DNA of 64,000 nucleotides from positions 1 to 64,000 of the forward strand of contig JAFXNQ010000035.1 in NCBI GenBank assembly GCA_017529425.1. The letters are read 5' to 3'. Origin of the DNA: Bacteroidales bacterium. GTDB lineage: Bacteria; Bacteroidota; Bacteroidia; Bacteroidales; UBA932. Below, piece after piece: positions 1 to 64,000 of the stretch. Each line of letters opens with the position of its first letter. The first letter of the stretch is position 1. A model generated the notes under the pieces. That model saw only the letters and a program-made list of their open reading frames with translations, had not been told where the DNA came from and did no database searches. Both the position numbers and the translations under genes were made by a program.

Positions 1-1
1 C

Positions 2-391
2 TACGTCAGGACCGCCTCTGACATCACCCCCTGCACCGACCCCTTGTGGATGCAGCTGTTCATCAGGGTTGACGGGACAAAGGCCGGCTGGGAGGGCTAC
101 GACTTTGCGGTGAACCGTTCTACGCCGGCAAAAGGGAATGCCGTGCTTGAAAAGAGTCAGGGAGGATGGAAGTGGAAAAAGGTATCCGATATATCTTACC
201 GCGTCAATGGCAAGGAGATGGAGCTGGCCATCCCGTTATCATCTCTTGGAATAAAAAATTCCAAAGAGTTCACAGTCGATTTCAAGTGGATAGACAACGC
301 CGCCTGTGACGGCGACATCCAGACCTGCATGCGCGACGGCGACTCCGCCCCCAACGGACGATTCCGCTACCGGTACAAGTTTAAGGAGTGA
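2..391 (+). CDS. C-terminal part of a probable carbohydrate-binding (CBM9-like) protein
   Basis: The frame is open from the window edge, with the first full codon at base 2, and ends at TGA 389-391. The gene therefore starts outside the window and only its last 129 codons are visible. The tail contains WMQLFIRVD, YDFAVNRS and a closing GDSAPNGRFRYRY motif. This resembles the C-terminal beta-sandwich (CBM9/DOMON-like) modules that end many secreted Bacteroidales glycan-degrading proteins. No catalytic domain is visible, so the activity of the whole protein cannot be stated. It converges on the ATPase gene, whose stop lies 21 bases away. Confidence 0.6.
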   Translation, partial: YVRTASDITPCTDPLWMQLFIRVDGTKAGWEGYDFAVNRSTPAKGNAVLEKSQGGWKWKKVSDISYRVNGKEMELAIPLSSLGIKNSKEFTVDFKWIDNAACDGDIQTCMRDGDSAPNGRFRYRYKFKE

Positions 392-412
392 TTCCCGACG
401 AAATCATTCAAG

Positions 413-1531
413 CTATGGACGATTGAGCCACATGCCCATCACGGGATCTGATAGGAATGTCTTATTATTGTCGCTGTAAATCAAGCCTTTCTCCAGAAGG
501 GCTTTTCTTGTTGTCACAGATGCCGCAGAAGACCCTAGTTTGTATTTACTTATAACCCCGGAAGAAGAAAAGCCTTCATACACCCCATCTGAGACAGCTC
601 TCAAAAAACGCATCTGAACCGGAGTCAAATTCTCAGTGCGGCTTTCGAATAACGCCGTATTTTGTGCAACAAGTTCCTCAAGTCCAGCCTCGATATCTGC
701 ATCACTCACCGCTTTGTCAGAGAAAAGATACACATACCAGCTAAGCTGCTGGACATATGAAGAATGATAATCCACGGAGTCACATATTCTTTCTATCTGG
801 TGCTCAGAAATAGTTTTACCTGAAGCCTTAAACTTACCGGAGATAAAGGTATTCCAGTACGAGAACGGTATCTTTTTCAAGTACAGTATATCGCCAAACT
901 TATAGAATGGCTTAGTCTCGTCGTTAAACAGGCCTTCCATCATATGTCGCTTACTTCCAAACAGGCAGTATGATACATTCTCCTGGTGTTGCCAAACCGT
1001 TCTCAACTGCTTCTGGAAAGAAACGCTGTCTTCAAATTCTGCTATCTGTTGGAACTCGTCTATGCAGATAACGATATGAACTTTCTTTTTCTCTGCTATA
1101 CGTTCAGGGAGTTGCAATAATTCTTCCATTGTCTGGACATCGCCATTCAGCCCAAACTGGAGCTGGACGGGATTAATCTCATCGGCAGCCAGATTGACAC
1201 TCATGCTGAGCCGGCCGAGAAATCTTTTTGCATTTACAACGAGCTCATCGAATGCCGATGAAGTCTGTTTCAGCACAGTATTTGCTAAAAGCTCACAAAA
1301 ATCGGCAGGTGTTTTTGCTTTGAAAACGTCAGCAAACACACACATAATCCCAGAGCCCTCGGTTTCCTTTATTACTTTCTTGACAAGAGAAGTCTTGCCC
1401 CAGCGCCTGGGAGAGATAATAAACGTGTTAATACCCGCCTCGAAACTAGCCTTAAGCCTTGCTGATTCCTGCACTCTGTCTGTAAATGACTCGTCGGCAA
1501 CTGGTTTTCCAAAAATAAATACCTGCTTCAT
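413..1531 (-). CDS. AAA-type ATPase, archaeal-ATPase-like family
   Basis: A 372-residue P-loop ATPase. The Walker A motif is SPRRWGKTSL (residues 40-49) and the Walker B is VICIDEF (about 154-160, D158/E159). The PRRWGKTSL form is typical of the predicted AAA ATPases of the COG1672 group that are common in Bacteroidales. The C-terminal 90 residues look like a winged helix (LTPVQMRFLRAV, then GSSAASVTTRKALLEKGLI), as usual in this family. The cellular role is unknown; such genes are often accessory and stand alone, as here. The ATG at 1531 has a good promoter 23 bases upstream and a palindrome over its -33 box, so expression is probably repressor-controlled. It is unrelated in sequence to its neighbours. 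Confidence 0.8.
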   Translation of the reverse strand: MKQVFIFGKPVADESFTDRVQESARLKASFEAGINTFIISPRRWGKTSLVKKVIKETEGSGIMCVFADVFKAKTPADFCELLANTVLKQTSSAFDELVVNAKRFLGRLSMSVNLAADEINPVQLQFGLNGDVQTMEELLQLPERIAEKKKVHIVICIDEFQQIAEFEDSVSFQKQLRTVWQHQENVSYCLFGSKRHMMEGLFNDETKPFYKFGDILYLKKIPFSYWNTFISGKFKASGKTISEHQIERICDSVDYHSSYVQQLSWYVYLFSDKAVSDADIEAGLEELVAQNTALFESRTENLTPVQMRFLRAVSDGVYEGFSSSGVISKYKLGSSAASVTTRKALLEKGLIYSDNNKTFLSDPVMGMWLNRP

Positions 1532-1553
1532 TGCTTGCTGAATTGATTCGATA

Positions 1554-1592
1554 CAAATGTAAGCACTTATTTACTAAGTTGCAACTTAGTAA
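1554..1592 (-). promoter_or_regulatory. Promoter of the AAA ATPase with an overlapping 22-bp perfect palindrome
   Basis: On the minus strand TACATTTG (1554-1561) fits the Bacteroidales -7 box. A TTG 20 bases upstream (1582-1580) fits the -33 box. That TTG sits in the centre of a perfect 22-bp palindrome at 1571-1592, with left arm TTACTAAGTTG and its complement as right arm. A further AACTTAC half-site lies near 1599-1605. A protein bound here would cover the -33 box, so this is probably an operator. Its core AGTTGCAACT contains the same TGCAACT half-site as the palindrome beside the fur gene at 50853-50867. Confidence 0.65.
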
Positions 1593-2078
1593 GAAACAAC
1601 TTACCAAGTGAAGATAAACGAATCTATCTCGGCTCACATTTTAATGCCCGCTCAGTGCAGATGCCTCCTACGATACAGGGGCTCCACGGAACTTTGGCGG
1701 GACGTGAGTGTGGGATTATTGATGTTGCATATCCTAGTGGCAGTTATATACTTGATTGTGAACGATATATGTATTCTTGCTTGCGCAAAAATACGCAAGC
1801 AAGAGTCAGGAAAAGCCTGAGTGTCACGCACGTAGGTGCCACGGCCTTGCAACTAAGATGGCTTGTGAATGCATTCCCTAACCCGAGAGCGGATGAAGTT
1901 TTGGAAACTATCTGAGTCTCAGGGGTGTTCGTAAATCACAGTACGCTCTAACTTGTCTGGAGGAGCAGATAAAGCAAGCTACTTTCGAGTATAATGATAT
2001 AACACAGGTCATTAGCGAATATCAGCCCGCGTTCGCCCTATAGAAATAATCACTTAAATCAAGCACACTCAACTGTTG

Positions 2079-2118
2079 AAAAAAAACACTCCGGTAAAGG
2101 TAAACCCTGCCCGGAGTG
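2079..2118 (-). terminator. Intrinsic terminator closing RNA element copy A
   Basis: On the minus strand an 8-bp stem CACTCCGG/CCGGAGTG (2111-2118 with 2087-2094) is followed by eight T (2086-2079). It is conserved in copy B. Confidence 0.85.
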
Positions 2119-2246
2119 CTATCCAAAATTATTGTGACGGCCTAACGGCCGTTTGGGTCGAGGGGCTGCCGCCCCTATGACAGGAGGTTTTGATGCTGTC
2201 CGCATTCGCAAACAGCTGGCAGTCCGTGCTTACGCCCAAGACTGCC
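2087..2246 (-). ncRNA. Structured 3'-flank RNA element, copy A (five hairpins)
   Basis: Read on the minus strand, right after a FISUMP gene-tail remnant: H1 stem GGCAGTC/GACTGCC (2246-2240 with 2224-2218), H2 GCTGTTTGC/GCGGACAGC with loop GAAT (2216-2195), H3 GGGGC/GCCCC with loop GGCA (2175-2162), H4 ACGGCC/GGCCGT (2152-2137), then the terminator stem. In copy B, H1 and H2 have different stem bases that still pair, whereas the H1 loop core GGGCGTAAG is unchanged. This argues for selection on RNA structure. It may be a 3' UTR, a small RNA released from it, or a DNA cruciform site. I do not recognise a named family. Confidence 0.65.
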
Positions 2247-2260
2247 TTTTATTGCTGCGC

Positions 2261-2300
2261 TTATTCTGTAACGGGACGGACTGACTACCCGTCGTAACGG
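2261..2300 (-). pseudogene. Tail remnant of a FISUMP-domain gene
   Basis: On the minus strand the last codons before TAA (2263-2261) read SVRPVTE, preceded by an in-frame TAG and RYDG. The intact gene at 5196-9143 ends RCYGQSVRAVSE, followed by the same downstream element at the same distance. So 2261-2300 is the end of a lost paralogue whose Gln codon has become TAG. Similarity stops near 2300, where the GTATC array begins. Confidence 0.7.
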
Positions 2301-2305
2301 TTGTT

Positions 2306-2358
2306 GTATCAGGTGTATCGCCTGTATCGCCCCCGATACACCCGATACACCCCGATAC
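2306..2358. promoter_or_regulatory. Array of six GTATC/GATAC half-sites, three forward then three inverted
   Basis: GTATC occurs at 2306, 2315 and 2324, then GATAC at 2335, 2344 and 2354. Spacing is 9, 9, 11, 9 and 10 bp, about one helical turn. The central part (2312-2329 against 2334-2351) is a near-perfect inverted repeat. The array ends 11 bp before the -33 box of the AlbA_2 gene, so it is a candidate operator or activator platform. Alternatively it could extrude as a hairpin. Confidence 0.5.
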
Positions 2359-2368
2359 GCCAAAACTC

Positions 2369-2401
2369 TTTTGAGGAACAAGAATGATTAAGTTATATTT
2401 G
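2369..2401 (+). promoter_or_regulatory. Promoter of the AlbA_2 gene
   Basis: TTTTG (2369-2373), a 20-bp spacer and TATATTTG (2394-2401) match the Bacteroidales sigma consensus exactly. The transcript would begin around 2407, beyond the ATG at 2404. Translation is therefore expected from the ATG at 2422. Confidence 0.75.
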
Positions 2402-2421
2402 CTATGAGAAAACGATTTAAT

Positions 2422-3753
2422 ATGGACGAAAGCCAAAACATAGAATACAAGAAAATCTGGAAGGACGAATACCTCAAGTGGATTTGCGGCTTCGCCAACG
2501 CCAATGGCGGTCGCATTTTCCTTGGTTTAGATGACGATCCGCCATACGAAGTAGTAGGGCTCGACGACGCCGACAAACTGATGGAAGACCTGCCGAACAA
2601 AGTACGCGATGTTTTGGGCATCATGGTTGATGTTGACCTTCACCACGAGGGCGACAAGAAATACATTGAGATGACTGTAGAGCCATACCCCTATCCGGTT
2701 AACTACAAGGGACAATATCACTATCGCTCCGGCAGCACCAAGCAAGAACTCAAAGGCGCTGCTCTCAGCAAATTCCTCCTTGATAAGGTTGGCGTCCGAT
2801 GGTGCAATGTTCCTGTTCCTTCGGTAAGTATAGAAGACCTGAGTGCGGAATCAATACAGACATTCAAGGAGAAGGGTATCAAGAAGAAACGTCTGGACTC
2901 AGACGTTTTGAACGACAGCATATCTGATTTCCTGTCTTCTCTGGATTTAATGGCAGACGGTCAGATTTCGCGTGCTGGAGTACTCTTGTTCCATCCGAAG
3001 CCGGAGAAACTATTTCCCGGTTCCTTCATCAAGATAGGCTTCTTCCGAACAGATACAGATTTAGTCTTTCAAGACGAGATTCATGGCAGTCTGGTTCAAC
3101 AGGTAGATCGCACCTTCGATCTGCTCACCACCAAGTACATGAACTATATGATCTCATATGAGCAATTACAGCGAATCGAAACCCCGACATACCCGGAGGA
3201 TCCTATCAGAGAGTGCATCTTGAATTGCATTGCCCATAAAGATTACGCAGAGCAGATACCCATTCAAATCAGCGTCTATCCGGATCACATCGTTTTCTGG
3301 AACCCTGGCTCTCTACCAGAGTCCTGGACAGTGGAGAATCTCTATAAGAAGCACCCATCTTGCGCCTTTAATCCTGCCATAGCCAACGCATTCTTCCGTT
3401 GTGGCGAAATTGAAGCTTGGGGGCGAGGAATTGGAAAGATTATTGGTGGCGCTATTGAAGGAAAGCTACTGCCTCCTACTTTTGATGCCTCTTTTGGTGG
3501 ATTGATGGTTACATTCTTCAACAACCCTGCAGTACAACTAAAGGCGGCTGGGATAGATGCCAGAGGTGCTGACATCATTAAATATGTCCTTAATCAAAAA
3601 AGAATTACAAACTCAGAAACACAAAAACTACTGGGTGTTAGTAAAGCTACCGCTACTCGTCTTTTATCGTCCCTGTCTGATTATTTGATAGTGACGGGCA
3701 CTAGAGGTAAAGGAACTTATTATTCAATCAAAGGGCTCACAATTGGCTCATAA
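2422..3753 (+). CDS. AlbA_2/Schlafen-type putative DNA-binding protein with C-terminal winged helix
   Basis: A 443-residue protein from ATG 2422. The N terminus DESQNIEYKK..EYLKWICGFANANGGRIFLG is the hallmark of the AlbA_2 (divergent AAA_4, Schlafen AlbA_2) domain. The middle part (FPEDPIRECILNCIAHKDY, then NPGSLPES and AWGRGIGKI) matches the ATP-binding C-terminal region of the COG2865 group. The last 60 residues contain a winged helix (ITNSETQKLLGVSKATATRLLSSL). An upstream ATG at 2404 lies within a few bases of the promoter box and is probably untranscribed. Members are annotated as transcriptional regulators or RecG-like helicases; the actual function is unsettled and a role in defence is possible. 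The gene sits alone between two direct repeats, which suggests an acquired cassette. Confidence 0.8.
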   Translation: MDESQNIEYKKIWKDEYLKWICGFANANGGRIFLGLDDDPPYEVVGLDDADKLMEDLPNKVRDVLGIMVDVDLHHEGDKKYIEMTVEPYPYPVNYKGQYHYRSGSTKQELKGAALSKFLLDKVGVRWCNVPVPSVSIEDLSAESIQTFKEKGIKKKRLDSDVLNDSISDFLSSLDLMADGQISRAGVLLFHPKPEKLFPGSFIKIGFFRTDTDLVFQDEIHGSLVQQVDRTFDLLTTKYMNYMISYEQLQRIETPTYPEDPIRECILNCIAHKDYAEQIPIQISVYPDHIVFWNPGSLPESWTVENLYKKHPSCAFNPAIANAFFRCGEIEAWGRGIGKIIGGAIEGKLLPPTFDASFGGLMVTFFNNPAVQLKAAGIDARGADIIKYVLNQKRITNSETQKLLGVSKATATRLLSSLSDYLIVTGTRGKGTYYSIKGLTIGS

Positions 3754-3870
3754 TTGGCTCAAATCATAACATTACCTCTTCTGTTTCTGGGCAATAAATT
3801 AAAATAAGCGGCTGATATCCAGTCGCTTATTTATTGTTATTTTATTGTTGTTAATTGGCTCACAATTGGC
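3741..3870 (+). repeat. Two pairs of AATTGGCTCA direct repeats
   Basis: AATTGGCTCA occurs at 3741-3750 and 3752-3761, spanning the stop codon of the AlbA_2 gene. A near-identical pair lies 112 bp downstream at 3853-3862 and 3864-3873 (the last as AATTGGCGCA). The terminator of the gene lies between them. The pairs may mark a duplication or an old recombination junction. Confidence 0.5.
3813..3841 (+). terminator. Terminator of the AlbA_2 gene
   Basis: AATAAGCG (3813-3820) pairs with CGCTTATT (3834-3841), with an inner CTG/CAG extension. A T-rich stretch (TATTGTTATTTTATT) follows. It lies 60 bp after the stop codon. Confidence 0.7.
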
Positions 3871-3903
3871 GCATGGTCGCTTTATTCATCATTGCTATCT
3901 AAT

Positions 3904-4305
3904 AGCATCCTCAACGACAAAAAATTGATGGAGGGAGCCATCTCCTATACCTACAGAATCCTCAAGAAGCTCTCCTGATACGTTACCGACGGACGCTACA
4001 AGATAGACGACAATATTGTGGAGAACAGTATCCTGCCGCTGGCTCTGGGCCGCAAGAACTACCTGTTCTGCGGCGATGATGAAGCCGCCCAGAGGGCCTC
4101 AGTGGTCTACTCCCTGCTTGCCACCTGCAAGGCCCGCGGCGTTGACGAAAGAACATGGCTTGAAGATGTGCTCCGACGGATGCCTGAATACGAACTGGAC
4201 CAGAAGGACTTCTCTGAACTTCTTCCCGGCACTGGAAGCCGTCAACAAAGTCACTCTCACCAGAATCCCATTGAAACGAGAAAACTACGACTGACATCTC
4301 ACTGA
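3904..4305 (+). pseudogene. IS66-family transposase (TnpC) C-terminal remnant
   Basis: The frame reads KKLMEGAISYTYRILKKLS, a TGA stop at 3976-3978, then YVTDGRYKIDDN, IVENSILPLALGRKNYLF and CGDDEAAQRASVVYSLLATC. This is the conserved C-terminal end of IS66 TnpC (DGR..IDNN..EN..RP.ALGRKNYLF). The internal stop and the missing N terminus, TnpA and TnpB show that it is dead. GGATGCTTAC at 4345-4354 could be the old right inverted-repeat end (GTAAGC when read inwards), but no left end was found. Confidence 0.8.
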
Positions 4306-4706
4306 TGCCAGTCGCAATCTCACTTTGTCAATATGTACTTCTCCGGATGCTTACGGTAATCCTAGCTTACACAAAAATTACATATAGACATCCGAATCCA
4401 TTTCGTTCACACTTATGCACGCTCAGTGCAGATGCCTCCGCTTGCAATGCTTTCTGGGCAAAAATCTGCCCCTGAAAGCATTCAAGCTACGGACTTTATC
4501 TGCACTTTCGCTCTATCTCTGCGGTCCAGCCAAAGCGCCCCTACGGTTTGTTTGGGGCTCTACGAAACTTTGGCGGGAGCGCACCCCCTTTCCTTCATAA
4601 AGCCCTTGGCGCCTCCACTGCCGCATGGGACGGGTTGGACCGCCGCGGATATCTTTGCGCTTATGCCGGACGGGAGCGAATCCCGTAATTAAAACCACAT
4701 CCTCAT

Positions 4707-4792
4707 GGCACCTACATACCGTTTATACAATGTTGCTGTGAAAAAACACATGCGAAAGTCTGGAAAAGTCAAGGGTCAGGTATGTAGGTGCC
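4707..4792. repeat. Perfect 14-bp inverted repeat with 58-nt loop
   Basis: GGCACCTACATACC (4707-4720) is complementary to GGTATGTAGGTGCC (4779-4792). Only the second arm has a recognisable counterpart in copy A (CACGTAGGTGCCAC near 1828). The role is unknown. Confidence 0.6.
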
Positions 4793-5026
4793 ACTGAGCA
4801 CGTGGATATCAGTGCGAGTACATTCCAAAACACAAGAGCGGATGAAGTCTTGGTAATTACCTGAATACCAAGACTCTCGAACAGCACAGTCCGCTCTCGC
4901 TTGTCTGGGAGATGAGATAAAGCGAACTGCTTTCGGGTATAATACTATAACACAGGCCGTTAGCAAACACCCTCACGCGCTCGCCCTATAGAAATAATCA
5001 CTTTAACGAAGCACACTCAACTGTTG

Positions 5027-5064
5027 AAAAAACACTCCGGTAAAGGTAAACCCTGCCCGGAGTG
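5027..5064 (-). terminator. Intrinsic terminator of the FISUMP lipoprotein gene
   Basis: On the minus strand the CACTCCGG/CCGGAGTG stem (5064-5057 with 5040-5033) is followed by six T. It is identical in stem and loop to the terminator of copy A and lies about 130 nt after the stop codon. Confidence 0.85.
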
Positions 5065-5193
5065 CTATCCAAAATTATTGTGACGTCATAACGTCCGATT
5101 GGGTCGGTGGGGCTGTCGCCCCAATGACAGGAGATTTTGATGCTACCCGCATACGCAGGTAGCTGACTCGCTGGACTTACGCCCTTGCGAGTC
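5033..5193 (-). ncRNA. Structured 3'-flank RNA element, copy B (five hairpins)
   Basis: It begins three bases after the TAA of the FISUMP gene. On the minus strand: H1 GACTCGC/GCGAGTC (5193-5165), H2 GCTACCTGC/GCGGGTAGC with loop GTAT (5163-5142), H3 GGGGC/GCCCC with loop GACA (5122-5109), H4 GACGT/ACGTC (5095-5082), then the terminator. Relative to copy A, four of seven H1 pairs and two of nine H2 pairs are changed on both sides with pairing kept. Transcription of the upstream gene would run straight through it. Confidence 0.65.
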
Positions 5194-5195
5194 TT

Positions 5196-8100
5196 TTATT
5201 CTGAAACAGCGCGGACTGATTGCCCGTAGCAGCGGCTGCAGTAGCCCCTGTCGACTTCATCCGAACTGAAGTCCACGAACCACGCGCGGCCCGGGTAGTC
5301 CGTAAGGAGGGAAGAAGACCAGTAGTCGCCGTAGGAGGCCGCATAGTAGAGGTTGGTATCGTACCGGAAGCCAGCGGCGGGCAGGAATATGCTGTTGCCG
5401 TTGGGGCCGGTGACAAGCGTTCCATTTACACCGTTCCGAGTAGTCCATGTCCAGGTGCATTCGGTCCTCAGTTCTGTCCACTCTGCATCAGTGGGCATTC
5501 GCCAGCTACCACCCCAATTGGCCCTTGCGGCATCGTCCACTACCTCCAACGTGATTATATTATCCACAACGGGACCGTATGAACTCATAGTGTTGTACTT
5601 GGTTAACGTTTTATAACTACCATTGCACCATTTGTATGATGCAAATTTGTATCCAGACTTGTTTGCCTTCCAGCTTCTGCAAGGATCATCCTGAAAATGG
5701 CCTTCAGTATAATACGGCACAGTTTCACCCCAGGCGAAATAATCGCCATATTCCTCTGGCGTTTTAGCACCCACATTGCAGGTTGCCCATTTGAGTCCGG
5801 ACGGGAGACCAAGGTCAACCCAGCCATATCCATTCTGAACACCTGAAGAAGGTTTTTCTTTGACCGTGGCTAAGCAGGTGATGTTGCCTTCCGCAACTAG
5901 TTTGCAAAGTTTGTACGTGAAAGGCTCAACGCCGGAGTCAACGGTATAGGTAACACGATACCTTGCCTTGAATTCCTTCTGGAGAGCTGCACAATGGTTA
6001 TCCCACTTGATCTTGCCATCCTCGCTGACGGTCAGACGGGCATCCACGAGGTGTTCCTTACCATCTGCTGTAAGGAGCTCAATACTGTCAACGGTGAAAG
6101 TGAGTCCACCATACTCATACTGAGCATCTGTGATTTCATCCGACGAGGTTTTAGAATTATAAACAACTGCAGGATTGGCCTCCTTGTTCTCTCTGATAAT
6201 GATACCGTCGGTACCGTCATCAGTGAAAAGTTCGTAGTAAGAAGGATTCTTCACCGTAGGAAGTTCAATATCGGGAGCAGAAGCCACCATGAATGGCATA
6301 ACGAACTTCACGAAATAATCGTGAGTGCATACGTTACCATTGTCAAGATCCATGGACTGACGGACGGTATAAAGCTTGTCAGAGGTGAGGTAATCTGTGA
6401 GCTCGATAGATGCAGCATACATGTCGGTACCATCGTTAATAACAGCACCGGTCTGCTGTTTATTATTAACCAACGGCAAAGAGAAGGATATTGAGCTGTG
6501 GTTGCCAGGAGCTGTCCAGCCTTCTAACTCATCTTCAAAATGGTCCTTGAGAGCGGAGTACATCCGGTAACGTTTGTGCCAGCCGTACATCATTCCCCTA
6601 ACCTCAACGGTGTTCTCATCAATCTTGTTGCTGCCGTGTGCCGCCCAACCATGATTCGGATGGATCACTTTATATTCGCCCTTGATTACGATAGGAGGAT
6701 AATCATGATCATCGAACGGGATTATCTTGAAGAGAACATAACCGGAGGCATTCTCTTCAATGGTGTCGAAGACCCTGATGGTGAACAGAGAGGTCTCAAC
6801 AGCATCAACATAGAAGTCAACACCGGCCCTCACACAAGGCCAAGAAGTATTATGGAAGTAAGGGGGATCAAAGATAGGCGAATCAGCGCCATTATGCCAG
6901 TACTCGATAACAACATTGTCAATATCGTACTTTTTCTTGAAGTCATCATAGGAAAGTTTCACGCCGTCTGCATTGAGGACGAACTTGTTAAACTTATCCA
7001 AAGAATAGCTGCAAACTACAGAACCCACCTCGTGACTATCAAATACAGTGTACTTAATGTCCTCATACTTAATCTCCCCAGAGAAGCCTTCAGGATAGAT
7101 GACAGGCTTGGGGTCTGTGTTTAAATTATTAACCGCGATGAACTCGGAGGTGATGTCGGTGCCGCCGGAGGCGTTGTCGATGACGCGAAGGGCCACCGCC
7201 TTGACGGAGCCGGTCGCGTAATCGGATGAGCGGACCGTGATGCGGCCGTCGCTGGTCGCCTTGATGCTGGTGACGCCAATGGCGCTGACACTGCCGTTGC
7301 CGTCGGTGGTCATCAGTTCAAGGCTCAGCTGCTTTTTGCTGAATCTTGTCTTGATTATCTCCGCCAAATATGCGGGAGAAACCAGGTAATCCAGATCCAG
7401 ATACTTGCTGCCGGAGCTATTGGCACTCTCTTTCACGTGGCCGTTATCCTGCGCCATTACAACTACGCTCTGCAGACGGTCCCTGAGGTTGGTGTAGGCA
7501 TCATAGACGGGGAGTGTGAACGTGGTGCCGTCATGAAGGGTTATGGTGCAGCTGTCCTTTACTACATTTACGCCCGCTACTGGATCGACTCCGTCCCTTA
7601 TGGTCTCCATCACCACCGTCATGTTCTCTTCGAAGTAGTTGCGCACCAGAACGGAGAGCACATCGATATCGAAAATCTCCAGATAGTAGGATTTGAGGTA
7701 GTTCGTTACTATGTTCTCCACGATATCCACGCTGATAATCGTGGTATGGTGCGTTTCCAGGTATGTCCTGATGGAGGTCTCGAACACCGTGCGGTCTATA
7801 TGCCTGTTATAGTTCTTCTGGAAATAGTTGTCCACGACCTCATACAGGACAGTCTCATTGAATATCGTGCTGGTATTGGTCCTCACATAGTCGTTAACTA
7901 TCATCCGGATTACATCATTGGTGATGACGGTGGAGCTGTTGTTCCTCATATAGACGTTGAGTATATCCTTCAGCAGGGTTTCATTGATGATGGTGGTACT
8001 GGTCTGCGAGACATACACGTTGAGCATCCGCACGAGGATATCCTCCCGGAATATGTTCACATAGTATTTCTCCACGTACTTCATCATTATCTCACGCACC

Positions 8101-9143
8101 GACAGTGTGTTGAACACCTCGTCGCGGTGATGGTCCACATAGTTTGTGACTACCTGCGTGAGCAGGTTGATGTCTATGCTGACCTCGCTCTGAGCGAAGA
8201 AGTTGTTGATGACCTCCAAGAGCATCTCGCTTGTAAAGATGCTCGTATTGTTTATGCTTACGTAGCTTGATATAATCTCATAGAGCACCTCGCTGTCCAT
8301 GAAAACCATCTCATCCTTCTGGATGTTGTCCACTATGATGGTCACCAGCTTGTCAACGTCTATCTGGCTCGTGTAATAGGCAAAGTCGTACTGCGTGAAT
8401 ATCTGCTCCAGCAGCGTATAGCTGAAAAGGCGTTCGTGCTTCTCGCGGATATATCCTGCAACAACCTCGTCCAGAATCGCTATATTGAACAGGGACTTGT
8501 AGTTATCCTGTATGTATGTGGAGATGATCTGGAAAAGGACGGTTTTGTCTATCAGGGTGCTGCTGTACTGGCTGAAATAATTGTTGATGACCTGCATCAG
8601 CACCCGGTTGTTTATCACCACGGAGGCGTACGCGTTGATATCCTTGAATGTAACTCCGCCGTCAACAGAAATCAGATAACACATACTATCCGCATCATAC
8701 TTGAGTATCGGAGCCGCTTCCGTGGCATGAACCGGAGTGCCCGAAGCATCCGTAAGCAACACGCCGTCGGTAGTCCAGAAAAACATGCCGCCCAGCTGCA
8801 TCACTCCGATAGAGGGCAGCGATGCGGCGGCACCGTCACCCTGTCCTTCCTGGATGAATATGGTCGTACCGTTGCTGATGGCCAGCTCATAGCCGTCCGC
8901 AGTCTTGTTGACTGCGGTGATATAGAAGTTCTGCTCTACGGCCGCGGCCAGGGCAGATATCTGCTTCAGACTGTCATTGATCCCGGACAAGTCTGTTTCC
9001 AGCTTGCCCACACGGCCTTCTATCGCTTCTGCCTTCTCCGTCAGGGCGTCTATATCCTCCTGGTAGTTGTTGGCGCACGAAGCCGCGGCAAGCGCCGTGA
9101 AAGTAGCCGCCAGTATGGTTGTCAATCTGTATAATTGCTTCAT
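5196..9143 (-). CDS. Large surface lipoprotein: coiled coil, sixteen 21-residue repeats, C-terminal FISUMP domain
   Basis: A 1315-residue protein with an SPII signal (Cys23 in AAASC). Layout: coiled coil (about 28-65); a DUF4988-like beta region ending near 165 (FFWTTDGVLLTDASG); sixteen 20-22-residue repeats (about 175-510) of the form IFNxxxLxxVxNxYxxxNxTx, probably helical; a beta domain (about 520-670); a 430-residue extension (672-1103); and a FISUMP/Fib_succ_major domain (1104-1315: YGWVDLGLPSGLKWATCNVGA, GGSWRMPTDAEW, YWSSS, GQSVRAV). Residues 1-671 align end to end with the neighbouring 664-residue protein. The extension (DNA 5.85-7.13 kb) looks more AT-rich than the repeat half, so the gene is probably a mosaic. 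FISUMP domains are known targets of diversity-generating retroelements, but no reverse transcriptase is present here. Expected on the outer-membrane surface; ligand unknown. Confidence 0.75.
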   Translation of the reverse strand: MKQLYRLTTILAATFTALAAASCANNYQEDIDALTEKAEAIEGRVGKLETDLSGINDSLKQISALAAAVEQNFYITAVNKTADGYELAISNGTTIFIQEGQGDGAAASLPSIGVMQLGGMFFWTTDGVLLTDASGTPVHATEAAPILKYDADSMCYLISVDGGVTFKDINAYASVVINNRVLMQVINNYFSQYSSTLIDKTVLFQIISTYIQDNYKSLFNIAILDEVVAGYIREKHERLFSYTLLEQIFTQYDFAYYTSQIDVDKLVTIIVDNIQKDEMVFMDSEVLYEIISSYVSINNTSIFTSEMLLEVINNFFAQSEVSIDINLLTQVVTNYVDHHRDEVFNTLSVREIMMKYVEKYYVNIFREDILVRMLNVYVSQTSTTIINETLLKDILNVYMRNNSSTVITNDVIRMIVNDYVRTNTSTIFNETVLYEVVDNYFQKNYNRHIDRTVFETSIRTYLETHHTTIISVDIVENIVTNYLKSYYLEIFDIDVLSVLVRNYFEENMTVVMETIRDGVDPVAGVNVVKDSCTITLHDGTTFTLPVYDAYTNLRDRLQSVVVMAQDNGHVKESANSSGSKYLDLDYLVSPAYLAEIIKTRFSKKQLSLELMTTDGNGSVSAIGVTSIKATSDGRITVRSSDYATGSVKAVALRVIDNASGGTDITSEFIAVNNLNTDPKPVIYPEGFSGEIKYEDIKYTVFDSHEVGSVVCSYSLDKFNKFVLNADGVKLSYDDFKKKYDIDNVVIEYWHNGADSPIFDPPYFHNTSWPCVRAGVDFYVDAVETSLFTIRVFDTIEENASGYVLFKIIPFDDHDYPPIVIKGEYKVIHPNHGWAAHGSNKIDENTVEVRGMMYGWHKRYRMYSALKDHFEDELEGWTAPGNHSSISFSLPLVNNKQQTGAVINDGTDMYAASIELTDYLTSDKLYTVRQSMDLDNGNVCTHDYFVKFVMPFMVASAPDIELPTVKNPSYYELFTDDGTDGIIIRENKEANPAVVYNSKTSSDEITDAQYEYGGLTFTVDSIELLTADGKEHLVDARLTVSEDGKIKWDNHCAALQKEFKARYRVTYTVDSGVEPFTYKLCKLVAEGNITCLATVKEKPSSGVQNGYGWVDLGLPSGLKWATCNVGAKTPEEYGDYFAWGETVPYYTEGHFQDDPCRSWKANKSGYKFASYKWCNGSYKTLTKYNTMSSYGPVVDNIITLEVVDDAARANWGGSWRMPTDAEWTELRTECTWTWTTRNGVNGTLVTGPNGNSIFLPAAGFRYDTNLYYAASYGDYWSSSLLTDYPGRAWFVDFSSDEVDRGYCSRCYGQSVRAVSE

Positions 9144-9164
9144 AACAATATATTTCCGTTACCG

Positions 9165-11159
9165 TTATTTCCAGTCGATAAGAGTAAAGCTTGTGATATA
9201 GTCGGTACCGCCTGGCACGTTGTCATACACGTGCAGTGCCAGCGACTTGGCAGACTCCTGGCTTAAAGCCGATGTACCAAAATAAACGGTGAGCAGGCCA
9301 TCCGAGCTTGCTGAAGTCTTGTAAACTGACAACGCGTTGTATTTGCCGCTGGCATCGAGGACCAGGAGTTCTATGGTTATCTTCTTGGTATTGTTGGAAA
9401 TGACTTTTGCCATATTTGCAGGCGATACGAGGTATTTGAGCTCGCCTTTTGCCACATTTACGTGACCGGCGGAGTTGGGCACCAGCACGATGCTCTGCAC
9501 GCGGTCGCGGACGTTCGCGAACTCGTCGTAAACCACGAGCGAAATTGTGGAGCCATTGTTAAGGGTGACTACACATTCGTCGCTGTCCACCTTGATGCCG
9601 CTTATGATACCCGCGTACTCGCTGAAATACTGTTTTATGATGGTGGTGTTCTTCTCGAAATAGTTTGTTATCAGAACGTTGATAACGTCTATATCTATGA
9701 TGCTCGTGATGTTCTTCTGGACATAGTTCCTGACAATATTCGCCACGATGTCTATGTCGATAATGGTCGTCTGGTGCTCGGAGATATAGTTGTTGATGAT
9801 GGTCCGGAACACATTCTCGTTGATGATGACGTTGTAATTCTTCTCAAAGAAGTTGTTGACCACCTTGACCAGTATATCCACATCAAATATCTCCGTACGG
9901 TTCAGCGTGACATAGTTGTTTATTATCTCATACAGGATATTGTTGTTGATTATGGTGTTGTAGTTGTTCTGGACGTAAACGTTGAGAATCTCTTGGATGA
10001 GGGTTTCGTTGAAAATTGTGGTCTTGTTCTGAGTTATATATGTGTTGAGCACCTGATAGAGGATGTTCTGGCTGAACAAGTTGGTGTAGTTGTTCTGAAC
10101 ATACTCCACGAGGATGGTCTGAAAAACCTCGTTAGTTATGATAATATCTTGGTGCGCATCAATATAGTTGTTTACGATGCTTGTCATCAGCTCTATGTTG
10201 ATGAAGTCCGTATGGGTCTCTATATAGTTGTTGATAACCTCAACCACAAGTTCGTTGTTGAAGATGTCAATCTTATTGACCTCGATGTAGTTGTTGATGA
10301 TCTCGAAGAGCACCTCGTTATTTATGAATACCTCCTTGTGCTCCCTTATGAAGTTGATGAGGATGTTGGTGATTATATCGACGTCGATATGCTGGGCGGA
10401 GTACTCGAAGCTGTACTGGTTGAACAGCTGCTGCAGCACCTCATAGTTGAAGATGGTGGTGTAATGTTCATCCAAATAGTTCACCACGACCTGACGGAGT
10501 ATGCTGACGTTGAATATCTTGCTGTAATTCTGTTGGATATAGGTCGTGATGACCTGGAACAGTATCTCCTGGTTGAAGATGGTCGTGGTGTGCGAGCTGA
10601 TATAGTTGTTTATCACCTGCAGAAGGACATCGTCATTAATCACGACAGATGCGCTTACACTCAGGTTCTGGTATGTGGCGCCGCCGTCAACGGAGAAGAC
10701 CCACTGCCCTGCCTTGTCGTCGTAACGCACCACGGGCGCAGGGCCGTTAACCGGGACGGGAAGCCCGGCGGCATCGGTGAGGATCATGCCGTTGACAGTC
10801 CAGCAGTAACGGCCGTCTATGGTGATCATGCTGATGATGGGGGCCGAGGTCAGAGAGTTGCCGGGACCTTCCTGCAGGTCGAACACAAGACCGTTGCTAA
10901 GCGTCAGGCGGTAGCCACCCGCGGTGGTCTTGACATCCGTCACATAAAACCCGTTCTCTGCCGCCGTGGCAAGCACGGAGAGCTGTTTGAGCTGGTCATT
11001 GATGTTGGCGACCTGTGTCTCCAGGCTGCTTACGCGCCCATCAAGATTGTCATACTTGTCGTTCAGCTTATCGATGTCTTCTTGAAAGTCTTTCGCGCAC
11101 GAGCTGAGTCCGATAACCGCTGTAAACGAAATCAGGAAAGAGTAAAGTAGTTTTTTCAT
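9165..11159 (-). CDS. Surface lipoprotein with sixteen 21-residue helical repeats
   Basis: A 664-residue protein with an SPII signal (LSSC, Cys21), a coiled coil (about 25-62), and a DUF4988-like region (about 70-165) with YCWTVNGMILTDAAG. Sixteen repeats follow at about 172-507 (DNA 9639-10646). Typical units are IFNQEILFQVITTYIQQNYSK and IINNNILYEIINNYVTLNRTE; the consensus is [IV]xNxx[IL]LxxVINNYIxxNxTx. The rest (508-664) is a beta domain with YLVSPANMAKVI. It is the shorter paralogue of the downstream gene, lacking the extension and the FISUMP domain, and lies 21 bp from it. It starts 30 bp after a truncated barrel gene, mirroring the intact barrel-lipoprotein arrangement at 11370-13322. 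A rigid stalk or adhesin role is inferred, not shown. Confidence 0.75.
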   Translation of the reverse strand: MKKLLYSFLISFTAVIGLSSCAKDFQEDIDKLNDKYDNLDGRVSSLETQVANINDQLKQLSVLATAAENGFYVTDVKTTAGGYRLTLSNGLVFDLQEGPGNSLTSAPIISMITIDGRYCWTVNGMILTDAAGLPVPVNGPAPVVRYDDKAGQWVFSVDGGATYQNLSVSASVVINDDVLLQVINNYISSHTTTIFNQEILFQVITTYIQQNYSKIFNVSILRQVVVNYLDEHYTTIFNYEVLQQLFNQYSFEYSAQHIDVDIITNILINFIREHKEVFINNEVLFEIINNYIEVNKIDIFNNELVVEVINNYIETHTDFINIELMTSIVNNYIDAHQDIIITNEVFQTILVEYVQNNYTNLFSQNILYQVLNTYITQNKTTIFNETLIQEILNVYVQNNYNTIINNNILYEIINNYVTLNRTEIFDVDILVKVVNNFFEKNYNVIINENVFRTIINNYISEHQTTIIDIDIVANIVRNYVQKNITSIIDIDVINVLITNYFEKNTTIIKQYFSEYAGIISGIKVDSDECVVTLNNGSTISLVVYDEFANVRDRVQSIVLVPNSAGHVNVAKGELKYLVSPANMAKVISNNTKKITIELLVLDASGKYNALSVYKTSASSDGLLTVYFGTSALSQESAKSLALHVYDNVPGGTDYITSFTLIDWK

Positions 11160-11189
11160 AGTATTTATGGTTAATTAATTATTTACAGA

Positions 11190-11309
11190 TTAGAAGTAAA
11201 CGCCTACCGACAGGTCGTGGTACAGAGTGTAATCTTTCTTGCTCTCTGTTATGGGGCAACGCAGACTATACCTTGTAAAAAAGGCTCCAAGTGCCAATTC
11301 GGCTTCACC
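11190..11309 (-). pseudogene. 3' remnant of a second outer-membrane barrel gene
   Basis: These 120 bp repeat the last 40 codons of the gene at 12597-13322, including its stop, with about nine differences by eye. The remnant encodes the end ..YTLYHDLSVGVYF. The match breaks abruptly at about 11309, where a decayed copy of the 3'-flank RNA element begins. It has no start and is not expressed as a gene. Confidence 0.85.
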
Positions 11310-11365
11310 CATGACAGGAGAAATGAATGTTGTCCGCATAATGATTCTTAGGCTTAAAATAAGAA
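11310..11365 (-). other. Decayed third copy of the 3'-flank RNA element
   Basis: On the minus strand ATGCGGACAACAT..CTCCTGTCATGGG closely resembles the H2-H3 segment of copies A and B (ATGCGGACAGCAT..CTCCTGTCATAGGG). A TTCTTA/TAAGAA hairpin sits where H1 would be, just after the stop of the lipoprotein gene. H3, H4 and the terminator are gone, replaced by the barrel remnant. Confidence 0.5.
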
Positions 11366-11369
11366 CAGT

Positions 11370-12566
11370 CTATTTTCCACCCCATGTCTCCCATGTAGAC
11401 TGATTAATTATATGTCCTTTCTTCGCCCACTTCTCCCGGATATGCTTCATCTGACGTTGTGTATCCTTTCTGACAGTATCGGAATAATCATACGCGCTAT
11501 TTGAGGACATATTAATCAACAGCCTTACGCAACTATTATAAGTATCCCTATCGGTATTAAAAGAAGATAGTTCAGATCTTGATGAGGTAGAGGAACCAGT
11601 GCTATTTAATTGAGCAGAATTATGTGAAACGTTATTCCCTCTACCGGAAGGTGATGACGAAACTTCTCCGGGCATCAGTTCGGCAACACTCACCATTGTC
11701 TCTCCGACCGACATCATAATTCCTGCAATTACTTCTCCTCTTGCTTTAGCTCTCGCATACCGTTCTCTAGAGTTTCTGGTTAAATCGTACATACTAACGT
11801 CGTTTCGCCCAATAAATTTACCGCCAATCATTACTGGAGCACCCCCAATTAAATACATGCCTCCCTTTACGCCGACACTCTCATATTCACACGGGACCTC
11901 AAGCTTACCGTTATGGTTGCATATACCCCATTTAAGAGCCCCCTCAGCGTTGTATTGTGCAACATAATAATGGTTATTTCCGATTTTTCTAGCAAAAGCT
12001 ATATCCACATAATTTCCATACGGAATTATGTATCTGCCCTTTACCCAATTCACGACGGCTAAACATGATCCTGTTGGAGCGCCAGAACCGGATCTAAGAT
12101 ATTGATCATATTGTTTCTGGAACTCTTCATATCCTAAGGAGTCACCGATAATCATAAAATTGAAACCACCTATCATTACTTTAATTGTTCCTGGCAGTGG
12201 TGGACAAAATAATGATCCGTCCAAGTTGTAAATACCTACACTATTGTCGTTATCAACAACATAATACCATTGGGGTGTCCGTGCGAGTATAATAACTTCT
12301 TTATACCGGTTCAACAGATTATTTTCAATTTTGCTCCTTTTTTCTTCTGGGAGAGTTTTTAGATACACCTCTTCATTTTCAACTGAGAATCTCCAGCAAG
12401 AAACATATTTTGGCAGACCAGAACGGATTGGAATGGTTTTGCAAAGCTTCTCAATTGATTTCTCACTTCGTGCTGTAAACCCTTCCGGAACTTTAGTTGA
12501 TAAGCCGCATCCAAATAGAGATGCAAGGATCATTATTAACGACACATACCTATATATCCTTTTCAT
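11370..12566 (-). CDS. Lipoprotein of unknown function with WG-like repeats
   Basis: A 398-residue protein. The start at 12566 (MKRIYRY) gives a clean SPII signal with Cys20 (SLFGC); a start five codons upstream is also possible. The centre has WG-repeat-like stretches (VGIYNLDGSLFCPPLPG and WGICNHNGKLEVPCEYESV). A Ser/Asn-rich low-complexity linker (about 310-345) precedes a basic tail ending WETWGGK. I do not recognise the family. It follows the barrel gene by 30 bp and is presumably co-transcribed with it. Its low GC relative to the flanking housekeeping genes suggests accessory DNA. Confidence 0.6.
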   Translation of the reverse strand: MKRIYRYVSLIMILASLFGCGLSTKVPEGFTARSEKSIEKLCKTIPIRSGLPKYVSCWRFSVENEEVYLKTLPEEKRSKIENNLLNRYKEVIILARTPQWYYVVDNDNSVGIYNLDGSLFCPPLPGTIKVMIGGFNFMIIGDSLGYEEFQKQYDQYLRSGSGAPTGSCLAVVNWVKGRYIIPYGNYVDIAFARKIGNNHYYVAQYNAEGALKWGICNHNGKLEVPCEYESVGVKGGMYLIGGAPVMIGGKFIGRNDVSMYDLTRNSRERYARAKARGEVIAGIMMSVGETMVSVAELMPGEVSSSPSGRGNNVSHNSAQLNSTGSSTSSRSELSSFNTDRDTYNSCVRLLINMSSNSAYDYSDTVRKDTQRQMKHIREKWAKKGHIINQSTWETWGGK

Positions 12567-12596
12567 GATATTGAGTGGCAAATATTAATTGTCTGA

Positions 12597-13322
12597 TTAG
12601 AAGTAAACGCCTACCGACAAGTCGTGGTACAGGGTGTAATCTGTCTTGCTATCAGTTATGGGATAGCGCAGACTATACCTTGTAAAAAAGGCTCCCAGTG
12701 CCAATTCGGCTTCACCGCCAATTCCATAAGAAAGGCGGTCCTTGAACTTGACGTCTTTAAGGACGTCAACGGTTTTCTTGTCGTGGTTGTGTTTATAATA
12801 ATATTTATCGAACGGAGTTGTCCTGTTGATATATTCTGAGTCTGTGGCGTTACGAAGCATTAAAGCACAAGACCCATAACCCATTGCGCCCACTGACACG
12901 CTGGCAGTCCTACTCAGAGAAAAGGAGTATCCGAGAGTCAGCGGGACCAACATGCTAATTATGTCACTTCGGTCCGAGGCTCGTGATGTCCGCTCGTACT
13001 TATAATTTACATATGAATGCTTATCTAAATTATAACGTCTTTCTGTACCCTCTGTGTATTTTTCCTTTTTGGAATAATCTTTCATATACAAGCCGCCGAC
13101 ACCGGGTTTTACATATAGCCCAGCAACTATAGGGACTTTTACATCTACTCCGATATTGCCTCCAAGGGGAAAATCATATTTCCATCCATCCTTGATGCGG
13201 TCTGCGCGGGATTCGCTTTTGACCGTCATCGTAGAGGCTCCGGCATAAACTCCGAACCTTACTTGTGCGGCGAGGCTGACAGACAACAATACTGCAACAG
13301 AAAAAACAACAATCCTTTTCAT
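12597..13322 (-). CDS. Outer-membrane beta-barrel protein (small porin-like)
   Basis: A 241-residue protein with a Sec signal (MKRIVVFSVAVLLSVSLAAQ) and alternating aromatic strands throughout. It ends in a strand with terminal Phe (LSVGVYF), as expected for BAM substrates. It belongs to the broad outer-membrane beta-barrel group (PF13505/PF13568-like). The 3' end is duplicated at 11190-11309. It is first in the surface-protein locus, behind a promoter and a long structured leader. It may anchor or export the downstream lipoproteins, but that is inference from order only. Confidence 0.7.
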   Translation of the reverse strand: MKRIVVFSVAVLLSVSLAAQVRFGVYAGASTMTVKSESRADRIKDGWKYDFPLGGNIGVDVKVPIVAGLYVKPGVGGLYMKDYSKKEKYTEGTERRYNLDKHSYVNYKYERTSRASDRSDIISMLVPLTLGYSFSLSRTASVSVGAMGYGSCALMLRNATDSEYINRTTPFDKYYYKHNHDKKTVDVLKDVKFKDRLSYGIGGEAELALGAFFTRYSLRYPITDSKTDYTLYHDLSVGVYF

Positions 13323-13385
13323 AGTTTGGTATGATATTTAATATTAATGGCTGCCTGACATAAAAAGAGCGAGCGTCACTTGTCT

Positions 13386-13500
13386 CTGATTGAGGCCGTA
13401 GGAATTGCCCATTGAGGAAAACAAGTAACGCCCGCGAAGGCAGGCGCGTGCAAACTTGTTCTTTATCCTCAATTATTGAAATTTCCTACGTTTCAATCAG
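13386..13500 (-). ncRNA. 115-nt extended hairpin in the leader of the surface-protein locus
   Basis: Nested complementary blocks form one long stem: 13386-13393 with 13493-13500 (CTGATTGA), 13397-13404 with 13483-13490 (CGTAGGAA), 13411-13418 with 13466-13473 (ATTGAGGA), 13420-13426 with 13454-13460 (AACAAGT), and a GCCTGC-CTTC-GCGGGC apex (13445-13430). One apex pair is U-G on the minus strand but would be C-A on the plus strand, which favours minus-strand RNA. It lies between a promoter and the barrel gene ATG at 13322. It could be a cis-regulatory leader, a small RNA or a DNA recombination site. The remainder of 13323-13639 shows no gene. Confidence 0.6.
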
Positions 13501-13551
13501 GATTGAACAAACAGCAACCGCTTATATGTTCTAATTATTTCTTGCTATCGC

Positions 13552-13581
13552 CAAAGGTAGGCAGTTTTTTTAGAAATGCAA
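13552..13581 (-). promoter_or_regulatory. Promoter of the surface-protein locus
   Basis: Minus-strand TACCTTTG (13559-13552) lies 19 bases after TTG (13581-13579), a good Bacteroidales match. It predicts a leader of about 220 nt containing the extended hairpin. Confidence 0.65.
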
Positions 13582-13639
13582 GACCACTTATAATTATTCA
13601 TCGTGCAGACGCAAGAGCTTGCAGGATTATTTAGAGAAC

Positions 13640-14977
13640 CTACTTGCAGAGCATTATATCCAGAATCATATTGTCGGTGGTCTTCATGCCGGCGGAGCCG
13701 ATGGCTCCGACATTCCGGATGGTCTGTTCCACATCGTCGGTCACTATGCCGTCGGTAGATGGGATGCAGGTGCCTTGCAGAGCCAGAACGGCAGACTGGA
13801 TGGCGCTGGACACTCCGGAGGCGACTTTCATGGCGCACCCTACTTTGGCGCCGTCGCATACCATTCCGGTGATGTTGCCCGCCATGTTCTTGATTGCGTA
13901 GCAAACCTGTTCGTAACCGCCGGCCTGGAGCATTACCAGGCCGCATGCAGACCCTGTAGAGGCCACTACGCATCCGCAAAGGGCAGACAATTTGCCCAGA
14001 TAGTGCTTTATATGGATAGCTACCAGATTGCTGAGTATCAGGGCCCGGGCAAGCGATTCATCATCTATTTCATGCAGCAGGGCGTATGCAATGACGGGCA
14101 GGCTCACGGTGATACCCTGATTGCCGCTTCCGCTGTTAGACATTGCCGGCAGGGTGCTGCCCGCCATCCGGGCATCAGAAGCTGCTGCAGTGAGAGCCAT
14201 AGCATAGCACATATAGTCGTTGCCGAACACCTCCGGGTTACCCTCTTTTATGGTCTTTCCAACCTGCAACCCGTAGTCGCCGGCAAGACCTTCGCGGGCA
14301 AGTGCGAGGTTAAGGTTACGGTCGTCCAGGATGAAAGCGATATCCTGGAAAGGTACGTTCAGGGCAAAGTCGTATATCTGCCGTACCGTAAGCCATTCGC
14401 CATCGGTATCGGATTGTGCGGCTGCGGCTGCTGACTCGCTGCTCATCAGAATCTTGTCTTCAAAACTGGTCTCCACAATGCGGTCGTGGTCATCTTCTAT
14501 AACAGCGTATGCATAAGGATCGACCTCTGCGCTCGCGGTGCTCTCGCCGTCGGCAGTTACTGTTGCCTTGACATAAAGCAGGTGCTCCGTGTCGGCCACC
14601 CGGATGCATACCTTGCGCTCTGCGACTAGCTCCTTGGCACGGGTCACCGCCTCAGGGGTTATGCGCCGCAGTACCTCCAGTTTGAGACTGGACTCCCCGC
14701 AGACAGCGCCAAGCGCCGCTGCAATAGGGAGCCCTACCATTCCGGTGCCGGGGATGCCGACACCCATTCCGTTTTTGAGGATATTGCCGCTGACGGCTAT
14801 GTCCAGAGTGAAATCGGCCTTAAGACGCCACTTGTCTGTGAAACAGCAGGGGCAGTTGTCTTTTATGATCTCTACAGCCTTGGCCACCGCCAACGCGACT
14901 GCAATAGGTTCTGTACACCCCAGGGCGGGCTGCACTTCGCGATGGATTATGTCAAGTATTTGTGAGTTGCTAAGCAT
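13640..14977 (-). CDS. L-cysteine desulfidase / UPF0597 (YhaM, serine dehydratase alpha-like) family protein
   Basis: A 445-residue protein from ATG 14977, chosen because MLSNSQILDIIHREVQPALGCTEPIAVALA is the family's normal N terminus. The ATG overlaps the last 8 bases of uvrA, implying translational coupling. It has the conserved PALGCTEP motif and a cysteine-rich C-terminal half (GSACGLVML, QVCYAIKNM, MVCDGAKVGCAMK) suited to an Fe-S cluster. Characterised relatives release sulfide, ammonia and pyruvate from cysteine in the cytoplasm. Its place in a DNA-repair operon is unusual. The substrate is inferred from the family only. Confidence 0.8.
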   Translation of the reverse strand: MLSNSQILDIIHREVQPALGCTEPIAVALAVAKAVEIIKDNCPCCFTDKWRLKADFTLDIAVSGNILKNGMGVGIPGTGMVGLPIAAALGAVCGESSLKLEVLRRITPEAVTRAKELVAERKVCIRVADTEHLLYVKATVTADGESTASAEVDPYAYAVIEDDHDRIVETSFEDKILMSSESAAAAAQSDTDGEWLTVRQIYDFALNVPFQDIAFILDDRNLNLALAREGLAGDYGLQVGKTIKEGNPEVFGNDYMCYAMALTAAASDARMAGSTLPAMSNSGSGNQGITVSLPVIAYALLHEIDDESLARALILSNLVAIHIKHYLGKLSALCGCVVASTGSACGLVMLQAGGYEQVCYAIKNMAGNITGMVCDGAKVGCAMKVASGVSSAIQSAVLALQGTCIPSTDGIVTDDVEQTIRNVGAIGSAGMKTTDNMILDIMLCK

Positions 14978-17774
14978 ATACAGATGTAATAAGTGCCCGG
15001 GCCGTCGGGGTATATTTTGTGACAAGTTCCTCAGGGGTGCCCTGGAATATGAGGGTGCCGCCTTCGTCACCGGCGCCGGGGCCGAGTTCTATGATATGGT
15101 CGGCGGCACGGATTACATCCAGGTTGTGCTCAACCACTATTATTGAATGGCCCTTGGCAATGAGGGCATCGAAAGAGCGCAGCAACTTCTCGATATCGTA
15201 GAAATGCAGGCCTGTGGTAGGTTCGTCAAATATGAACAATATCGGACCGGTGGAGTTGTCTTTACCCAGGAACGACGCAAGTTTGATGCGCTGGCTCTCA
15301 CCGCCGGAGAGGGTGCTGCTGCTCTGCCCCAGTTTCAGATATGAGAGGCCTACGTCCATCAGCGGCTTGAGCCGCTCCGCGATGCGTCTGGCCCCTGCAT
15401 CCTCTTTGCTGCCAAAGAATTCCACAGCCTCGCTCACGCTCATATCCAGCACGTCGCTGATACTTTTGCCGTGATATTTGACTTCAAGTACGTCGGGCAG
15501 GAACCTCTTGCCTCCGCAGGAAGGACACACCATTGTCACATCTGCCATAAACTGCATCTCGACCCTTATCACCCCCTCGCCCTGACACTCAGGACACCGC
15601 CCGCCGTCAATATTGAAAGAGAAGTGAGAATGCCCGTATCCGTTCATCCTGGCGTACGGCTGTTCCGAGAAGAGTTTGCGGATATCGTCGTAAACTTTGG
15701 TGTAGGTAACGGGATTGGAGCGGCTGCTCTTCCCTATCGGATTCTGATCCACGTATTCTACCGAGGAGATCCGGTTCAGATCGCCCCGGAGTTCTTTGAA
15801 TGCGCCAAAACTCTCTCCCAGCTGGTTTATATGGCGGTGCAGCGCCGGATAGAGGATATCGCCTACCAGCGAACTCTTGCCGCTGCCGCTCACACCCGTC
15901 ACGGCCACCAGACAGCGCAACGGAATGCTCACCGAGAGGTTCTTAAGGTTGTTCTGACAAGCATTCACCACCTCTATGGAATACTTTCCTTTATGCTTTG
16001 TCTGCGGGAGATAACCTTTGCGACGTCCGGCCAGATACTCAAGGGTGAGCGACTTGTTGCTCTCCCAGTCAATCCCGTCGGGTACAACCGGAGGACCCTG
16101 ATATACAACTTCACCTCCCAGTATCCCAGCCCGGGGCCCGATATCTATAACCTGGTCTGCCGCCTCAATAATCTCTTTGTCATGCTCTACTACTATCACC
16201 GTATTGCCCAAATCCCGCAACTTCTTGAGCACAGAAATCAACCGCTGGGTATCGCGGCTGTGGAGTCCTACGCTGGGCTCGTCCAGCACATACATAGAGC
16301 CTACAAGGTTGTTGCCGATTACCTTTACCAGATTGATACGCTGGCTCTCGCCGCCGGATAAGGTAGATGACGGACGGTCCAGGGTAAGATATCCCAGGCC
16401 GACCTCAACTATATAATCGAGACGTTCACGAATCTCTTTGAGAGGCATCTCCGCCAGCGTACTTTCGTAATCATCCAGCTGCAGGTCGCGGAAAAATGCC
16501 GCCAGGTCGCGGATCTGCATCGACATCAAATCTGCAATGGACTTGCCGCCGACCCTCACATAGAGCGCCTCCTTGCGGAGACGGGTGCCACCGCACACCC
16601 TGCAGGTTGTCTTGCCAGAGTAGCGGCTCTGCATATACTTGAACTGAATCTTATACCGGTTCTTATCTACCCAGGCAAAGAATCCGTCTATACCGGTAAA
16701 GTACTCATTACCCTTCCAGAGAACCGCTTTCTCCTCTGGAGTGAGATCTTTATACGGCTTGAATACCGGGAAATCGAACTTATATGCGTTGTTGACCAGT
16801 TCGTCTTTGTAATACTTCATCAGCTCTCCCCTCCAGCAGGCAACCGCCCCGTCATAAACGCTCAGCGTAGGGTTCGGAATCACCAGATTCTCGTCGATGC
16901 CAACAATCTTGCCAAAACCTCCGCACTCGGGACAGGCTCCAAGAGGGCTGTTAAAACTGAACAGGTTCTCGCTGGGGCGTTCGAATGAAATCCCATCCGC
17001 CTCGAAGAGGTTTGAGAAAGGGCGCATCGCCTCCGACGGGCCGCAAAAGATATGTTCGCCACCCTCGGCGAAGGCTGTTTTTAGCGAATCAAGGGCGCGG
17101 GCTGTAAAATCGGCGTCGTCGACGTCGGAAATACGTACCCTGTCTATCAGCAATGCGAGACTGGAAAAATTGGCGGGGACTGCGACTCGGGAAAGGATAT
17201 CATCTATCTTGAATACATCTCCGCTGGACACATCCACCATACGGGTAAAGCCGCTCTCTTTCAGAGTCAGGAATTGCTCGGTAGCGTTCTCCTCGGTAAC
17301 ACTTTGGTCTGCAGCTATCAACACATACCCGCCGACCGGCAGTGAAAGCATATAATCCAGCACACTCTTCTCTGTGTCGCATACCACCTCGCGTCCGCTG
17401 ACAGGAGAATAGGTACGGCCAATCTTTGCAAAGAGCAACTGCAGATAATTATATATCTCTGTGGTGGTGGCAATCGTGGAGCGGGAGTTGACGGTATTCA
17501 CCTTCTGTTCCACCGCAATTGCCGGAGGAAGGCCAGTGATATAATCCACCGCCGGTTTTGGGACGCGCCCCAGAAACTGGCGCGCAAAAGATGAGAGGCT
17601 CTCGGCAAAGCGGCGGTGACCCTCGGCATACAGGGTATCAAAAGCGAGCGAACTCTTACCGCTGCCACTCACGCCAGTGATAACCACAAACTTGCCGCGG
17701 GGTATCTCCACGTCGATATTTTTGAGGTTATTGGCACGTGCAGCCTTTATAAGTATGCAATCTTTATCTCCCAT
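14970..17774 (-). CDS. uvrA: Excinuclease ABC subunit A
   Basis: A 934-residue UvrA of normal length: the damage-recognition ATPase of nucleotide excision repair. It has two ABC modules, each with Walker A (GVSGSGKSSLAFDTL at the N terminus, GVSGSGKSSLVGDIL at about 640) and signature (SSTLSGGESQRI, twice). Zinc-finger cysteines are present (CPECGGFGKIVG, CRVCGGTRL, CPECQGEGVIRVEM..CPSCGGKRF). It starts one base after the rel stop and overlaps the next gene by 8 bases. With uvrB two genes upstream it forms a repair operon interrupted by the RSH gene. Confidence 0.97.
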   Translation of the reverse strand: MGDKDCILIKAARANNLKNIDVEIPRGKFVVITGVSGSGKSSLAFDTLYAEGHRRFAESLSSFARQFLGRVPKPAVDYITGLPPAIAVEQKVNTVNSRSTIATTTEIYNYLQLLFAKIGRTYSPVSGREVVCDTEKSVLDYMLSLPVGGYVLIAADQSVTEENATEQFLTLKESGFTRMVDVSSGDVFKIDDILSRVAVPANFSSLALLIDRVRISDVDDADFTARALDSLKTAFAEGGEHIFCGPSEAMRPFSNLFEADGISFERPSENLFSFNSPLGACPECGGFGKIVGIDENLVIPNPTLSVYDGAVACWRGELMKYYKDELVNNAYKFDFPVFKPYKDLTPEEKAVLWKGNEYFTGIDGFFAWVDKNRYKIQFKYMQSRYSGKTTCRVCGGTRLRKEALYVRVGGKSIADLMSMQIRDLAAFFRDLQLDDYESTLAEMPLKEIRERLDYIVEVGLGYLTLDRPSSTLSGGESQRINLVKVIGNNLVGSMYVLDEPSVGLHSRDTQRLISVLKKLRDLGNTVIVVEHDKEIIEAADQVIDIGPRAGILGGEVVYQGPPVVPDGIDWESNKSLTLEYLAGRRKGYLPQTKHKGKYSIEVVNACQNNLKNLSVSIPLRCLVAVTGVSGSGKSSLVGDILYPALHRHINQLGESFGAFKELRGDLNRISSVEYVDQNPIGKSSRSNPVTYTKVYDDIRKLFSEQPYARMNGYGHSHFSFNIDGGRCPECQGEGVIRVEMQFMADVTMVCPSCGGKRFLPDVLEVKYHGKSISDVLDMSVSEAVEFFGSKEDAGARRIAERLKPLMDVGLSYLKLGQSSSTLSGGESQRIKLASFLGKDNSTGPILFIFDEPTTGLHFYDIEKLLRSFDALIAKGHSIIVVEHNLDVIRAADHIIELGPGAGDEGGTLIFQGTPEELVTKYTPTARALITSVYA

Positions 17775-17775
17775 C

Positions 17776-19893
17776 CTACTGCCGCGCCACCTGACGCACG
17801 TTCTTTAGTTTTCTCAATCCGGCCAATATCTTGTCCAGCATTAGGTTGCTGCTGACAAAAATAGTGGCATCTATCTCTATTTCACCACGACGGTTGCGGC
17901 TGCCGGTTATTAGCTTGCGCACCAGCGCGTGGTAATAACCAATCACCGCAAGGACATCATTCACCGCGCTCTCTTCATCCACTACCACTTTGAGTGCGAC
18001 CTGAGAACTGCTGGTTGCAGCATCGCGCCTCCAGCGGACCTTCTGAACCCTGTGCGGATAGTTTGCGATGAGACGGGCGGCATTGGGACAGGAAAGGCGA
18101 TGTATCTTTATCCCTTCGTTGATGGTGACAAAACCAAACACATCGTCGCCATAAACTGGGTTGCAGCACTTGGCAAGTTTATACTCCACCCCGCTCAGCG
18201 AACCGTTGCCGCCAATCTCCAGATAATCGAGGCCGCTGTCCCGCTTCACCTGGGTCACAGTGCGCTCGGGAGCAGTACTCTCCTCCTCCGCCTCCTGCAA
18301 TATCGCGCTCTTTATCTCCGCCACATCTATCTTCTCTTCTCCGATGGCACCAAAAAGTTCGTTGGCAGTCTTGAACTTATATTTCTTTATCAGCGCAGTG
18401 AGCTGGTCATCGCGGAGCACAAGTTTCCAGTTTTTCAGGCGACGGTCCAGAATCTCCTTGCCAGCCTTGGCCAGGGCGTTTTCACGCTCTTTGAGTTTTT
18501 GTTTGATTTTATTGCGCGCCTTGCTGGTAACCACATAGTTAAGCCAGTCTTCAGAGGGCTTCTGATTCTTAGAGGTGATTATCTCCACAGTATCACCGGT
18601 CTTGAGCGGCTCCCGTATAGAGACCATCTTACCGTTTACGCGGGCGCCCGTACACTTCAACCCCACGTTAGAGTGGATTTCAAATGCAAAGTCCAGCACA
18701 GAACTTCCCGCCTTCAGCTGCCTCAGTTCTCCGTTGGGGGTAAAGACGAACACATCCTGATTCAGAAGGTTCTGCTCTGCATCCAGATATGGGGTGTGGT
18801 CCGGACTCTCCATCATCCGCCGGACGGTCTGCAGCCACTCGCTGATAACCTCATCCCGTTTGACACCCTTGTAAGACCAGTGTGCGGCACCGCCAAGTTC
18901 AGCCTCATAATCCATCCGCTCAGAGCGTATCTGCACCTCAACCCACTGCCCTGCGACATTCACCGTGCAGTGCAGCGACTGGTATCCGTTAGGCTTGGGA
19001 CGGTCCAGCCACTGGCGGAGGCGGCGTTCATCCTGCGGGTACTTCTCCGTGACAGTCGCAAACACCTCCCAGCAGGTACTTATCTCCTGCTCCGGGGGGA
19101 CATCCACTATAAACCGGATAGCAAACACATCGTACACCTCGCTGATGGAGATGTTCTGGGCTTGCATTTTCTTCCAGATGGAATAGGCGCTCTTTGTACG
19201 CGACTTAAGGTGATACTTGATCCCCTTTGCAGATATAGAGGCCTCAAGCGGCCGTATAAAACTCTCCACGAGTTTCTTGCGGTCACGCTCGGTGGCTCTG
19301 AGATAATTGGATATCATGCGCCACTCTTCCGGATTGGCATACTTAAGCCAGAGATCCTCCAATTCGCTCTTTATATTATACAATCCCGACTGGTGAGCCA
19401 GCGGTATGTACAGAAGCATTGTCTCTGCATTTTTGCGGGCCTGGTCAGACTTGGGGAAAATGGTGAGCGAACGCATTATCTCCAGCCGGTCTGCCAGCTT
19501 GATGATAAACACCCTCGGGTCAGAAGAATAGTTGGCAATCAGCTTCCTGTAACGGTCAGCCTCCAACATGGTGTCGTGAGGCTTGATCTGGGATATTTTG
19601 TTGAGCCCGGCTGCCAGGGCAAGGGCTGTCTCTCCACCTGTATAACGCTCCAGAACAGACGGGTCAACACGGCTTGCTTCATGCAGGAATACAGCCGCCA
19701 CGCTGTCTGAATCCAGACCTATCTCGTTAGATACGATACCGGCTACCCCTATTGCATGTTCAATAAAGGGATGATTGTTGCTGCGCAGCAATCCGTGCAG
19801 GGCCTCTTCCGCAAGGTTAAAGGCCTGCAATATGGCAGCTTGCTGCACATCACCGAAACCGGCACATATTCTGGTTATGTCCTCTGGAATCAT
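17776..19893 (-). CDS. rel: RelA/SpoT homologue: (p)ppGpp synthetase with degenerate hydrolase domain
   Basis: A 705-residue long RSH protein. The N-terminal HD domain is degenerate: the canonical LLHDVVEDT reads FLHEASRVD (H71 E72 A S R75 V76), and the LHNMRT asparagine is replaced in RLEIMRS (I139). Hydrolysis is therefore probably lost. The synthetase looks intact (SRTKSAYSIWKKM, YDVFAIRFIVD, KPNGYQSLH, VEVQIRS..AELGGAAHW). TGS (about 375-435, DVFVFTPNGELRQL) and a C-terminal ACT-like domain follow, as in RelA for ribosome sensing. The ATG overlaps the uvrB stop by 4 bases. If it acts like RelA, a separate hydrolase should exist elsewhere in the genome. Confidence 0.9.
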   Translation of the reverse strand: MIPEDITRICAGFGDVQQAAILQAFNLAEEALHGLLRSNNHPFIEHAIGVAGIVSNEIGLDSDSVAAVFLHEASRVDPSVLERYTGGETALALAAGLNKISQIKPHDTMLEADRYRKLIANYSSDPRVFIIKLADRLEIMRSLTIFPKSDQARKNAETMLLYIPLAHQSGLYNIKSELEDLWLKYANPEEWRMISNYLRATERDRKKLVESFIRPLEASISAKGIKYHLKSRTKSAYSIWKKMQAQNISISEVYDVFAIRFIVDVPPEQEISTCWEVFATVTEKYPQDERRLRQWLDRPKPNGYQSLHCTVNVAGQWVEVQIRSERMDYEAELGGAAHWSYKGVKRDEVISEWLQTVRRMMESPDHTPYLDAEQNLLNQDVFVFTPNGELRQLKAGSSVLDFAFEIHSNVGLKCTGARVNGKMVSIREPLKTGDTVEIITSKNQKPSEDWLNYVVTSKARNKIKQKLKERENALAKAGKEILDRRLKNWKLVLRDDQLTALIKKYKFKTANELFGAIGEEKIDVAEIKSAILQEAEEESTAPERTVTQVKRDSGLDYLEIGGNGSLSGVEYKLAKCCNPVYGDDVFGFVTINEGIKIHRLSCPNAARLIANYPHRVQKVRWRRDAATSSSQVALKVVVDEESAVNDVLAVIGYYHALVRKLITGSRNRRGEIEIDATIFVSSNLMLDKILAGLRKLKNVRQVARQ

Positions 19894-21893
19894 CTCTTTG
19901 ACAATACTTCTTTAAGGGCATTCATCTCATCGCGGAAGCGGGCGGCATTGATAAAGTCAAGCTCGGCTGCTGCAGCCTCCATAGAGGCCTTTGTGGCCGC
20001 AATCATCTTTTCCAGGCTGCTCCTGTCCATCTGCGCGACAATAGGATCCTGCTGCAAAAATGCTGCCCGCTTTTGCTGTTCCTCCTTGTAATCTATCTCA
20101 CGGGCAAGATAACTCCGGTCATGGCCGCCAACCTGATGAGGCACTATGTGGTGTTCTGCATTATAAGCCTGCTGCTTTGCGCGGCGACGGTTGGTTTCGT
20201 CGATAGTGGACTGCATCGATCCGGTGATGGTATCGGCGTAAAAGATAACTTTTCCGTTGATATTGCGCGCCGCACGGCCAGCGGTCTGGGTGAGCGCACG
20301 GTCACTCCTGAGGAAGCCCTCCTTATCGGCATCCAGAATTGCAACCAGCGATACTGACGGAAGGTCCAGCCCCTCGCGCAGCAGGTTCACACCCACCAGC
20401 ACGTCAAAACGACCCGCCTTGAAATCCTCGATGATCTCTACCCTCTCCAGAGTATCCACATCAGAGTGAATATATCGGCAGCGTATCTCCATCCTGGTAA
20501 GATACTTCTCAAGTTCCTCCGCCATACGCTTTGTCAGGGTTGTAACCAGCACCCGTTCATCGTGCTCGGCACGAATCTGAATCTCCTCCATCAGATCGTC
20601 AATCTGGTTTTTGGAGGGACGGACCTCGATCGGGGGATCAAGCAAGCCTGTTGGACGCACCACCTGTTCTACTATAACGCCTCCGCACTCTTCAAGTTCC
20701 CAGTCACCGGGAGTGGCGCTCACATAGAGCCTCTGCCCTATCAGGCCGTAAAACTCATCAAATTTGAGGGGACGGTTGTCGGCTGCGGCCGGAAGCCGGA
20801 AGCCATACTCCACAAGCGTCTCCTTACGGCTCCTGTCTCCACCGTACATCGCCCTGATCTGAGGTATTGTCACGTGGCTTTCGTCGATGAATGTCAGGAA
20901 ATCATCCTGGAAATAATCTATCAGGCAGAAGGGTCGCTGACCAGCCTTGCGACCGTCAAAATACCGCGAATAGTTCTCTATGCCGGAGCAATAGCCTATC
21001 TCCTTAATCATCTCAACGTCATATTCCACCCGCTGGCGGAGGCGGTTGGCCTCGTGGTGCCTGCCCACTGCGTTGAAATAGTCGCACCTGTCCACCATAT
21101 CGGCCAGGATCTGGTCGATTGCCTTTGCCGCACGCTCCTTGGTGGTGAGGAAGTTGGTGGCCGGGAAAATCGATATTGAATCGTGAAAACCTATGGTGGC
21201 GCCGCTGGAGGGGTCAATCATCTCGATGGCCTCTATCTCGTCACCCCAGAAAACAATCCGGTAGGCAAAATCAGAATATGCTGGGAAAACATCAACACTG
21301 TCCCCCTTAACGCGGAAGCAGCCACGCTTGAACTCCCCTTCCGTACGGGAGTAGAGGGCATCCACAAGGCTATACAGGAACTGGTTGCGCTGCACCTCAT
21401 CCCCTTTGTTTATGTGAATGGTGCTGTTGTGGAAGTCGTCCGGATTTCCGATGCCGTACAGGCAGCTCACAGACGATATCACAATCACGTCGCGCCTCCC
21501 GCTGAGCAGTGCACTGCTGGCACTCAGGCGCAACCGGTCTATCTCATCGTTGATGCTGAGATCCTTCTCAATGTAAGTATCGGTGGTTGGGATATACGCC
21601 TCAGGCTGATAATAATCGTAGTAAGAGACAAAATACTCCACCGCATTCTCCGGGAAAAAGCTCTTGAACTCACTGTACAGCTGTGCAGCCAGGGTTTTGT
21701 TGTGACTAAGTATCAGCGCCGGACGTTGGAGGCGCTCAATTACATTGGCCATCGTAAAGGTCTTTCCACTGCCCGTCACGCCAAGCAATGTCTGTGCCTG
21801 GGCCCCGTTCCTGAAGCCTTCACAAAGTTGCTCGATTGCCTGAGGCTGGTCACCGGTAGGCTTGTATGGCGAATGAATCCTAAACTCTCCCAT
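19890..21893 (-). CDS. uvrB: Excinuclease ABC subunit B
   Basis: A 667-residue UvrB, the helicase-like subunit that loads at lesions after UvrA. It shows Walker A GVTGSGKTFTMANV, the YDYYQPEAYIP beta-hairpin, VIDESHVTIPQ-like motif II (FIDESHVTIPQIRAMYGG), the helicase motifs VGVNLLREGLDLPSVSLVAILDADKEGFLR and QTAGRAARN, and a C-terminal UVR domain (LDFINAARFRDEM). It is the first gene of the uvrB-rel-uvrA operon. A TATATTTG box ends 7 bases before the ATG, so the mRNA is probably leaderless or nearly so. Confidence 0.97.
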   Translation of the reverse strand: MGEFRIHSPYKPTGDQPQAIEQLCEGFRNGAQAQTLLGVTGSGKTFTMANVIERLQRPALILSHNKTLAAQLYSEFKSFFPENAVEYFVSYYDYYQPEAYIPTTDTYIEKDLSINDEIDRLRLSASSALLSGRRDVIVISSVSCLYGIGNPDDFHNSTIHINKGDEVQRNQFLYSLVDALYSRTEGEFKRGCFRVKGDSVDVFPAYSDFAYRIVFWGDEIEAIEMIDPSSGATIGFHDSISIFPATNFLTTKERAAKAIDQILADMVDRCDYFNAVGRHHEANRLRQRVEYDVEMIKEIGYCSGIENYSRYFDGRKAGQRPFCLIDYFQDDFLTFIDESHVTIPQIRAMYGGDRSRKETLVEYGFRLPAAADNRPLKFDEFYGLIGQRLYVSATPGDWELEECGGVIVEQVVRPTGLLDPPIEVRPSKNQIDDLMEEIQIRAEHDERVLVTTLTKRMAEELEKYLTRMEIRCRYIHSDVDTLERVEIIEDFKAGRFDVLVGVNLLREGLDLPSVSLVAILDADKEGFLRSDRALTQTAGRAARNINGKVIFYADTITGSMQSTIDETNRRRAKQQAYNAEHHIVPHQVGGHDRSYLAREIDYKEEQQKRAAFLQQDPIVAQMDRSSLEKMIAATKASMEAAAAELDFINAARFRDEMNALKEVLSKR

Positions 21894-21900
21894 CAGACTA

Positions 21901-21908
21901 CAAATATA
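21901..21908 (-). promoter_or_regulatory. -7 box of the uvrB operon promoter
   Basis: Minus-strand TATATTTG lies 7 bases before the uvrB ATG. No clear -33 TTG was found at the usual distance. The short spacing implies a leaderless transcript. Confidence 0.5.
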
Positions 21909-21956
21909 AGTTTTCTAAAGAAGAAATTACTAACTTAGCCCGCAGTTTCCACTATC

Positions 21957-22913
21957 ATGAAAAAGGCTGTCGCTATTCTCATCACCGCGTTCTCCATCGC
22001 CCTGCATATTCCTGTTGCGGCACAAACAGAAAAGTACGAGGAGATAGCGTCAGAGAGCCTTCAGAGGGAGATTATCGAGCATCTTTGCGACTCCGTGATG
22101 GAGGGCCGGGGCTCAGGAACAGGAGGCGGTATGCTCGCCCGCAACTATATCCTGAACCGTTTTGAGCAGCTGGACTTGAAACCATTTTACTTTCGCCGGC
22201 AAGAGTCCTTCTTCTATAACGAAAAGATAACCATGCATAACGTCATGGGGGTAGTTCCGGCGCTCGGGATTAGCGACAAGTACATAGTGGTTTCCGCCCA
22301 CTACGACCACCTTGGGGTGATAAAGGGCAAGACCTATCCCGGCGCAGACGACAATGCCTCCGGCGTGGCCGCCTTGCTGACTATGGCACAGATGTTCTCC
22401 CAGATGAGGCAGGACGGCATGGGCCCGTCAGTGAACATACTCTTTGTGGCTTTCGACGGCAAGGAATACAGTATGGCCGGGAGCAAGCGGTTCATTGCAG
22501 GACTCCCCATAGCCCCGCAGGATATTGTCTGTGAAATCAACATGGACATCCTCGGTTCTACCCTGGTTCCCGTACACAAGAATCCCGAGTATCTTATCGT
22601 GCTGGGACGCAATACATTGCCGGAGGGGATGCGCAACATCATCTCCAACTGCAACTACGGCCGCAAACTCTACCTTGACATTGACTTTACATTCTACGGC
22701 AGCGACGATTTTACACGTACGATGTACCGTCACGGCGACCATTATGCCTTTAACCAGAAAGGAGTATCGGCCCTGTTTTTCACGTCTGGTTTCCACGAGC
22801 ATACCCTCAAGACCACAGACACACCGGCCATCATAGACTATGAGGTGCTTGCCAAGCGCACTAAACTAATATTCTACACAATACTGGGCATATCCAATGT
22901 CAGCAATCATTGA
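21957..22913 (+). CDS. Secreted M28-family metallopeptidase with altered active site
   Basis: A 318-residue protein with a Sec signal (to VAAQ, residue 23). The M28 fold is shown by SAHYDH (H115, D117), GADDNASG (D131) and HEHTLKTTDT. The motif that normally carries catalytic and metal-binding Glu (EE) reads AFDGKEYSMAGS: the catalytic Glu position is Lys169, and Glu170 remains. It may have low activity, use another base, or be a pseudoenzyme. Typical relatives are aminopeptidases or glutaminyl cyclases in the periplasm. It overlaps the next gene by 17 bases. Confidence 0.8.
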   Translation: MKKAVAILITAFSIALHIPVAAQTEKYEEIASESLQREIIEHLCDSVMEGRGSGTGGGMLARNYILNRFEQLDLKPFYFRRQESFFYNEKITMHNVMGVVPALGISDKYIVVSAHYDHLGVIKGKTYPGADDNASGVAALLTMAQMFSQMRQDGMGPSVNILFVAFDGKEYSMAGSKRFIAGLPIAPQDIVCEINMDILGSTLVPVHKNPEYLIVLGRNTLPEGMRNIISNCNYGRKLYLDIDFTFYGSDDFTRTMYRHGDHYAFNQKGVSALFFTSGFHEHTLKTTDTPAIIDYEVLAKRTKLIFYTILGISNVSNH

Positions 22914-23919
22914 GTGTGTCCCCAACTTCAGCGAGGGGCACGACATATCTGTAATAGAGGCCATTGCAGACAGTATTTCCAACTGCGGCTGCAAAGTGCT
23001 CCACACCGACGTTGGATATGATACCCATCGCACTGTCATCACATTTGCCGGCGAGGCCTCACATGTTGAACAGGGGGCGTTCGAGGCTGTGCGGAGGGCA
23101 TCGGAACTGATTGACATGAGGGTTCATACCGGAACCCATCCGCGCCAGGGGGCTACCGACGTGCTGCCTCTTGTACCGGTATCCGGAATTACTATGGAGG
23201 AGTGTGCAGCCGTGGCGCGCCGGCTGGCGGAGCGGATTTACTCAGAGCTGGGCATACCCTGCTATTGCTATGGAGAAGCTGCGTTTACTCCGGAACGCCG
23301 GCGACTTGAGATTTGCCGCGAGGGAGAGTACGAGGCACTGGCAGCCAAAATAGCCGACCCTGCCCGCCGGCCCGACTTCTGCGGAGATACTTTCACCCTC
23401 CAGGCAGCAAAAGCGGGCGCCACCACCGTCGGTGCCCGCGACTTTCTGATAGCCGTCAACTTTAACCTTGATACCGATGATGTTGCTTTAGCCAAGTCCA
23501 TCGCGCTGGACGTACGCGCAAAAGGACGTATGCAAAGGGACTCCGAAGGCAACCCAGTGCTGGATGGCTCCGGAAAGCCTATATTTAAACCCGGCCTGCT
23601 GCCCGGCTGCAAAGCCATCGGGTGGTATATCCCGGAGTATGGCTTCGCCCAGGTATCGATGAACATCACCGACATCTCCCTTACTCCGCTGCACAAGGCC
23701 TACGAAACCGTATCCGCCCAAGCCTCCCGGCACGGCCTGCACGTCACAGGCACAGAAATCATCGGCCTCGTTCCAAAACGCGTCCTTGTAGACGCCGGCC
23801 TCCATTTTGGTGCAAGCGGCAGCGAGCGGGAACTAATGGATGTGGCGATAAAAGAAATGGGTCTGAGCACCCTCAGACCCTATAATATTGAAAAGCGTGT
23901 AATCGAATACCTGCTCTAA
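22897..23919 (+). CDS. Glutamate formimidoyltransferase (FTCD N-terminal type)
   Basis: A 340-residue stand-alone formiminotransferase domain. It transfers the formimino group of N-formimino-glutamate to tetrahydrofolate in histidine breakdown. The N terminus IIECVPNFSEGHD, the VHTGTHPRQGATDVLPLVP active-site loop and the ending EIIGLVPKRVLVDAGLHF are diagnostic. The cyclodeaminase half is absent, as usual in Bacteroidales. No other hut gene lies nearby. The start overlaps the M28 gene, and the stop overlaps the convergent DUF1846 gene by 4 bases. Confidence 0.92.
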   Translation: MSAIIECVPNFSEGHDISVIEAIADSISNCGCKVLHTDVGYDTHRTVITFAGEASHVEQGAFEAVRRASELIDMRVHTGTHPRQGATDVLPLVPVSGITMEECAAVARRLAERIYSELGIPCYCYGEAAFTPERRRLEICREGEYEALAAKIADPARRPDFCGDTFTLQAAKAGATTVGARDFLIAVNFNLDTDDVALAKSIALDVRAKGRMQRDSEGNPVLDGSGKPIFKPGLLPGCKAIGWYIPEYGFAQVSMNITDISLTPLHKAYETVSAQASRHGLHVTGTEIIGLVPKRVLVDAGLHFGASGSERELMDVAIKEMGLSTLRPYNIEKRVIEYLL

Positions 23920-25403
23920 GAGGCGTGATACAGGTTTTTGCTCTGGTACCTGGGCTCACACGTCAGATTCACCCCGAGTTTCTTCAATGTTGACACATCC
24001 ACACTAGACAAAATCACGCTGGTGTGCACCTCGCAGCAACGCAGTTCATCCAACTTCTCCAACGCCTTGCGTGCATTCATGTCGGTCAGTGCGCAGATTG
24101 AGAGCGCCAGCAGCACCTCATTCACATGCAGGCGCGGATTGCGGTTGCCCAGATGCTGCGTCTTGAGATTGCAGATAGGCTCAATGACTATGGGAGAAAT
24201 CAAATCGACCTGGGAAGGGATGTTAGCCAGATACTTGAGGGCATTGAGCAACATCGCAGATGAGGGGCCCAGCAGCGCGCTGGTCTTACCGCCGATAAGC
24301 GTCCCGTCGTTCATCTCTATTGCGGCAGCCGGCATACCGGTCTCTTCCGCCATCTTGTTTGCCAGCACCGCCACCTTGCGGTTGGAGAGCTCAACCTTGG
24401 CCTGCTCCATCACCATCTCCAGCTTGACAAGCTGCTCCGGATTTGCAGCTGCCTTGCGGACCTGGCAGGCAACATTATAGTAACGGCGGATAATCTCGCG
24501 ACAGGATGCGTCGCGCACCACCTCGTCGTCCATAATGCAATCCCCAATCATATTCACACCCATGTCGGTAGGTGACTTGTACGGCGACTCCCCTATTATC
24601 TGCGTCATCATCTGGTTCAGTACAGGGAAAATCTCCACGTCACGGTTGTAGTTCACCGCAATCTCGCCGTAAGCCTCAAGATGGTAGGGGTCAATCATGT
24701 TCACATCCTCAAGATCCACCGTAGCCGCTTCGTAAGCCAGGTTCACGGGGTGCTTGAGAGGCATGCTCCATACGGGGAATGTCTCAAACTTTGCGTATCC
24801 CGCCTTCACGCCGCGCTTATGCTCGTGGTAGAGCTGGCTCAGGCAGGTAGCCATCTTGCCGCTGCCGGGGCCCGGGGCAGTAACCACCACCAGGCGGCGG
24901 CTGGTCACCACAAACTCATTCTTGCCATATCCATCTTCGCTGATGATAGCCTGCAGGTTTGAAGGATATCCGGCAATCGGATAGTGACGGTAAACCTTCA
25001 GACCCAGACCTTCAAGTTTTTTCTGATATGCCAATGCATTGGCCTGATTCTCAAACCGTGTAAGCACCACGCTGCTAACATAAAGGCCATAGCCCCGGAA
25101 AGCATCAATCAGACGGAGAACGTCCATATCGTACGTAATGCCCAAATCACCGCGAATCTTGTTCTTCTCTATGTCGTTGGCATTGATTACAAGCACTATC
25201 TCCGCCTCCTCCTTCATCTGCAGCAGCATAGTAATCTTGCTGTCCGGGGCAAAGCCCGGCAGTACGCGGCTGGCGTGATAATCGTCAAAAAGTTTCCCTC
25301 CAAATTCAAGATAGAGCTTGTCGCCGAACATAGCGATGCGCTCCTTGATTTTATTCGACTGAATAGCAAGATATTTATCCTTGTCGAAACCAAGTTTGTT
25401 CAT
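23916..25403 (-). CDS. DUF1846 family protein
   Basis: A 495-residue protein. The start at 25403 (MNKLGFDKDKYLAIQS) is chosen because it matches the family N terminus. The longer frame to 25469 would run through the promoter box at 25427-25434. Characteristic stretches are KLYLEFGGKLFDDYHASRVLPGF, TAPGPGSGKMATCLSQLYHEH and GGKTSALLGPSSAMLLNALKYLA. The structure of family members is known but the biochemical role is not. It is widespread in Firmicutes and Bacteroidales and is a single, divergently transcribed gene here. Confidence 0.9.
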   Translation of the reverse strand: MNKLGFDKDKYLAIQSNKIKERIAMFGDKLYLEFGGKLFDDYHASRVLPGFAPDSKITMLLQMKEEAEIVLVINANDIEKNKIRGDLGITYDMDVLRLIDAFRGYGLYVSSVVLTRFENQANALAYQKKLEGLGLKVYRHYPIAGYPSNLQAIISEDGYGKNEFVVTSRRLVVVTAPGPGSGKMATCLSQLYHEHKRGVKAGYAKFETFPVWSMPLKHPVNLAYEAATVDLEDVNMIDPYHLEAYGEIAVNYNRDVEIFPVLNQMMTQIIGESPYKSPTDMGVNMIGDCIMDDEVVRDASCREIIRRYYNVACQVRKAAANPEQLVKLEMVMEQAKVELSNRKVAVLANKMAEETGMPAAAIEMNDGTLIGGKTSALLGPSSAMLLNALKYLANIPSQVDLISPIVIEPICNLKTQHLGNRNPRLHVNEVLLALSICALTDMNARKALEKLDELRCCEVHTSVILSSVDVSTLKKLGVNLTCEPRYQSKNLYHAS

Positions 25404-25426
25404 AGTATATGTGAAATGCGGTTTCG

Positions 25427-25452
25427 CAAAAGTAGTATTTTTTTTAACTTTG
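25427..25452. promoter_or_regulatory. Divergent -7 boxes for DUF1846 and DJ-1 genes
   Basis: Minus-strand TACTTTTG (25434-25427) serves the DUF1846 gene and plus-strand TAACTTTG (25445-25452) serves the DJ-1 gene. They are 10 bp apart, so the two promoters must compete for polymerase. Confidence 0.55.
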
Positions 25453-25474
25453 GGAAGATTACAAGACAAGTTTT

Positions 25475-26053
25475 ATGAAAGGAAATTATATTTTTCTGGC
25501 CGACGGCTTTGAAGAGGTCGAGGCCATTGCAACACTGGATATCTTACGCCGCGGAGGCGTTGATGCAAAAACTGTATCGATATACGACAATTCCCTGGTA
25601 GAAGGGGCGCATGGCATGCAGTTTATCAGCGACCTTAGCTGGGAAGATTTCGAAGAGATAATACATGAAGATGCCTCGCCGGAAGATTACCTGATATTCC
25701 CGGGAGGGATGCCCGGCGCCAAAAACCTCGCCGAGTTCGCTCCGCTGATGGAAATATTGCATAAGCATTACGCAGCCGGCGGAGGGGTCGCAGCAATATG
25801 CGCATCCCCGGCAGTGGTTCTCGCCGCACAGGGTGATATGTTCAAGGGGGCGAGGATGACCTGCTACGACGGCTTCGAGAGCGCACTTGCAACTGCCGGC
25901 ATCACCCACGTAGAGGCTGGCAGCGTAGTGGACGGCCGCATAGTAACCGGCCGCGGTCCCGGATATGCCACAGAATTCGCCCTCGACCTTCTCGCCACTA
26001 TAAAAGACCGCGACACCTCCTCCGCCGTCTCCGCCGGCTTCACCCCGAGGTAG
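25475..26053 (+). CDS. DJ-1/PfpI-family protein
   Basis: A 192-residue class-I glutamine-amidotransferase-like protein of the DJ-1/YajL group. The nucleophilic elbow is AICASPAVVL with Cys109. The partner Glu lies in GFEEVEA (Glu16), and FPGGMPGAKNL is the usual loop. Members act in oxidative stress as chaperone, deglycase or cysteine-sensor proteins; which applies here is unknown. It is single-gene, with its own promoter 23 bases before the ATG. Confidence 0.9.
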   Translation: MKGNYIFLADGFEEVEAIATLDILRRGGVDAKTVSIYDNSLVEGAHGMQFISDLSWEDFEEIIHEDASPEDYLIFPGGMPGAKNLAEFAPLMEILHKHYAAGGGVAAICASPAVVLAAQGDMFKGARMTCYDGFESALATAGITHVEAGSVVDGRIVTGRGPGYATEFALDLLATIKDRDTSSAVSAGFTPR

Positions 26054-26080
26054 CTAATGGAAGAAGCGAAGTCGTAGGTC

Positions 26081-26233
26081 GGCACTTGCCTCAAAGAAAC
26101 CGTGGGCGCCCGTGCCCTCGTAAAACGGGAGGGGCCCGACGCAGACAAGTTATCCGCAAAGCGGATGACGCAGGATGTGTTGGGAGGGATGGAGTGAGCT
26201 TTAGCGAACGGAAGTTTCAGAGAGGCAAGTGCC
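26081..26233. ncRNA. Candidate structured RNA, about 150 nt
   Basis: GGCACTTGCCTC (26081-26092) pairs perfectly with GAGGCAAGTGCC (26222-26233). GAAAC/GTTTC (26096-26100 with 26214-26218) continues the stem after a 3x3 loop. Inside lie an ATCCGC-AAA.-GCGGAT hairpin (26152-26166) and a CCCTCGT/ACG.AGGG hairpin near 26115-26133. It fills the gap between the DJ-1 stop and a bidirectional terminator. No conserved protein reading is apparent. Strand and identity are open; a decayed mobile palindrome is the main alternative. Confidence 0.5.
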
Positions 26234-26266
26234 GCCGCAGCGCAGCGACGTTCTTGCATAAAAAGT

Positions 26267-26289
26267 GGCAGGTCGGTAGTTGACCTGCC
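26267..26289. terminator. Bidirectional terminator after DJ-1 and the GH78 pair
   Basis: GGCAGGTC (26267-26274) pairs perfectly with GACCTGCC (26282-26289). AAAAA precedes it and TCAATTTATAATTG follows, so it can act on both strands between the convergent genes. Confidence 0.75.
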
Positions 26290-26317
26290 TCAATTTATAA
26301 TTGTACTCAAAAAACGA

Positions 26318-28936
26318 CTACTTAGTCTTAATAGTGTACTTGCCGCTGGGGAATGTTTCTTCGCGGAGGGTGCCGTTCCCGGGATAAATAACTGTGGCGG
26401 TCGTTCCCACCGGAACGGCGATGTTCATAGTGAGGGTGCCGTCAGCATCCTTTTTCCACTCTGATACTATTCTGCCGTAGGGGCAGTCCTTGTGGAACTT
26501 GACCCATTCGAGGCCTTCCGGCATAGTGGGGCGGATTTCGAATGTACGGTAGCCGGGGCTTGTCGGTTCAACACCGGCAAGGTCACGGTAGAACCAGAGA
26601 ATGCCGCCGCCCATAAAGGGATGGTTGTGGGAGAACCTGCCGTCCCATTGCTCCCAGGTGACGGTTGCCCCCTGCTCTATCCACCAGCCGAAACTGGGCC
26701 AGTCGCGCTTGTTGATAATCTCATAAGCGAGATCTGCCTGTCCGTATTTGACGAGCACTTCAAAAAGATAGCGGATACCGAAGAAACCGGTATCGAGATG
26801 GTTTCCAACCTCTGCAATGTTGGAAACCAGCGCTGCGACGACCTTATCCTGACGGTCTGCGGGCACACCCATCGCAAGGGCGAATACATTGCTGCCGTGC
26901 TTGCCGTAAGAACCTGTCTCGGGGTTATAGAACACTTTGTGGAATGCCTCCCAGGTGCGGTCGCGAAGGGCAGAGAAATACTCGTAGGAAGCGGTATCGC
27001 CAAAATGCTCTGCCGCATCCGCAGTCTTTTTCGCGCATGCCCAAAGGAACCAGGTGTGTACCAATGCATTGCTGGGCAGGCCGGTAGCGGGAACCCACTC
27101 TCCCAGGTCGCGGAAATAATGGCCGGAGCGGCTCTCCATTATACCGCGGTCGTCAACCCAGTTCAGCATCCAGCGGGTGTTGTCCTGCATAGCCTTATAG
27201 CATTTGCGCAGGATGCGCTCGTCACCGAATTGCCAGTAGAAATCGGTGGGGACAAACTCCATTGCCGCACCAAAGCCGATACCGCCGCCGGCCTCAGGCT
27301 GCCAGGGGGCAGAATTGGCGACGTAGCCGTCGGGCTTCTGAGCCTCCAGGATATCGTGAATCCACTTGTTATAGAAGGCCTGTGAAGCCATTGTAGTCAT
27401 AGTAGTGGGGCCGACCGATTCGCCGTCGCCGGTATAGCCGATGCGCTCGCGGTGAGGGCAGTCACTGGGGACGCCGCCGTGCATATTGTCCAGCATACTG
27501 CGGCGCCATATCTTGTCAATCTTGTTGATAAGCTCGTTGGAGGTCGCAAAAGAGGTGGACTGCTTGACATCTGAATTGACGGCGTGAGCCTCAATCTGGG
27601 AAGGTTTGAGGTCATCCAGGCCGGTTATAGCCACCTGAGAGAATACGAACCATTTGAACCTGGGGTGGTAAGACTCTTTGCCGGAACCCTTTGCCGTGTA
27701 GGTGCTGGTACAAACCAGCGACTCGTTAAGATAGCGCAACGTCACCTCCTGCCCCTCTTTGAGATTCAGATCCTTAAGATATACCCAACCGGATATCTCC
27801 TCCGGGAAAGATACTATTATAGCGTTGGTACTGTCACGTTCAATGCTGACCGGTTCAAATGTAGCGGTGATGCGGTCTGCAGGACCTTTCTGAGTTACAA
27901 GCGTCCCTTCCGGGGCTTTCTTCTCTACGACATTCTCCCAGGATGAATCATCATAACCGGCCTTGCACCATAGGGGGTGCTCAAGACGGGCATCATAATT
28001 CTCTCCGATATACATCTGGTCAAATGTGAGCGCACTCTTGGCAATTTTCCAATCGGTGTCGCTGGCAATCACATCCTTTGTGCCGTCTTTGTATGTGATG
28101 ACAATCTGGCCAAAGAAGCGCGGGGTGCCGTAGCCCATCACAAAGCGGCGGAACACCAGGTCATAGAAACCGTTGCCCAGCAGCGCTCCGAGGGCATTCT
28201 TCCCCTTCACAAGCATATCCTTGACATCGTAGCTGACATAAGATACAGAATAACCGTTGAACGGGTCGCCAATCTGTATCAGACGCTCTGCCAGGCGGGG
28301 ACGCAGGCCATAGTTTGTCTCGTTGGGCACAAGATAATCGTCGCCAACCCTGCTGCCGTTCAGATATAACTCAAAATAGCCGAGGCCAGTGCCGTAAAAG
28401 CGCGCCTTTGCCACAGGCTTGGTAATTTCAAACTCCTTGCGGAGGATAGGCGCAGGCTGGACATTCTCGTCCATGGTGTCGTCGTAAGACTGCTCTCCCT
28501 GCCACGGGGCGCCAATCCACTTCGCTTGCCACAAAGAAGGATCTGTCACGCCGGTGTGGAAGTGGCACACCTTGCTCCATTTCGACTCCTTACCCTTTTC
28601 GTCGCAAACCTGCACCTGCCAGTAATAATCGGTACAAGGTTCCAGAGCCTTGCCCACGTAGGGCACAAGCACCGATTCGCTGCTTGCATTTACACCGGAA
28701 TCCCAGTAAGTCAATTCCGGATGAGCGGGATCTTTAAATACATGGATGCGGTACGATGTCTGCGCAGCACCGTTATTGTTGCCTACGTTAATCCATGAAA
28801 AACGGGGGCTAACTTCATCTGTAAAGGCATCACTCTGATATTCAGTGGTCAGTTCAGTGGGCTTGATGCTTGATTTTGCAGCATTGCAAGCAATGGCTGA
28901 AAGGCATAAGAAGCAAATGACGAGAATCTTTTTCAT
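26318..28936 (-). CDS. Alpha-L-rhamnosidase-type glycoside hydrolase, GH78 (paralogue 1)
   Basis: An 872-residue exported protein. The start at 28936 gives a signal ending in AIAC (Cys17), a probable lipoprotein. It has N-terminal beta domains (SPRFSWINVG, then YYWQVQVCDEKGKESKWS), a jelly-roll region with FYGTGLGYFELYLNG, and an (alpha/alpha)6 catalytic domain. The acid cluster DCPHRERIGYTGDGE supplies D492, E497 and D504, the positions used by GH78 enzymes. The probable base is E762 in TWEQWDG, followed by the conserved SHNHPFMGG. It probably removes terminal rhamnose from plant or bacterial glycans in the periplasm. It is the second gene of a two-gene operon, 14 bp after its paralogue. Confidence 0.93.
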   Translation of the reverse strand: MKKILVICFLCLSAIACNAAKSSIKPTELTTEYQSDAFTDEVSPRFSWINVGNNNGAAQTSYRIHVFKDPAHPELTYWDSGVNASSESVLVPYVGKALEPCTDYYWQVQVCDEKGKESKWSKVCHFHTGVTDPSLWQAKWIGAPWQGEQSYDDTMDENVQPAPILRKEFEITKPVAKARFYGTGLGYFELYLNGSRVGDDYLVPNETNYGLRPRLAERLIQIGDPFNGYSVSYVSYDVKDMLVKGKNALGALLGNGFYDLVFRRFVMGYGTPRFFGQIVITYKDGTKDVIASDTDWKIAKSALTFDQMYIGENYDARLEHPLWCKAGYDDSSWENVVEKKAPEGTLVTQKGPADRITATFEPVSIERDSTNAIIVSFPEEISGWVYLKDLNLKEGQEVTLRYLNESLVCTSTYTAKGSGKESYHPRFKWFVFSQVAITGLDDLKPSQIEAHAVNSDVKQSTSFATSNELINKIDKIWRRSMLDNMHGGVPSDCPHRERIGYTGDGESVGPTTMTTMASQAFYNKWIHDILEAQKPDGYVANSAPWQPEAGGGIGFGAAMEFVPTDFYWQFGDERILRKCYKAMQDNTRWMLNWVDDRGIMESRSGHYFRDLGEWVPATGLPSNALVHTWFLWACAKKTADAAEHFGDTASYEYFSALRDRTWEAFHKVFYNPETGSYGKHGSNVFALAMGVPADRQDKVVAALVSNIAEVGNHLDTGFFGIRYLFEVLVKYGQADLAYEIINKRDWPSFGWWIEQGATVTWEQWDGRFSHNHPFMGGGILWFYRDLAGVEPTSPGYRTFEIRPTMPEGLEWVKFHKDCPYGRIVSEWKKDADGTLTMNIAVPVGTTATVIYPGNGTLREETFPSGKYTIKTK

Positions 28937-28950
28937 ATATCGGTACAAAC

Positions 28951-31611
28951 TTATTCGTTATGAAGCACGGAGCCGCGGAGAGTATACTTTCCGCTCGCAA
29001 GGGTCTCTTCCCTAATAGAATCTCCGTCGGGAATGTAAACGGCAGCTGTTGTGCCCACCGGAACGGTACACTTGAGGGTAAACACACCGTCGGAGGCTAC
29101 TTTCCAGTCGATATCGATGCGGCCGTAGGGGGAGTCTTTGTGGAATTTAACCCAGTCGAGGCCGTCCACCACGGTGGGGCGGATTTCGAAGGTGCGGTAG
29201 CCGGGGGAGGTGGGTTCGAGGCCGGCGAGGTCGCGGTAGAACCAGCGGATGCCGCCGCCCATGAAGGGGATGTTGCGGGAGAATACGCCGTCCCACTGCT
29301 CCCAGAAGGTGACTGCCCCCTGCTCTATCCACCAGCCGATGCTGGGCTGGTCACGTTTGTTGATTATCTCCCAAGCGAGGTCGGCACGGCCAAACTTGAT
29401 CAGTGTCTCGCACAGATAGCGCCAACCCACAAAGCCGACGTGGAGGTGGTTGCCGCACTCGGCAAGATTGGCCACCAGTGCAGAGAGTGCCGCCTGCTCG
29501 CGCTCTTTTGTAGGACATCCCATCGCCAGTGCCCACATATTGCTGCCCCACTTTCCGTAGGACTGGGCCTCTTCATCCCAGAAATATGTGTGGAAAGCGG
29601 CTGCAGTCTTGTCTCGGAGTTCCGAGAAATATTCGGCATCGGCTGTATTTCCAAGGAGATTGGCAACCTCTGCCGTTATCCGGGCACAATTCCACAGGAA
29701 CCATGTGTGAACCAGCGCCTTTGAAGGAATTTCCCAAGGTGCGTTCCACTCCCCGAGGTCCATGAAGTAACGTCCGGTACGGCTCTCCATAATGCCTCGC
29801 TCGTCCACCCAGTTTAGCATCCAGCGGGTATGGGCCGCCATAGCATCGTAACACTCCTCAAGGGCGCGCTCGTCCCCATACTCCCACCAGAATTCGTAAG
29901 GTATCACATTCATTGCGGAGCCGAATGCCACGCCGCCGCCTGCCTCAGGCTGCCAGGGGGCCGAATTGCAAACATAACCATCCTCTTTCTGCGCCTCGCG
30001 CAAATCGCGCAGCCATTTGTAATAGAAAGCGCCAGCATTCATGGTGGTCATCACGGTGGGGCCTACGGCCTGTCCGTCACCGGTATAACCTATACGCTCG
30101 CGGTGAGGTGTGTCTGTGGGGATATTGCCGTGCATATTGTCCAACTGGGTGCGGCGCCATATCTTGTCCATGTAATTTAGCAACTCATTCGAGCATTCGA
30201 AAGAGGTGGCCTGCTTAATGTCAGAATTCACCGCCTGCGCCTCAATCTGGTCGGGACGGAGTTCGTCCAGCCCGTAAACTTCCACCTGCTGGAAAGCGTA
30301 ATATTCAAACCGTGGGTGCCAGCTCTCATTGCCAGTACCCTTGGCGATATAGGTCATAGAGCTCACCGCCTTTTCTGCAGCATTGTAGTCTTCTGTCAGA
30401 TTAAACACGGTTACCTTTTGCCCTTCTGCCAAATTCAGATTCTTCAACTCTACCCAACCGGAGATATATTCGGGGAAGGTAACTATGAATGCACCGGTAG
30501 AATCGACCTTCTCAATGGATGTCGGAGCCCACTTGCCGGTAATCCTGTCCGGGAGGCCGGTCTGGGCAAACAACTCCCCTTCCGGGGCCATTTTCTGGAC
30601 AGCACCGGCCCAGGAGGAATCGTCATAGCCGGGTTCACTCCATCCGTCGTGCTCAAGGCGGGCATCATAAACCTCACCAAAATAGAGCTGGTCGAAAACT
30701 ATCGCGCTCTTCTCAACCTTCCAAGTATTATCAGTTGCAATCACCTCGCTGGTGCCGTCTTCGTAGCGGATAAGTATCTGCCCAAAGAGTTTTGGCACGC
30801 CATAGCCCATCACAAAACGACGGAACACCAGATCATAATAGCCGTTGCCAAGAATCGCCCCCGCTGCATTGCGCCCCTTGCGTACCATATCTGTAAGGTC
30901 GTAGCTTACATACGCCACGCTATATCCGTTGAACGGGTCAGGAATCGGGAGGAGCCGCTCTTCCAGTTTCTCACGGTAGCCATAGTTGGTCTCATTCGGA
31001 ACCAGATACTCATCGCCGGCTTTGCTGCCGTTTACATAGAGTTCAAAATAGCCGAGGCCGGTGCCGTAAAAGCGGACCGACTTAATCGGCTTGTTTATCT
31101 CAAACTCCTTGCGGAGCAGCGGTGCGGGGAAAACCACTTCCGATGTATCGTAGTCATAAGATTTCTCTCCCTGCCAGGGGGCGCCTATCCACTGCGCCTG
31201 CCATAAATCCTGGCGGCCTAACAATCCGGTGTGGAAGTGGCAGGGCTTGCTCCATGCAGAGGGCTCCCCGTTCGCATCACGTACCTGTACCTGCCAGAAA
31301 TAGTCGGTACAGGGTTCCAGCGCATCACCTGTGTAGGGCACCAGCACCGACTCGTCGCTTTCAATGATTCCAGAGTCCCAGTATGCCTGCTCCGGATGCT
31401 TTGGGTCTTTGAAGAGTCTTATCTGGTATGAACCCTGGAGAGCTCCGTTTTTGCCACTCAGGTTTATCCAGGAAAAACGGGGGCTTGTGACATCAGTAAA
31501 TGCATCTTCTTTATACTCTGTGGTAAGGTTTTCGGGTTTGATCTCCGACCGGGACAAGTCACAACCGGCAAGCAGTAAGCAGAGCACGACAGGCAAAAAG
31601 AATCTTTTCAT
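28951..31611 (-). CDS. Alpha-L-rhamnosidase-type glycoside hydrolase, GH78 (paralogue 2)
   Basis: An 886-residue lipoprotein (LLLAGC, Cys17; start 31611 rather than 15 codons upstream). It is collinear with and clearly similar to the downstream GH78 gene along its whole length, so the pair arose by tandem duplication. The acid cluster DTPHRERIGYTGDGQ (D500, E505, D512) and the base E771 (FWEQWDG) are kept. The loop after the base reads SRNIPFMGG, losing both histidines of the SHNHPFMGG seen in paralogue 1. That change could alter substrate specificity or activity. It shares an operon with paralogue 1. Confidence 0.92.
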   Translation of the reverse strand: MKRFFLPVVLCLLLAGCDLSRSEIKPENLTTEYKEDAFTDVTSPRFSWINLSGKNGALQGSYQIRLFKDPKHPEQAYWDSGIIESDESVLVPYTGDALEPCTDYFWQVQVRDANGEPSAWSKPCHFHTGLLGRQDLWQAQWIGAPWQGEKSYDYDTSEVVFPAPLLRKEFEINKPIKSVRFYGTGLGYFELYVNGSKAGDEYLVPNETNYGYREKLEERLLPIPDPFNGYSVAYVSYDLTDMVRKGRNAAGAILGNGYYDLVFRRFVMGYGVPKLFGQILIRYEDGTSEVIATDNTWKVEKSAIVFDQLYFGEVYDARLEHDGWSEPGYDDSSWAGAVQKMAPEGELFAQTGLPDRITGKWAPTSIEKVDSTGAFIVTFPEYISGWVELKNLNLAEGQKVTVFNLTEDYNAAEKAVSSMTYIAKGTGNESWHPRFEYYAFQQVEVYGLDELRPDQIEAQAVNSDIKQATSFECSNELLNYMDKIWRRTQLDNMHGNIPTDTPHRERIGYTGDGQAVGPTVMTTMNAGAFYYKWLRDLREAQKEDGYVCNSAPWQPEAGGGVAFGSAMNVIPYEFWWEYGDERALEECYDAMAAHTRWMLNWVDERGIMESRTGRYFMDLGEWNAPWEIPSKALVHTWFLWNCARITAEVANLLGNTADAEYFSELRDKTAAAFHTYFWDEEAQSYGKWGSNMWALAMGCPTKEREQAALSALVANLAECGNHLHVGFVGWRYLCETLIKFGRADLAWEIINKRDQPSIGWWIEQGAVTFWEQWDGVFSRNIPFMGGGIRWFYRDLAGLEPTSPGYRTFEIRPTVVDGLDWVKFHKDSPYGRIDIDWKVASDGVFTLKCTVPVGTTAAVYIPDGDSIREETLASGKYTLRGSVLHNE

Positions 31612-31663
31612 TACAACGTAAATATATGTTTGATAAAGGTGGTCAAAGATAGACAATTTTGCC

Positions 31664-31671
31664 TACATTTG
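31664..31671 (+). promoter_or_regulatory. -7 box of the cstA promoter
   Basis: TACATTTG ends 8 bases before the ATG at 31680, which implies a leaderless or nearly leaderless mRNA. It rules against the in-frame TTG at 31659 as start. Confidence 0.5.
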
Positions 31672-31679
31672 CCTCCACT

Positions 31680-33146
31680 ATGATAACCTTTCTGGTCTGT
31701 ATAATACTTTTGGTAGCAGGGTACCTGCTTTACGGTCGATTTGTTGAAAAGCGCCTGTTCCAGGCGGACCCCAACCGCGCCACTCCCGCCCATTACAAAT
31801 CCGACGGCGTGGACTTTAAAGAGATAAAACCCTGGCGCGTATTCGTCATACAATTCCTGAACATCGCCGGCCTTGGGCCCATCTTTGGGGCGATACTGGG
31901 CGCGGCGTACGGCCCGATGGCATACATCTGGATAGTTGTCGGCTGCATCTTTATGGGTGCTGTGCACGACTACTTTTCAGGGATGATATCTATCCGTTCC
32001 GGTGGCCGCAGCACACCTTCGCTAATCGGCATCTATCTTGGCAAAAATGTCAAGACCGTGATGAACTTCTTTATCGCATTGATGCTCATCGGCGTAGGCT
32101 GCTCATTTGTCACCGGCCCGGCCGACCTGCTGAACAATATGGCGCCGGTTACCAAACTATTCTGGTTAATTGTGATTTTTGCGTATTACATACTGGCTAC
32201 CCTTGTCCCAATCGACAAGATAATCGGAAAGATCTATCCTTATCTGGGAGGTGCGTTGCTGTTCATGGCGGTCGCAGTTGGGTTTGCCCTGATTGTGAAG
32301 GGGGGCAACGGGAGTATCCATCTCACCGAGCTCACATTTGACAATATGCGCAACTTCCACAGCAACCCGCAGACCAATATCCTGTTCCCGATGTTGTTCA
32401 TAGTGATATCCTGTGGCGCGATATCTGGCTTCCACAGCACCCAAAGCCCCATTATGGCCCGGTGCATAGGAAATGAGAAATATGGTCGCCCGGTATTCTA
32501 CGGAGCGATGATATGCGAAGGTATAGTTGCCACAATATGGGCGACAGCCGCAATGGCATACACCGGAGGGCCAGAGGGTCTCAACGCTGCAGCCGCAGCA
32601 GGAAAAACTCCGGCAATACTGGTTAATGCAATATGCAGCGACTGGCTGGGCAAGGTCGGTGCGATAATCGCCATTCTGGGAGTAATCGCCTGCCCCATCA
32701 CCTCCGGCGACACGGCTTTCCGCAGCATCCGCCTGATTCTTGCAGAGGCGCTCCACATCAATCAGAAACCTATCCTGAACAGGGTACTCACTGCACTCCC
32801 GATATTTGTTGTGGCCGTACTGGTATGCTCGTCAGATTTTTCAACCATCTGGAACTACGTCGGCATATCCAATCAGGTCCTTGCAGCGATTGTACTTTGG
32901 ACAGCCTCCAGATACCTCTATAAACACGGCAAAAGCCCGCTGTTCACAGCCATCCCTGCAACTTTCCTTACCTATGTGTGCTCTTGCTACTTTATGGTTG
33001 CTCCGCACAAGGCTGGCGGACTTTCGCTCCCCCTGACCGTCGCTCACATTGTTGCAGCAGTTGTCACATTATCGATAGTCACAATTTTCTTTCTGGAGAA
33101 CCGTCATCTGAAACGCAGATTTACTACCGCCAGGAACCAGGCTTGA
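31680..33146 (+). CDS. cstA: Carbon starvation protein CstA family peptide/pyruvate transporter
   Basis: A 488-residue inner-membrane protein with about a dozen hydrophobic segments. Diagnostic stretches are INIAGLGPIFGAILGA-like (LNIAGLGPIFGAILGAAYGP), HDYFSGMISIRSGGRS, SGFHSTQSPIMARC and CPITSGDTAFRSIRL. It is shorter than E. coli CstA (about 700) but normal for Bacteroidales. The family imports peptides or pyruvate under starvation. It is first in a plus-strand run with short gaps (22 bp to the antiporter). Confidence 0.93.
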   Translation: MITFLVCIILLVAGYLLYGRFVEKRLFQADPNRATPAHYKSDGVDFKEIKPWRVFVIQFLNIAGLGPIFGAILGAAYGPMAYIWIVVGCIFMGAVHDYFSGMISIRSGGRSTPSLIGIYLGKNVKTVMNFFIALMLIGVGCSFVTGPADLLNNMAPVTKLFWLIVIFAYYILATLVPIDKIIGKIYPYLGGALLFMAVAVGFALIVKGGNGSIHLTELTFDNMRNFHSNPQTNILFPMLFIVISCGAISGFHSTQSPIMARCIGNEKYGRPVFYGAMICEGIVATIWATAAMAYTGGPEGLNAAAAAGKTPAILVNAICSDWLGKVGAIIAILGVIACPITSGDTAFRSIRLILAEALHINQKPILNRVLTALPIFVVAVLVCSSDFSTIWNYVGISNQVLAAIVLWTASRYLYKHGKSPLFTAIPATFLTYVCSCYFMVAPHKAGGLSLPLTVAHIVAAVVTLSIVTIFFLENRHLKRRFTTARNQA

Positions 33147-33168
33147 GCCCATTTTAACGTAACAGATT

Positions 33169-35415
33169 ATGGACGAAAACCTTAACCTTGTCAGGGACCT
33201 GGCCCTCATATTCATTTCTGCCGGAATTATCACTCTGATATTCAAGGCTCTCAAACAGCCTTTGATACTCGGATACATAGTTGCCGGATTCCTTGTAGGG
33301 CCGCACTTTGGCCTCTTCCCCAACCTCACCAATCCTGAGACTGTAGAGCAGTGGTCGGAGATAGGCATAATCTTCCTGCTGTTTGCACTCGGCCTGGAGT
33401 TCAGTTTCAAAAAACTACTCAAGGTGGGCAGCAGCGCCCTCATCACTGCCGGAACCATCTTCGTCGGGATGTTTGTTACGGGCATGATGGTAGGCGGTGC
33501 AATGGGCTGGAGCCATATGGAGCGCATCTTTCTGGGTGGAATGCTGTCGATGTCATCCACCACCATCATTATCAAGGCTTTCGATGATCTCGGCCTGAAG
33601 GGGATGCCTTTTACAAACGTCGTTTTCGGCACCCTGGTAGTGGAGGATTTGCTTGCGGTTGTACTGATGGTGTTGCTCTCTACAATGGCGGTCAGCCAGC
33701 AGTTTGCAGGGGGCGAGATGGTGATGGCCCTGCTCAAGCTACTCTTCTTCCTGGTTCTATGGTTCGTGGTAGGTATGTACCTGATTCCCACCCTGTTCAA
33801 GAGGGGACGGCAGGTGATGAACGAGGAGATGCTCGTGATACTGTCGGTGGGGCTCTGCTTCGGCATGGTGGCGCTGGCCACCGCTGTCGGATTCTCGTCT
33901 GCCCTGGGAGCCTTTGTTATGGGTTCACTGCTTGCAGAGACGCTTGAAGGCGAACACATCTCCCACTCCATCAAAAACATAAAAGATTTGTTCGGCGCAA
34001 TCTTCTTCGTCTCCGTCGGAATGATGGTAGATCCCGCTATCATAGTTCAGTACTGGCAGCCTATACTCATACTGATAATAGTGGTCGTGATTGGCATCCC
34101 GCTGTTTGCTACCAGCGGCGTACTGATGGCGGGCCAGGGGCTTCACAGTGCCGTGCGCAGTGGTTTTTCGATGGCGCAGATCGGTGAATTCGCATTCATC
34201 ATCGCCAGCCTGGGCAAGAGCCTGGGAGTTATGGCGGATTACATATATCCGGTGGTAGTGGCAGTTTCTGTGATCACCACATTCACGACACCGTATTTCA
34301 TCAAACTCTCGGAGCCGTTCTATTGTATGCTCAGCCGCAAGATGCACCCCAAACTGTTCGCATCTCTCAGTGAAGTGCGCGCTTCAGGCCGTTCGCAGGC
34401 ACGCGAGAGCCAGTGGCGCAAACTTATCAAAGCCTATCTCACCCGGATGATACCATACAACGTGATGCTGGTGGCGGTTCTGCTTGCCTCAAATATGTTT
34501 CTGGACCCATTCGCCAAGAATCACTTCGTGAACCTGGCGCCCGGTATAATCAACCTCATATGCGCTCTTGCCACGCTTCTGGTAATGTCCCCGCTCCTGT
34601 ACGGGATGGTGATAGCTGCCGGCAATTATAAGGAGCTTTACGACAGCATATGGGCCGGATCGTCCGCCGCCGGGCGCGGTCCGCTGATTGCGATGAGCGC
34701 CTTGAAGATATTCCTGGCGGTGGCCTATGTGGTGACGGTGGTGTCGCACTACTTCAAGCCCGGAATCGGCATCGTGATCCTGATAGCATCCCTGGCGGCG
34801 GCGATGTTCATACTGCTGCGCATCTTCAACAACCGCTCCAGCACGCTCGAGAGCCGGTTTGTAGAGAATATCAGGCAGAAAGACGATTACCAGCGCAAAA
34901 CCGCACCCGTTACTACCTCGATCCGCGAGAAGATGAGCGGCCACGACATCTGCGTGGAAAGCCTCAAGGTAAGTTCCGACTTCAGATACACCGGCCGGCA
35001 GTTGCGGGAGATTCCGCTCCGCCGCGACTTTGGCGTGAACATAGTGAAGATAATCCGCGGGAAAAAAATCATAAATATCCCTTCGGCATCGGAGTACCTG
35101 TTCCCTGCCGACGAAATCCTTGTGGTGGGTACCCTGGACAGCGTGTCGGCCTTCAAGAAGGCGCTTGATGAGGATGTCGCCCCCGCACCCGCCCCGACCG
35201 CTCATGTAGAGGTGGAATCCTTTACCCTTGGGGAAGACTCCCTTCTGACAGGCAAGTCCTTGAAGATGGTTGATATGCGCAACTCCGGATGTATGCTGAT
35301 AGGCATAGAACGCGGAGAAGAGACTTTCATGAACCCCGAACCGGATATGGTAATGCAGCCGGGCGATGTTGTATGGCTGGTTGGGGCCCCCGACGCTATT
35401 AAATTGTATAAATAA
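33169..35415 (+). CDS. CPA2 cation:proton antiporter (KefB-like) with two C-terminal TrkA_C domains
   Basis: A 748-residue membrane protein. Residues 1-390 form the Na+/H+-exchanger core (LKQPLILGYIVAGFLVGP, FALGLEFSFKKLL, MSSTTIIIKAFDDLG, AFVMGSLLAET). Three or four extra membrane segments follow (about 420-560). Two TrkA_C-like domains end the protein (about 590-665 and 685-748: RQLREIPLRRDFGVNIVKI, and MQPGDVVWLVGAP). There is no Rossmann TrkA_N domain. It probably exchanges K+ or Na+ for protons, gated by a ligand at the TrkA_C domains. It lies 6 bp before the GH78-like gene. Confidence 0.9.
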   Translation: MDENLNLVRDLALIFISAGIITLIFKALKQPLILGYIVAGFLVGPHFGLFPNLTNPETVEQWSEIGIIFLLFALGLEFSFKKLLKVGSSALITAGTIFVGMFVTGMMVGGAMGWSHMERIFLGGMLSMSSTTIIIKAFDDLGLKGMPFTNVVFGTLVVEDLLAVVLMVLLSTMAVSQQFAGGEMVMALLKLLFFLVLWFVVGMYLIPTLFKRGRQVMNEEMLVILSVGLCFGMVALATAVGFSSALGAFVMGSLLAETLEGEHISHSIKNIKDLFGAIFFVSVGMMVDPAIIVQYWQPILILIIVVVIGIPLFATSGVLMAGQGLHSAVRSGFSMAQIGEFAFIIASLGKSLGVMADYIYPVVVAVSVITTFTTPYFIKLSEPFYCMLSRKMHPKLFASLSEVRASGRSQARESQWRKLIKAYLTRMIPYNVMLVAVLLASNMFLDPFAKNHFVNLAPGIINLICALATLLVMSPLLYGMVIAAGNYKELYDSIWAGSSAAGRGPLIAMSALKIFLAVAYVVTVVSHYFKPGIGIVILIASLAAAMFILLRIFNNRSSTLESRFVENIRQKDDYQRKTAPVTTSIREKMSGHDICVESLKVSSDFRYTGRQLREIPLRRDFGVNIVKIIRGKKIINIPSASEYLFPADEILVVGTLDSVSAFKKALDEDVAPAPAPTAHVEVESFTLGEDSLLTGKSLKMVDMRNSGCMLIGIERGEETFMNPEPDMVMQPGDVVWLVGAPDAIKLYK

Positions 35416-35421
35416 CGTAAT

Positions 35422-37602
35422 ATGAAGAACTTGTGTTATCTGATAGCCACCCTCGTGATGGCTGCGCTCACCAGTTGCAGTACCCCTGTAGACCGCCAGA
35501 ATATCGACTCTTTCAAAAAGGCTGTGCCAGTATGGGCCGAGGGGCGCGAGACAGAGGTAAACCTGACGCTGGCCTTCCGTACGGTGGTTGATTTTCAACG
35601 TGATGCCGACATTCGCATAGCTGCATCGACAATCTACCGCCTGCGTGTAAACGGAGAGTTTGTAGGGCACGGCCCATGTGTGGCAGCACACGATTTCTAC
35701 CGCATAGACTGCTACGACATAGCACCCTATCTCCATAAAGGGAGCAATGTGGTATCCATAGAGGTTACCGGTTATAACACAGAGTCATTCTACCTGCTCA
35801 GCCAGCCCTCTTTTCTGCAGGCAGAGATTGTATCGGGTGGCAAGGTTATCGCCGCCACCGGCAGCGATTTCAAGGCTTACGACCTGCAGCAGCGCGTCCA
35901 GAATGTTCCCAAATACAGCTACCAGCGCACACAGATGGAGTATTGGGTGCTATCTGAAGGGTATGACTCATGGCAGACTGACCCGGAGTTCTCTTCTGAC
36001 CGCGAGGTTGTCCTGGCAGAGCAACCGGCAAAAACGACTATCGTCCGCCGCGTACCCTACCCCGACTACACTGTGCACGAGGCTTCGGTTCTGGATGCCG
36101 GACGTCAACTATACACCTTTGGCCGCGAATACAGCGGCTTCCTTGGCTGTGAGATCGATGTAAAGGAAAAGACCTCACTCACCATAGATTATGAAGAGTT
36201 GCTCACCGACGGAGAACTCAAACACAGGATGCCGTTCAGGGGTTATGTAGCATGGGATCTGGAACCTGGTCATTACACACTGGAGAGTATAGAGCCCTAC
36301 ACCATGCAGTTCGCACAGGTTGCATTTACAGGCGACGCCACCATTGAGAGGCTGTACCTGCGAGACTACTGCAATTCTGCCGTGGGGGTGGCCCAGTTCA
36401 GCTGCGACAACGAGGCGCTGAACAAGATATTTGATGCAGCCCGCGAGACCATCCGGCAGTGCGCCCTCGACATCTTTATGGACTGCCCTTCGCGGGAACG
36501 CGCCGGCTGGATAGGCGACAGCTTCTTCTCTTCCCGCGTGGAGTGTGACTTCTCCGGCGAGACAAACGTTGAGAAGAATTTCCTGGAGAACTACCTGCTT
36601 CCGGAGCATTTCAAAACCATTCCTGAGGGGATGGTGCCCATGTGCTACCCTTCCGACAACTTTGAAGGCGGCACTTACATCCCAAACTACGCAATGTGGT
36701 TTGTATTGGAGCTTGAAGAGTATCTGGGACGCAGCGGAGACCGCGAGATGATAGACGCCTTCCGCAACCGGGTTTACGGCCTGGTGGATTTCTTTGACAA
36801 GTTCCTCAACTCAGACGGTCTTCTGGAACGCCTTCAGAGCTGGGTGTTCATAGAGTGGTCCGCAGCCAACCATTTCGTATGGGATGTGAATTACCCCTCG
36901 AATATGCAGTATGCAGGGATGCTGGATGCCGTAGCACGAATGTATAATGATCCTTCGTTGCACGAGCGTGCAGAGGCTATGCGCGAAACCATCCGCCGGC
37001 AGAGCTTTGACGGCCGCTTCTTCTGCGACAACGCAATGCGCATGGAAGATGGCTCGCTGGTGCGCACCGACAATCACACCGAGACCTGCCAGTATTACGC
37101 CTTCTTCTTCCGCACCGCCACGCCCGAAACCTATCCTGAACTATGGCAGCGCATGGCCACCGAATTCGGGCCCGTCCGCGAGAAGGATGACAAATATCCC
37201 GACGTTCCCAAGGCAAACGCCCTGTTTGGCAACTATCTTCGTATGGAGCTGCTCTCGCAGAACGGACTCGGCGCACAGTCGCTTCGCGAATTCGTCGATT
37301 TCTACCTTCCCATGGCGGAGGCGACCGGCACCCTCTGGGAGAATATGACCTTTAGCGACAGCTGCAACCACGGCTTTGCCGCCCACGTGGCGCACGTACT
37401 CTACCGAGATGCCGCCGGCCTTTACGATGTGGACCGTGTAAACAAGACGGTGACCCTGAGGCTGCGCGACACAGGCCTCAAGGAGTGCCACGCCATCCTC
37501 CCCGTCCACGGCGGAGAAATCAAACTCGACTGGACCTGCACCGACGGCAACTTCAACCACAACCTCTCCCTCCCCCGCGGGTGGAAAGTGGTTGAAGAAT
37601 AA
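35422..37602 (+). CDS. GH78-like rhamnosidase-family lipoprotein (short form)
   Basis: A 726-residue lipoprotein (LTSC, Cys19). A jelly-roll region (FRTVVDFQRDADIRIAASTIYRLRVNGEFVGHGP) precedes a six-hairpin catalytic domain. The acid cluster DCPSRERAGWIGD (D354, E359, D366) and the base E640 (TLWENM, then SCNHGFAAH) match GH78. It is only distantly related to the two minus-strand GH78 proteins and lacks their first beta domain. It may act on a different rhamnose or related linkage. It follows an antiporter gene with a 6-bp gap, an odd partner. Confidence 0.85.
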   Translation: MKNLCYLIATLVMAALTSCSTPVDRQNIDSFKKAVPVWAEGRETEVNLTLAFRTVVDFQRDADIRIAASTIYRLRVNGEFVGHGPCVAAHDFYRIDCYDIAPYLHKGSNVVSIEVTGYNTESFYLLSQPSFLQAEIVSGGKVIAATGSDFKAYDLQQRVQNVPKYSYQRTQMEYWVLSEGYDSWQTDPEFSSDREVVLAEQPAKTTIVRRVPYPDYTVHEASVLDAGRQLYTFGREYSGFLGCEIDVKEKTSLTIDYEELLTDGELKHRMPFRGYVAWDLEPGHYTLESIEPYTMQFAQVAFTGDATIERLYLRDYCNSAVGVAQFSCDNEALNKIFDAARETIRQCALDIFMDCPSRERAGWIGDSFFSSRVECDFSGETNVEKNFLENYLLPEHFKTIPEGMVPMCYPSDNFEGGTYIPNYAMWFVLELEEYLGRSGDREMIDAFRNRVYGLVDFFDKFLNSDGLLERLQSWVFIEWSAANHFVWDVNYPSNMQYAGMLDAVARMYNDPSLHERAEAMRETIRRQSFDGRFFCDNAMRMEDGSLVRTDNHTETCQYYAFFFRTATPETYPELWQRMATEFGPVREKDDKYPDVPKANALFGNYLRMELLSQNGLGAQSLREFVDFYLPMAEATGTLWENMTFSDSCNHGFAAHVAHVLYRDAAGLYDVDRVNKTVTLRLRDTGLKECHAILPVHGGEIKLDWTCTDGNFNHNLSLPRGWKVVEE

Positions 37603-37637
37603 CAATTTATTGGTATATTTGGAGAAATATCACCACT

Positions 37638-39314
37638 ATGGCAGACGAAAAAATCATCTTCTCTATGTGCGGTGTGGGCAAGGTATTGCCGCACAACAAC
37701 AAGGTAATCCTTAAAGACATATACCTTAGTTTCTTCTATGGTGCAAAAATCGGCATCATAGGCCTCAACGGCAGCGGTAAGTCCACCCTTCTCAAAATCA
37801 TTACAGGAGTTGAGAAATCTTACCGCGGCGAGGTAGTATGGGCGCCGGGCTACAGCGTGGGCTATCTTGCGCAGGAACCCGAGATGGACCCGGACAAGAC
37901 TGTACTTGAAGTTGTCCAGGAGGGCGTACAGGAGGTAATGGACCTGCTGGCAGAATATAACGAGATCGGGATGAAGTTCTGCGAGCCGCTGGAGGATGAC
38001 GAGATGAACAAGCTGATTGAGCGCCAGGGGGAACTCACTGAACTGATTGACCACGCCGGTGGCTGGGAGATTGACTCCAAACTTGAACGCGCTATGGATG
38101 CCCTGCAGTGCCCTCCGTCTGATGCGCTGATACGCAACCTCTCCGGTGGTGAGCGCCGCCGGGTGGCACTATGCCGGCTCCTGCTCCAGCAACCAGACGT
38201 ACTGCTGCTGGACGAGCCCACCAACCACCTCGACACTGAGAGTATCCAATGGCTGGAGGCCCATCTGCAACAATACAAAGGCACTGTGATTGCAGTGACA
38301 CACGACCGTTATTTCCTTGACAACGTGGCCGGCTGGATTCTGGAACTGGACCGCGGTGAAGGTATCCCCTGGAAGGGCAACTACTCGTCCTGGCTGGAGC
38401 AGAAGACCCTCCGCCTGGCTCAGGAAGAGAAGCAGGAGAGCAAACGGCGCAAGACCCTCGAGAGGGAGCTGGAGTGGGTCCGCATGGCACCCCGCGCCCG
38501 CCAGGCAAAGCAGAAAGCCCGTCTGGGCGCATACGAGAAGCTGGCCAGCGCCGATGTCAAACAGAAAGAGGCCAACCTGGAAATCTATATCCCCAACGGT
38601 CCCCGTCTGGGTAACAAGGTCATCAGCTTCCACGACGTTGCCAAGAGCTACGACGGCCGCGTATTGTTTGAACACCTGTCTTTTGAGTTGCCTCCGGCTG
38701 GTATTGTGGGGGTAATCGGCCCCAACGGCGCCGGCAAGACCACCCTCTTCCGCCTGATAATGGGCATTGAAACACCCGACACCGGCACCATTGAGATTGG
38801 AGAGACCGCCAAGATATCTTACGTGGACCAGCAACATAAATCCATTGACCCGGAAAAGACGGTTTACCAGACCGTAGCAGGCGACTCTGAATGGGTCCGC
38901 CTCGGAGGACGGGACATCAACGCCCGCGCCTGGATATCCCGTTTCAACTTCTCCGGAGCCGACCAGGAGAAAAAGTGCGGCATCCTCTCCGGCGGTGAAC
39001 GCAACCGGCTGCATTTGGCACTTACCCTCAAAGACGAAGGCAACGTGCTGCTGCTGGACGAACCTACCAACGATGTGGATGTAAATACCATCCGCGCCCT
39101 CGAGGAGGGTCTGGACGGCTTTGCCGGCTGCGCTGTGGTGGTAAGCCACGACCGCTGGTTCCTGGACCGTATCGCCACCCATATCCTCGCCTTCGAAGGG
39201 GACAGCCAGGTGGTATTCTTTGACGGCAACTACTCAGAATACGAAGAGAACAAGAAGAAACGCCTCGGCAATGCGGAGCCCAAGCGCTTCAAGTACAAAA
39301 AGTTGATGGAGTAA
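37638..39314 (+). CDS. ettA: Energy-dependent translational throttle protein EttA (ABC-F)
   Basis: A 558-residue ABC-F ATPase, the usual EttA length. Two nucleotide-binding domains carry Walker A (GLNGSGKST and GPNGAGKTT), signatures (LSGGERRRVALC and LSGGERNRLHLA) and Walker B (LLLDEPTNHLD and LLLDEPTNDVD). A basic linker (ESKRRKTLERELEWVRMAPRARQAKQKARL) contacts the tRNA in EttA. It acts on the ribosome E site to gate early elongation by energy state. It follows the GH78-like gene by 35 bp. Confidence 0.95.
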   Translation: MADEKIIFSMCGVGKVLPHNNKVILKDIYLSFFYGAKIGIIGLNGSGKSTLLKIITGVEKSYRGEVVWAPGYSVGYLAQEPEMDPDKTVLEVVQEGVQEVMDLLAEYNEIGMKFCEPLEDDEMNKLIERQGELTELIDHAGGWEIDSKLERAMDALQCPPSDALIRNLSGGERRRVALCRLLLQQPDVLLLDEPTNHLDTESIQWLEAHLQQYKGTVIAVTHDRYFLDNVAGWILELDRGEGIPWKGNYSSWLEQKTLRLAQEEKQESKRRKTLERELEWVRMAPRARQAKQKARLGAYEKLASADVKQKEANLEIYIPNGPRLGNKVISFHDVAKSYDGRVLFEHLSFELPPAGIVGVIGPNGAGKTTLFRLIMGIETPDTGTIEIGETAKISYVDQQHKSIDPEKTVYQTVAGDSEWVRLGGRDINARAWISRFNFSGADQEKKCGILSGGERNRLHLALTLKDEGNVLLLDEPTNDVDVNTIRALEEGLDGFAGCAVVVSHDRWFLDRIATHILAFEGDSQVVFFDGNYSEYEENKKKRLGNAEPKRFKYKKLME

Positions 39315-39325
39315 ACCCCGGGGGG

Positions 39326-41116
39326 TTAATTCTCAGAAATAGTCTTTGCTATTTTCTCAATGTTGAGACTGCGGGCGGAGGCATCTATGATGTCTTTGTA
39401 GATACCCCCTTTCTTGTAAATTGAATCGGGATCTCCGCTCTCCTCTACCCGGCCGTTCTGCAGGGCATAGACCATCTCGCTGTCTATAATCTGCGATATG
39501 CTGTGGGAGATTATTATCACCGTGCGGTCTTTCTTTATGGCATCGATGCTGTTCTTAATCTGCTCGGTTGCAATCGCATCCAGGCTTGCCGTAGGTTCAT
39601 CCAGAAAGATAATGGGCGGATTCTTCAAGAACATGCGGGCGATGGCAATGCGCTGCTGCTGCCCGCCTGACAGGTCGCTTGCCTTCCCTTCAAACTGCTT
39701 GGGGAGGGCCATAATCTGGTCGTAGATATGCGACTTCTTTGCCGCCTCCACCACCTCTTCGTGGGTGGCAGACGGTTTGCCGTAAAGTATATTCTCCTCT
39801 ATGGTTCCGTCAAAGATGTGGTTCTTCTGCAGCACCAGGCCTATGTTCTCACGCAGGTATTTAGTGTCGTATTCACACAAATCCACGCCGTCCAGGGTAA
39901 TGGTACCCTTTTGCGGCACGTAGAACTTGTCCAGCAGGTTCACGATGGTGCTCTTGCCGGCGCCTGAAAGCCCTACCAGAGCCGTAATCTTGTCGGGCTC
40001 AATCACCATATTTACTCCAAACAGCGCCTGGGTTCCGTTGGGATAGGTAAAATCCACATCCCGCAACTCAAATTTGCCACGGATCCGCTCCGGACGGTAA
40101 TTACCGGATGGCTCCACTTCGCTGTCTGAATCAAGTATAGAGAAGAACCCTTCTGCATATATCAGGGCATCGTTCACATCGTCAAAAATGCGCTGGAGCT
40201 GGGTGATGGGGGCAATCACATTGGAGAAGAGCATCACGTGGTACATAATCTTTCCTATGCTCATCCCCGGATAATCAATCAGCACTAGATAAGCCGTCAG
40301 GATTATGACCAGCACTGTGCCGACCTGCTTCACAAAACTCTTGACACCGGCGTAGTAGAAACCCACCTGCCTGGTCTTCATCTGGTTGGCCGTCACCTGA
40401 TTCTGGATATCCAGCTGCTTGGCCGCCTCTATACCCTCACGGTTGAAGCTCTTGATTACGTTGATAGAATCTATTATGTTCTTGATACCCTGGCTCTTGG
40501 TCTCAAGATGGCCGCGCATCTCACGACGCCACCCCTTAAGCCTCTTTGCCTGACGGTAGGTAATCCAGAAGTATATCGGAACTATGGCCAGCGCCACCAG
40601 TCCCACATATACATTTGCGGCAAACATCAGTATCAGCGCCAGCAGTGCGCTGGTAAAGAGCGGCAGCAGGTCAATGAAAAAGTTCTGCACCGTGCGGGAG
40701 ATGCTGCTCACCCCCTGGTCAATGCGGGCCTGCACCTTGCCGGTGGCGTTTGCATCTTGTGAGAAATAGGCCATGCGGAAGGTCAAGACCTTCTCAATGA
40801 CACTCTGGGCGAGGTCGCGCGATACAAAAATGCGCATCCGCTCACCGAAATAGTTCTGCGCGAAAGTGATTATTGCAGAGAGAATCTCCTTGCCCAGCAA
40901 CACAACCGATATGAATGTGAGGATGCGCGCCGCCTCGGACCATGTAAAATCGGTGCCGAGTAGGGCGTTTATGGCATCCACCGTACGGTCCAGCACGATG
41001 GCGTTTACCTGCGCCATCAAAGAGCCGACCAGCGTGAGTATCAAGGTGATAATCACCAACCAGCGGTACGGCCTGACAAACGGCCGGATATGCTTGAATA
41101 ACTGGAGTAGATTCAA
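39326..41116 (-). CDS. ABC exporter, fused permease-ATPase (MsbA/MDR type)
   Basis: A 596-residue half-transporter. Six membrane segments span about 15-310. The ATPase domain (about 345-585) has Walker A GLSGAGKST, signature DLSGGQQQRIAIAR and Walker B PIIFLDEPTASLD. Such homodimers export lipids, drugs or peptides; the substrate is not evident. It converges on ettA with an 11-bp gap and lies 9 bp downstream of serB, so it is likely co-transcribed with serB. Confidence 0.9.
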   Translation of the reverse strand: MNLLQLFKHIRPFVRPYRWLVIITLILTLVGSLMAQVNAIVLDRTVDAINALLGTDFTWSEAARILTFISVVLLGKEILSAIITFAQNYFGERMRIFVSRDLAQSVIEKVLTFRMAYFSQDANATGKVQARIDQGVSSISRTVQNFFIDLLPLFTSALLALILMFAANVYVGLVALAIVPIYFWITYRQAKRLKGWRREMRGHLETKSQGIKNIIDSINVIKSFNREGIEAAKQLDIQNQVTANQMKTRQVGFYYAGVKSFVKQVGTVLVIILTAYLVLIDYPGMSIGKIMYHVMLFSNVIAPITQLQRIFDDVNDALIYAEGFFSILDSDSEVEPSGNYRPERIRGKFELRDVDFTYPNGTQALFGVNMVIEPDKITALVGLSGAGKSTIVNLLDKFYVPQKGTITLDGVDLCEYDTKYLRENIGLVLQKNHIFDGTIEENILYGKPSATHEEVVEAAKKSHIYDQIMALPKQFEGKASDLSGGQQQRIAIARMFLKNPPIIFLDEPTASLDAIATEQIKNSIDAIKKDRTVIIISHSISQIIDSEMVYALQNGRVEESGDPDSIYKKGGIYKDIIDASARSLNIEKIAKTISEN

Positions 41117-41125
41117 TTGTTGTGA

Positions 41126-42370
41126 TTATTGCATTCTGCCCTGTTTGCCAAGGTAACTGTCTTTGAAGCCAAGGAAGTAGAGCACTCCGTCCAGGCCGAT
41201 GGTATTGATACTCTGGCGGGCACTCTCCACTACGCGCGGTTTTGCGTGGAAAGCGATGCCAAGACCCGCTGCAGAGAGCATCGGGAGGTCGTTTGCGCCG
41301 TCACCCACGGCGATAGTCTGCTCCAGATTGACCTTCTCCATCTGGGCGATGAGCTTAAGCAGGTCGGCTTTGCGCCGGCCGTCCACAATATCGCCTACAT
41401 ATCGTCCCGTAAGTTTGCCGTCGTCTCCAATCTCAAGTTCGTTGGCATATACATAGTCGATCCCGTACTTACGCTGGATGTATTCTCCAAAATATGTAAA
41501 ACCTCCGCTGAGTATGGCAATCTTGTAGCCGGCACGTTTGAGGACCTCCATCAGGCGGTCCACACCCTCAGTTATGGGCATATTCTCTGCAATCTCCTGC
41601 ATAACAGATGCATCCAGCCCTTTGAGCAAAGCGACGCGGCGACGGAAACTCTCTTTGAAATCGATTTCGCCCCGCATCGCACTCTCCGTGATGGCTGCAA
41701 CCTGGCCGCCCACCCCGGCACGTGCCGCCAGCTCGTTTATGCACTCGGTCTGGACCAGCGTGGAGTCCATATCGAAACATATCAGACGCCGCATACGCCG
41801 GAACATATTGTCCCGCTGGAAAGAGAAATCGATGCCCATTTCGCTGGAAATATGCATCAGTTCCGCCTGCAGCTTGTCGTGGTTGTCCGGTACGCCGCGG
41901 ATGGAGAACTCGATGCAGCTGCGCACCGATGCATTGGACTGCTGGAGGCTCTGGCGTCCGGTAAGGCGCTTGATGGAGTCGATATTGAGACCGTGGCTGG
42001 AGATGACCCGCGCCGCTGCGGCAATCTGCTTTGCGGAGAGGCTGCGGGCTATGATGGTGAGAATGTAGCGGTTTTTCCCCTGACGGCCGACCCAGTCCTC
42101 ATAGTCATCGTCCTTTACCGGTTCAAAGCCGATGGCGACTCCCAGCTCGGTGGCCTTGAAAAGGAGCTCCTTCATCACCTGTCCGGAGCTGCGGGCAGAG
42201 ATGCGGATAAGGATACCCAGCGAGAGACTGCTGTGGATGTCGGCCTGGCCGATATCCAGAATCTGGGCATCGAAGCGGGCCAGGATATCCATCACCGATG
42301 CGGTGAGGCCGGCGCGGTCCTTTCCGGTGATGCGGATAAGGATCTGCTCCATCTTTTTGGGCTTGGTCAT
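41126..42370 (-). CDS. serB: Phosphoserine phosphatase with N-terminal ACT domains
   Basis: A 414-residue protein. Two ACT-like domains (about 7-170: QILIRITGKDRAGLTASV, then YILTIIARSLSAKQIAAAARVI) precede a HAD phosphatase domain with ICFDMDSTLVQ (nucleophile Asp), SGGFTYFG, and KADLL..AVGDGANDLPML. It makes serine from phosphoserine in the cytoplasm; the ACT domains suggest serine feedback. ATG 42370 or the next ATG 18 bases in (MEQILIRI) could start it. It is 15 bp downstream of slyD. Confidence 0.94.
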   Translation of the reverse strand: MTKPKKMEQILIRITGKDRAGLTASVMDILARFDAQILDIGQADIHSSLSLGILIRISARSSGQVMKELLFKATELGVAIGFEPVKDDDYEDWVGRQGKNRYILTIIARSLSAKQIAAAARVISSHGLNIDSIKRLTGRQSLQQSNASVRSCIEFSIRGVPDNHDKLQAELMHISSEMGIDFSFQRDNMFRRMRRLICFDMDSTLVQTECINELAARAGVGGQVAAITESAMRGEIDFKESFRRRVALLKGLDASVMQEIAENMPITEGVDRLMEVLKRAGYKIAILSGGFTYFGEYIQRKYGIDYVYANELEIGDDGKLTGRYVGDIVDGRRKADLLKLIAQMEKVNLEQTIAVGDGANDLPMLSAAGLGIAFHAKPRVVESARQSINTIGLDGVLYFLGFKDSYLGKQGRMQ

Positions 42371-42385
42371 GGTGTCGGTTTTAAT

Positions 42386-42931
42386 TTACTTACAATCGCA
42401 GTTGCCGCCTTCACAGCCGCCGTCGCCGCAGTTGCCGCCCTGGCAACCACCGCAGCTGCGCTTCAGGCCGTTCTTCAACTCATCTTCAGTAGCCTCGCGC
42501 ACCTTGAGAATCTCACCGGTAAAGTGGAGGTCTTTGCCCGCCATCTGGTGGTTGAAGTCCATTGTCACGTGCTCCTCGCCAACCTTAACCACGGTACCGG
42601 GCATCACGCCGCCGTCGGCATTCATCATCGGAATAACATTCCCTTCAAACAAAATTTCCTCTGCCAGATGGCCGTCCTGCATAAAGATGGTTTTGGGCAG
42701 GTCGATTATGGCACGCGGGTCGCGCTCCCCATAGCCTTCTGCAGCAGTCAGGCGGAAGTCAAACTTGTCGCCCACCGTCTTGCCCTCTATGTTAGCTTCA
42801 AATTTGGGCAGCAGATGACCGATGCCGAAGATAAATTCCAGGGGACGGGAGGCGTCGCAGCTGTCGGCAATCTGTCCGTCCACCTCAAGTTCATATATCA
42901 AACTTACTACTTTGTTGTCACTGATCTTCAT
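42386..42931 (-). CDS. slyD: FKBP-type peptidyl-prolyl isomerase, SlyD type
   Basis: A 181-residue SlyD: FKBP halves (VSLIYELEVDGQIADSC and PLEFIFGIGHLLPKFEANIEGK) around the inserted IF chaperone domain (about 70-125). The tail is Cys/Gly-rich (CGGCQGGNCGDGGCEGG, then NCDCK), a metal-binding end as in E. coli SlyD. It combines prolyl isomerase, chaperone and nickel-handling roles. A -7 box TATATTTG lies at 42961-42954. It is first of the slyD-serB-ABC group. Confidence 0.93.
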   Translation of the reverse strand: MKISDNKVVSLIYELEVDGQIADSCDASRPLEFIFGIGHLLPKFEANIEGKTVGDKFDFRLTAAEGYGERDPRAIIDLPKTIFMQDGHLAEEILFEGNVIPMMNADGGVMPGTVVKVGEEHVTMDFNHQMAGKDLHFTGEILKVREATEDELKNGLKRSCGGCQGGNCGDGGCEGGNCDCK

Positions 42932-42953
42932 AAACCTTTTTGTCTAATTTGTG

Positions 42954-42961
42954 CAAATATA
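42954..42961 (-). promoter_or_regulatory. -7 box of the slyD promoter
   Basis: Minus-strand TATATTTG lies 22 bases before the slyD ATG. No convincing -33 box was seen. Confidence 0.45.
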
Positions 42962-42980
42962 TGGAAAAAATAGAAAAAGA

Positions 42981-43004
42981 GCGCAGCCCAGAGACGGGTT
43001 GCGC
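42981..43004 (-). terminator. Terminator of hsp20
   Basis: GCGCAACCC pairs with GGGCTGCGC on the minus strand (43004-42996 with 42989-42981, one mismatch). TCTTTTTCTATTTTTT follows. It lies 29 bp after the hsp20 stop. Confidence 0.8.
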
Positions 43005-43032
43005 CCTTTATTTCAACGATATAGGCCGTGGC

Positions 43033-43464
43033 CTATTTGATATCGATCTGTTTTGTTGCAGCGGGCTGCACAACGACCTCTTTCTTAGGGAGATGTACGT
43101 TCAGGACACCCTTCTCTACCTTAGCTTCTATCTTGTCGCAATCGACATCGTCGGGGAGCAGCAGAGTCTGCTGGAACTTCTCATATGAGAATTCACGGCG
43201 CAGGTAGCGGCCTTTCTTCTTATCCTCCTTATGTTCAGACTTCTTCTCCATGTTGATGTGGAGGTAGCCCTCGTTATCAACCTTTACGGTGAAATCTTCT
43301 TTGTCTAAGCCCGGTGCGGCAAGTTCCACATCGTACTCTTTTTCGTTTTCAATTACATTGATTGCAGGAGCCGTATAGTTGGTCCTGGCCATCCAGCTGT
43401 TGTCGAAAAAGTCATTGAAAATGTCGGGCAACCAGCTATCTTGATTTCTTCTTACAGGTAACAT
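43033..43464 (-). CDS. Hsp20/alpha-crystallin small heat-shock protein
   Basis: A 143-residue protein with a short N-terminal arm (LPDIFNDFFDNSW), an alpha-crystallin domain (about 37-130: EYDVELAAPGLDKEDFTVKVDNEGYLHI, ending GVLNVHLPK) and a C-terminal IxI motif (QIDIK) for oligomer contacts. It is an ATP-independent holdase for unfolding proteins. It is monocistronic and divergent from mgtC. No CIRCE element was seen. Confidence 0.95.
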   Translation of the reverse strand: MLPVRRNQDSWLPDIFNDFFDNSWMARTNYTAPAINVIENEKEYDVELAAPGLDKEDFTVKVDNEGYLHINMEKKSEHKEDKKKGRYLRREFSYEKFQQTLLLPDDVDCDKIEAKVEKGVLNVHLPKKEVVVQPAATKQIDIK

Positions 43465-43575
43465 AGTTCAAAAACTTTAATCGTTCCGGTTTCACAACCC
43501 TCACGGGCCATTATTCCCGGGACCCCTTGCGGAGCCGACATAGTGTAAATCAAACTGGATGCCAACGGCCAAATG

Positions 43576-43628
43576 TGGACATATTGTCACCGTCTGCTGA
43601 CATTATGTCCAACAAATTGCTACCTTTG
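43576..43628 (+). promoter_or_regulatory. mgtC promoter with a 36-bp interrupted palindrome
   Basis: TGGACATATTGTCA (43576-43589) and TGACATTATGTCCA (43598-43611) are inverted copies with one mismatch and an 8-nt spacer. They end 9 bp before the -7 box TACCTTTG (43621-43628), covering the -33 region. This predicts a dimeric repressor or activator site. The ATG is at 43650. The rest of 43465-43649 shows nothing further. Confidence 0.6.
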
Positions 43629-43649
43629 CGAGGTAATAATCAGAAGAAT

Positions 43650-44096
43650 ATGACAACCATAACTCTATCGACCGCGTTGATACGGCTTTTGGTGAGCCTT
43701 GTACTGGGGGCGATGATTGGGTCGGAGCGCCAGCTGCACCATCATCCTGCAGGATTCCGCACATTCACCCTTATTTGCACAGCCTCAACGCTGGCGATGA
43801 TTGTGTCGATTTACATTTGCCAGACCAATACAGATCTTCTCAACGGCGATCCTGGACGTATAGCGGCGCAAGTGCTCACGGGTATCGGTTTCATAGGCGC
43901 CGGATTGATTATTAAAGGGACCGACGGGGTGTTGGGACTGACCACCGCCGCCTGCATATTTATATGCGCTGTTATAGGGCTCGCTGTAGGAGCCGGCTTG
44001 CTTCTGCTCTCAGCTATCGTAGCGGTGGCCGTACTTATAATCCTCTGGTCGTCTTACCTCACCAAGCGTAAAGATAAAGAGAAAACGCAGTTGTAA
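43650..44096 (+). CDS. MgtC/SapB family inner-membrane protein
   Basis: A 148-residue protein from ATG 43650, chosen because the -7 box lies at 43621-43628 and MTTITLSTALIRLLVSLVLGAMIGSERQ is the family start. It has four or five membrane segments and the GSERQ..HHPAGFRTFTLIC and VLTGIGFIGAGLIIK..GLTTAACIF motifs. MgtC proteins are tied to growth at low Mg2+ and to F-type ATPase control; the precise role is debated. It lacks the soluble C-terminal domain of Salmonella MgtC, as most Bacteroidales members do. Confidence 0.9.
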   Translation: MTTITLSTALIRLLVSLVLGAMIGSERQLHHHPAGFRTFTLICTASTLAMIVSIYICQTNTDLLNGDPGRIAAQVLTGIGFIGAGLIIKGTDGVLGLTTAACIFICAVIGLAVGAGLLLLSAIVAVAVLIILWSSYLTKRKDKEKTQL

Positions 44097-44102
44097 ACAG
44101 GG

Positions 44103-44969
44103 TTATCTGGTTTCCGGGATAATTATCTGGTATGCCTTACCTGACTGATTGGTAAGTTTATCAGAACGCAACCACAGGTTTGCCCGTTTGAGCTCCGCAT
44201 AGCTCACGCCATTTTTCTTTGCAAAATCCACCAGTGAAGGGATAGGACCGGTTACGGTGACAGTCTTTGCCGGACGGCGGTATGGATAGAGTTCAGAGGG
44301 GTCAATCACATATCCGAACCGCTCCGGATGCTCCATAAAGAGCTTGGCGGTGAGTATGCGGAACATATAGCGGGATGTTTCTTCCGGAAGGTAGAGATTC
44401 ATGGCACTCTTCTCTTTCTGTTCCTGAAGCCTTTTGGAGATACCCCCCTGCCCCGCATTATAGCTGGCCGCTACGGTCATCCAATCTCCATAACGTACAT
44501 AGGCCTCTTTAAGATACTTGCAGGCAGCTATGGTCTCTTTCTCGATATTGTAGCGTTCATCCACCTCATCGTTTACCTCAAGGCCGTATTGCTTTGCGGT
44601 GGCCTTAGTAAACTGCCAGAGCCCCGCAGCGCCGGTTACGGAAACCGCCTTGGGGTCAAGGTTGCTCTCAATAACCATAAGGTACTTCATATCCTCAGGA
44701 ATCCCCTTCTCCTTAAGTATCGGCACAATCTGGGAGAAGTAGCGAAGGCTCCGCTTGAGCATCAGGCTGGATGTGGAGTGCATGTATGTGAAGGCCATGA
44801 GTTCACGGTCCATCCTCTCATAGAGGTCGTCCCGGTCAAATGTGATGCGCTCGCCTGCAAAATCCACATAATCGGGGACTGAAGGGGCCTTTGGGTGAAG
44901 TGGAATCTCCTGAGCCTTAACGGCGGTAGAAGCAATCGCGCAAATGAGAATCAGAATTAATTTTTTCAA
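44103..44969 (-). CDS. Lytic transglycosylase, SLT/MltD-like
   Basis: A 288-residue protein with a Sec signal (to KAQ, residue 20). The goose-lysozyme-type SLT domain (about 75-200) has catalytic Glu101 in MVIESNLDPKAVS, then GAAGLWQFTKATA and AASYNAGQGG. The tail (VDFAKKNGVSYAELKRANLWLRSDKL) resembles a single LysM motif for peptidoglycan binding. It cleaves glycan strands to 1,6-anhydro ends in the periplasm. It sits 15 bp after the zeta-like gene. Confidence 0.92.
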   Translation of the reverse strand: MKKLILILICAIASTAVKAQEIPLHPKAPSVPDYVDFAGERITFDRDDLYERMDRELMAFTYMHSTSSLMLKRSLRYFSQIVPILKEKGIPEDMKYLMVIESNLDPKAVSVTGAAGLWQFTKATAKQYGLEVNDEVDERYNIEKETIAACKYLKEAYVRYGDWMTVAASYNAGQGGISKRLQEQKEKSAMNLYLPEETSRYMFRILTAKLFMEHPERFGYVIDPSELYPYRRPAKTVTVTGPIPSLVDFAKKNGVSYAELKRANLWLRSDKLTNQSGKAYQIIIPETR

Positions 44970-44984
44970 AGCTGCCTGGTCAAT

Positions 44985-45554
44985 TTAATGCATCTCTGCA
45001 AGGATGTTATATACTGTTCTGTTGTGTATCTTGGTGAGGGAGTCCCTGCCACCCTCTGCAATCATGGATGCAGGGACGGTGGAGTTGTCAAATATCATCC
45101 ATTTGTCCACTATCGGGATATACATGTGAATAAGGTTAATGATACCTTGCACATAGCGGCGGCGGACAGTAGGCTCTGAGACGTTATGACCGCCTGAGGC
45201 GACCCTCCGGGCCACACGTTCCACGGCCAGGTCGGGAGAGTTAAGCCAGAAATAGATCAGTATCACAACATAACCCAGGTTTTTGGCATCCTCTATCACC
45301 CTCATGAGACTCCTGGTGGCCAGGGTGGTCTCTACGCCGAAATCGGCACGTTTGTCAAGCAGTTCATTCATACGCTCCAGCATGATTCGGCTGGCACGGA
45401 TGGCTGCAGCCTCCGGTTTGTTGGGTGAGAGGCGCTCCGCAATCTCATCGGAATTCACGCACTCACGCAGGCCAAACATCTCGGGTAATATAGTATACGA
45501 CGCCGTGGTTTTACCGGCGCCGTTGCAACCCGATATGATATACAGTTTAGGCAT
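44985..45554 (-). CDS. Zeta-toxin-like P-loop kinase, orphan
   Basis: A 189-residue protein of the zeta-toxin/UPF kinase group. Walker A is SGCNGAGKTTAS (8-19). NSDEIAERLSP and FGVETTLATRSLMRVI match the substrate-binding and Walker-B-like elements of zeta enzymes, which phosphorylate UDP-N-acetylglucosamine. No epsilon-type antitoxin lies on either side. Stand-alone homologues are common in Bacteroidales and may be metabolic kinases. The neighbouring peptidoglycan hydrolase is suggestive but proves nothing. Confidence 0.8.
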   Translation of the reverse strand: MPKLYIISGCNGAGKTTASYTILPEMFGLRECVNSDEIAERLSPNKPEAAAIRASRIMLERMNELLDKRADFGVETTLATRSLMRVIEDAKNLGYVVILIYFWLNSPDLAVERVARRVASGGHNVSEPTVRRRYVQGIINLIHMYIPIVDKWMIFDNSTVPASMIAEGGRDSLTKIHNRTVYNILAEMH

Positions 45555-45599
45555 GCGGAGTCTTTATCATGCCAAATATACTAAAAAAATGCCACCACG

Positions 45600-46298
45600 T
45601 TACTTGCGGGTGACACCATATCCAAACAGGGCAAAGTCGCCGAGGCAGGGGTCGCCAGGGAAAACCTCTGAGAGTTCTGCAGTTATCTCAAGTGCGGTTT
45701 TGATATCGGCACTGTTGCGGCATGTGAGCCCCATCTCGCGGGCTACTGTGTGGACATGCACGTCCAGAGGAATAATCAGGTCGGCGGGCGAAGAATCACG
45801 CCAGAGGCCAAGGTCCACCTTGCCGTCACAGCGCACCATCCACCGGCGGAGCATATTGATTTTTTTATTGGCCGCATGCGGGTCGCTCTTGCGGCAGTAT
45901 ATCAGGGTTCGGAAATCATCTGCAGAAAGGCTCTCGAGGGTTTCATTAGCCTCGTAGTAACGTTTGAGTGCCGCACAGATATCGGCAAACTCACTCCACA
46001 TCACGGTGCGGTGTAGAGAGCAGGGTTCGCAGCGGTATTGCCCGCGCATCACATAATCGTAAGGCTTCCAGCCCATCTCGTCAAGCGCCCGGCCGCAGTC
46101 GCGAACTATCATCGCCCTCCTGCCCCACGCCAGATGGGCCGCGATTACCGCGGCTATCTCCACGTCCTGCAACACACATTCTCCACGCCGGTACAACTCT
46201 GCGAAACGGGTCGGAAAGGCTATCGGATCCTCCTTAAAATAGACGGGATCGTTATATTTCTGCGCATATTCCCGCAGTATGATTGCATTCTTATTCAT
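45600..46298 (-). CDS. DUF2400 / TIGR02757 family protein
   Basis: A 232-residue protein from ATG 46298 (MNKNAIILREYAQKYN). Family stretches are YNDPVYFKEDPIAFPTRF, VEIAAVIAAHLAWGRR, LRRWMVRCDGKVDLGLW and PLDVHVHTVAREMGLTCR. The domain is related to the HhH-GPD DNA-glycosylase fold, and a nucleic-acid role is suspected but unproven. It is mostly found in Bacteroidota. It is downstream of the feo genes but separated by 27 bp. Confidence 0.88.
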   Translation of the reverse strand: MNKNAIILREYAQKYNDPVYFKEDPIAFPTRFAELYRRGECVLQDVEIAAVIAAHLAWGRRAMIVRDCGRALDEMGWKPYDYVMRGQYRCEPCSLHRTVMWSEFADICAALKRYYEANETLESLSADDFRTLIYCRKSDPHAANKKINMLRRWMVRCDGKVDLGLWRDSSPADLIIPLDVHVHTVAREMGLTCRNSADIKTALEITAELSEVFPGDPCLGDFALFGYGVTRK

Positions 46299-46325
46299 AA
46301 CCCTAAGATAGCTAAAATAATGCAA

Positions 46326-46484
46326 CTATGCTTTATAAAACGGGCAGCCCTCGCATCCTGAACCGGATTTTGAGCATGTGAAGCATGTCGGTTTCTTCTT
46401 GAAGAATATGCGATATACAGCGAAACCGACGGCAGCGGCAATTATGGCGTATGCTATGATGTTGAGAATCATATACAGAACCAT
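46326..46484 (-). CDS. FeoB-associated Cys-rich membrane protein (52 residues)
   Basis: The ATG at 46484 directly follows the feoB stop (TAAATG, no gap). The protein starts MVLYMILNIIAYAIIAAAVG and has one membrane helix (about 4-26). A basic patch FFKKK follows, then a cysteine cluster (CFTC..CEGC, Cys34, 37, 44, 47). This matches the FeoB-associated Cys-rich family (PF12669), found next to feoB in Bacteroidota and Firmicutes and likely aiding ferrous iron transport or cluster handling. Too short for common gene-length cut-offs. Confidence 0.88.
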   Translation of the reverse strand: MVLYMILNIIAYAIIAAAVGFAVYRIFFKKKPTCFTCSKSGSGCEGCPFYKA

Positions 46485-48851
46485 TTACAGTATTGCTGCA
46501 AGATGATACACCCCGAATGCAGCGAGCCATGCGACGGCAAGAGTGTATAATATAACGAACCACGCCCATTTGCGACCCGCCTCCCTGGCTACGGCGCTCA
46601 CTGCCGCAACGCATGGGAAGTAGAGCAGCACAAAAATCAGGAACGACCATACCACAGGCAGGGTGAAGACCTTATTGCCGTTTGAATCCACAGCCTGCTG
46701 CAGCGCGCCGCCCACGGATGCTTCCTCAAGTTCTGCACCGTCAGCAGAATAAAGCACGCCCAGGGAAGAAACAACCACCTCTTTGGCCGCAAATCCCGTG
46801 AGCAGGCTCACACTCATCTTCCAGTCAAAACCAAGCGGTGCAAACGCAGGCTGGATAGTCTTGCCTATCTGGCCGATATAAGAACTTGCGATGTGCTCCG
46901 CCTTGCTCTGTCCCTCTTTTGCGCGGGGGAAATATCCCAGTGCCCAGATAATCACAGATGCGGCCAGAATCACGGTACCCATCTTTTTAAGGTATTGTGC
47001 ACTCTTGTCCCACATGTGGCGCAGGGTGTTTCGGAAGGTGGGGAAACGGTATGGAGGCAGCTCCATTACAAACTGGTCAGAGACATTCCTGAATACCAGC
47101 TTATTCATAAGCAAAGATGTAAGTACCGCCACCAAAACGCCTGCCAGATACAGACTTATGAGAACCAGCGCCTGATTTTTCTTGAAGAAAGCCGAGACGA
47201 ACAGCAGGAAAACCGGCAGCCTTGCTGAGCAGGACATGAACGGTATGGTAATGATGGTAAGTATCCGGTCTTTACGGCTCTCCAGCGTGCGGGTCGCCAT
47301 TATGGCGGGGACACTGCATCCAAAGCCGATGATATACGGAATGAACGATTTTCCGTGCAGGCCAATCTTGTGCATCAGTTTGTCCACTATGAAAGCTACG
47401 CGGGCCATATAGCCGCTGTCTTCGAAGAACGATATGAACAGGAACAGAATCAATATGTTGGGCAGGAACACCAATACGCCCCCAACCCCGGCGATTATAC
47501 CGTCCACAACCAGGTCGCGCAGCATCCCTTCCGGCATTATGCTCCCAACCCAGTTCCCAAGCGCCGCAACGCCGGCTTCCAGCCATTGCTGCGGGTATGC
47601 TCCAATAGAGAATGTAGCCTTGAACATCAACCACAGAAGCACTATCAGTATCGGGATTCCCAGCCATTGGTGGGTAAGGATGGCGTCCAAAGAGTACTTG
47701 CGCTTTTTGTTTTCCTTCTCTGCAGGAGTGAGAGTTTCGCTTAGCGCGCCTTTGATAAAACCATATTTCAGCCCGGAGATTATGCTTTTTATATCGTCGC
47801 GATACTCTCTCTGAAGCTCGTCACGAACCGTATCACAAGTTTGTTTTATAGCCTCATAGTTTGGGTATTTACCCACCAGACTGTGAGTAACGCTATCATT
47901 CTCAATCAACTTCAAAGCCACATAACGGCCGTGGTACTGATCCCGTATCTTCTCGTTCTCCTCCACCAGTTTTTTAACCTTGCGGATGGCACTCTCCACG
48001 TTGTCGCCATAGTTGATATGGATATGCTTGCTCCCCGCTGTATCACAATACACCTCAACAATCCTGGCCAGCACATCGTCTATTCCCCGTCCCGTACGGG
48101 CAACAACCGGTACGATGGGGAAGCCGAGCATGATGGACAGACTGTTATAATCCAGCTTGTCGCCGCTCGAGAGCAGTTCATCATACATGTTAAGGGCCAT
48201 CACTATGCGCGGGTTCATGTCAATCAGCTGGGTGGTGAGGAACATATTCCTCTCCAGATTACCGGCATCAACAATGTTGAGCACCACATCCGGCTTTTGT
48301 TCCACGATGTAATTGCGCACGTATATCTCCTCCGGGGAATACTCTGTAAGGGAGTATGTGCCCGGCAGATCGACCAGATCTATAGTATAGCCATCATGGA
48401 AAAAGGTCCCGACCTTGGATTCTACAGTAACGCCGCTGTAATTGCCCACCTTCTCGTGCAATCCGGTGGCAAAATTAAAGAACGAGGTCTTGCCGCAGTT
48501 GGGATTACCGACCAGGGCTACCCTGATATGCCTGGTAATCTGCTCCACCTCAGAGGCGACGTGCTCCTCTATGGTACCATTGAAATTGAAGTCCGGGTGG
48601 CTTTTCTCGTCGAGAGATACGACCTCAATGTTCTCCGCCTCGCTATGACGTAAAGAAATGTGGCTTCCCAGTATCTCATACTCCACAGGGTCCTTCAAGG
48701 GGGCCTTCTTAAGGACTTTCACCGTCTGTCCCTTTACAAAGCCAAGTTCCATGATTCTGTTACGGAATCCACCGTGTCCGTGAATCTTGGCTATCACGCA
48801 CATCCCCTTCTCAGGAATGTCAGCCAGTGTCAGGGATTTCTCTTCTTCCAT
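46485..48851 (-). CDS. feoB: Ferrous iron transporter, FeoA-FeoB fusion
   Basis: A 788-residue protein. Residues 1-80 are an FeoA SH3-like domain (LTLADIPEKGMCVIAKI, GHGGFRNRIMELGFVKG). The FeoB G domain follows (about 110-280: GNPNCGKTSFFN, VDLPGTYSLTEYSPEE), then the membrane part with two Gate domains (GCSVPAIMATRTLESRKDR). It imports Fe2+ across the inner membrane. The FeoA fusion is usual in Bacteroidales. A -7 box TACTTTTG at 48880-48873 gives it its own promoter. It lies 41 bp downstream of the P-type ATPase. Confidence 0.96.
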   Translation of the reverse strand: MEEEKSLTLADIPEKGMCVIAKIHGHGGFRNRIMELGFVKGQTVKVLKKAPLKDPVEYEILGSHISLRHSEAENIEVVSLDEKSHPDFNFNGTIEEHVASEVEQITRHIRVALVGNPNCGKTSFFNFATGLHEKVGNYSGVTVESKVGTFFHDGYTIDLVDLPGTYSLTEYSPEEIYVRNYIVEQKPDVVLNIVDAGNLERNMFLTTQLIDMNPRIVMALNMYDELLSSGDKLDYNSLSIMLGFPIVPVVARTGRGIDDVLARIVEVYCDTAGSKHIHINYGDNVESAIRKVKKLVEENEKIRDQYHGRYVALKLIENDSVTHSLVGKYPNYEAIKQTCDTVRDELQREYRDDIKSIISGLKYGFIKGALSETLTPAEKENKKRKYSLDAILTHQWLGIPILIVLLWLMFKATFSIGAYPQQWLEAGVAALGNWVGSIMPEGMLRDLVVDGIIAGVGGVLVFLPNILILFLFISFFEDSGYMARVAFIVDKLMHKIGLHGKSFIPYIIGFGCSVPAIMATRTLESRKDRILTIITIPFMSCSARLPVFLLFVSAFFKKNQALVLISLYLAGVLVAVLTSLLMNKLVFRNVSDQFVMELPPYRFPTFRNTLRHMWDKSAQYLKKMGTVILAASVIIWALGYFPRAKEGQSKAEHIASSYIGQIGKTIQPAFAPLGFDWKMSVSLLTGFAAKEVVVSSLGVLYSADGAELEEASVGGALQQAVDSNGNKVFTLPVVWSFLIFVLLYFPCVAAVSAVAREAGRKWAWFVILYTLAVAWLAAFGVYHLAAIL

Positions 48852-48872
48852 ATCTCTATTTTAATGGGTTTG

Positions 48873-48880
48873 CAAAAGTA
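48873..48880 (-). promoter_or_regulatory. -7 box of the feoB promoter
   Basis: Minus-strand TACTTTTG lies 21 bases before the ATG. A TTG at 48901-48899, 18 bases further upstream, could be the -33 box. Confidence 0.5.
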
Positions 48881-48892
48881 GTTAAAAATAGT

Positions 48893-50806
48893 CTATCGCA
48901 ATGCTCTCATGGCATTCAGTACCGCCAGGACTGTAACACCCACATCGGCAAATACTGCCATCCACATGGTTGCAACGCCTGCTGCGGCAAGGATAAGCAC
49001 AAGGAGCTTTATGCCGATAGCGAACCAGGTATTTTCGCGGGCTATGCGGATGGTACGGCGGGCTATCTTCACCGCGACAGCCACCTTGGAGGGTTTGTCG
49101 TCCATAAGCACGACATCGGCAGCCTCAATCGCTGCGTCGCTGCCAAGCGCGCCCATGGCGATGCCGACATCTGCACGGGCCAGCACCGGTGCGTCGTTGA
49201 TTCCGTCACCTACAAATGCGAGCTTGCGGCCGTGGGCAATTCCACCCAGCAGCATCTCGACCTTGCCAACCTTATCGGCAGGCATCAACTCCGTATAACA
49301 CTCGTCCAGACCCAACTGTTCAGCCACTGCCTTGCCAACCGATTCGCGGTCTCCGGTCAGCATCACCGTGCGGGATACTCCCGCCGCCTTGAGCGATGTT
49401 ATAGCCTCAGCAGAATCAGCCTTTACGCGGTCAGAAATCACTATGTGCCCGACATATTCAGAATCGATGCAGACATGGATGACTGTCCCCTCCTTGTGGC
49501 AGGCATGCCAGTTTGCACCACAGAGTTCCATCATTGCAGAGTTGCCTACGCACACTGATTTTCCGTTCACCAACGCCCTTATACCCTTGCCGGCCACCTC
49601 TTCTACATTCTCCACGCTACAGTCGTCATTCTCATTCGGATATGCCGCGCGCAGGGATGCTGCAATCGGATGGGTACTGAACCGCTCTACATGTGCCGCC
49701 AGATGCAGAAGTTCGCGCTCTTCAATTATCTCCGGATGTACAGCCGTCACCTCAAACACACCTTCTGTAAGGGTACCGGTCTTGTCAAAAACCACAGTAT
49801 CCAATTTGGAAAGGGCTTCCAGATAGTTAGAACCTTTGATGAGGATACCTTTGCGCGAAGCGCCTCCAATGCCTCCGAAGAAACTCAGCGGGACACTGAG
49901 CACCAGTGCGCACGGGCAGGAAACTACCAGGAACATAAGCGCACGGTAAAGCCATGTGGCAAAGTTGCCGCCAATCAGGGGCGGAACTATTATAAGCAGC
50001 AGAGCAGCCACAACCACAATCGGAGTGTAAACCTTTGCGAAACGGGTGATGAAGTTCTCGCTGCGCGACTTGTTATCGGCAGCATGCTCCACCAGCTCAA
50101 GGATCCTGGATGCGGTAGATTCCCCAAACGCCTTTGTAACGCGCACCCGCAGCACACCACCCAGGTTGACACAGCCGGAGAAGATATCGTCACCTTCTGC
50201 AATCTTGCGCGGCACGCTCTCACCTGAGATGGCCACGGTATCGACAGAAGATGTTCCCTCAATCACAATACCGTCCATAGGCACCTTTTCACCCGGTTTG
50301 ATGACAATTATATCACCAACCTGTACGGCATCGGGAGAGACCGCCTCAACGCCTCCGTCTTTCTCCAGATTTGCCGTATCCGGACGGATGTCCATCAGAT
50401 GAGCGATACTGCGGCGGCTGCGACCCTCCGCAATAGTTTCGAACAGCTCTCCTATCTGGAAAAACAACATTACGAATACCCCCTCCGCAAACTGAGGTTC
50501 CGCCTCCGGCAAGAAACCTATGCAGAGCGCTCCTATTGTGGCGATGCTCATCAAGAAGTTCTCGTCCAAAGCCTCGCCATGAGAGAGCCCCTCTGCAGCC
50601 TCTTTCAAGGTGTCGAGACCAGCCACCAGATAAGGGACAAGGAATACCAGCAGAAGTTGCCATGTGGCCAGATTGCAGCGCTTCTCTACTATTACCGCCG
50701 CTGCCAGCAGCAAAGCCGCCACTGCAATCCGGATTATAGTCCCCTTTATCGAACCATCTTCGTGATGATGTTCTTCATGATGACCGTGGTGATGTTCGTG
50801 TGCCAT
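48893..50806 (-). CDS. Heavy-metal P1B-type ATPase (Zn/Cd/Co exporter type)
   Basis: A 637-residue ATPase. The N terminus is a His-rich tail (MAHEHHHGHHEEHHHED) instead of an HMA domain. Key motifs are CPC in the ion-path helix (SCPCALVLSVP), DKTGTLTEG, TGDRESVGKAVAEQ and GDGINDAPVLARADVGIAMG. The His tail and CPC motif suggest Zn2+ and related divalents, probably effluxed. It lies downstream of a Fur-family gene with a palindromic operator between them. It is shorter than E. coli ZntA (732), mainly from the missing HMA domain. Confidence 0.92.
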   Translation of the reverse strand: MAHEHHHGHHEEHHHEDGSIKGTIIRIAVAALLLAAAVIVEKRCNLATWQLLLVFLVPYLVAGLDTLKEAAEGLSHGEALDENFLMSIATIGALCIGFLPEAEPQFAEGVFVMLFFQIGELFETIAEGRSRRSIAHLMDIRPDTANLEKDGGVEAVSPDAVQVGDIIVIKPGEKVPMDGIVIEGTSSVDTVAISGESVPRKIAEGDDIFSGCVNLGGVLRVRVTKAFGESTASRILELVEHAADNKSRSENFITRFAKVYTPIVVVAALLLIIVPPLIGGNFATWLYRALMFLVVSCPCALVLSVPLSFFGGIGGASRKGILIKGSNYLEALSKLDTVVFDKTGTLTEGVFEVTAVHPEIIEERELLHLAAHVERFSTHPIAASLRAAYPNENDDCSVENVEEVAGKGIRALVNGKSVCVGNSAMMELCGANWHACHKEGTVIHVCIDSEYVGHIVISDRVKADSAEAITSLKAAGVSRTVMLTGDRESVGKAVAEQLGLDECYTELMPADKVGKVEMLLGGIAHGRKLAFVGDGINDAPVLARADVGIAMGALGSDAAIEAADVVLMDDKPSKVAVAVKIARRTIRIARENTWFAIGIKLLVLILAAAGVATMWMAVFADVGVTVLAVLNAMRALR

Positions 50807-50832
50807 ATCTTCCAGTACTTTGATTTACGCTG

Positions 50833-50867
50833 CAAAGATATGGGGACCCTCATGCAACTCAGTTGCA
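50833..50867 (-). promoter_or_regulatory. P-type ATPase promoter with a 7-1-7 palindrome (probable Fur-family box)
   Basis: Minus-strand TATCTTTG (50840-50833) is a -7 box 26 bases before the ATPase start. TGCAACT-C-AGTTGCA (50853-50867) is a perfect 7-1-7 inverted repeat over the spacer and -33 region. That arrangement, next to a fur-like gene, fits a Fur-family operator. Confidence 0.65.
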
Positions 50868-50882
50868 AAAGTGTTTTTTGCA

Positions 50883-51296
50883 TCAGCGGCAGTCGGGGCA
50901 AAGACCGGTCACCATATAATTGACAGATTCTTCCTGGTATCCCTGCGGTAGGGTGACCTCAGGAATGGGTATATCCTCAAGGCAGAAGGTCTTGCCGCAA
51001 CGGCTGCAATAGAAGTGGATGTGGGCGTCATCGTCATGGTCGTCAGAACATCTGTGACACAATTCATAGCGGACGCCGTCGCCTCCGTCCGGAAGGATGT
51101 GCACCAGATGGCGCTCGCGGAATAGAGACAGGGTCCGCGATATCACACTTTTATCCACACTCTCCAACTGTACCTCTATCTCGCTCATTGAGAGCGGCCT
51201 GTGCTCCTTTACAAATGCATTCGCAATCAGTATGCGGTTGGCAGTGGGCTTCACCCCATGATGCATCATCAAATCTATTATATCTGTCTCTTGCAT
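50883..51296 (-). CDS. Fur-family metalloregulator (Fur/Zur-like)
   Basis: A 137-residue repressor. The N-terminal winged helix (HHGVKPTANRILIANAF, LSMSEIEVQLESVDKSVISRTLSLF) is followed by a metal-binding domain with HIHFYCSRCGKTFCLEDIP and a closing CPDC pair. CxxC plus CxxC makes the structural zinc site. Which metal it senses (Fe or Zn) is not decidable by eye. It starts 2 bp after the susD stop, so it is probably made from the susCD transcript, and it likely acts at the palindrome just downstream. Confidence 0.9.
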   Translation of the reverse strand: MQETDIIDLMMHHGVKPTANRILIANAFVKEHRPLSMSEIEVQLESVDKSVISRTLSLFRERHLVHILPDGGDGVRYELCHRCSDDHDDDAHIHFYCSRCGKTFCLEDIPIPEVTLPQGYQEESVNYMVTGLCPDCR

Positions 51297-51298
51297 GA

Positions 51299-52813
51299 TT
51301 AATAACCGTCGTTCTGGGTCAGTAAGGGGTTGAGGATAAGTATGTCAGCCGGTATCGGGAACAGATTTGTGTATCCGGTCTGGCTTTCATCGGGCAATTC
51401 AGGGCGGGATGACCATTCTCGGGTGAAGGTGCCGAACCGGATCTGGTCCTGGCGGCGCCATCCCTCCCATGCAAATTCAATCATCCTCTCTTTGAGCAAG
51501 CCTTCCTGCGATATACCATTCATGGGTTTTGCACCGGCACGCTCGCGGACCATATTGACCAGCGGAACTGCAGACGCCATATCATTGCTCCGGATCAAGG
51601 CCTCCGCTTTCATCAGCAATACGTCGGCATAGCGGAACATAACCCAGTCGTTGTCCATCAGCTTGCCGTCTTTCATAGCAGATGGATCCAGCTCGTATTT
51701 CTTCATTCGCGCTCCTGCCAGCTTTTCATGGTCGCTGCCGGTGACATCCAGCTCAACCGCTTCCGGCTGATAAATCACACCTTTAACGGGATTTCCGTTC
51801 AAATCGGTCGCTTGGCCGGCCCAGTAATTGATGTCAAAGCGGGGGTCCTGGTTGCTCTTGCGATAATTATTGGCATACAACACCTCCAGAGTGGCAGGAG
51901 TCCCGTTTTCGCCCGTAAAGCCACATGCCGCAGCATGATCGTAATGCCGGGAGCGGAAGAGATACTGGTTTTGAGCGGTGTACAACCGCTTGTCCATGGG
52001 GATAACAAAGATATTCTCAGGTGACTTTTCGTTATACACTTCAAAGTTGGACGCATAATCCGACGCAAGTTCATAGCCGACGCCGGAAATCAGGTCGCAG
52101 TAACGAATCACCTCGCCGTAATCCTCCACCCCTGCATATATCCGTGCGTTGAGCCAAAGTTTAGCCAGCAGAAACCATGCAACGGGGCGGGTAATGCGGC
52201 CATAATAGGCACCGTAATAATTGCTCCGGCTTAACGCAAGGTCGTCGGCGACATCTTCCAGTTCAGAAACCACAAATTCAAACACTTGTTTTCTTGATGA
52301 CTGAGCCACCGATGACATTGACACCTCCGTGGAGGTGACTATAGGCACCCTCCCAAAGAGGTCCAGCAATTCATAGTAATATAATGCCCTTACAGCACGG
52401 GCTTCCTGACGCCACTCCGGCTTGCCGTTCAACGCCTCGATTGCCTGATTGGACATAACTATCACCTTGTAAAGGTAATTCCAAGTCTCCTTCAGGGGAG
52501 CCTCGCCCGGGTCCCAGGTATGGAGATGTAGCCGCTGCCATAGCCCTCCGTCGTACCAGTCGCCACTGCGGGTGGGAAGCAGAGCCTCGTCGCTGGTAAT
52601 GGTATTCAGGTCATAGACCCCGCGGTAGGTTCCTGCAAGGCCCTGAGAGAATTCGGTGCCGCCAAACAGAGCATACAGCGGACCCAGAGTACTCAGGTAG
52701 AGTGTATTGTCATCCTTGACAATATCTTCTGCAGGCAGTTGAGAGGCCGGCTTCTCGTCCAGTATGGTACAGCCTGCAATCAGCAGTATTGAGATAAATG
52801 CAATCTTTTTCAT
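51299..52813 (-). CDS. SusD/RagB-family outer-membrane lipoprotein
   Basis: A 504-residue lipoprotein (LIAGC, Cys15). It shows the SusD pattern: ILDEKPASQLPAEDI at the N terminus, a TPR-like helical core (WNYLYKVIVMSNQAIEAL, RAVRALYYYELLDLFGRVPIV) and the C-terminal DVLLMKAEALIR..ERMIEFAWEGWRRQDQIRFGTF. It caps the SusC transporter and binds its ligand. It is 1 bp after susC and 2 bp before the Fur gene. No glycan-degrading gene is in this operon, so the ligand may not be a glycan. Confidence 0.93.
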   Translation of the reverse strand: MKKIAFISILLIAGCTILDEKPASQLPAEDIVKDDNTLYLSTLGPLYALFGGTEFSQGLAGTYRGVYDLNTITSDEALLPTRSGDWYDGGLWQRLHLHTWDPGEAPLKETWNYLYKVIVMSNQAIEALNGKPEWRQEARAVRALYYYELLDLFGRVPIVTSTEVSMSSVAQSSRKQVFEFVVSELEDVADDLALSRSNYYGAYYGRITRPVAWFLLAKLWLNARIYAGVEDYGEVIRYCDLISGVGYELASDYASNFEVYNEKSPENIFVIPMDKRLYTAQNQYLFRSRHYDHAAACGFTGENGTPATLEVLYANNYRKSNQDPRFDINYWAGQATDLNGNPVKGVIYQPEAVELDVTGSDHEKLAGARMKKYELDPSAMKDGKLMDNDWVMFRYADVLLMKAEALIRSNDMASAVPLVNMVRERAGAKPMNGISQEGLLKERMIEFAWEGWRRQDQIRFGTFTREWSSRPELPDESQTGYTNLFPIPADILILNPLLTQNDGY

Positions 52814-52814
52814 G

Positions 52815-55454
52815 TCAGAACTGGATGCTTAATCCCGCGGTGTAAGAGCGGCATACAGGATAAGATATTTTGTCGTCGAGACCAAATGTAGAGTCTGCTA
52901 CGTAAGAGTTTATCATCGGGGTAAGACCCGAATATGAAGTCAATGTTAACAGATTGTTGACCGACAGGGAGAACCTCACATTTTTGGCAATCCCACGGAT
53001 GGGCATGTTCCAGCCGATCGTCACATAATCGACATTTAGATAGTCGCCCTTCTCAAGCCAGTAATCGGTGACCGTCTGGTCCACAATGTTCTTTTCGGGG
53101 GCATCTGCAAACACGTTGTAGTAAGGCAGCGAGCCCATATTCATGTAAGACAGGGCGGTTCCGTTGTAAATCTTGTGACCGAAGGCGCCGTTGACCTGCA
53201 CCGACACATCCACAGACTTGTAACGGAAGCTGATATTGCTGCCCAACATAGCCTTAGGTGTAACCTGTCCGCAAATATGACGTTCCCCGTCTGTTTCATA
53301 GTAATACGTGCCGTCCTCCCTGAGTGCCAAACCCGTACAGTGCGGTAGATAGAATACACCAAGCGGTTGCCCTACCATCTGGAATACGACGTCATTGTCG
53401 CCACCGCCGTGGAATCCGGCACCATTCATCGATGCGATACCGGCCACGTCGGGTGCCTCCAGATACTGCCCCTGCCAATAGCCGCTCAGGGAGATGAGCC
53501 GGTTGCGCTGCAGCGAGAGGTTCATATTCACATTCAGCTGCATATCCTTCCGCCGTATCGGATTCAATCCGAGGCCGAACTCAAAGCCGCTGTTCGACAT
53601 CCGGCCAAGATTGGCCATCAGGTGGTCATATGCAAACGGAGGGACGCTCACCTCATAGTTATAAAGCATATCGCGGGTGAGCGAATAATAATACGCCATC
53701 GTGAACACTATGCGGTTGTTGAGGAAAGCCGATTCCAAGCCGGCGTCAAAAGATGACCGAACCTCCCACTTCAGGTCAGGATTCGCATTTCTGACAAGTG
53801 TAAACGACACCTCAGGATTGCCGTTATAATTGACCTCAGACGACGGCTCAACCAGTTCCAGCGAGTTGTACGGACCAAGGGCGTCTTGATTGCCGGAAAG
53901 ACCATAGCTGGTAGTCAGTTTCAAGTCGGAAAGCCACCACAGCTCCTTTAGGAAATCCTCGCGAATCGCATTCCATCTGGCCGACACCGACGGGAATAAG
54001 CCCCATCGGTGGTTAGGCCCGAATTTGGAAGAGGCGTCGGCCCTGAGGCTTGCAGTCATAGCATATTTATCCTCAAAAGAATAACCTGCTCCGGCCATGA
54101 ACGACAGCATTCGGGACTGATAAGTGAAAGAGGCCGTACCTTCCCAGGGGCGCACAGATCCTGCCTGAATAGCCGACAATCCAAAAGCATTTGTCTTGAA
54201 TCCGGTTGTAGTGGTGAAAAACCCATTTACATTATTCTGCTCCGCCTCGGAGAGCAGCGTCAAGTCTATCTTGTGAGAGCCCAGGCTACGGCTATATTCA
54301 AGCGCCATCGAGCCGTGGAGAAGCCCTGTTTTGGTACTGCTCCGGTAGGCCTCGCCACCTGACCAGACTATGGTAGGGAAAAAATGGCTGTCATCGTCAA
54401 AATTGTGTGAGAAAGAGCCGAAGGCAGTCAGTTTAAGATTCTGCGTAAAATTAGCGACAAGCTGGAGATGGGTATTGAAATGGGCCGCCTCAGTGTCGGA
54501 AGTCTTATTGAGCAGTGAAACCGGATTGTTGATCTGGCTGGCAGCGGGAATCTGTCTGTAACTGCCGTCGGGTTCAGCCCCGGCCCGGAAGGTAGGGTTG
54601 AAAGCAGCCGAGGAGTAGAACAAATGCTGCATGTCGTGCAGGTTATGGTTCCTCTGCAGAGAGCCAAAGACACCCAGGTCAAAGGACAACTTACCATTCA
54701 ATGCAGTCTGGCCCACGTCCAGCTTGACGTTATAATTGGATAACCCGTGAGTTTTAACCGCATGCCTTAGATCCAGCAAACCGACAGAAGCCCTGTAATG
54801 GCTTGCCTCGCCTCCCCCTCCGAACGACACGTGATGGTTCTGCACCATTCCCGTGCGCAATATCGATGAGACCATGTCAGAATCGAAACCGTTATCGTCA
54901 AAGAGATATCCGCGCAGATTGTTTTCCCGCCTGAAGCCGGCAGCGTCAAGCATCTTCAGGTTCTTGCAGGCACTTATCCAGCCGGCGGTACCGTCGTATG
55001 AAACGCGGAATGCCCCTCCGCGACCCTTGACTGTGATTACCCGGATCACACCGGATGCACCCCTGGAACCATAGCGGGCGGTTTCCGACGCATCCTTCAG
55101 GACTTCAAAACTGTCTATATCTCCAGGGTAAAGGGTCTCCAGGGTGTGGATGTCGGCAGTGACGCCGTCAATGATAATCAGAGGGTCGTTGCCGCCGGTC
55201 AAAGAGGTAGTACCACGTACACGTACGGCAGAGAGCATCGCCGCCTGATTGGCACCGGAGATAGTCACTCCGGCAGTCTGGCCGTTGAGTGCCTCCAGGC
55301 CGGTGGTCACAAGACCCTTGTTCATCTTATCTTTGGTTACGGTATGCGACACCGGGAGCACAATCGCAGTCGAATCCGTTTCCTGTGCAGAGAGCCCGGA
55401 CGGCAAAACAATTACCGCCAGGGATACCAGAGTGTTCAGAATGATTTTTCGCAT
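52815..55454 (-). CDS. SusC/RagA-family TonB-dependent transporter, short form
   Basis: An 879-residue outer-membrane receptor from ATG 55454 (MRKIILNTL); the upstream ATG at 55478 lies too close to the promoter. After the signal (to LSAQ) comes a plug domain (about 40-150: GLEALNGQTAGVTISG, VRVRGTTSLTGGNDPLIIIDGV, IDSFEVLKDASETARYGSRGASGVIRV) and a barrel ending AGLSIQF. It lacks the N-terminal carboxypeptidase-like domain of most SusC proteins and is about 100 residues short of typical. TonB energises import. It is first of susC-susD-fur. Confidence 0.93.
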   Translation of the reverse strand: MRKIILNTLVSLAVIVLPSGLSAQETDSTAIVLPVSHTVTKDKMNKGLVTTGLEALNGQTAGVTISGANQAAMLSAVRVRGTTSLTGGNDPLIIIDGVTADIHTLETLYPGDIDSFEVLKDASETARYGSRGASGVIRVITVKGRGGAFRVSYDGTAGWISACKNLKMLDAAGFRRENNLRGYLFDDNGFDSDMVSSILRTGMVQNHHVSFGGGGEASHYRASVGLLDLRHAVKTHGLSNYNVKLDVGQTALNGKLSFDLGVFGSLQRNHNLHDMQHLFYSSAAFNPTFRAGAEPDGSYRQIPAASQINNPVSLLNKTSDTEAAHFNTHLQLVANFTQNLKLTAFGSFSHNFDDDSHFFPTIVWSGGEAYRSSTKTGLLHGSMALEYSRSLGSHKIDLTLLSEAEQNNVNGFFTTTTGFKTNAFGLSAIQAGSVRPWEGTASFTYQSRMLSFMAGAGYSFEDKYAMTASLRADASSKFGPNHRWGLFPSVSARWNAIREDFLKELWWLSDLKLTTSYGLSGNQDALGPYNSLELVEPSSEVNYNGNPEVSFTLVRNANPDLKWEVRSSFDAGLESAFLNNRIVFTMAYYYSLTRDMLYNYEVSVPPFAYDHLMANLGRMSNSGFEFGLGLNPIRRKDMQLNVNMNLSLQRNRLISLSGYWQGQYLEAPDVAGIASMNGAGFHGGGDNDVVFQMVGQPLGVFYLPHCTGLALREDGTYYYETDGERHICGQVTPKAMLGSNISFRYKSVDVSVQVNGAFGHKIYNGTALSYMNMGSLPYYNVFADAPEKNIVDQTVTDYWLEKGDYLNVDYVTIGWNMPIRGIAKNVRFSLSVNNLLTLTSYSGLTPMINSYVADSTFGLDDKISYPVCRSYTAGLSIQF

Positions 55455-55479
55455 AGTCGCGCAGTTACGGTTATCCATA

Positions 55480-55487
55480 CAAATATA
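55480..55487 (-). promoter_or_regulatory. -7 box of the susC promoter
   Basis: Minus-strand TATATTTG lies 25 bases before the ATG at 55454. No TTG sits at the standard spacing, which may mean the promoter needs an activator. Confidence 0.5.
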
Positions 55488-55504
55488 ACTAAAGATAATG
55501 CAAA

Positions 55505-55542
55505 AAAGAAAGGGGCGGGAATCGCCAAGAATCCCGCCCCTT
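55505..55542 (-). terminator. Terminator of the M16 protease gene
   Basis: AAGGGGCGGGA and TCCCGCCCCTT (55510-55520 with 55532-55542) form a perfect 11-bp stem. On the minus strand TCTTTTTTG follows. It separates the M16 gene from the susC promoter. Confidence 0.88.
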
Positions 55543-55562
55543 CTATGTTAAACTACACCCGG

Positions 55563-58457
55563 CTAGTACCCGAATATCTCCTCGCTTGTGAGGAACTTGA
55601 TGGGGCCTAAAGTACGGAGGAAATCTATGTCGATGTCGTTCTGGTCACCGAGGATACCGTAAGAGTACTTGCGGTCTTTAACCCACTCCTGCTGGTATGC
55701 CACAACATCATCGATGGTCATATCCTGAACTTTCTCAAAGAGTTCGCGGTCCATAGGCTCGTCGAGGCCCATATCGCGGCAGTTCACATATTCGCGGATC
55801 ACATCAATGCCGGTGGTACGCTCTGTGCGCAGACGGGTGATGATGGCATCCTTGGCAATTGCAAATGCATTCTCGCTGACAGGCATGTTGTTGATTATCT
55901 CGGCGAATGCCTCCACAGCCTGCTGCAGTTTGTCGTTCTGGGTGGCAATAAAAGCACCGTAGAGATACTTGCCGTCGCTAAAGTGAGGATTCTGCATAGT
56001 AGCCTGTGCAGAATATGCAAGACCGCGGGCCTCGCGCATCTCCTGGAATACCACAGCGTTCATGTTGCCGCCAAAGTACTCGTTGTAGAGGGTACGTGCA
56101 GGGTTGCTCTCGCGGTCAAACTTGCGGCCATCAACAGATATCTGATAATAGTAGAGCTGACGGGCGTCATACTGTGCAAAGAATACCTTGCTTTCGTCGG
56201 CAGTGATAAAGTCATCAAAATGTTTTACCAGCGGCTCGGGATTCTCGGCGATTGAGTGGTTTGCAGCGATGCAAGCTTTCACGTCTGCCTCCTTATCGGG
56301 GCCGTAATAGTAAATCTCGTGCTGCTTGGTCACCAGGTCGCGGATAGCTCCCAGAATCTGCTCGGATGTAACTGCAAATGCCTCCTCGTTGGTAAGGGTT
56401 ATCTTTTTGATTTTTTCGGGACCTACGGCGATATAAGAAACCAACGCCTGGAAGTTGGCGCGCTGATTCATTTTTCTGTTCTGACGGGCCTTGAGTATGT
56501 CATACTTGGCGTTCAAGAGGATATCCTCATCGGGTTTGGCATTAGCAATCAGGTTCTCTACAAGGGAAATGGCCTCGCCCATATTCTCCTTGAGACCGGT
56601 GACTGAGATTGTAAAGATATTGTCACCGCACATAAAGTTATAATCGCATGCGAGCGAGTACATCTTGCGTGCGATATCCTGGGCGCTCATAGTATCGGTG
56701 CCGAGATAATTCAGGTAGTCACCCACATAAGAGAGAACAGGGTTGTCGTTTGCGCCGCAGTTATATACAAACTGTACGGTAAAGATGTCGTTCTGTGTAT
56801 TCTCCTTGTAAATCATATCCACATTAGCAGCCACATTGCTGATGGAGAGATCCTTGGAGAAGTCCAGGAACACGGGCTCGATGGGCTTGGGGACGTTGGC
56901 GACGATCTCCTTGAGGAAATCGCTGGAAGCATCGCGGTTCATGAAGATCGGGGTGATGGCAGGGGCAGAAATCTTCTGCACGTTGGGATCCTCACCCACC
57001 CGCTTGTAAATCACAGCGTAATTGTTCTGGCCGAGGTACTCTTTGGCAAAGTTCACCACATCCTCCCTGGTCACCTTCTCAATTTCTGAGAAGCTACGGA
57101 CAACATCTTTCCAGGCTATGCCGTAACCAAAAGTATAAGCGTACTGCAAAGCTCGGTTCTGATTATCGGTGAACTCGCTCTGCTGCTGCAGGCGGGCGTT
57201 GTTGATGCAGGAGGTGACATCCTCTTCAGTAAACTCGCCGTTGCAGAGCTTGGCGACTTCTACAAGGATAATGTCGCGAACCTCCTCCAGAGTCTGACCC
57301 TCCTTAGGACGTCCCATTGCCATCATACAATCATAGTCGGGCTGCATGTTTGCATAGGCATAAACGCCGAGAGCCTTCTGCTGCTGATTGACGTCAAGGT
57401 CAATGAGACCGGCCGTACCGTTGAACAGGACGGAAGATGCAATCTCGGCAACCGGATTGATTTCTGGGGTCTTGGCAACGCCGGGAAGCCTCCACGCCAT
57501 AGTGATGCTCTCTGCCTCAAGGCCAAGCACCTCTTTCACTACAGGCTCGGTGATTTCCGCTTCGGGCTCAAACTTGAGTTCGGGAACCTCTTTGGGCTGC
57601 ATTCCGCCAAAGTACTTTTCAACAATCTTCACAAAGTTGTCGGGATCAAAATCTCCGCTCACGCAGATAGCCATGTTGTTAGGCACATAGTAAGTGTCGT
57701 GATACTGCTGAACAAGCTTTATAGAGGGATTCTTGAGGTGCTCCTGGGTACCGAGAACAGTCTGGGTGCCATAGGGATGATGAGGAAACAGGGCTGCGTC
57801 AAGAGCCTCATTTACCTTGCGGTTGTCCTGAGTCAGCGACATGTTCTTCTCCTCATAGATGGTCTCAAGCTCTGTGTGGAAGCCGCGGATAACGGAATTC
57901 TCAAAGCGGTCGGCCTGGATGCGTGCCCAGTTCTCTATCTGGTTAGAAGGGATATCCTCCACATAGCATGTCATATCCTGAGAGGTGAAAGCGTTGGTGC
58001 CCGATGCACCGATGGCAGACATCAGTTTGTCATACTCATTGGGGATGGCAAGCTTGGATGCTTCGTAGCTGATGGAGTCTATCTTATGGTAGATTGCTGC
58101 GCGTTCAGCCTCATCTGTGGTAACGCGGTAAATCTCAAAGAGGTCTGCAATCTCGTCCAACATAGGCTTCTCAGCCTCATAGTCGCTGGTACCGAATTGC
58201 TTGGTACCCTTGAACATAAGGTGCTCAAAATAGTGCGCCATACCAGTGGTTATGGCAGGGTCATTCTTGCCGCCGACACGAACACAGATAGCGGTTTGCA
58301 GGCGGGGCTCATCCTTGTTGACGGTCATATACACCTTGAGGCCGTTGTCAAGGGTATAAATCTTTGTCTTAAGTGGATCTCCCTCGTAGGTTTCATACTT
58401 GTTGCAAGAAACCAGCGCGAGAAGGACCATTACGAATAATAGGCTGATTCTTTTCAT
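55563..58457 (-). CDS. M16 (pitrilysin-type) zinc metalloprotease, lipoprotein
   Basis: A 964-residue lipoprotein (LVSC, Cys18) with fused active and inactive M16 halves. The inverted zinc motif is HYFEH (H75, E78, H79), with the distal Glu in ELETIYEEKNM. The second half repeats the fold without the motif (REARGLAYSAQATM). It probably degrades peptides in the periplasm or at the outer membrane. It is monocistronic, with a -7 box at 58494-58487 and its own terminator. Confidence 0.94.
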   Translation of the reverse strand: MKRISLLFVMVLLALVSCNKYETYEGDPLKTKIYTLDNGLKVYMTVNKDEPRLQTAICVRVGGKNDPAITTGMAHYFEHLMFKGTKQFGTSDYEAEKPMLDEIADLFEIYRVTTDEAERAAIYHKIDSISYEASKLAIPNEYDKLMSAIGASGTNAFTSQDMTCYVEDIPSNQIENWARIQADRFENSVIRGFHTELETIYEEKNMSLTQDNRKVNEALDAALFPHHPYGTQTVLGTQEHLKNPSIKLVQQYHDTYYVPNNMAICVSGDFDPDNFVKIVEKYFGGMQPKEVPELKFEPEAEITEPVVKEVLGLEAESITMAWRLPGVAKTPEINPVAEIASSVLFNGTAGLIDLDVNQQQKALGVYAYANMQPDYDCMMAMGRPKEGQTLEEVRDIILVEVAKLCNGEFTEEDVTSCINNARLQQQSEFTDNQNRALQYAYTFGYGIAWKDVVRSFSEIEKVTREDVVNFAKEYLGQNNYAVIYKRVGEDPNVQKISAPAITPIFMNRDASSDFLKEIVANVPKPIEPVFLDFSKDLSISNVAANVDMIYKENTQNDIFTVQFVYNCGANDNPVLSYVGDYLNYLGTDTMSAQDIARKMYSLACDYNFMCGDNIFTISVTGLKENMGEAISLVENLIANAKPDEDILLNAKYDILKARQNRKMNQRANFQALVSYIAVGPEKIKKITLTNEEAFAVTSEQILGAIRDLVTKQHEIYYYGPDKEADVKACIAANHSIAENPEPLVKHFDDFITADESKVFFAQYDARQLYYYQISVDGRKFDRESNPARTLYNEYFGGNMNAVVFQEMREARGLAYSAQATMQNPHFSDGKYLYGAFIATQNDKLQQAVEAFAEIINNMPVSENAFAIAKDAIITRLRTERTTGIDVIREYVNCRDMGLDEPMDRELFEKVQDMTIDDVVAYQQEWVKDRKYSYGILGDQNDIDIDFLRTLGPIKFLTSEEIFGY

Positions 58458-58486
58458 TTTATAGATGGTTTGTGTATTTTATGGCA

Positions 58487-58494
58487 CAAATATA
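58487..58494 (-). promoter_or_regulatory. -7 box of the M16 gene promoter
   Basis: Minus-strand TATATTTG lies 29 bases before the M16 start. TACCTTAG at about 58506-58513 on the plus strand may serve the divergent aminotransferase. Confidence 0.45.
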
Positions 58495-58549
58495 TATAAA
58501 TTTAGTACCTTAGCCGCGTTTTTGAGAAACTTCTGAACACGAATTATTT

Positions 58550-59749
58550 ATGCCTGTAATTTCTAAACGCGGCGATTTGATGCCGGCATCCCCTATCCGA
58601 CGCCTGGCACCACTTGCAGACGCTGCAAAAGCCCGCGGCATCCACGTCTATCACCTCAACATCGGACAGCCGGACCTCCCGACGCCCCAGGTTGCCATAG
58701 ACGCCATCCGCAACATCGACCGCACCATATTGGAATACAGCCCCAGCCAGGGTTACCGCAGCTACCGCGAGAAGCTGGTCGGCTATTACAAGAAATTCAA
58801 CATCGACGTCACTGCCGATGATATAATAATCACCACCGGAGGCAGCGAGGCCGTGCTTTTCGCCTTCCTGGGCTGCCTGAACCCCGGCGACGAGATTATT
58901 GTTCCTGAGCCGGCGTACGCCAACTACATGGCTTTCGCCATCTCAGCCGGAGCCATTATCCGCACCGTGACCACAACCATAGAAGAGGGCTTCTGCCTCC
59001 CCAAGGTTGACAAGTTTGAAGAGCTGATCAACGAGCGGACAAAGGCGATTCTGATTTGCAACCCCAACAACCCGACGGGCTACCTCTATACCAGGAAGGA
59101 GATGGAGCAGATCCGCCAGCTGGTCAAGAAATACGACCTCTACCTGTTCAGTGACGAGGTCTATCGCGAATTCGTATATGCCGGCACTCCTTATATCAGC
59201 GCCTGCCATCTTCAGGGCATAGAGCAGAATGTAGTGCTCATTGATTCCGTGTCAAAGCGCTATTCTGAGTGCGGTATCCGCATCGGCGCCCTTATCACAA
59301 AAAACAAAGAGCTCCGCAAGACTGTGATGAAGTTCTGCCAGGCGCGCCTGAGTCCGCCGCTGGTAGGCCAGATTGCTGCAGAAGCATCGCTGGAAGCTCC
59401 GGAAGATTATACCGCAGAGGTCTATGAGGAGTACCTTGAGAGGCGCAAATGCCTTATCGACGGTCTCAACAAGATTCCAGGCGTATACTCCCCTATCCCG
59501 ATGGGTGCATTCTACACCGTGGCAAAACTCCCCGTGGACGACAGCGACAAGTTCTGCCAGTGGTGCCTGGAGAGTTTCGAATACGAAGGTGCAACGGTGA
59601 TGATGGCTCCCGCGAGCGGTTTCTACACCACAGAAGGGGTCGGCCGCAACGAAGTCCGCCTGGCCTACGTCCTCAAGATAGAGGACCTCAAAAAAGCTCT
59701 TGTCGTGCTTCAAAAGGCCCTGGAGGCATATCCCGGCAGGGTAGATTAA
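58550..59749 (+). CDS. PLP-dependent aminotransferase, class I (aspartate aminotransferase-like)
   Basis: A 399-residue fold-type-I aminotransferase. The PLP lysine is K236 in DSVSKRYSECGIRIG. NPNNPTGYLY, SDEVYREFVY and the C-terminal NEVRLAYVL arginine region are in place. It likely converts aspartate or related amino acids to oxo-acids in the cytoplasm; the substrate is not certain. Its TAA shares a base with the tsaD ATG (TAATG), so the two are translationally coupled. Confidence 0.92.
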   Translation: MPVISKRGDLMPASPIRRLAPLADAAKARGIHVYHLNIGQPDLPTPQVAIDAIRNIDRTILEYSPSQGYRSYREKLVGYYKKFNIDVTADDIIITTGGSEAVLFAFLGCLNPGDEIIVPEPAYANYMAFAISAGAIIRTVTTTIEEGFCLPKVDKFEELINERTKAILICNPNNPTGYLYTRKEMEQIRQLVKKYDLYLFSDEVYREFVYAGTPYISACHLQGIEQNVVLIDSVSKRYSECGIRIGALITKNKELRKTVMKFCQARLSPPLVGQIAAEASLEAPEDYTAEVYEEYLERRKCLIDGLNKIPGVYSPIPMGAFYTVAKLPVDDSDKFCQWCLESFEYEGATVMMAPASGFYTTEGVGRNEVRLAYVLKIEDLKKALVVLQKALEAYPGRVD

Positions 59750-60786
59750 TGCTCAGCGGCAAAACCATAATTCTCGGCATCGAATCCAGCTGCGACGACA
59801 CCTCGGCCGCAGTGCTCAGTGACGGCGTGCTGCTGTCCAACGTCATGGCCTCGCAGGAGGTACACCGCAAATACGGCGGCGTAATCCCGGAGCTGGCCTC
59901 CCGCGCTCACCAGCAGAATATCCTGCCTGTGGTACAGCAGGCTCTGGAACAGTCTGGAGTGGCCCTTGATGCCGTAGATGCCATTGCCTACACCCGCGGT
60001 CCCGGCCTTCTGGGCAGTCTCATCGTGGGCACATCTTTCGCCAAGGGGCTCGCTATCGCCTCCGGCAAACCGATGATCGAGGTCAATCACCTGCAGGGGC
60101 ACATCCTCTCCCACTTCATCAAGGTGCCAGGCCGCGAAGTGGACCATCCTCAATTCCCGTTTCTGGCTCTGCTTGTCTCCGGAGGACATACACAGATAGT
60201 CCGTGTGGATGACTACCTCGACTTCACCGTACTGGGCCAGACCATAGACGATGCCGTGGGAGAAGCGTTTGACAAATGCGCCAAGATGCTGGACCTTGGC
60301 TATCCCGGCGGACCCGTAATCGACCGCCTTGCCAAAGAGGGCAACCCCAAACGGTTCCGCTTTGCCAAGCCAAATATTGAGGGGTTAAATTACAGTTTCA
60401 GCGGCATTAAAACATCTTTGTTATACTATCTCCGAGATGCTCTCAAGGAGGATCCGGATTTCATAGAGAAGAACAAGAACGATATCTGCGCCAGCTTCCA
60501 GAAAGACCTTATCGACATTCTGATAAAGAAGCTTATCCGCGCCACAGAGATCACCGGAATCAGGCAGATCGTTGCGGGTGGCGGAGTGGCCGCCAACAGC
60601 GCCCTTCGCGGCACCATCACATCAGAAGGCGAACGGCGCGGCTGGAAGACCTTCCTCCCCGAGCTCCGCTTCACCACCGACAATGCCGCAATGATTGCCA
60701 TCGTCGGATATTACAAATACCAGAAAGGGATCTTCTGCCCCCTTGACGCCGCTCCCATCTCACGCGCAGCCGACTACAATCTATGA
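59749..60786 (+). CDS. tsaD: tRNA N6-threonylcarbamoyladenosine transferase TsaD
   Basis: A 345-residue protein. The start at 59749 is fixed by MLSGKTIILGIESSCDDTSAAV. The metal-binding HLQGHILSHF (HxxxH), SGGHTQIV, DDAVGEAFDKCAK and GGGVAANSALR are diagnostic. It transfers the threonylcarbamoyl group to A37 of ANN-decoding tRNAs with TsaB/TsaE. It overlaps both neighbours (1 base upstream, 4 bases downstream). Confidence 0.97.
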   Translation: MLSGKTIILGIESSCDDTSAAVLSDGVLLSNVMASQEVHRKYGGVIPELASRAHQQNILPVVQQALEQSGVALDAVDAIAYTRGPGLLGSLIVGTSFAKGLAIASGKPMIEVNHLQGHILSHFIKVPGREVDHPQFPFLALLVSGGHTQIVRVDDYLDFTVLGQTIDDAVGEAFDKCAKMLDLGYPGGPVIDRLAKEGNPKRFRFAKPNIEGLNYSFSGIKTSLLYYLRDALKEDPDFIEKNKNDICASFQKDLIDILIKKLIRATEITGIRQIVAGGGVAANSALRGTITSEGERRGWKTFLPELRFTTDNAAMIAIVGYYKYQKGIFCPLDAAPISRAADYNL

Positions 60787-62318
60787 AGATTTTCGAGGTA
60801 GCATACCCCTTGAACCATAAACCGACCGGAGAAGAACTGCTTTCTGCAGCCGCTCATGCCTGTGGTGTACCGGCCAGAAAGATAAAGCAATGCGACATTG
60901 TCCGCCGTTCACTGGATGCCCGCGGGCAACTGGTTTACCGCTATCAGATAAAAGCCCTCGTGGAGGGTGAAGAACCTGTCAGGGGATATCGTTTCGATTA
61001 TAAGAATGTAGCTTCTTCACGGCCTGCCATCATCATAGGCGGCGGCCCTGCGGGAATGTTCGCAGCCCTCAAACTGCTTGAACGAGGCCTCAAGCCGGTA
61101 ATTCTGGAGCGAGGCAAAGATGTCCACAGCCGCAAACGCGACATTGCAGCCATCAGCCAGAAACAGACGGTCAATCCCGAGTCGAACTATTGCTTCGGCG
61201 AAGGCGGCGCCGGTACATTCTCAGACGGCAAGCTATACACCCGCAGCAACAAGCGCGGCGACGTGTACGAAGTACTGCACCAGATGGCAGCCTTCGGAGC
61301 GCCGGAGAGCATACTGATAGAGGCACGCCCACATATCGGCAGTGATATTCTACCTCGCATGGTCGAGGGGATCCGCGAATGTATCGTTTCTCACGGTGGC
61401 GAATATCACTTTGAGGCGCATGTTGTTGACATCAAACCTATTTCAGGCAGAGACGAGCGTTGGGAGGTGGTTTGCGACGGCGGACTCACGTTCAAAACCC
61501 GCGATGTAATACTTGCCACGGGCCACTCAGCCCGCGACATATACAAACTCTTCGACAGCAAAGGCTGGGCTCTCGAAGCCAAGGACTTCGCCCTCGGCGT
61601 GAGGGCCGAGCACCCGCAGAGCCTGATAAATCACATCCAGTATCACGGACGCTGGCAACCCGGCATACCCGCCGCGGAGTATTATCTCGCTGAGCAGGTG
61701 GACGGCCGGGGCGTCTTCTCTTTCTGTATGTGCCCCGGCGGCATACTTGTCCCCTCCACCACCGAGAATGGTTCTCTGGTGCTCAACGGTATGTCCAACT
61801 CCCAGAGGAACGGTGCCCTGGCAAATGCCGGAATCGTAGTTCAGGTATCTGCCGCCGATGTGCCGGAGTATGCAAGATACGGCACCTTCGCCCTTCTGGA
61901 ATTCCAGCGCGAGCTGGAGCAGAAAATGTTCGCTTTCAGCAATTCCCTCCGCGCGCCGGCCCAGCGGATGGTCGATTTCTGCCGCGGCAGACAGTCGGCA
62001 AACCTGCCAAAGAGTTCCTATGCTGCCGGCACCACAGCCGCACCACTCACAGAAATCTTGCCGCCGTTCGTAGCCGAAAGCCTTGGCAAAGCATTCCCGA
62101 TGTTTGACCGCAAAATGCACGGTTACTACACCAACGACGCGCTATTGCTCGCCTGCGAATCCCGCACATCATCGCCCGTGCGCATTCCCCGCGACCCGGC
62201 CACCCTCTTCCACCCGCAACTGCCCGGCCTCTACCCCTGCGGCGAAGGGGCAGGCTACGCCGGCGGCATAGTCTCCAGCGCCCTCGACGGCATCGCTACA
62301 GCGAATGTAATTGACTGA
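60783..62318 (+). CDS. FAD-dependent oxidoreductase (COG2509 family)
   Basis: A 511-residue uncharacterised flavoprotein. An N-terminal domain of about 80 residues precedes the dinucleotide fold IIIGGGPAGMFAALKLLERG..VILERG (about 82-112). The family motifs NPESNYCFGEGGAGTFSDGKLYTR and CMCPGGILVPS are present, and it ends PCGEGAGYAGGIVSSALDG. It overlaps tsaD by 4 bases (ATGA), forming an aminotransferase-tsaD-FAD operon. The substrate is unknown. Confidence 0.9.
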   Translation: MKIFEVAYPLNHKPTGEELLSAAAHACGVPARKIKQCDIVRRSLDARGQLVYRYQIKALVEGEEPVRGYRFDYKNVASSRPAIIIGGGPAGMFAALKLLERGLKPVILERGKDVHSRKRDIAAISQKQTVNPESNYCFGEGGAGTFSDGKLYTRSNKRGDVYEVLHQMAAFGAPESILIEARPHIGSDILPRMVEGIRECIVSHGGEYHFEAHVVDIKPISGRDERWEVVCDGGLTFKTRDVILATGHSARDIYKLFDSKGWALEAKDFALGVRAEHPQSLINHIQYHGRWQPGIPAAEYYLAEQVDGRGVFSFCMCPGGILVPSTTENGSLVLNGMSNSQRNGALANAGIVVQVSAADVPEYARYGTFALLEFQRELEQKMFAFSNSLRAPAQRMVDFCRGRQSANLPKSSYAAGTTAAPLTEILPPFVAESLGKAFPMFDRKMHGYYTNDALLLACESRTSSPVRIPRDPATLFHPQLPGLYPCGEGAGYAGGIVSSALDGIATANVID

Positions 62319-63630
62319 TGATATCCTTCAAAAGAGCGTTGAAATCGACACGGTTGGAGCGCGGGGAATACCCCAGAATCACGACCACGAGATCTTCAGA
62401 AGGAATGATGTATATTTCCTGTCCGTCGTGGCCCTGACAAGAATATGTGTCAGCAGGGGCGTCCTTAAGTGAGGCGTTGCGGTTCAGCCAGAAATATGCT
62501 CCGTAGCCACCGTTGCTGTCAGAGGCCGGAGTCACTGTGTAATCCACCCACCCTTCGGGCAGAATTCGCTTCTCCCCCACACATCCGTCCTCAAGGAACA
62601 TCTGACCAAAACGTGCGTAATCGCGGGCTGTGACATACAGATATGATGAGCCCACCGGTGTGCCGCTCATATCGGGCTCGAAATGGGGATTTGAAATGGC
62701 AAGCGGGGCAAACAGCCGCTCACGGATGTATGCCAGAAAAGATTCATCCGAAGAGAACTTGCCCCGCAGGTAGCGCATCACTATGTTGGTGCTGCCGCTG
62801 GAGTAATACCAATGTGAACCGGGCTCGTACTCAAGCGGCTTTTTCTGCGCGTACAGCCCCATATCCACTTCACGGTGAAGCATCAGGTTCACGTCGCTGC
62901 GGTTGCCGTAGTTCTCGTTCCACTCCAGACCGCTCTGCATCTGCATCAGGTTATTGAGGGTGATATCCCTGCGGCCGTCGCGCTTCCATTCGGGAATATC
63001 CATCGGGGCGTTGATGTCCAACATCCCGTCCTTGACCATGATTCCCACCAGCGCATTGGTAAAACTCTTGCCCATACTCCAGCTGAGAAGCTGAGTGCCA
63101 GCGGTGATGCCGTGTCCGTAATGCTCTGCCACGACGCCACCCTTGTGCAGCACCACGAAAGCAAACGGAGTACCCTTATATGACTGATTGTCTATCAATT
63201 CAGCGGCAATAGGCTCCAGCGCCGCAATCTCCGCAGAATCGCCAGCCGCCAGATAATCAGCATAACCCGGATCTGCCGGCAGGGGATACTCCTCCGAAAG
63301 GAACGCCTTCTTGGCTTTGTGCCGGCCACGGAGCAGCGTCACTCCGTAACCCTCGCGATATGCAGCCTTGGAAGAGGCCCACAAGAACCTGCTGATAACC
63401 GTCTTTTTCTCAAAGTCAACCTTATTTCTGGTGTATTTGATAAACGAGAAGTTGAGATCGAGCGCCTCCACATCGGCCTGTTGGCGACCCGACACAAACA
63501 CTGCCGAGGCCAGATTCTTTGCAGCATAGCCCGTGATGATGGGCATCAACGTATTCAGATATATACATCCACCAATGATGGCCGCCGCCAGTAACGCCAA
63601 TACGACGCGAAGTATTCTTTTTGCTTTCAT
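62296..63630 (-). CDS. Beta-lactamase-like serine hydrolase (class C / penicillin-binding fold)
   Basis: A 444-residue protein from ATG 63630, with one N-terminal membrane anchor (RVVLALLAAAIIGGCIYLNTLM). The serine hydrolase domain has the SxxK motif in SWSMGKSFTNALVG and YYSSGSTN as the YxN-like motif, with GYGAYFW and CQGHDGQEIYIIP near the end. Such proteins are usually periplasmic esterases or peptidases, and antibiotic resistance should not be assumed. Its last 23 bases overlap the convergent FAD gene. Confidence 0.88.
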   Translation of the reverse strand: MKAKRILRVVLALLAAAIIGGCIYLNTLMPIITGYAAKNLASAVFVSGRQQADVEALDLNFSFIKYTRNKVDFEKKTVISRFLWASSKAAYREGYGVTLLRGRHKAKKAFLSEEYPLPADPGYADYLAAGDSAEIAALEPIAAELIDNQSYKGTPFAFVVLHKGGVVAEHYGHGITAGTQLLSWSMGKSFTNALVGIMVKDGMLDINAPMDIPEWKRDGRRDITLNNLMQMQSGLEWNENYGNRSDVNLMLHREVDMGLYAQKKPLEYEPGSHWYYSSGSTNIVMRYLRGKFSSDESFLAYIRERLFAPLAISNPHFEPDMSGTPVGSSYLYVTARDYARFGQMFLEDGCVGEKRILPEGWVDYTVTPASDSNGGYGAYFWLNRNASLKDAPADTYSCQGHDGQEIYIIPSEDLVVVILGYSPRSNRVDFNALLKDIISQLHSL

Positions 63631-63680
63631 AATGCCGAAGATAGGTATTATGAGGGCAAAAAGCAAAATCTGACAGGCGC

Positions 63681-63712
63681 AAAAAAAAGAGGGCAGCCTT
63701 TCGGCCACCCTC
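63681..63712 (-). terminator. Terminator of the aquaporin gene
   Basis: GAGGGTGGCC and GGCTGCCCTC (63712-63703 with 63698-63689, one mismatch) form a stem with loop GAAA. Eight T follow on the minus strand. It lies 24 bp after the stop. Confidence 0.88.
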
Positions 63713-63736
63713 ATTTTACGTCAGATTGATTTTACT

Positions 63737-64000
63737 TTACTTCTTGCAAGGTTTCACGAGGCCGCACCAGATGCCGGCAGCGCAGAGGGCACCGACGAAG
63801 GGGCCTACGATAAATATCCACAGCTGCTCGAGAGCGGCGCCACCCTGGAACACTGCAGGAGCGATACTGCGGGCAGGGTTCACGGAAGTGCCGGTATAGT
63901 GGATTCCTACGAGGTGGATAAGAATCAGTGAAAGACCGATTGCCAGACCGGCAAAGTTGCCGGCGCCTTTCTCCGAGTCTGTAGTACCGAGCACAACCAA
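63737..64000 (-). CDS. Aquaporin/MIP channel, C-terminal part
   Basis: Only the last 88 codons are in the window, and the frame is open to the edge. The second NPA-type motif reads SVNPARSIAPA, followed by the last membrane helix (LWIFIVGPFVGALCAAGIW). VNPARS is typical of AqpZ-type water channels. A terminator follows directly. Confidence 0.92.
   Translation of the reverse strand: MVVLGTTDSEKGAGNFAGLAIGLSLILIHLVGIHYTGTSVNPARSIAPAVFQGGAALEQLWIFIVGPFVGALCAAGIWCGLVKPCKK

Follow-up and report, generated by a model that had tools for sequence, protein, structure and literature searches.

Diversity-generating retroelements (DGRs) deliberately mutate surface proteins, by means of a template repeat (TR), a reverse transcriptase (RT) and a variable repeat (VR) in the target. 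In Bordetella phage BPP-1, a 24-bp stretch directly behind the VR forms a hairpin or cruciform in supercoiled DNA, in which pairing is required, the stem sequence is free and the loop is sequence-dependent; this type of element acts as DNA in retrohoming and makes cDNA integration more efficient (Guo et al. 2011, PMC3240598). Each published phage element is one hairpin, with a stem of 7–10 bp and a 4-nt GRNA loop (PMC3240598), and deletion of the target-site repeat severely impairs homing (PMC12875486). Archaeal DGRs have a conserved inverted repeat downstream of the VR, with GRA triloops (PMC4372165, Nat Commun 2015), and in some gut phage DGRs two targets are served from one TR (PMC10743442).

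The stretch of DNA analysed here ("the window", 64,000 nucleotides, positions 1–64,000 of contig JAFXNQ010000035.1 of a Bacteroidales bacterium, UBA932, assembly GCA_017529425.1) holds two minus-strand copies, A and B, of an array of four hairpins, H1 to H4, followed by a terminator-like hairpin, both within a repeat of about 470 bp with 78% identity (Table 1). We are highly confident that the array is a DGR target-site recognition structure, situated directly behind the VRs of FISUMP genes, on the basis of the TR/VR relation and its adenine specificity, the position of the array, its covariation, its absence behind the TR and its spread among genomes.

Table 1. Features of the two array copies and the adjoining genes in the window.
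Feature	Position	Strand	Description and evidence
FISUMP surface-protein gene, remote DGR target	5196..9143	-	ORF; Pfam matches: DUF4988 coiled coil (E=1.5e-21) and C-terminal Fib_succ_major/Lcl_C C-type-lectin-like domain (Lcl_C E=1.5e-5, Fib_succ_major E=0.023, both under the curated cut-off)
VR of copy B	5201..5387	-	28 differences from the C55 TR, all at TR adenines
Copy B, T-run included	5027..5193	-
H1, copy B	5165..5193	-	stem GACTCGC/GCGAGTC, inner GGGC-GTAA-GTCC; sequence, folds, covariation, spacing
H2, copy B	5142..5163	-	9-bp stem GCTACCTGC/GCGGGTAGC, loop GTAT; covariation, fold
H3, copy B	5108..5123	-	TGGGGC-GACA-GCCCCA, GRNA-type loop; sequence, covariation, fold
H4, copy B	5082..5095	-	GACGT-TATG-ACGTC; sequence, fold
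Terminator-like hairpin and T6, copy B	5027..5066	-	fossil of the MSL 5' end (...DSTPGRVYLY...); fold, tblastn
FISUMP/VR 3'-end remnant ahead of copy A	2266..2307	-	42 bp, reads SVRPVTE and stop
Copy A, T-run included	2079..2246	-
H1, copy A	2218..2246	-	stem GGCAGTC/GACTGCC, inner GGGC-GTAA-GCAC with one inner mismatch; fold, covariation
H2, copy A	2195..2216	-	stem GCTGTTTGC/GCGGACAGC, loop GAAT; fold, covariation
H3, copy A	2161..2176	-	AGGGGC-GGCA-GCCCCT, GRNA-type loop; sequence, fold
H4, copy A	2137..2152	-	ACGGCC-GTTA-GGCCGT; sequence, fold
Terminator-like hairpin and T8, copy A	2079..2120	-	the same MSL fossil (DSTPGRVYLY); fold, tblastn

RNA folding returns the order H1-H2-H3-H4-terminator in both copies, just as the original prediction had described it, with z = -6.9 for copy B and -7.0 for copy A against dinucleotide shuffles (0/200 shuffles were equally good), and single-strand DNA folding of the array is stable on both strands. 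Between the two copies, four of the seven H1 pairs are changed on both sides and, in the sequence, two of the H2 pairs, again as predicted. Searched at the DNA level, the window's own genome yielded five more copies, on other contigs. In a six-copy alignment from this genome 9/25 pairs have both-side changes and 96.5% of the cells are paired, a figure that falls to 34–42% when the partners are slid by 1–3 columns. The covariance-model search that the original prediction had proposed matched 20 copies, 16 of them in four genomes belonging to the genus and four in a different genus within the family. Over these 20 copies (19 distinct, eight genomes) both-side changes occur in 12 pairs and 54 cells, with 96% of cells paired and a covariation score of 0.344 vs 0.110 for shuffled alignments, in an alignment that was fitted to the covariance model and is hence biased towards structure, and with which the six-copy MAFFT alignment agrees. 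The claim of selection on structure, made from two copies, is thus borne out by covariation across paralogues and genomes.

H1 (7 bp) and H2 (9 bp) have five double-change pairs each in the 20 copies, the H1 stem variants being GACTCGC, GGCAGTC, GTCGGGC, GGACGGC and GGCTTGC, and the H2 loop is GNAT in 18/20 copies. The window's genome holds eight array copies, with three different H1 stems, several H2 stems and near-constant loops. Set beside the phage consensus, the H1 cap (GTAA) and the H2 loop (GNAT) fall outside GRNA, and only H3 fits (GGCA, GACA or GGGA), on a short stem of 5–6 bp and farther from the VR; this speaks against the DGR reading, as does the presence of four hairpins vs one, for which the known mechanism does not account.

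At the 17 copies associated with FISUMP genes, H1 starts 1–2 nt past the stop codon (13–14 nt in copy A and on contig C21) and about 7 nt from the end of the VR (18–19 nt in the same two); the exceptions to the 1–14 nt spacing after the stop codon are the orphan copy A, the copy on C19 and one copy at a contig edge. The FISUMP frames before gene-bearing copies end in SVRPVTE, SVRAVSE or a close variant, followed by the stop. In the window, H1 of copy B begins 2 nt past the stop codon of an intact FISUMP gene and 7 nt from the VR end, while copy A, at 19 nt, follows a 42-bp remnant, so the statement that the element lies downstream of FISUMP genes is correct for copy B only. In the window's genome, at least five contigs have FISUMP genes with an array behind them, and there are orphan copies in addition, some of which are followed by MSL remnants. 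We also considered a generic 3'-UTR element of FISUMP genes, and rejected it because no array follows those non-target FISUMP genes of this genome for which the gene end could be placed (all but three of the loci).

Contig C55 carries a DGR locus (L013, minus strand), composed, in order, of a FISUMP target end, the array, a MutS-like (MSL) ORF, an Avd-like ORF, the TR (6269–6083, 187 bp, adenine-rich) and the RT, which is 1.4 kb from the array copy. The RT has 489 aa (PF00078 E=1e-14; phrog_1423 E=3e-84) and is 52–56% identical to RTs of Bacteroidales loci, among which L038 and L040 show a TR/VR pair; Avd (NF033474 E=2.7e-5; phrog_3206 E=6e-7) and MSL (MutS_I E=0.0044) have Pfam and NCBIfam matches that lie under the curated cut-offs. 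NCBIfam gives weak matches of the RT to group II, retron and Drt models, and an origin from a group II intron or retron was considered on that account; the TR/VR pair and the Avd that go with this RT, and its match to phrog_1423, led us to reject it.

The cis VR, at the C55 FISUMP end, differs from the TR at 30 positions, and at 29 of these the TR has an adenine. In the window, the VR of the gene before copy B is changed at 28/55 adenines and at 0/132 other positions (Fisher p=2.4e-18). Differences confined in this way to adenines are the signature of a DGR, and the window FISUMP gene is therefore a remote target, in trans, of the C55 DGR. The VRs on C6 and C68 have 14–19 non-adenine differences from this TR, and 11–16, only slightly better, from the TR of genome G014; the differences partly coincide, which may point to another template, and a search for a second TR in the window's genome found none.

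Behind the C55 TR, no array was found. As a control, we collected 57 DGR loci whose TR/VR pairs are adenine-specific and looked within 120 nt downstream for a perfect hairpin, 6 bp or longer: one was found behind the VR in 49/57, behind the TR in 6/57, and in about 4/57 shuffled sequences. Within the genus, a close RT occurs in three of the four array-bearing genomes and in 0/22 array-less ones. Distant relatives of the C55 RT mostly have one hairpin, and the four-hairpin array is therefore a lineage-specific variant of a known DGR element. The original prediction knew of no named family of this form; in both position and logic, the array corresponds to the published DGR target-site hairpin/cruciform (PMC3240598).

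A more specific model, which we put forward only tentatively, is that H1 and H2 jointly recognise the target as a composite module, specific to the DGR lineage whose RT has tandemly duplicated the YVDD catalytic block, and that remote targets are recruited when the VR-array cassette is copied behind new genes.

Four genomes (G023 and the nearly complete G272, G279 and G290) carry the array behind FISUMP genes with no RT detected, an observation that runs counter to the DGR reading; recent loss of the DGR, missing sequence or a second role may account for them. Were the array to have a double role, as DGR target hairpin and as protection of the mRNA 3' end, it could be retained after loss of the RT, and the arrays in the RT-less genomes are still paired; in every FISUMP gene that bears an array, moreover, it is 3'-untranslated. 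We regard this as rather unlikely, though it has more in its favour than the other alternatives: the RT-less genomes are perhaps recent DGR losers or incomplete, and H1 of G279 is partly decayed.

The terminator, reported by the original prediction as unchanged, does fold as a hairpin in copies A and B; judging from its translated sequence, however, it is the remnant of the 5' end of an MSL protein gene. In complete DGR loci (C55, G006 and G014), the MSL gene comes next after the array, and there is no terminator. At remote targets, what is left of MSL behind the array varies in length: 72 residues (C6, C68), 62 (C19), 36 (C39 of G014) and 23 (G295), and in copies A and B about residues 11–20 (DSTPGRVYLY) are left, the codons of which form the terminator-like hairpin, with tblastn matching MSL residues 3–20. 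Given this graded truncation, the remote targets have the appearance of a copied VR-array-MSL cassette. With its T-run, the terminator-like hairpin may now be a real terminator.

The element was first suggested to stabilise or process surface-protein mRNA, or to yield a small RNA; on this view, extended to transcript termination, it would be a set of stacked hairpins at the mRNA 3' end. As the primary role we find this very improbable. The strong predicted fold (z about -7), the terminator-like hairpins with T6 or T8 in the window copies and the array's preservation in four genomes without detectable RT would suit it, but the arrays of C55, G006 and G014 lie inside a co-directed series of genes, before MSL, Avd, TR and RT, with no terminator; moreover, G-T pairs are rare in H1 (2/125 cells), and the arrays lie 7–19 nt behind VRs, with no hairpins behind the TR and no array behind the non-target FISUMP genes examined. 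The array may have a further function at the RNA level, for instance in protecting the 3' end or, in copies A and B, in ending transcription. That the array is the end of a mobile element (a MITE, IS or intron remnant), with hairpins for its own transposition, is hardly credible: many dispersed copies in one genome, with other dispersed repeats close by, would fit, but the copies are confined to FISUMP 3' ends and keep a fixed spacing, neither transposase nor terminal repeats were seen, no Rfam family exceeds the threshold (gathering score) anywhere in the window, and the flank has graded MSL remnants, as duplication of a target cassette predicts.

For the DGR target-site structure, we envisage a mechanism modelled on BPP-1, from which we borrow, by analogy, both the cruciform and its part in retrohoming. 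The C55 DGR would transcribe its adenine-rich TR, and RT and Avd would make cDNA from it, inserting random bases wherever the template has an adenine; the mutated cDNA would then take the place of a gene's 3' end, provided that the gene has a matching VR/IMH with the hairpin array behind it. Probably in the form of an extruded DNA hairpin or cruciform, the array would mark the VR as acceptor and make cDNA integration more efficient, and the template, as the TR has no array, would be protected from rewriting. Action as an extruded, target-marking hairpin would also explain why pairing and loops are conserved although the stems vary freely in sequence. Copy A is an orphaned target end.

The copies bear on how a hairpin behind the VR helps the mutated cDNA to enter its target. 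The eight copies in one genome are a natural set of compensatory mutants, with targets ranging from freshly rewritten (28/28 adenine changes) to orphaned, and they illustrate how a DGR can accumulate numerous surface-protein targets throughout a Bacteroidales genome of gut/rumen type. With the covariance model, remote DGR targets can be found that escape a search near the TR.

The array agrees with the known target-site hairpins in position, for which we took an inverted repeat 4–34 bp downstream of the VR and none downstream of the TR as the criterion, and in its stems, for which we took GC-rich pairing over 7–10 bp, conserved in pairing and not in sequence. Like the BPP-1 hairpin, it is immediately 3' of the VR/IMH, is missing behind the TR, and has a conserved loop sequence and GC-rich stems of 7–9 bp in which pairing is kept and sequence varies; unlike it, there are four hairpins, with an interrupted stem and GTAA cap in H1, GNAT in H2 and GRNA in H3 only. 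With the archaeal hairpins (PMC4372165) it shares an inverted repeat downstream of the VR and a lineage-specific loop constraint, although those are single and inside the target gene, whereas the array is past the stop codon. As in multi-target gut phage DGRs (PMC10743442), two or more VR-bearing genes depend on a single TR, but here arrays follow FISUMP genes on at least five contigs within a single bacterial genome, with orphan copies besides. We read the array as a multi-hairpin form of the DGR target-site hairpin, with unusually many dispersed surface-protein targets.

The hairpin array also lies 3' of FISUMP genes at four loci in other genomes (L049 in G023, L063 in G290, L064 in G272 and L065 in G279), and in none of these four array-bearing genomes was a reverse transcriptase detectable. 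Within hairpin H2, the third pair counted from the loop (columns 44 and 54 of the alignment of array copies) is T-G or otherwise non-Watson–Crick in 18 of the 19 distinct copies, so that a wobble seems to be kept here on the sense strand.

In the gene at locus L016, which carries two FISUMP domains, the array is found 3' of the terminal VR-like stretch only; the inner stretch differs from the template repeat at 34 positions, and most of these differences (21) still fall at adenines. Contigs C55 and C21 of the window's own genome probably adjoin each other, because C21:1-141 codes for 47 residues that are also encoded where the C55 target gene runs off its contig.

Turning to other features of the window, copies of the dispersed repeat occur at about 14 places across the genome with 75–87% identity and have no tie to FISUMP genes; the repeat resembles a MITE or REP. 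The palindrome lies immediately upstream of the AAA-ATPase ORF and is possibly its operator.

Coordinates of the features discussed
Feature	Location	Strand	Remarks
Two VR-like stretches in one gene	L016:2157-2343 and 1245-1431		One per FISUMP domain
Dispersed repeat, ~255 bp	Window 4420-4680
Perfect 22-bp palindrome TTACTAAGTTGCAACTTAGTAA	Window 1571-1592
AAA-ATPase ORF	Window 413-1531	Minus
DGR reverse transcriptase gene with insert	L013:4446-5915	Minus	Contig C55; insert also at L034 and L035

The insert in the DGR reverse transcriptase consists of degenerate copies in tandem of the YVDD catalytic block, about five in the window's genome and three in genome G014. It is present in three genomes, and an assembly error is therefore an unlikely source. 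With the insert, GLPIG..SQ and FLG are 155 and 117 aa apart, compared with a median spacing of 74 over 81 reverse transcriptases.
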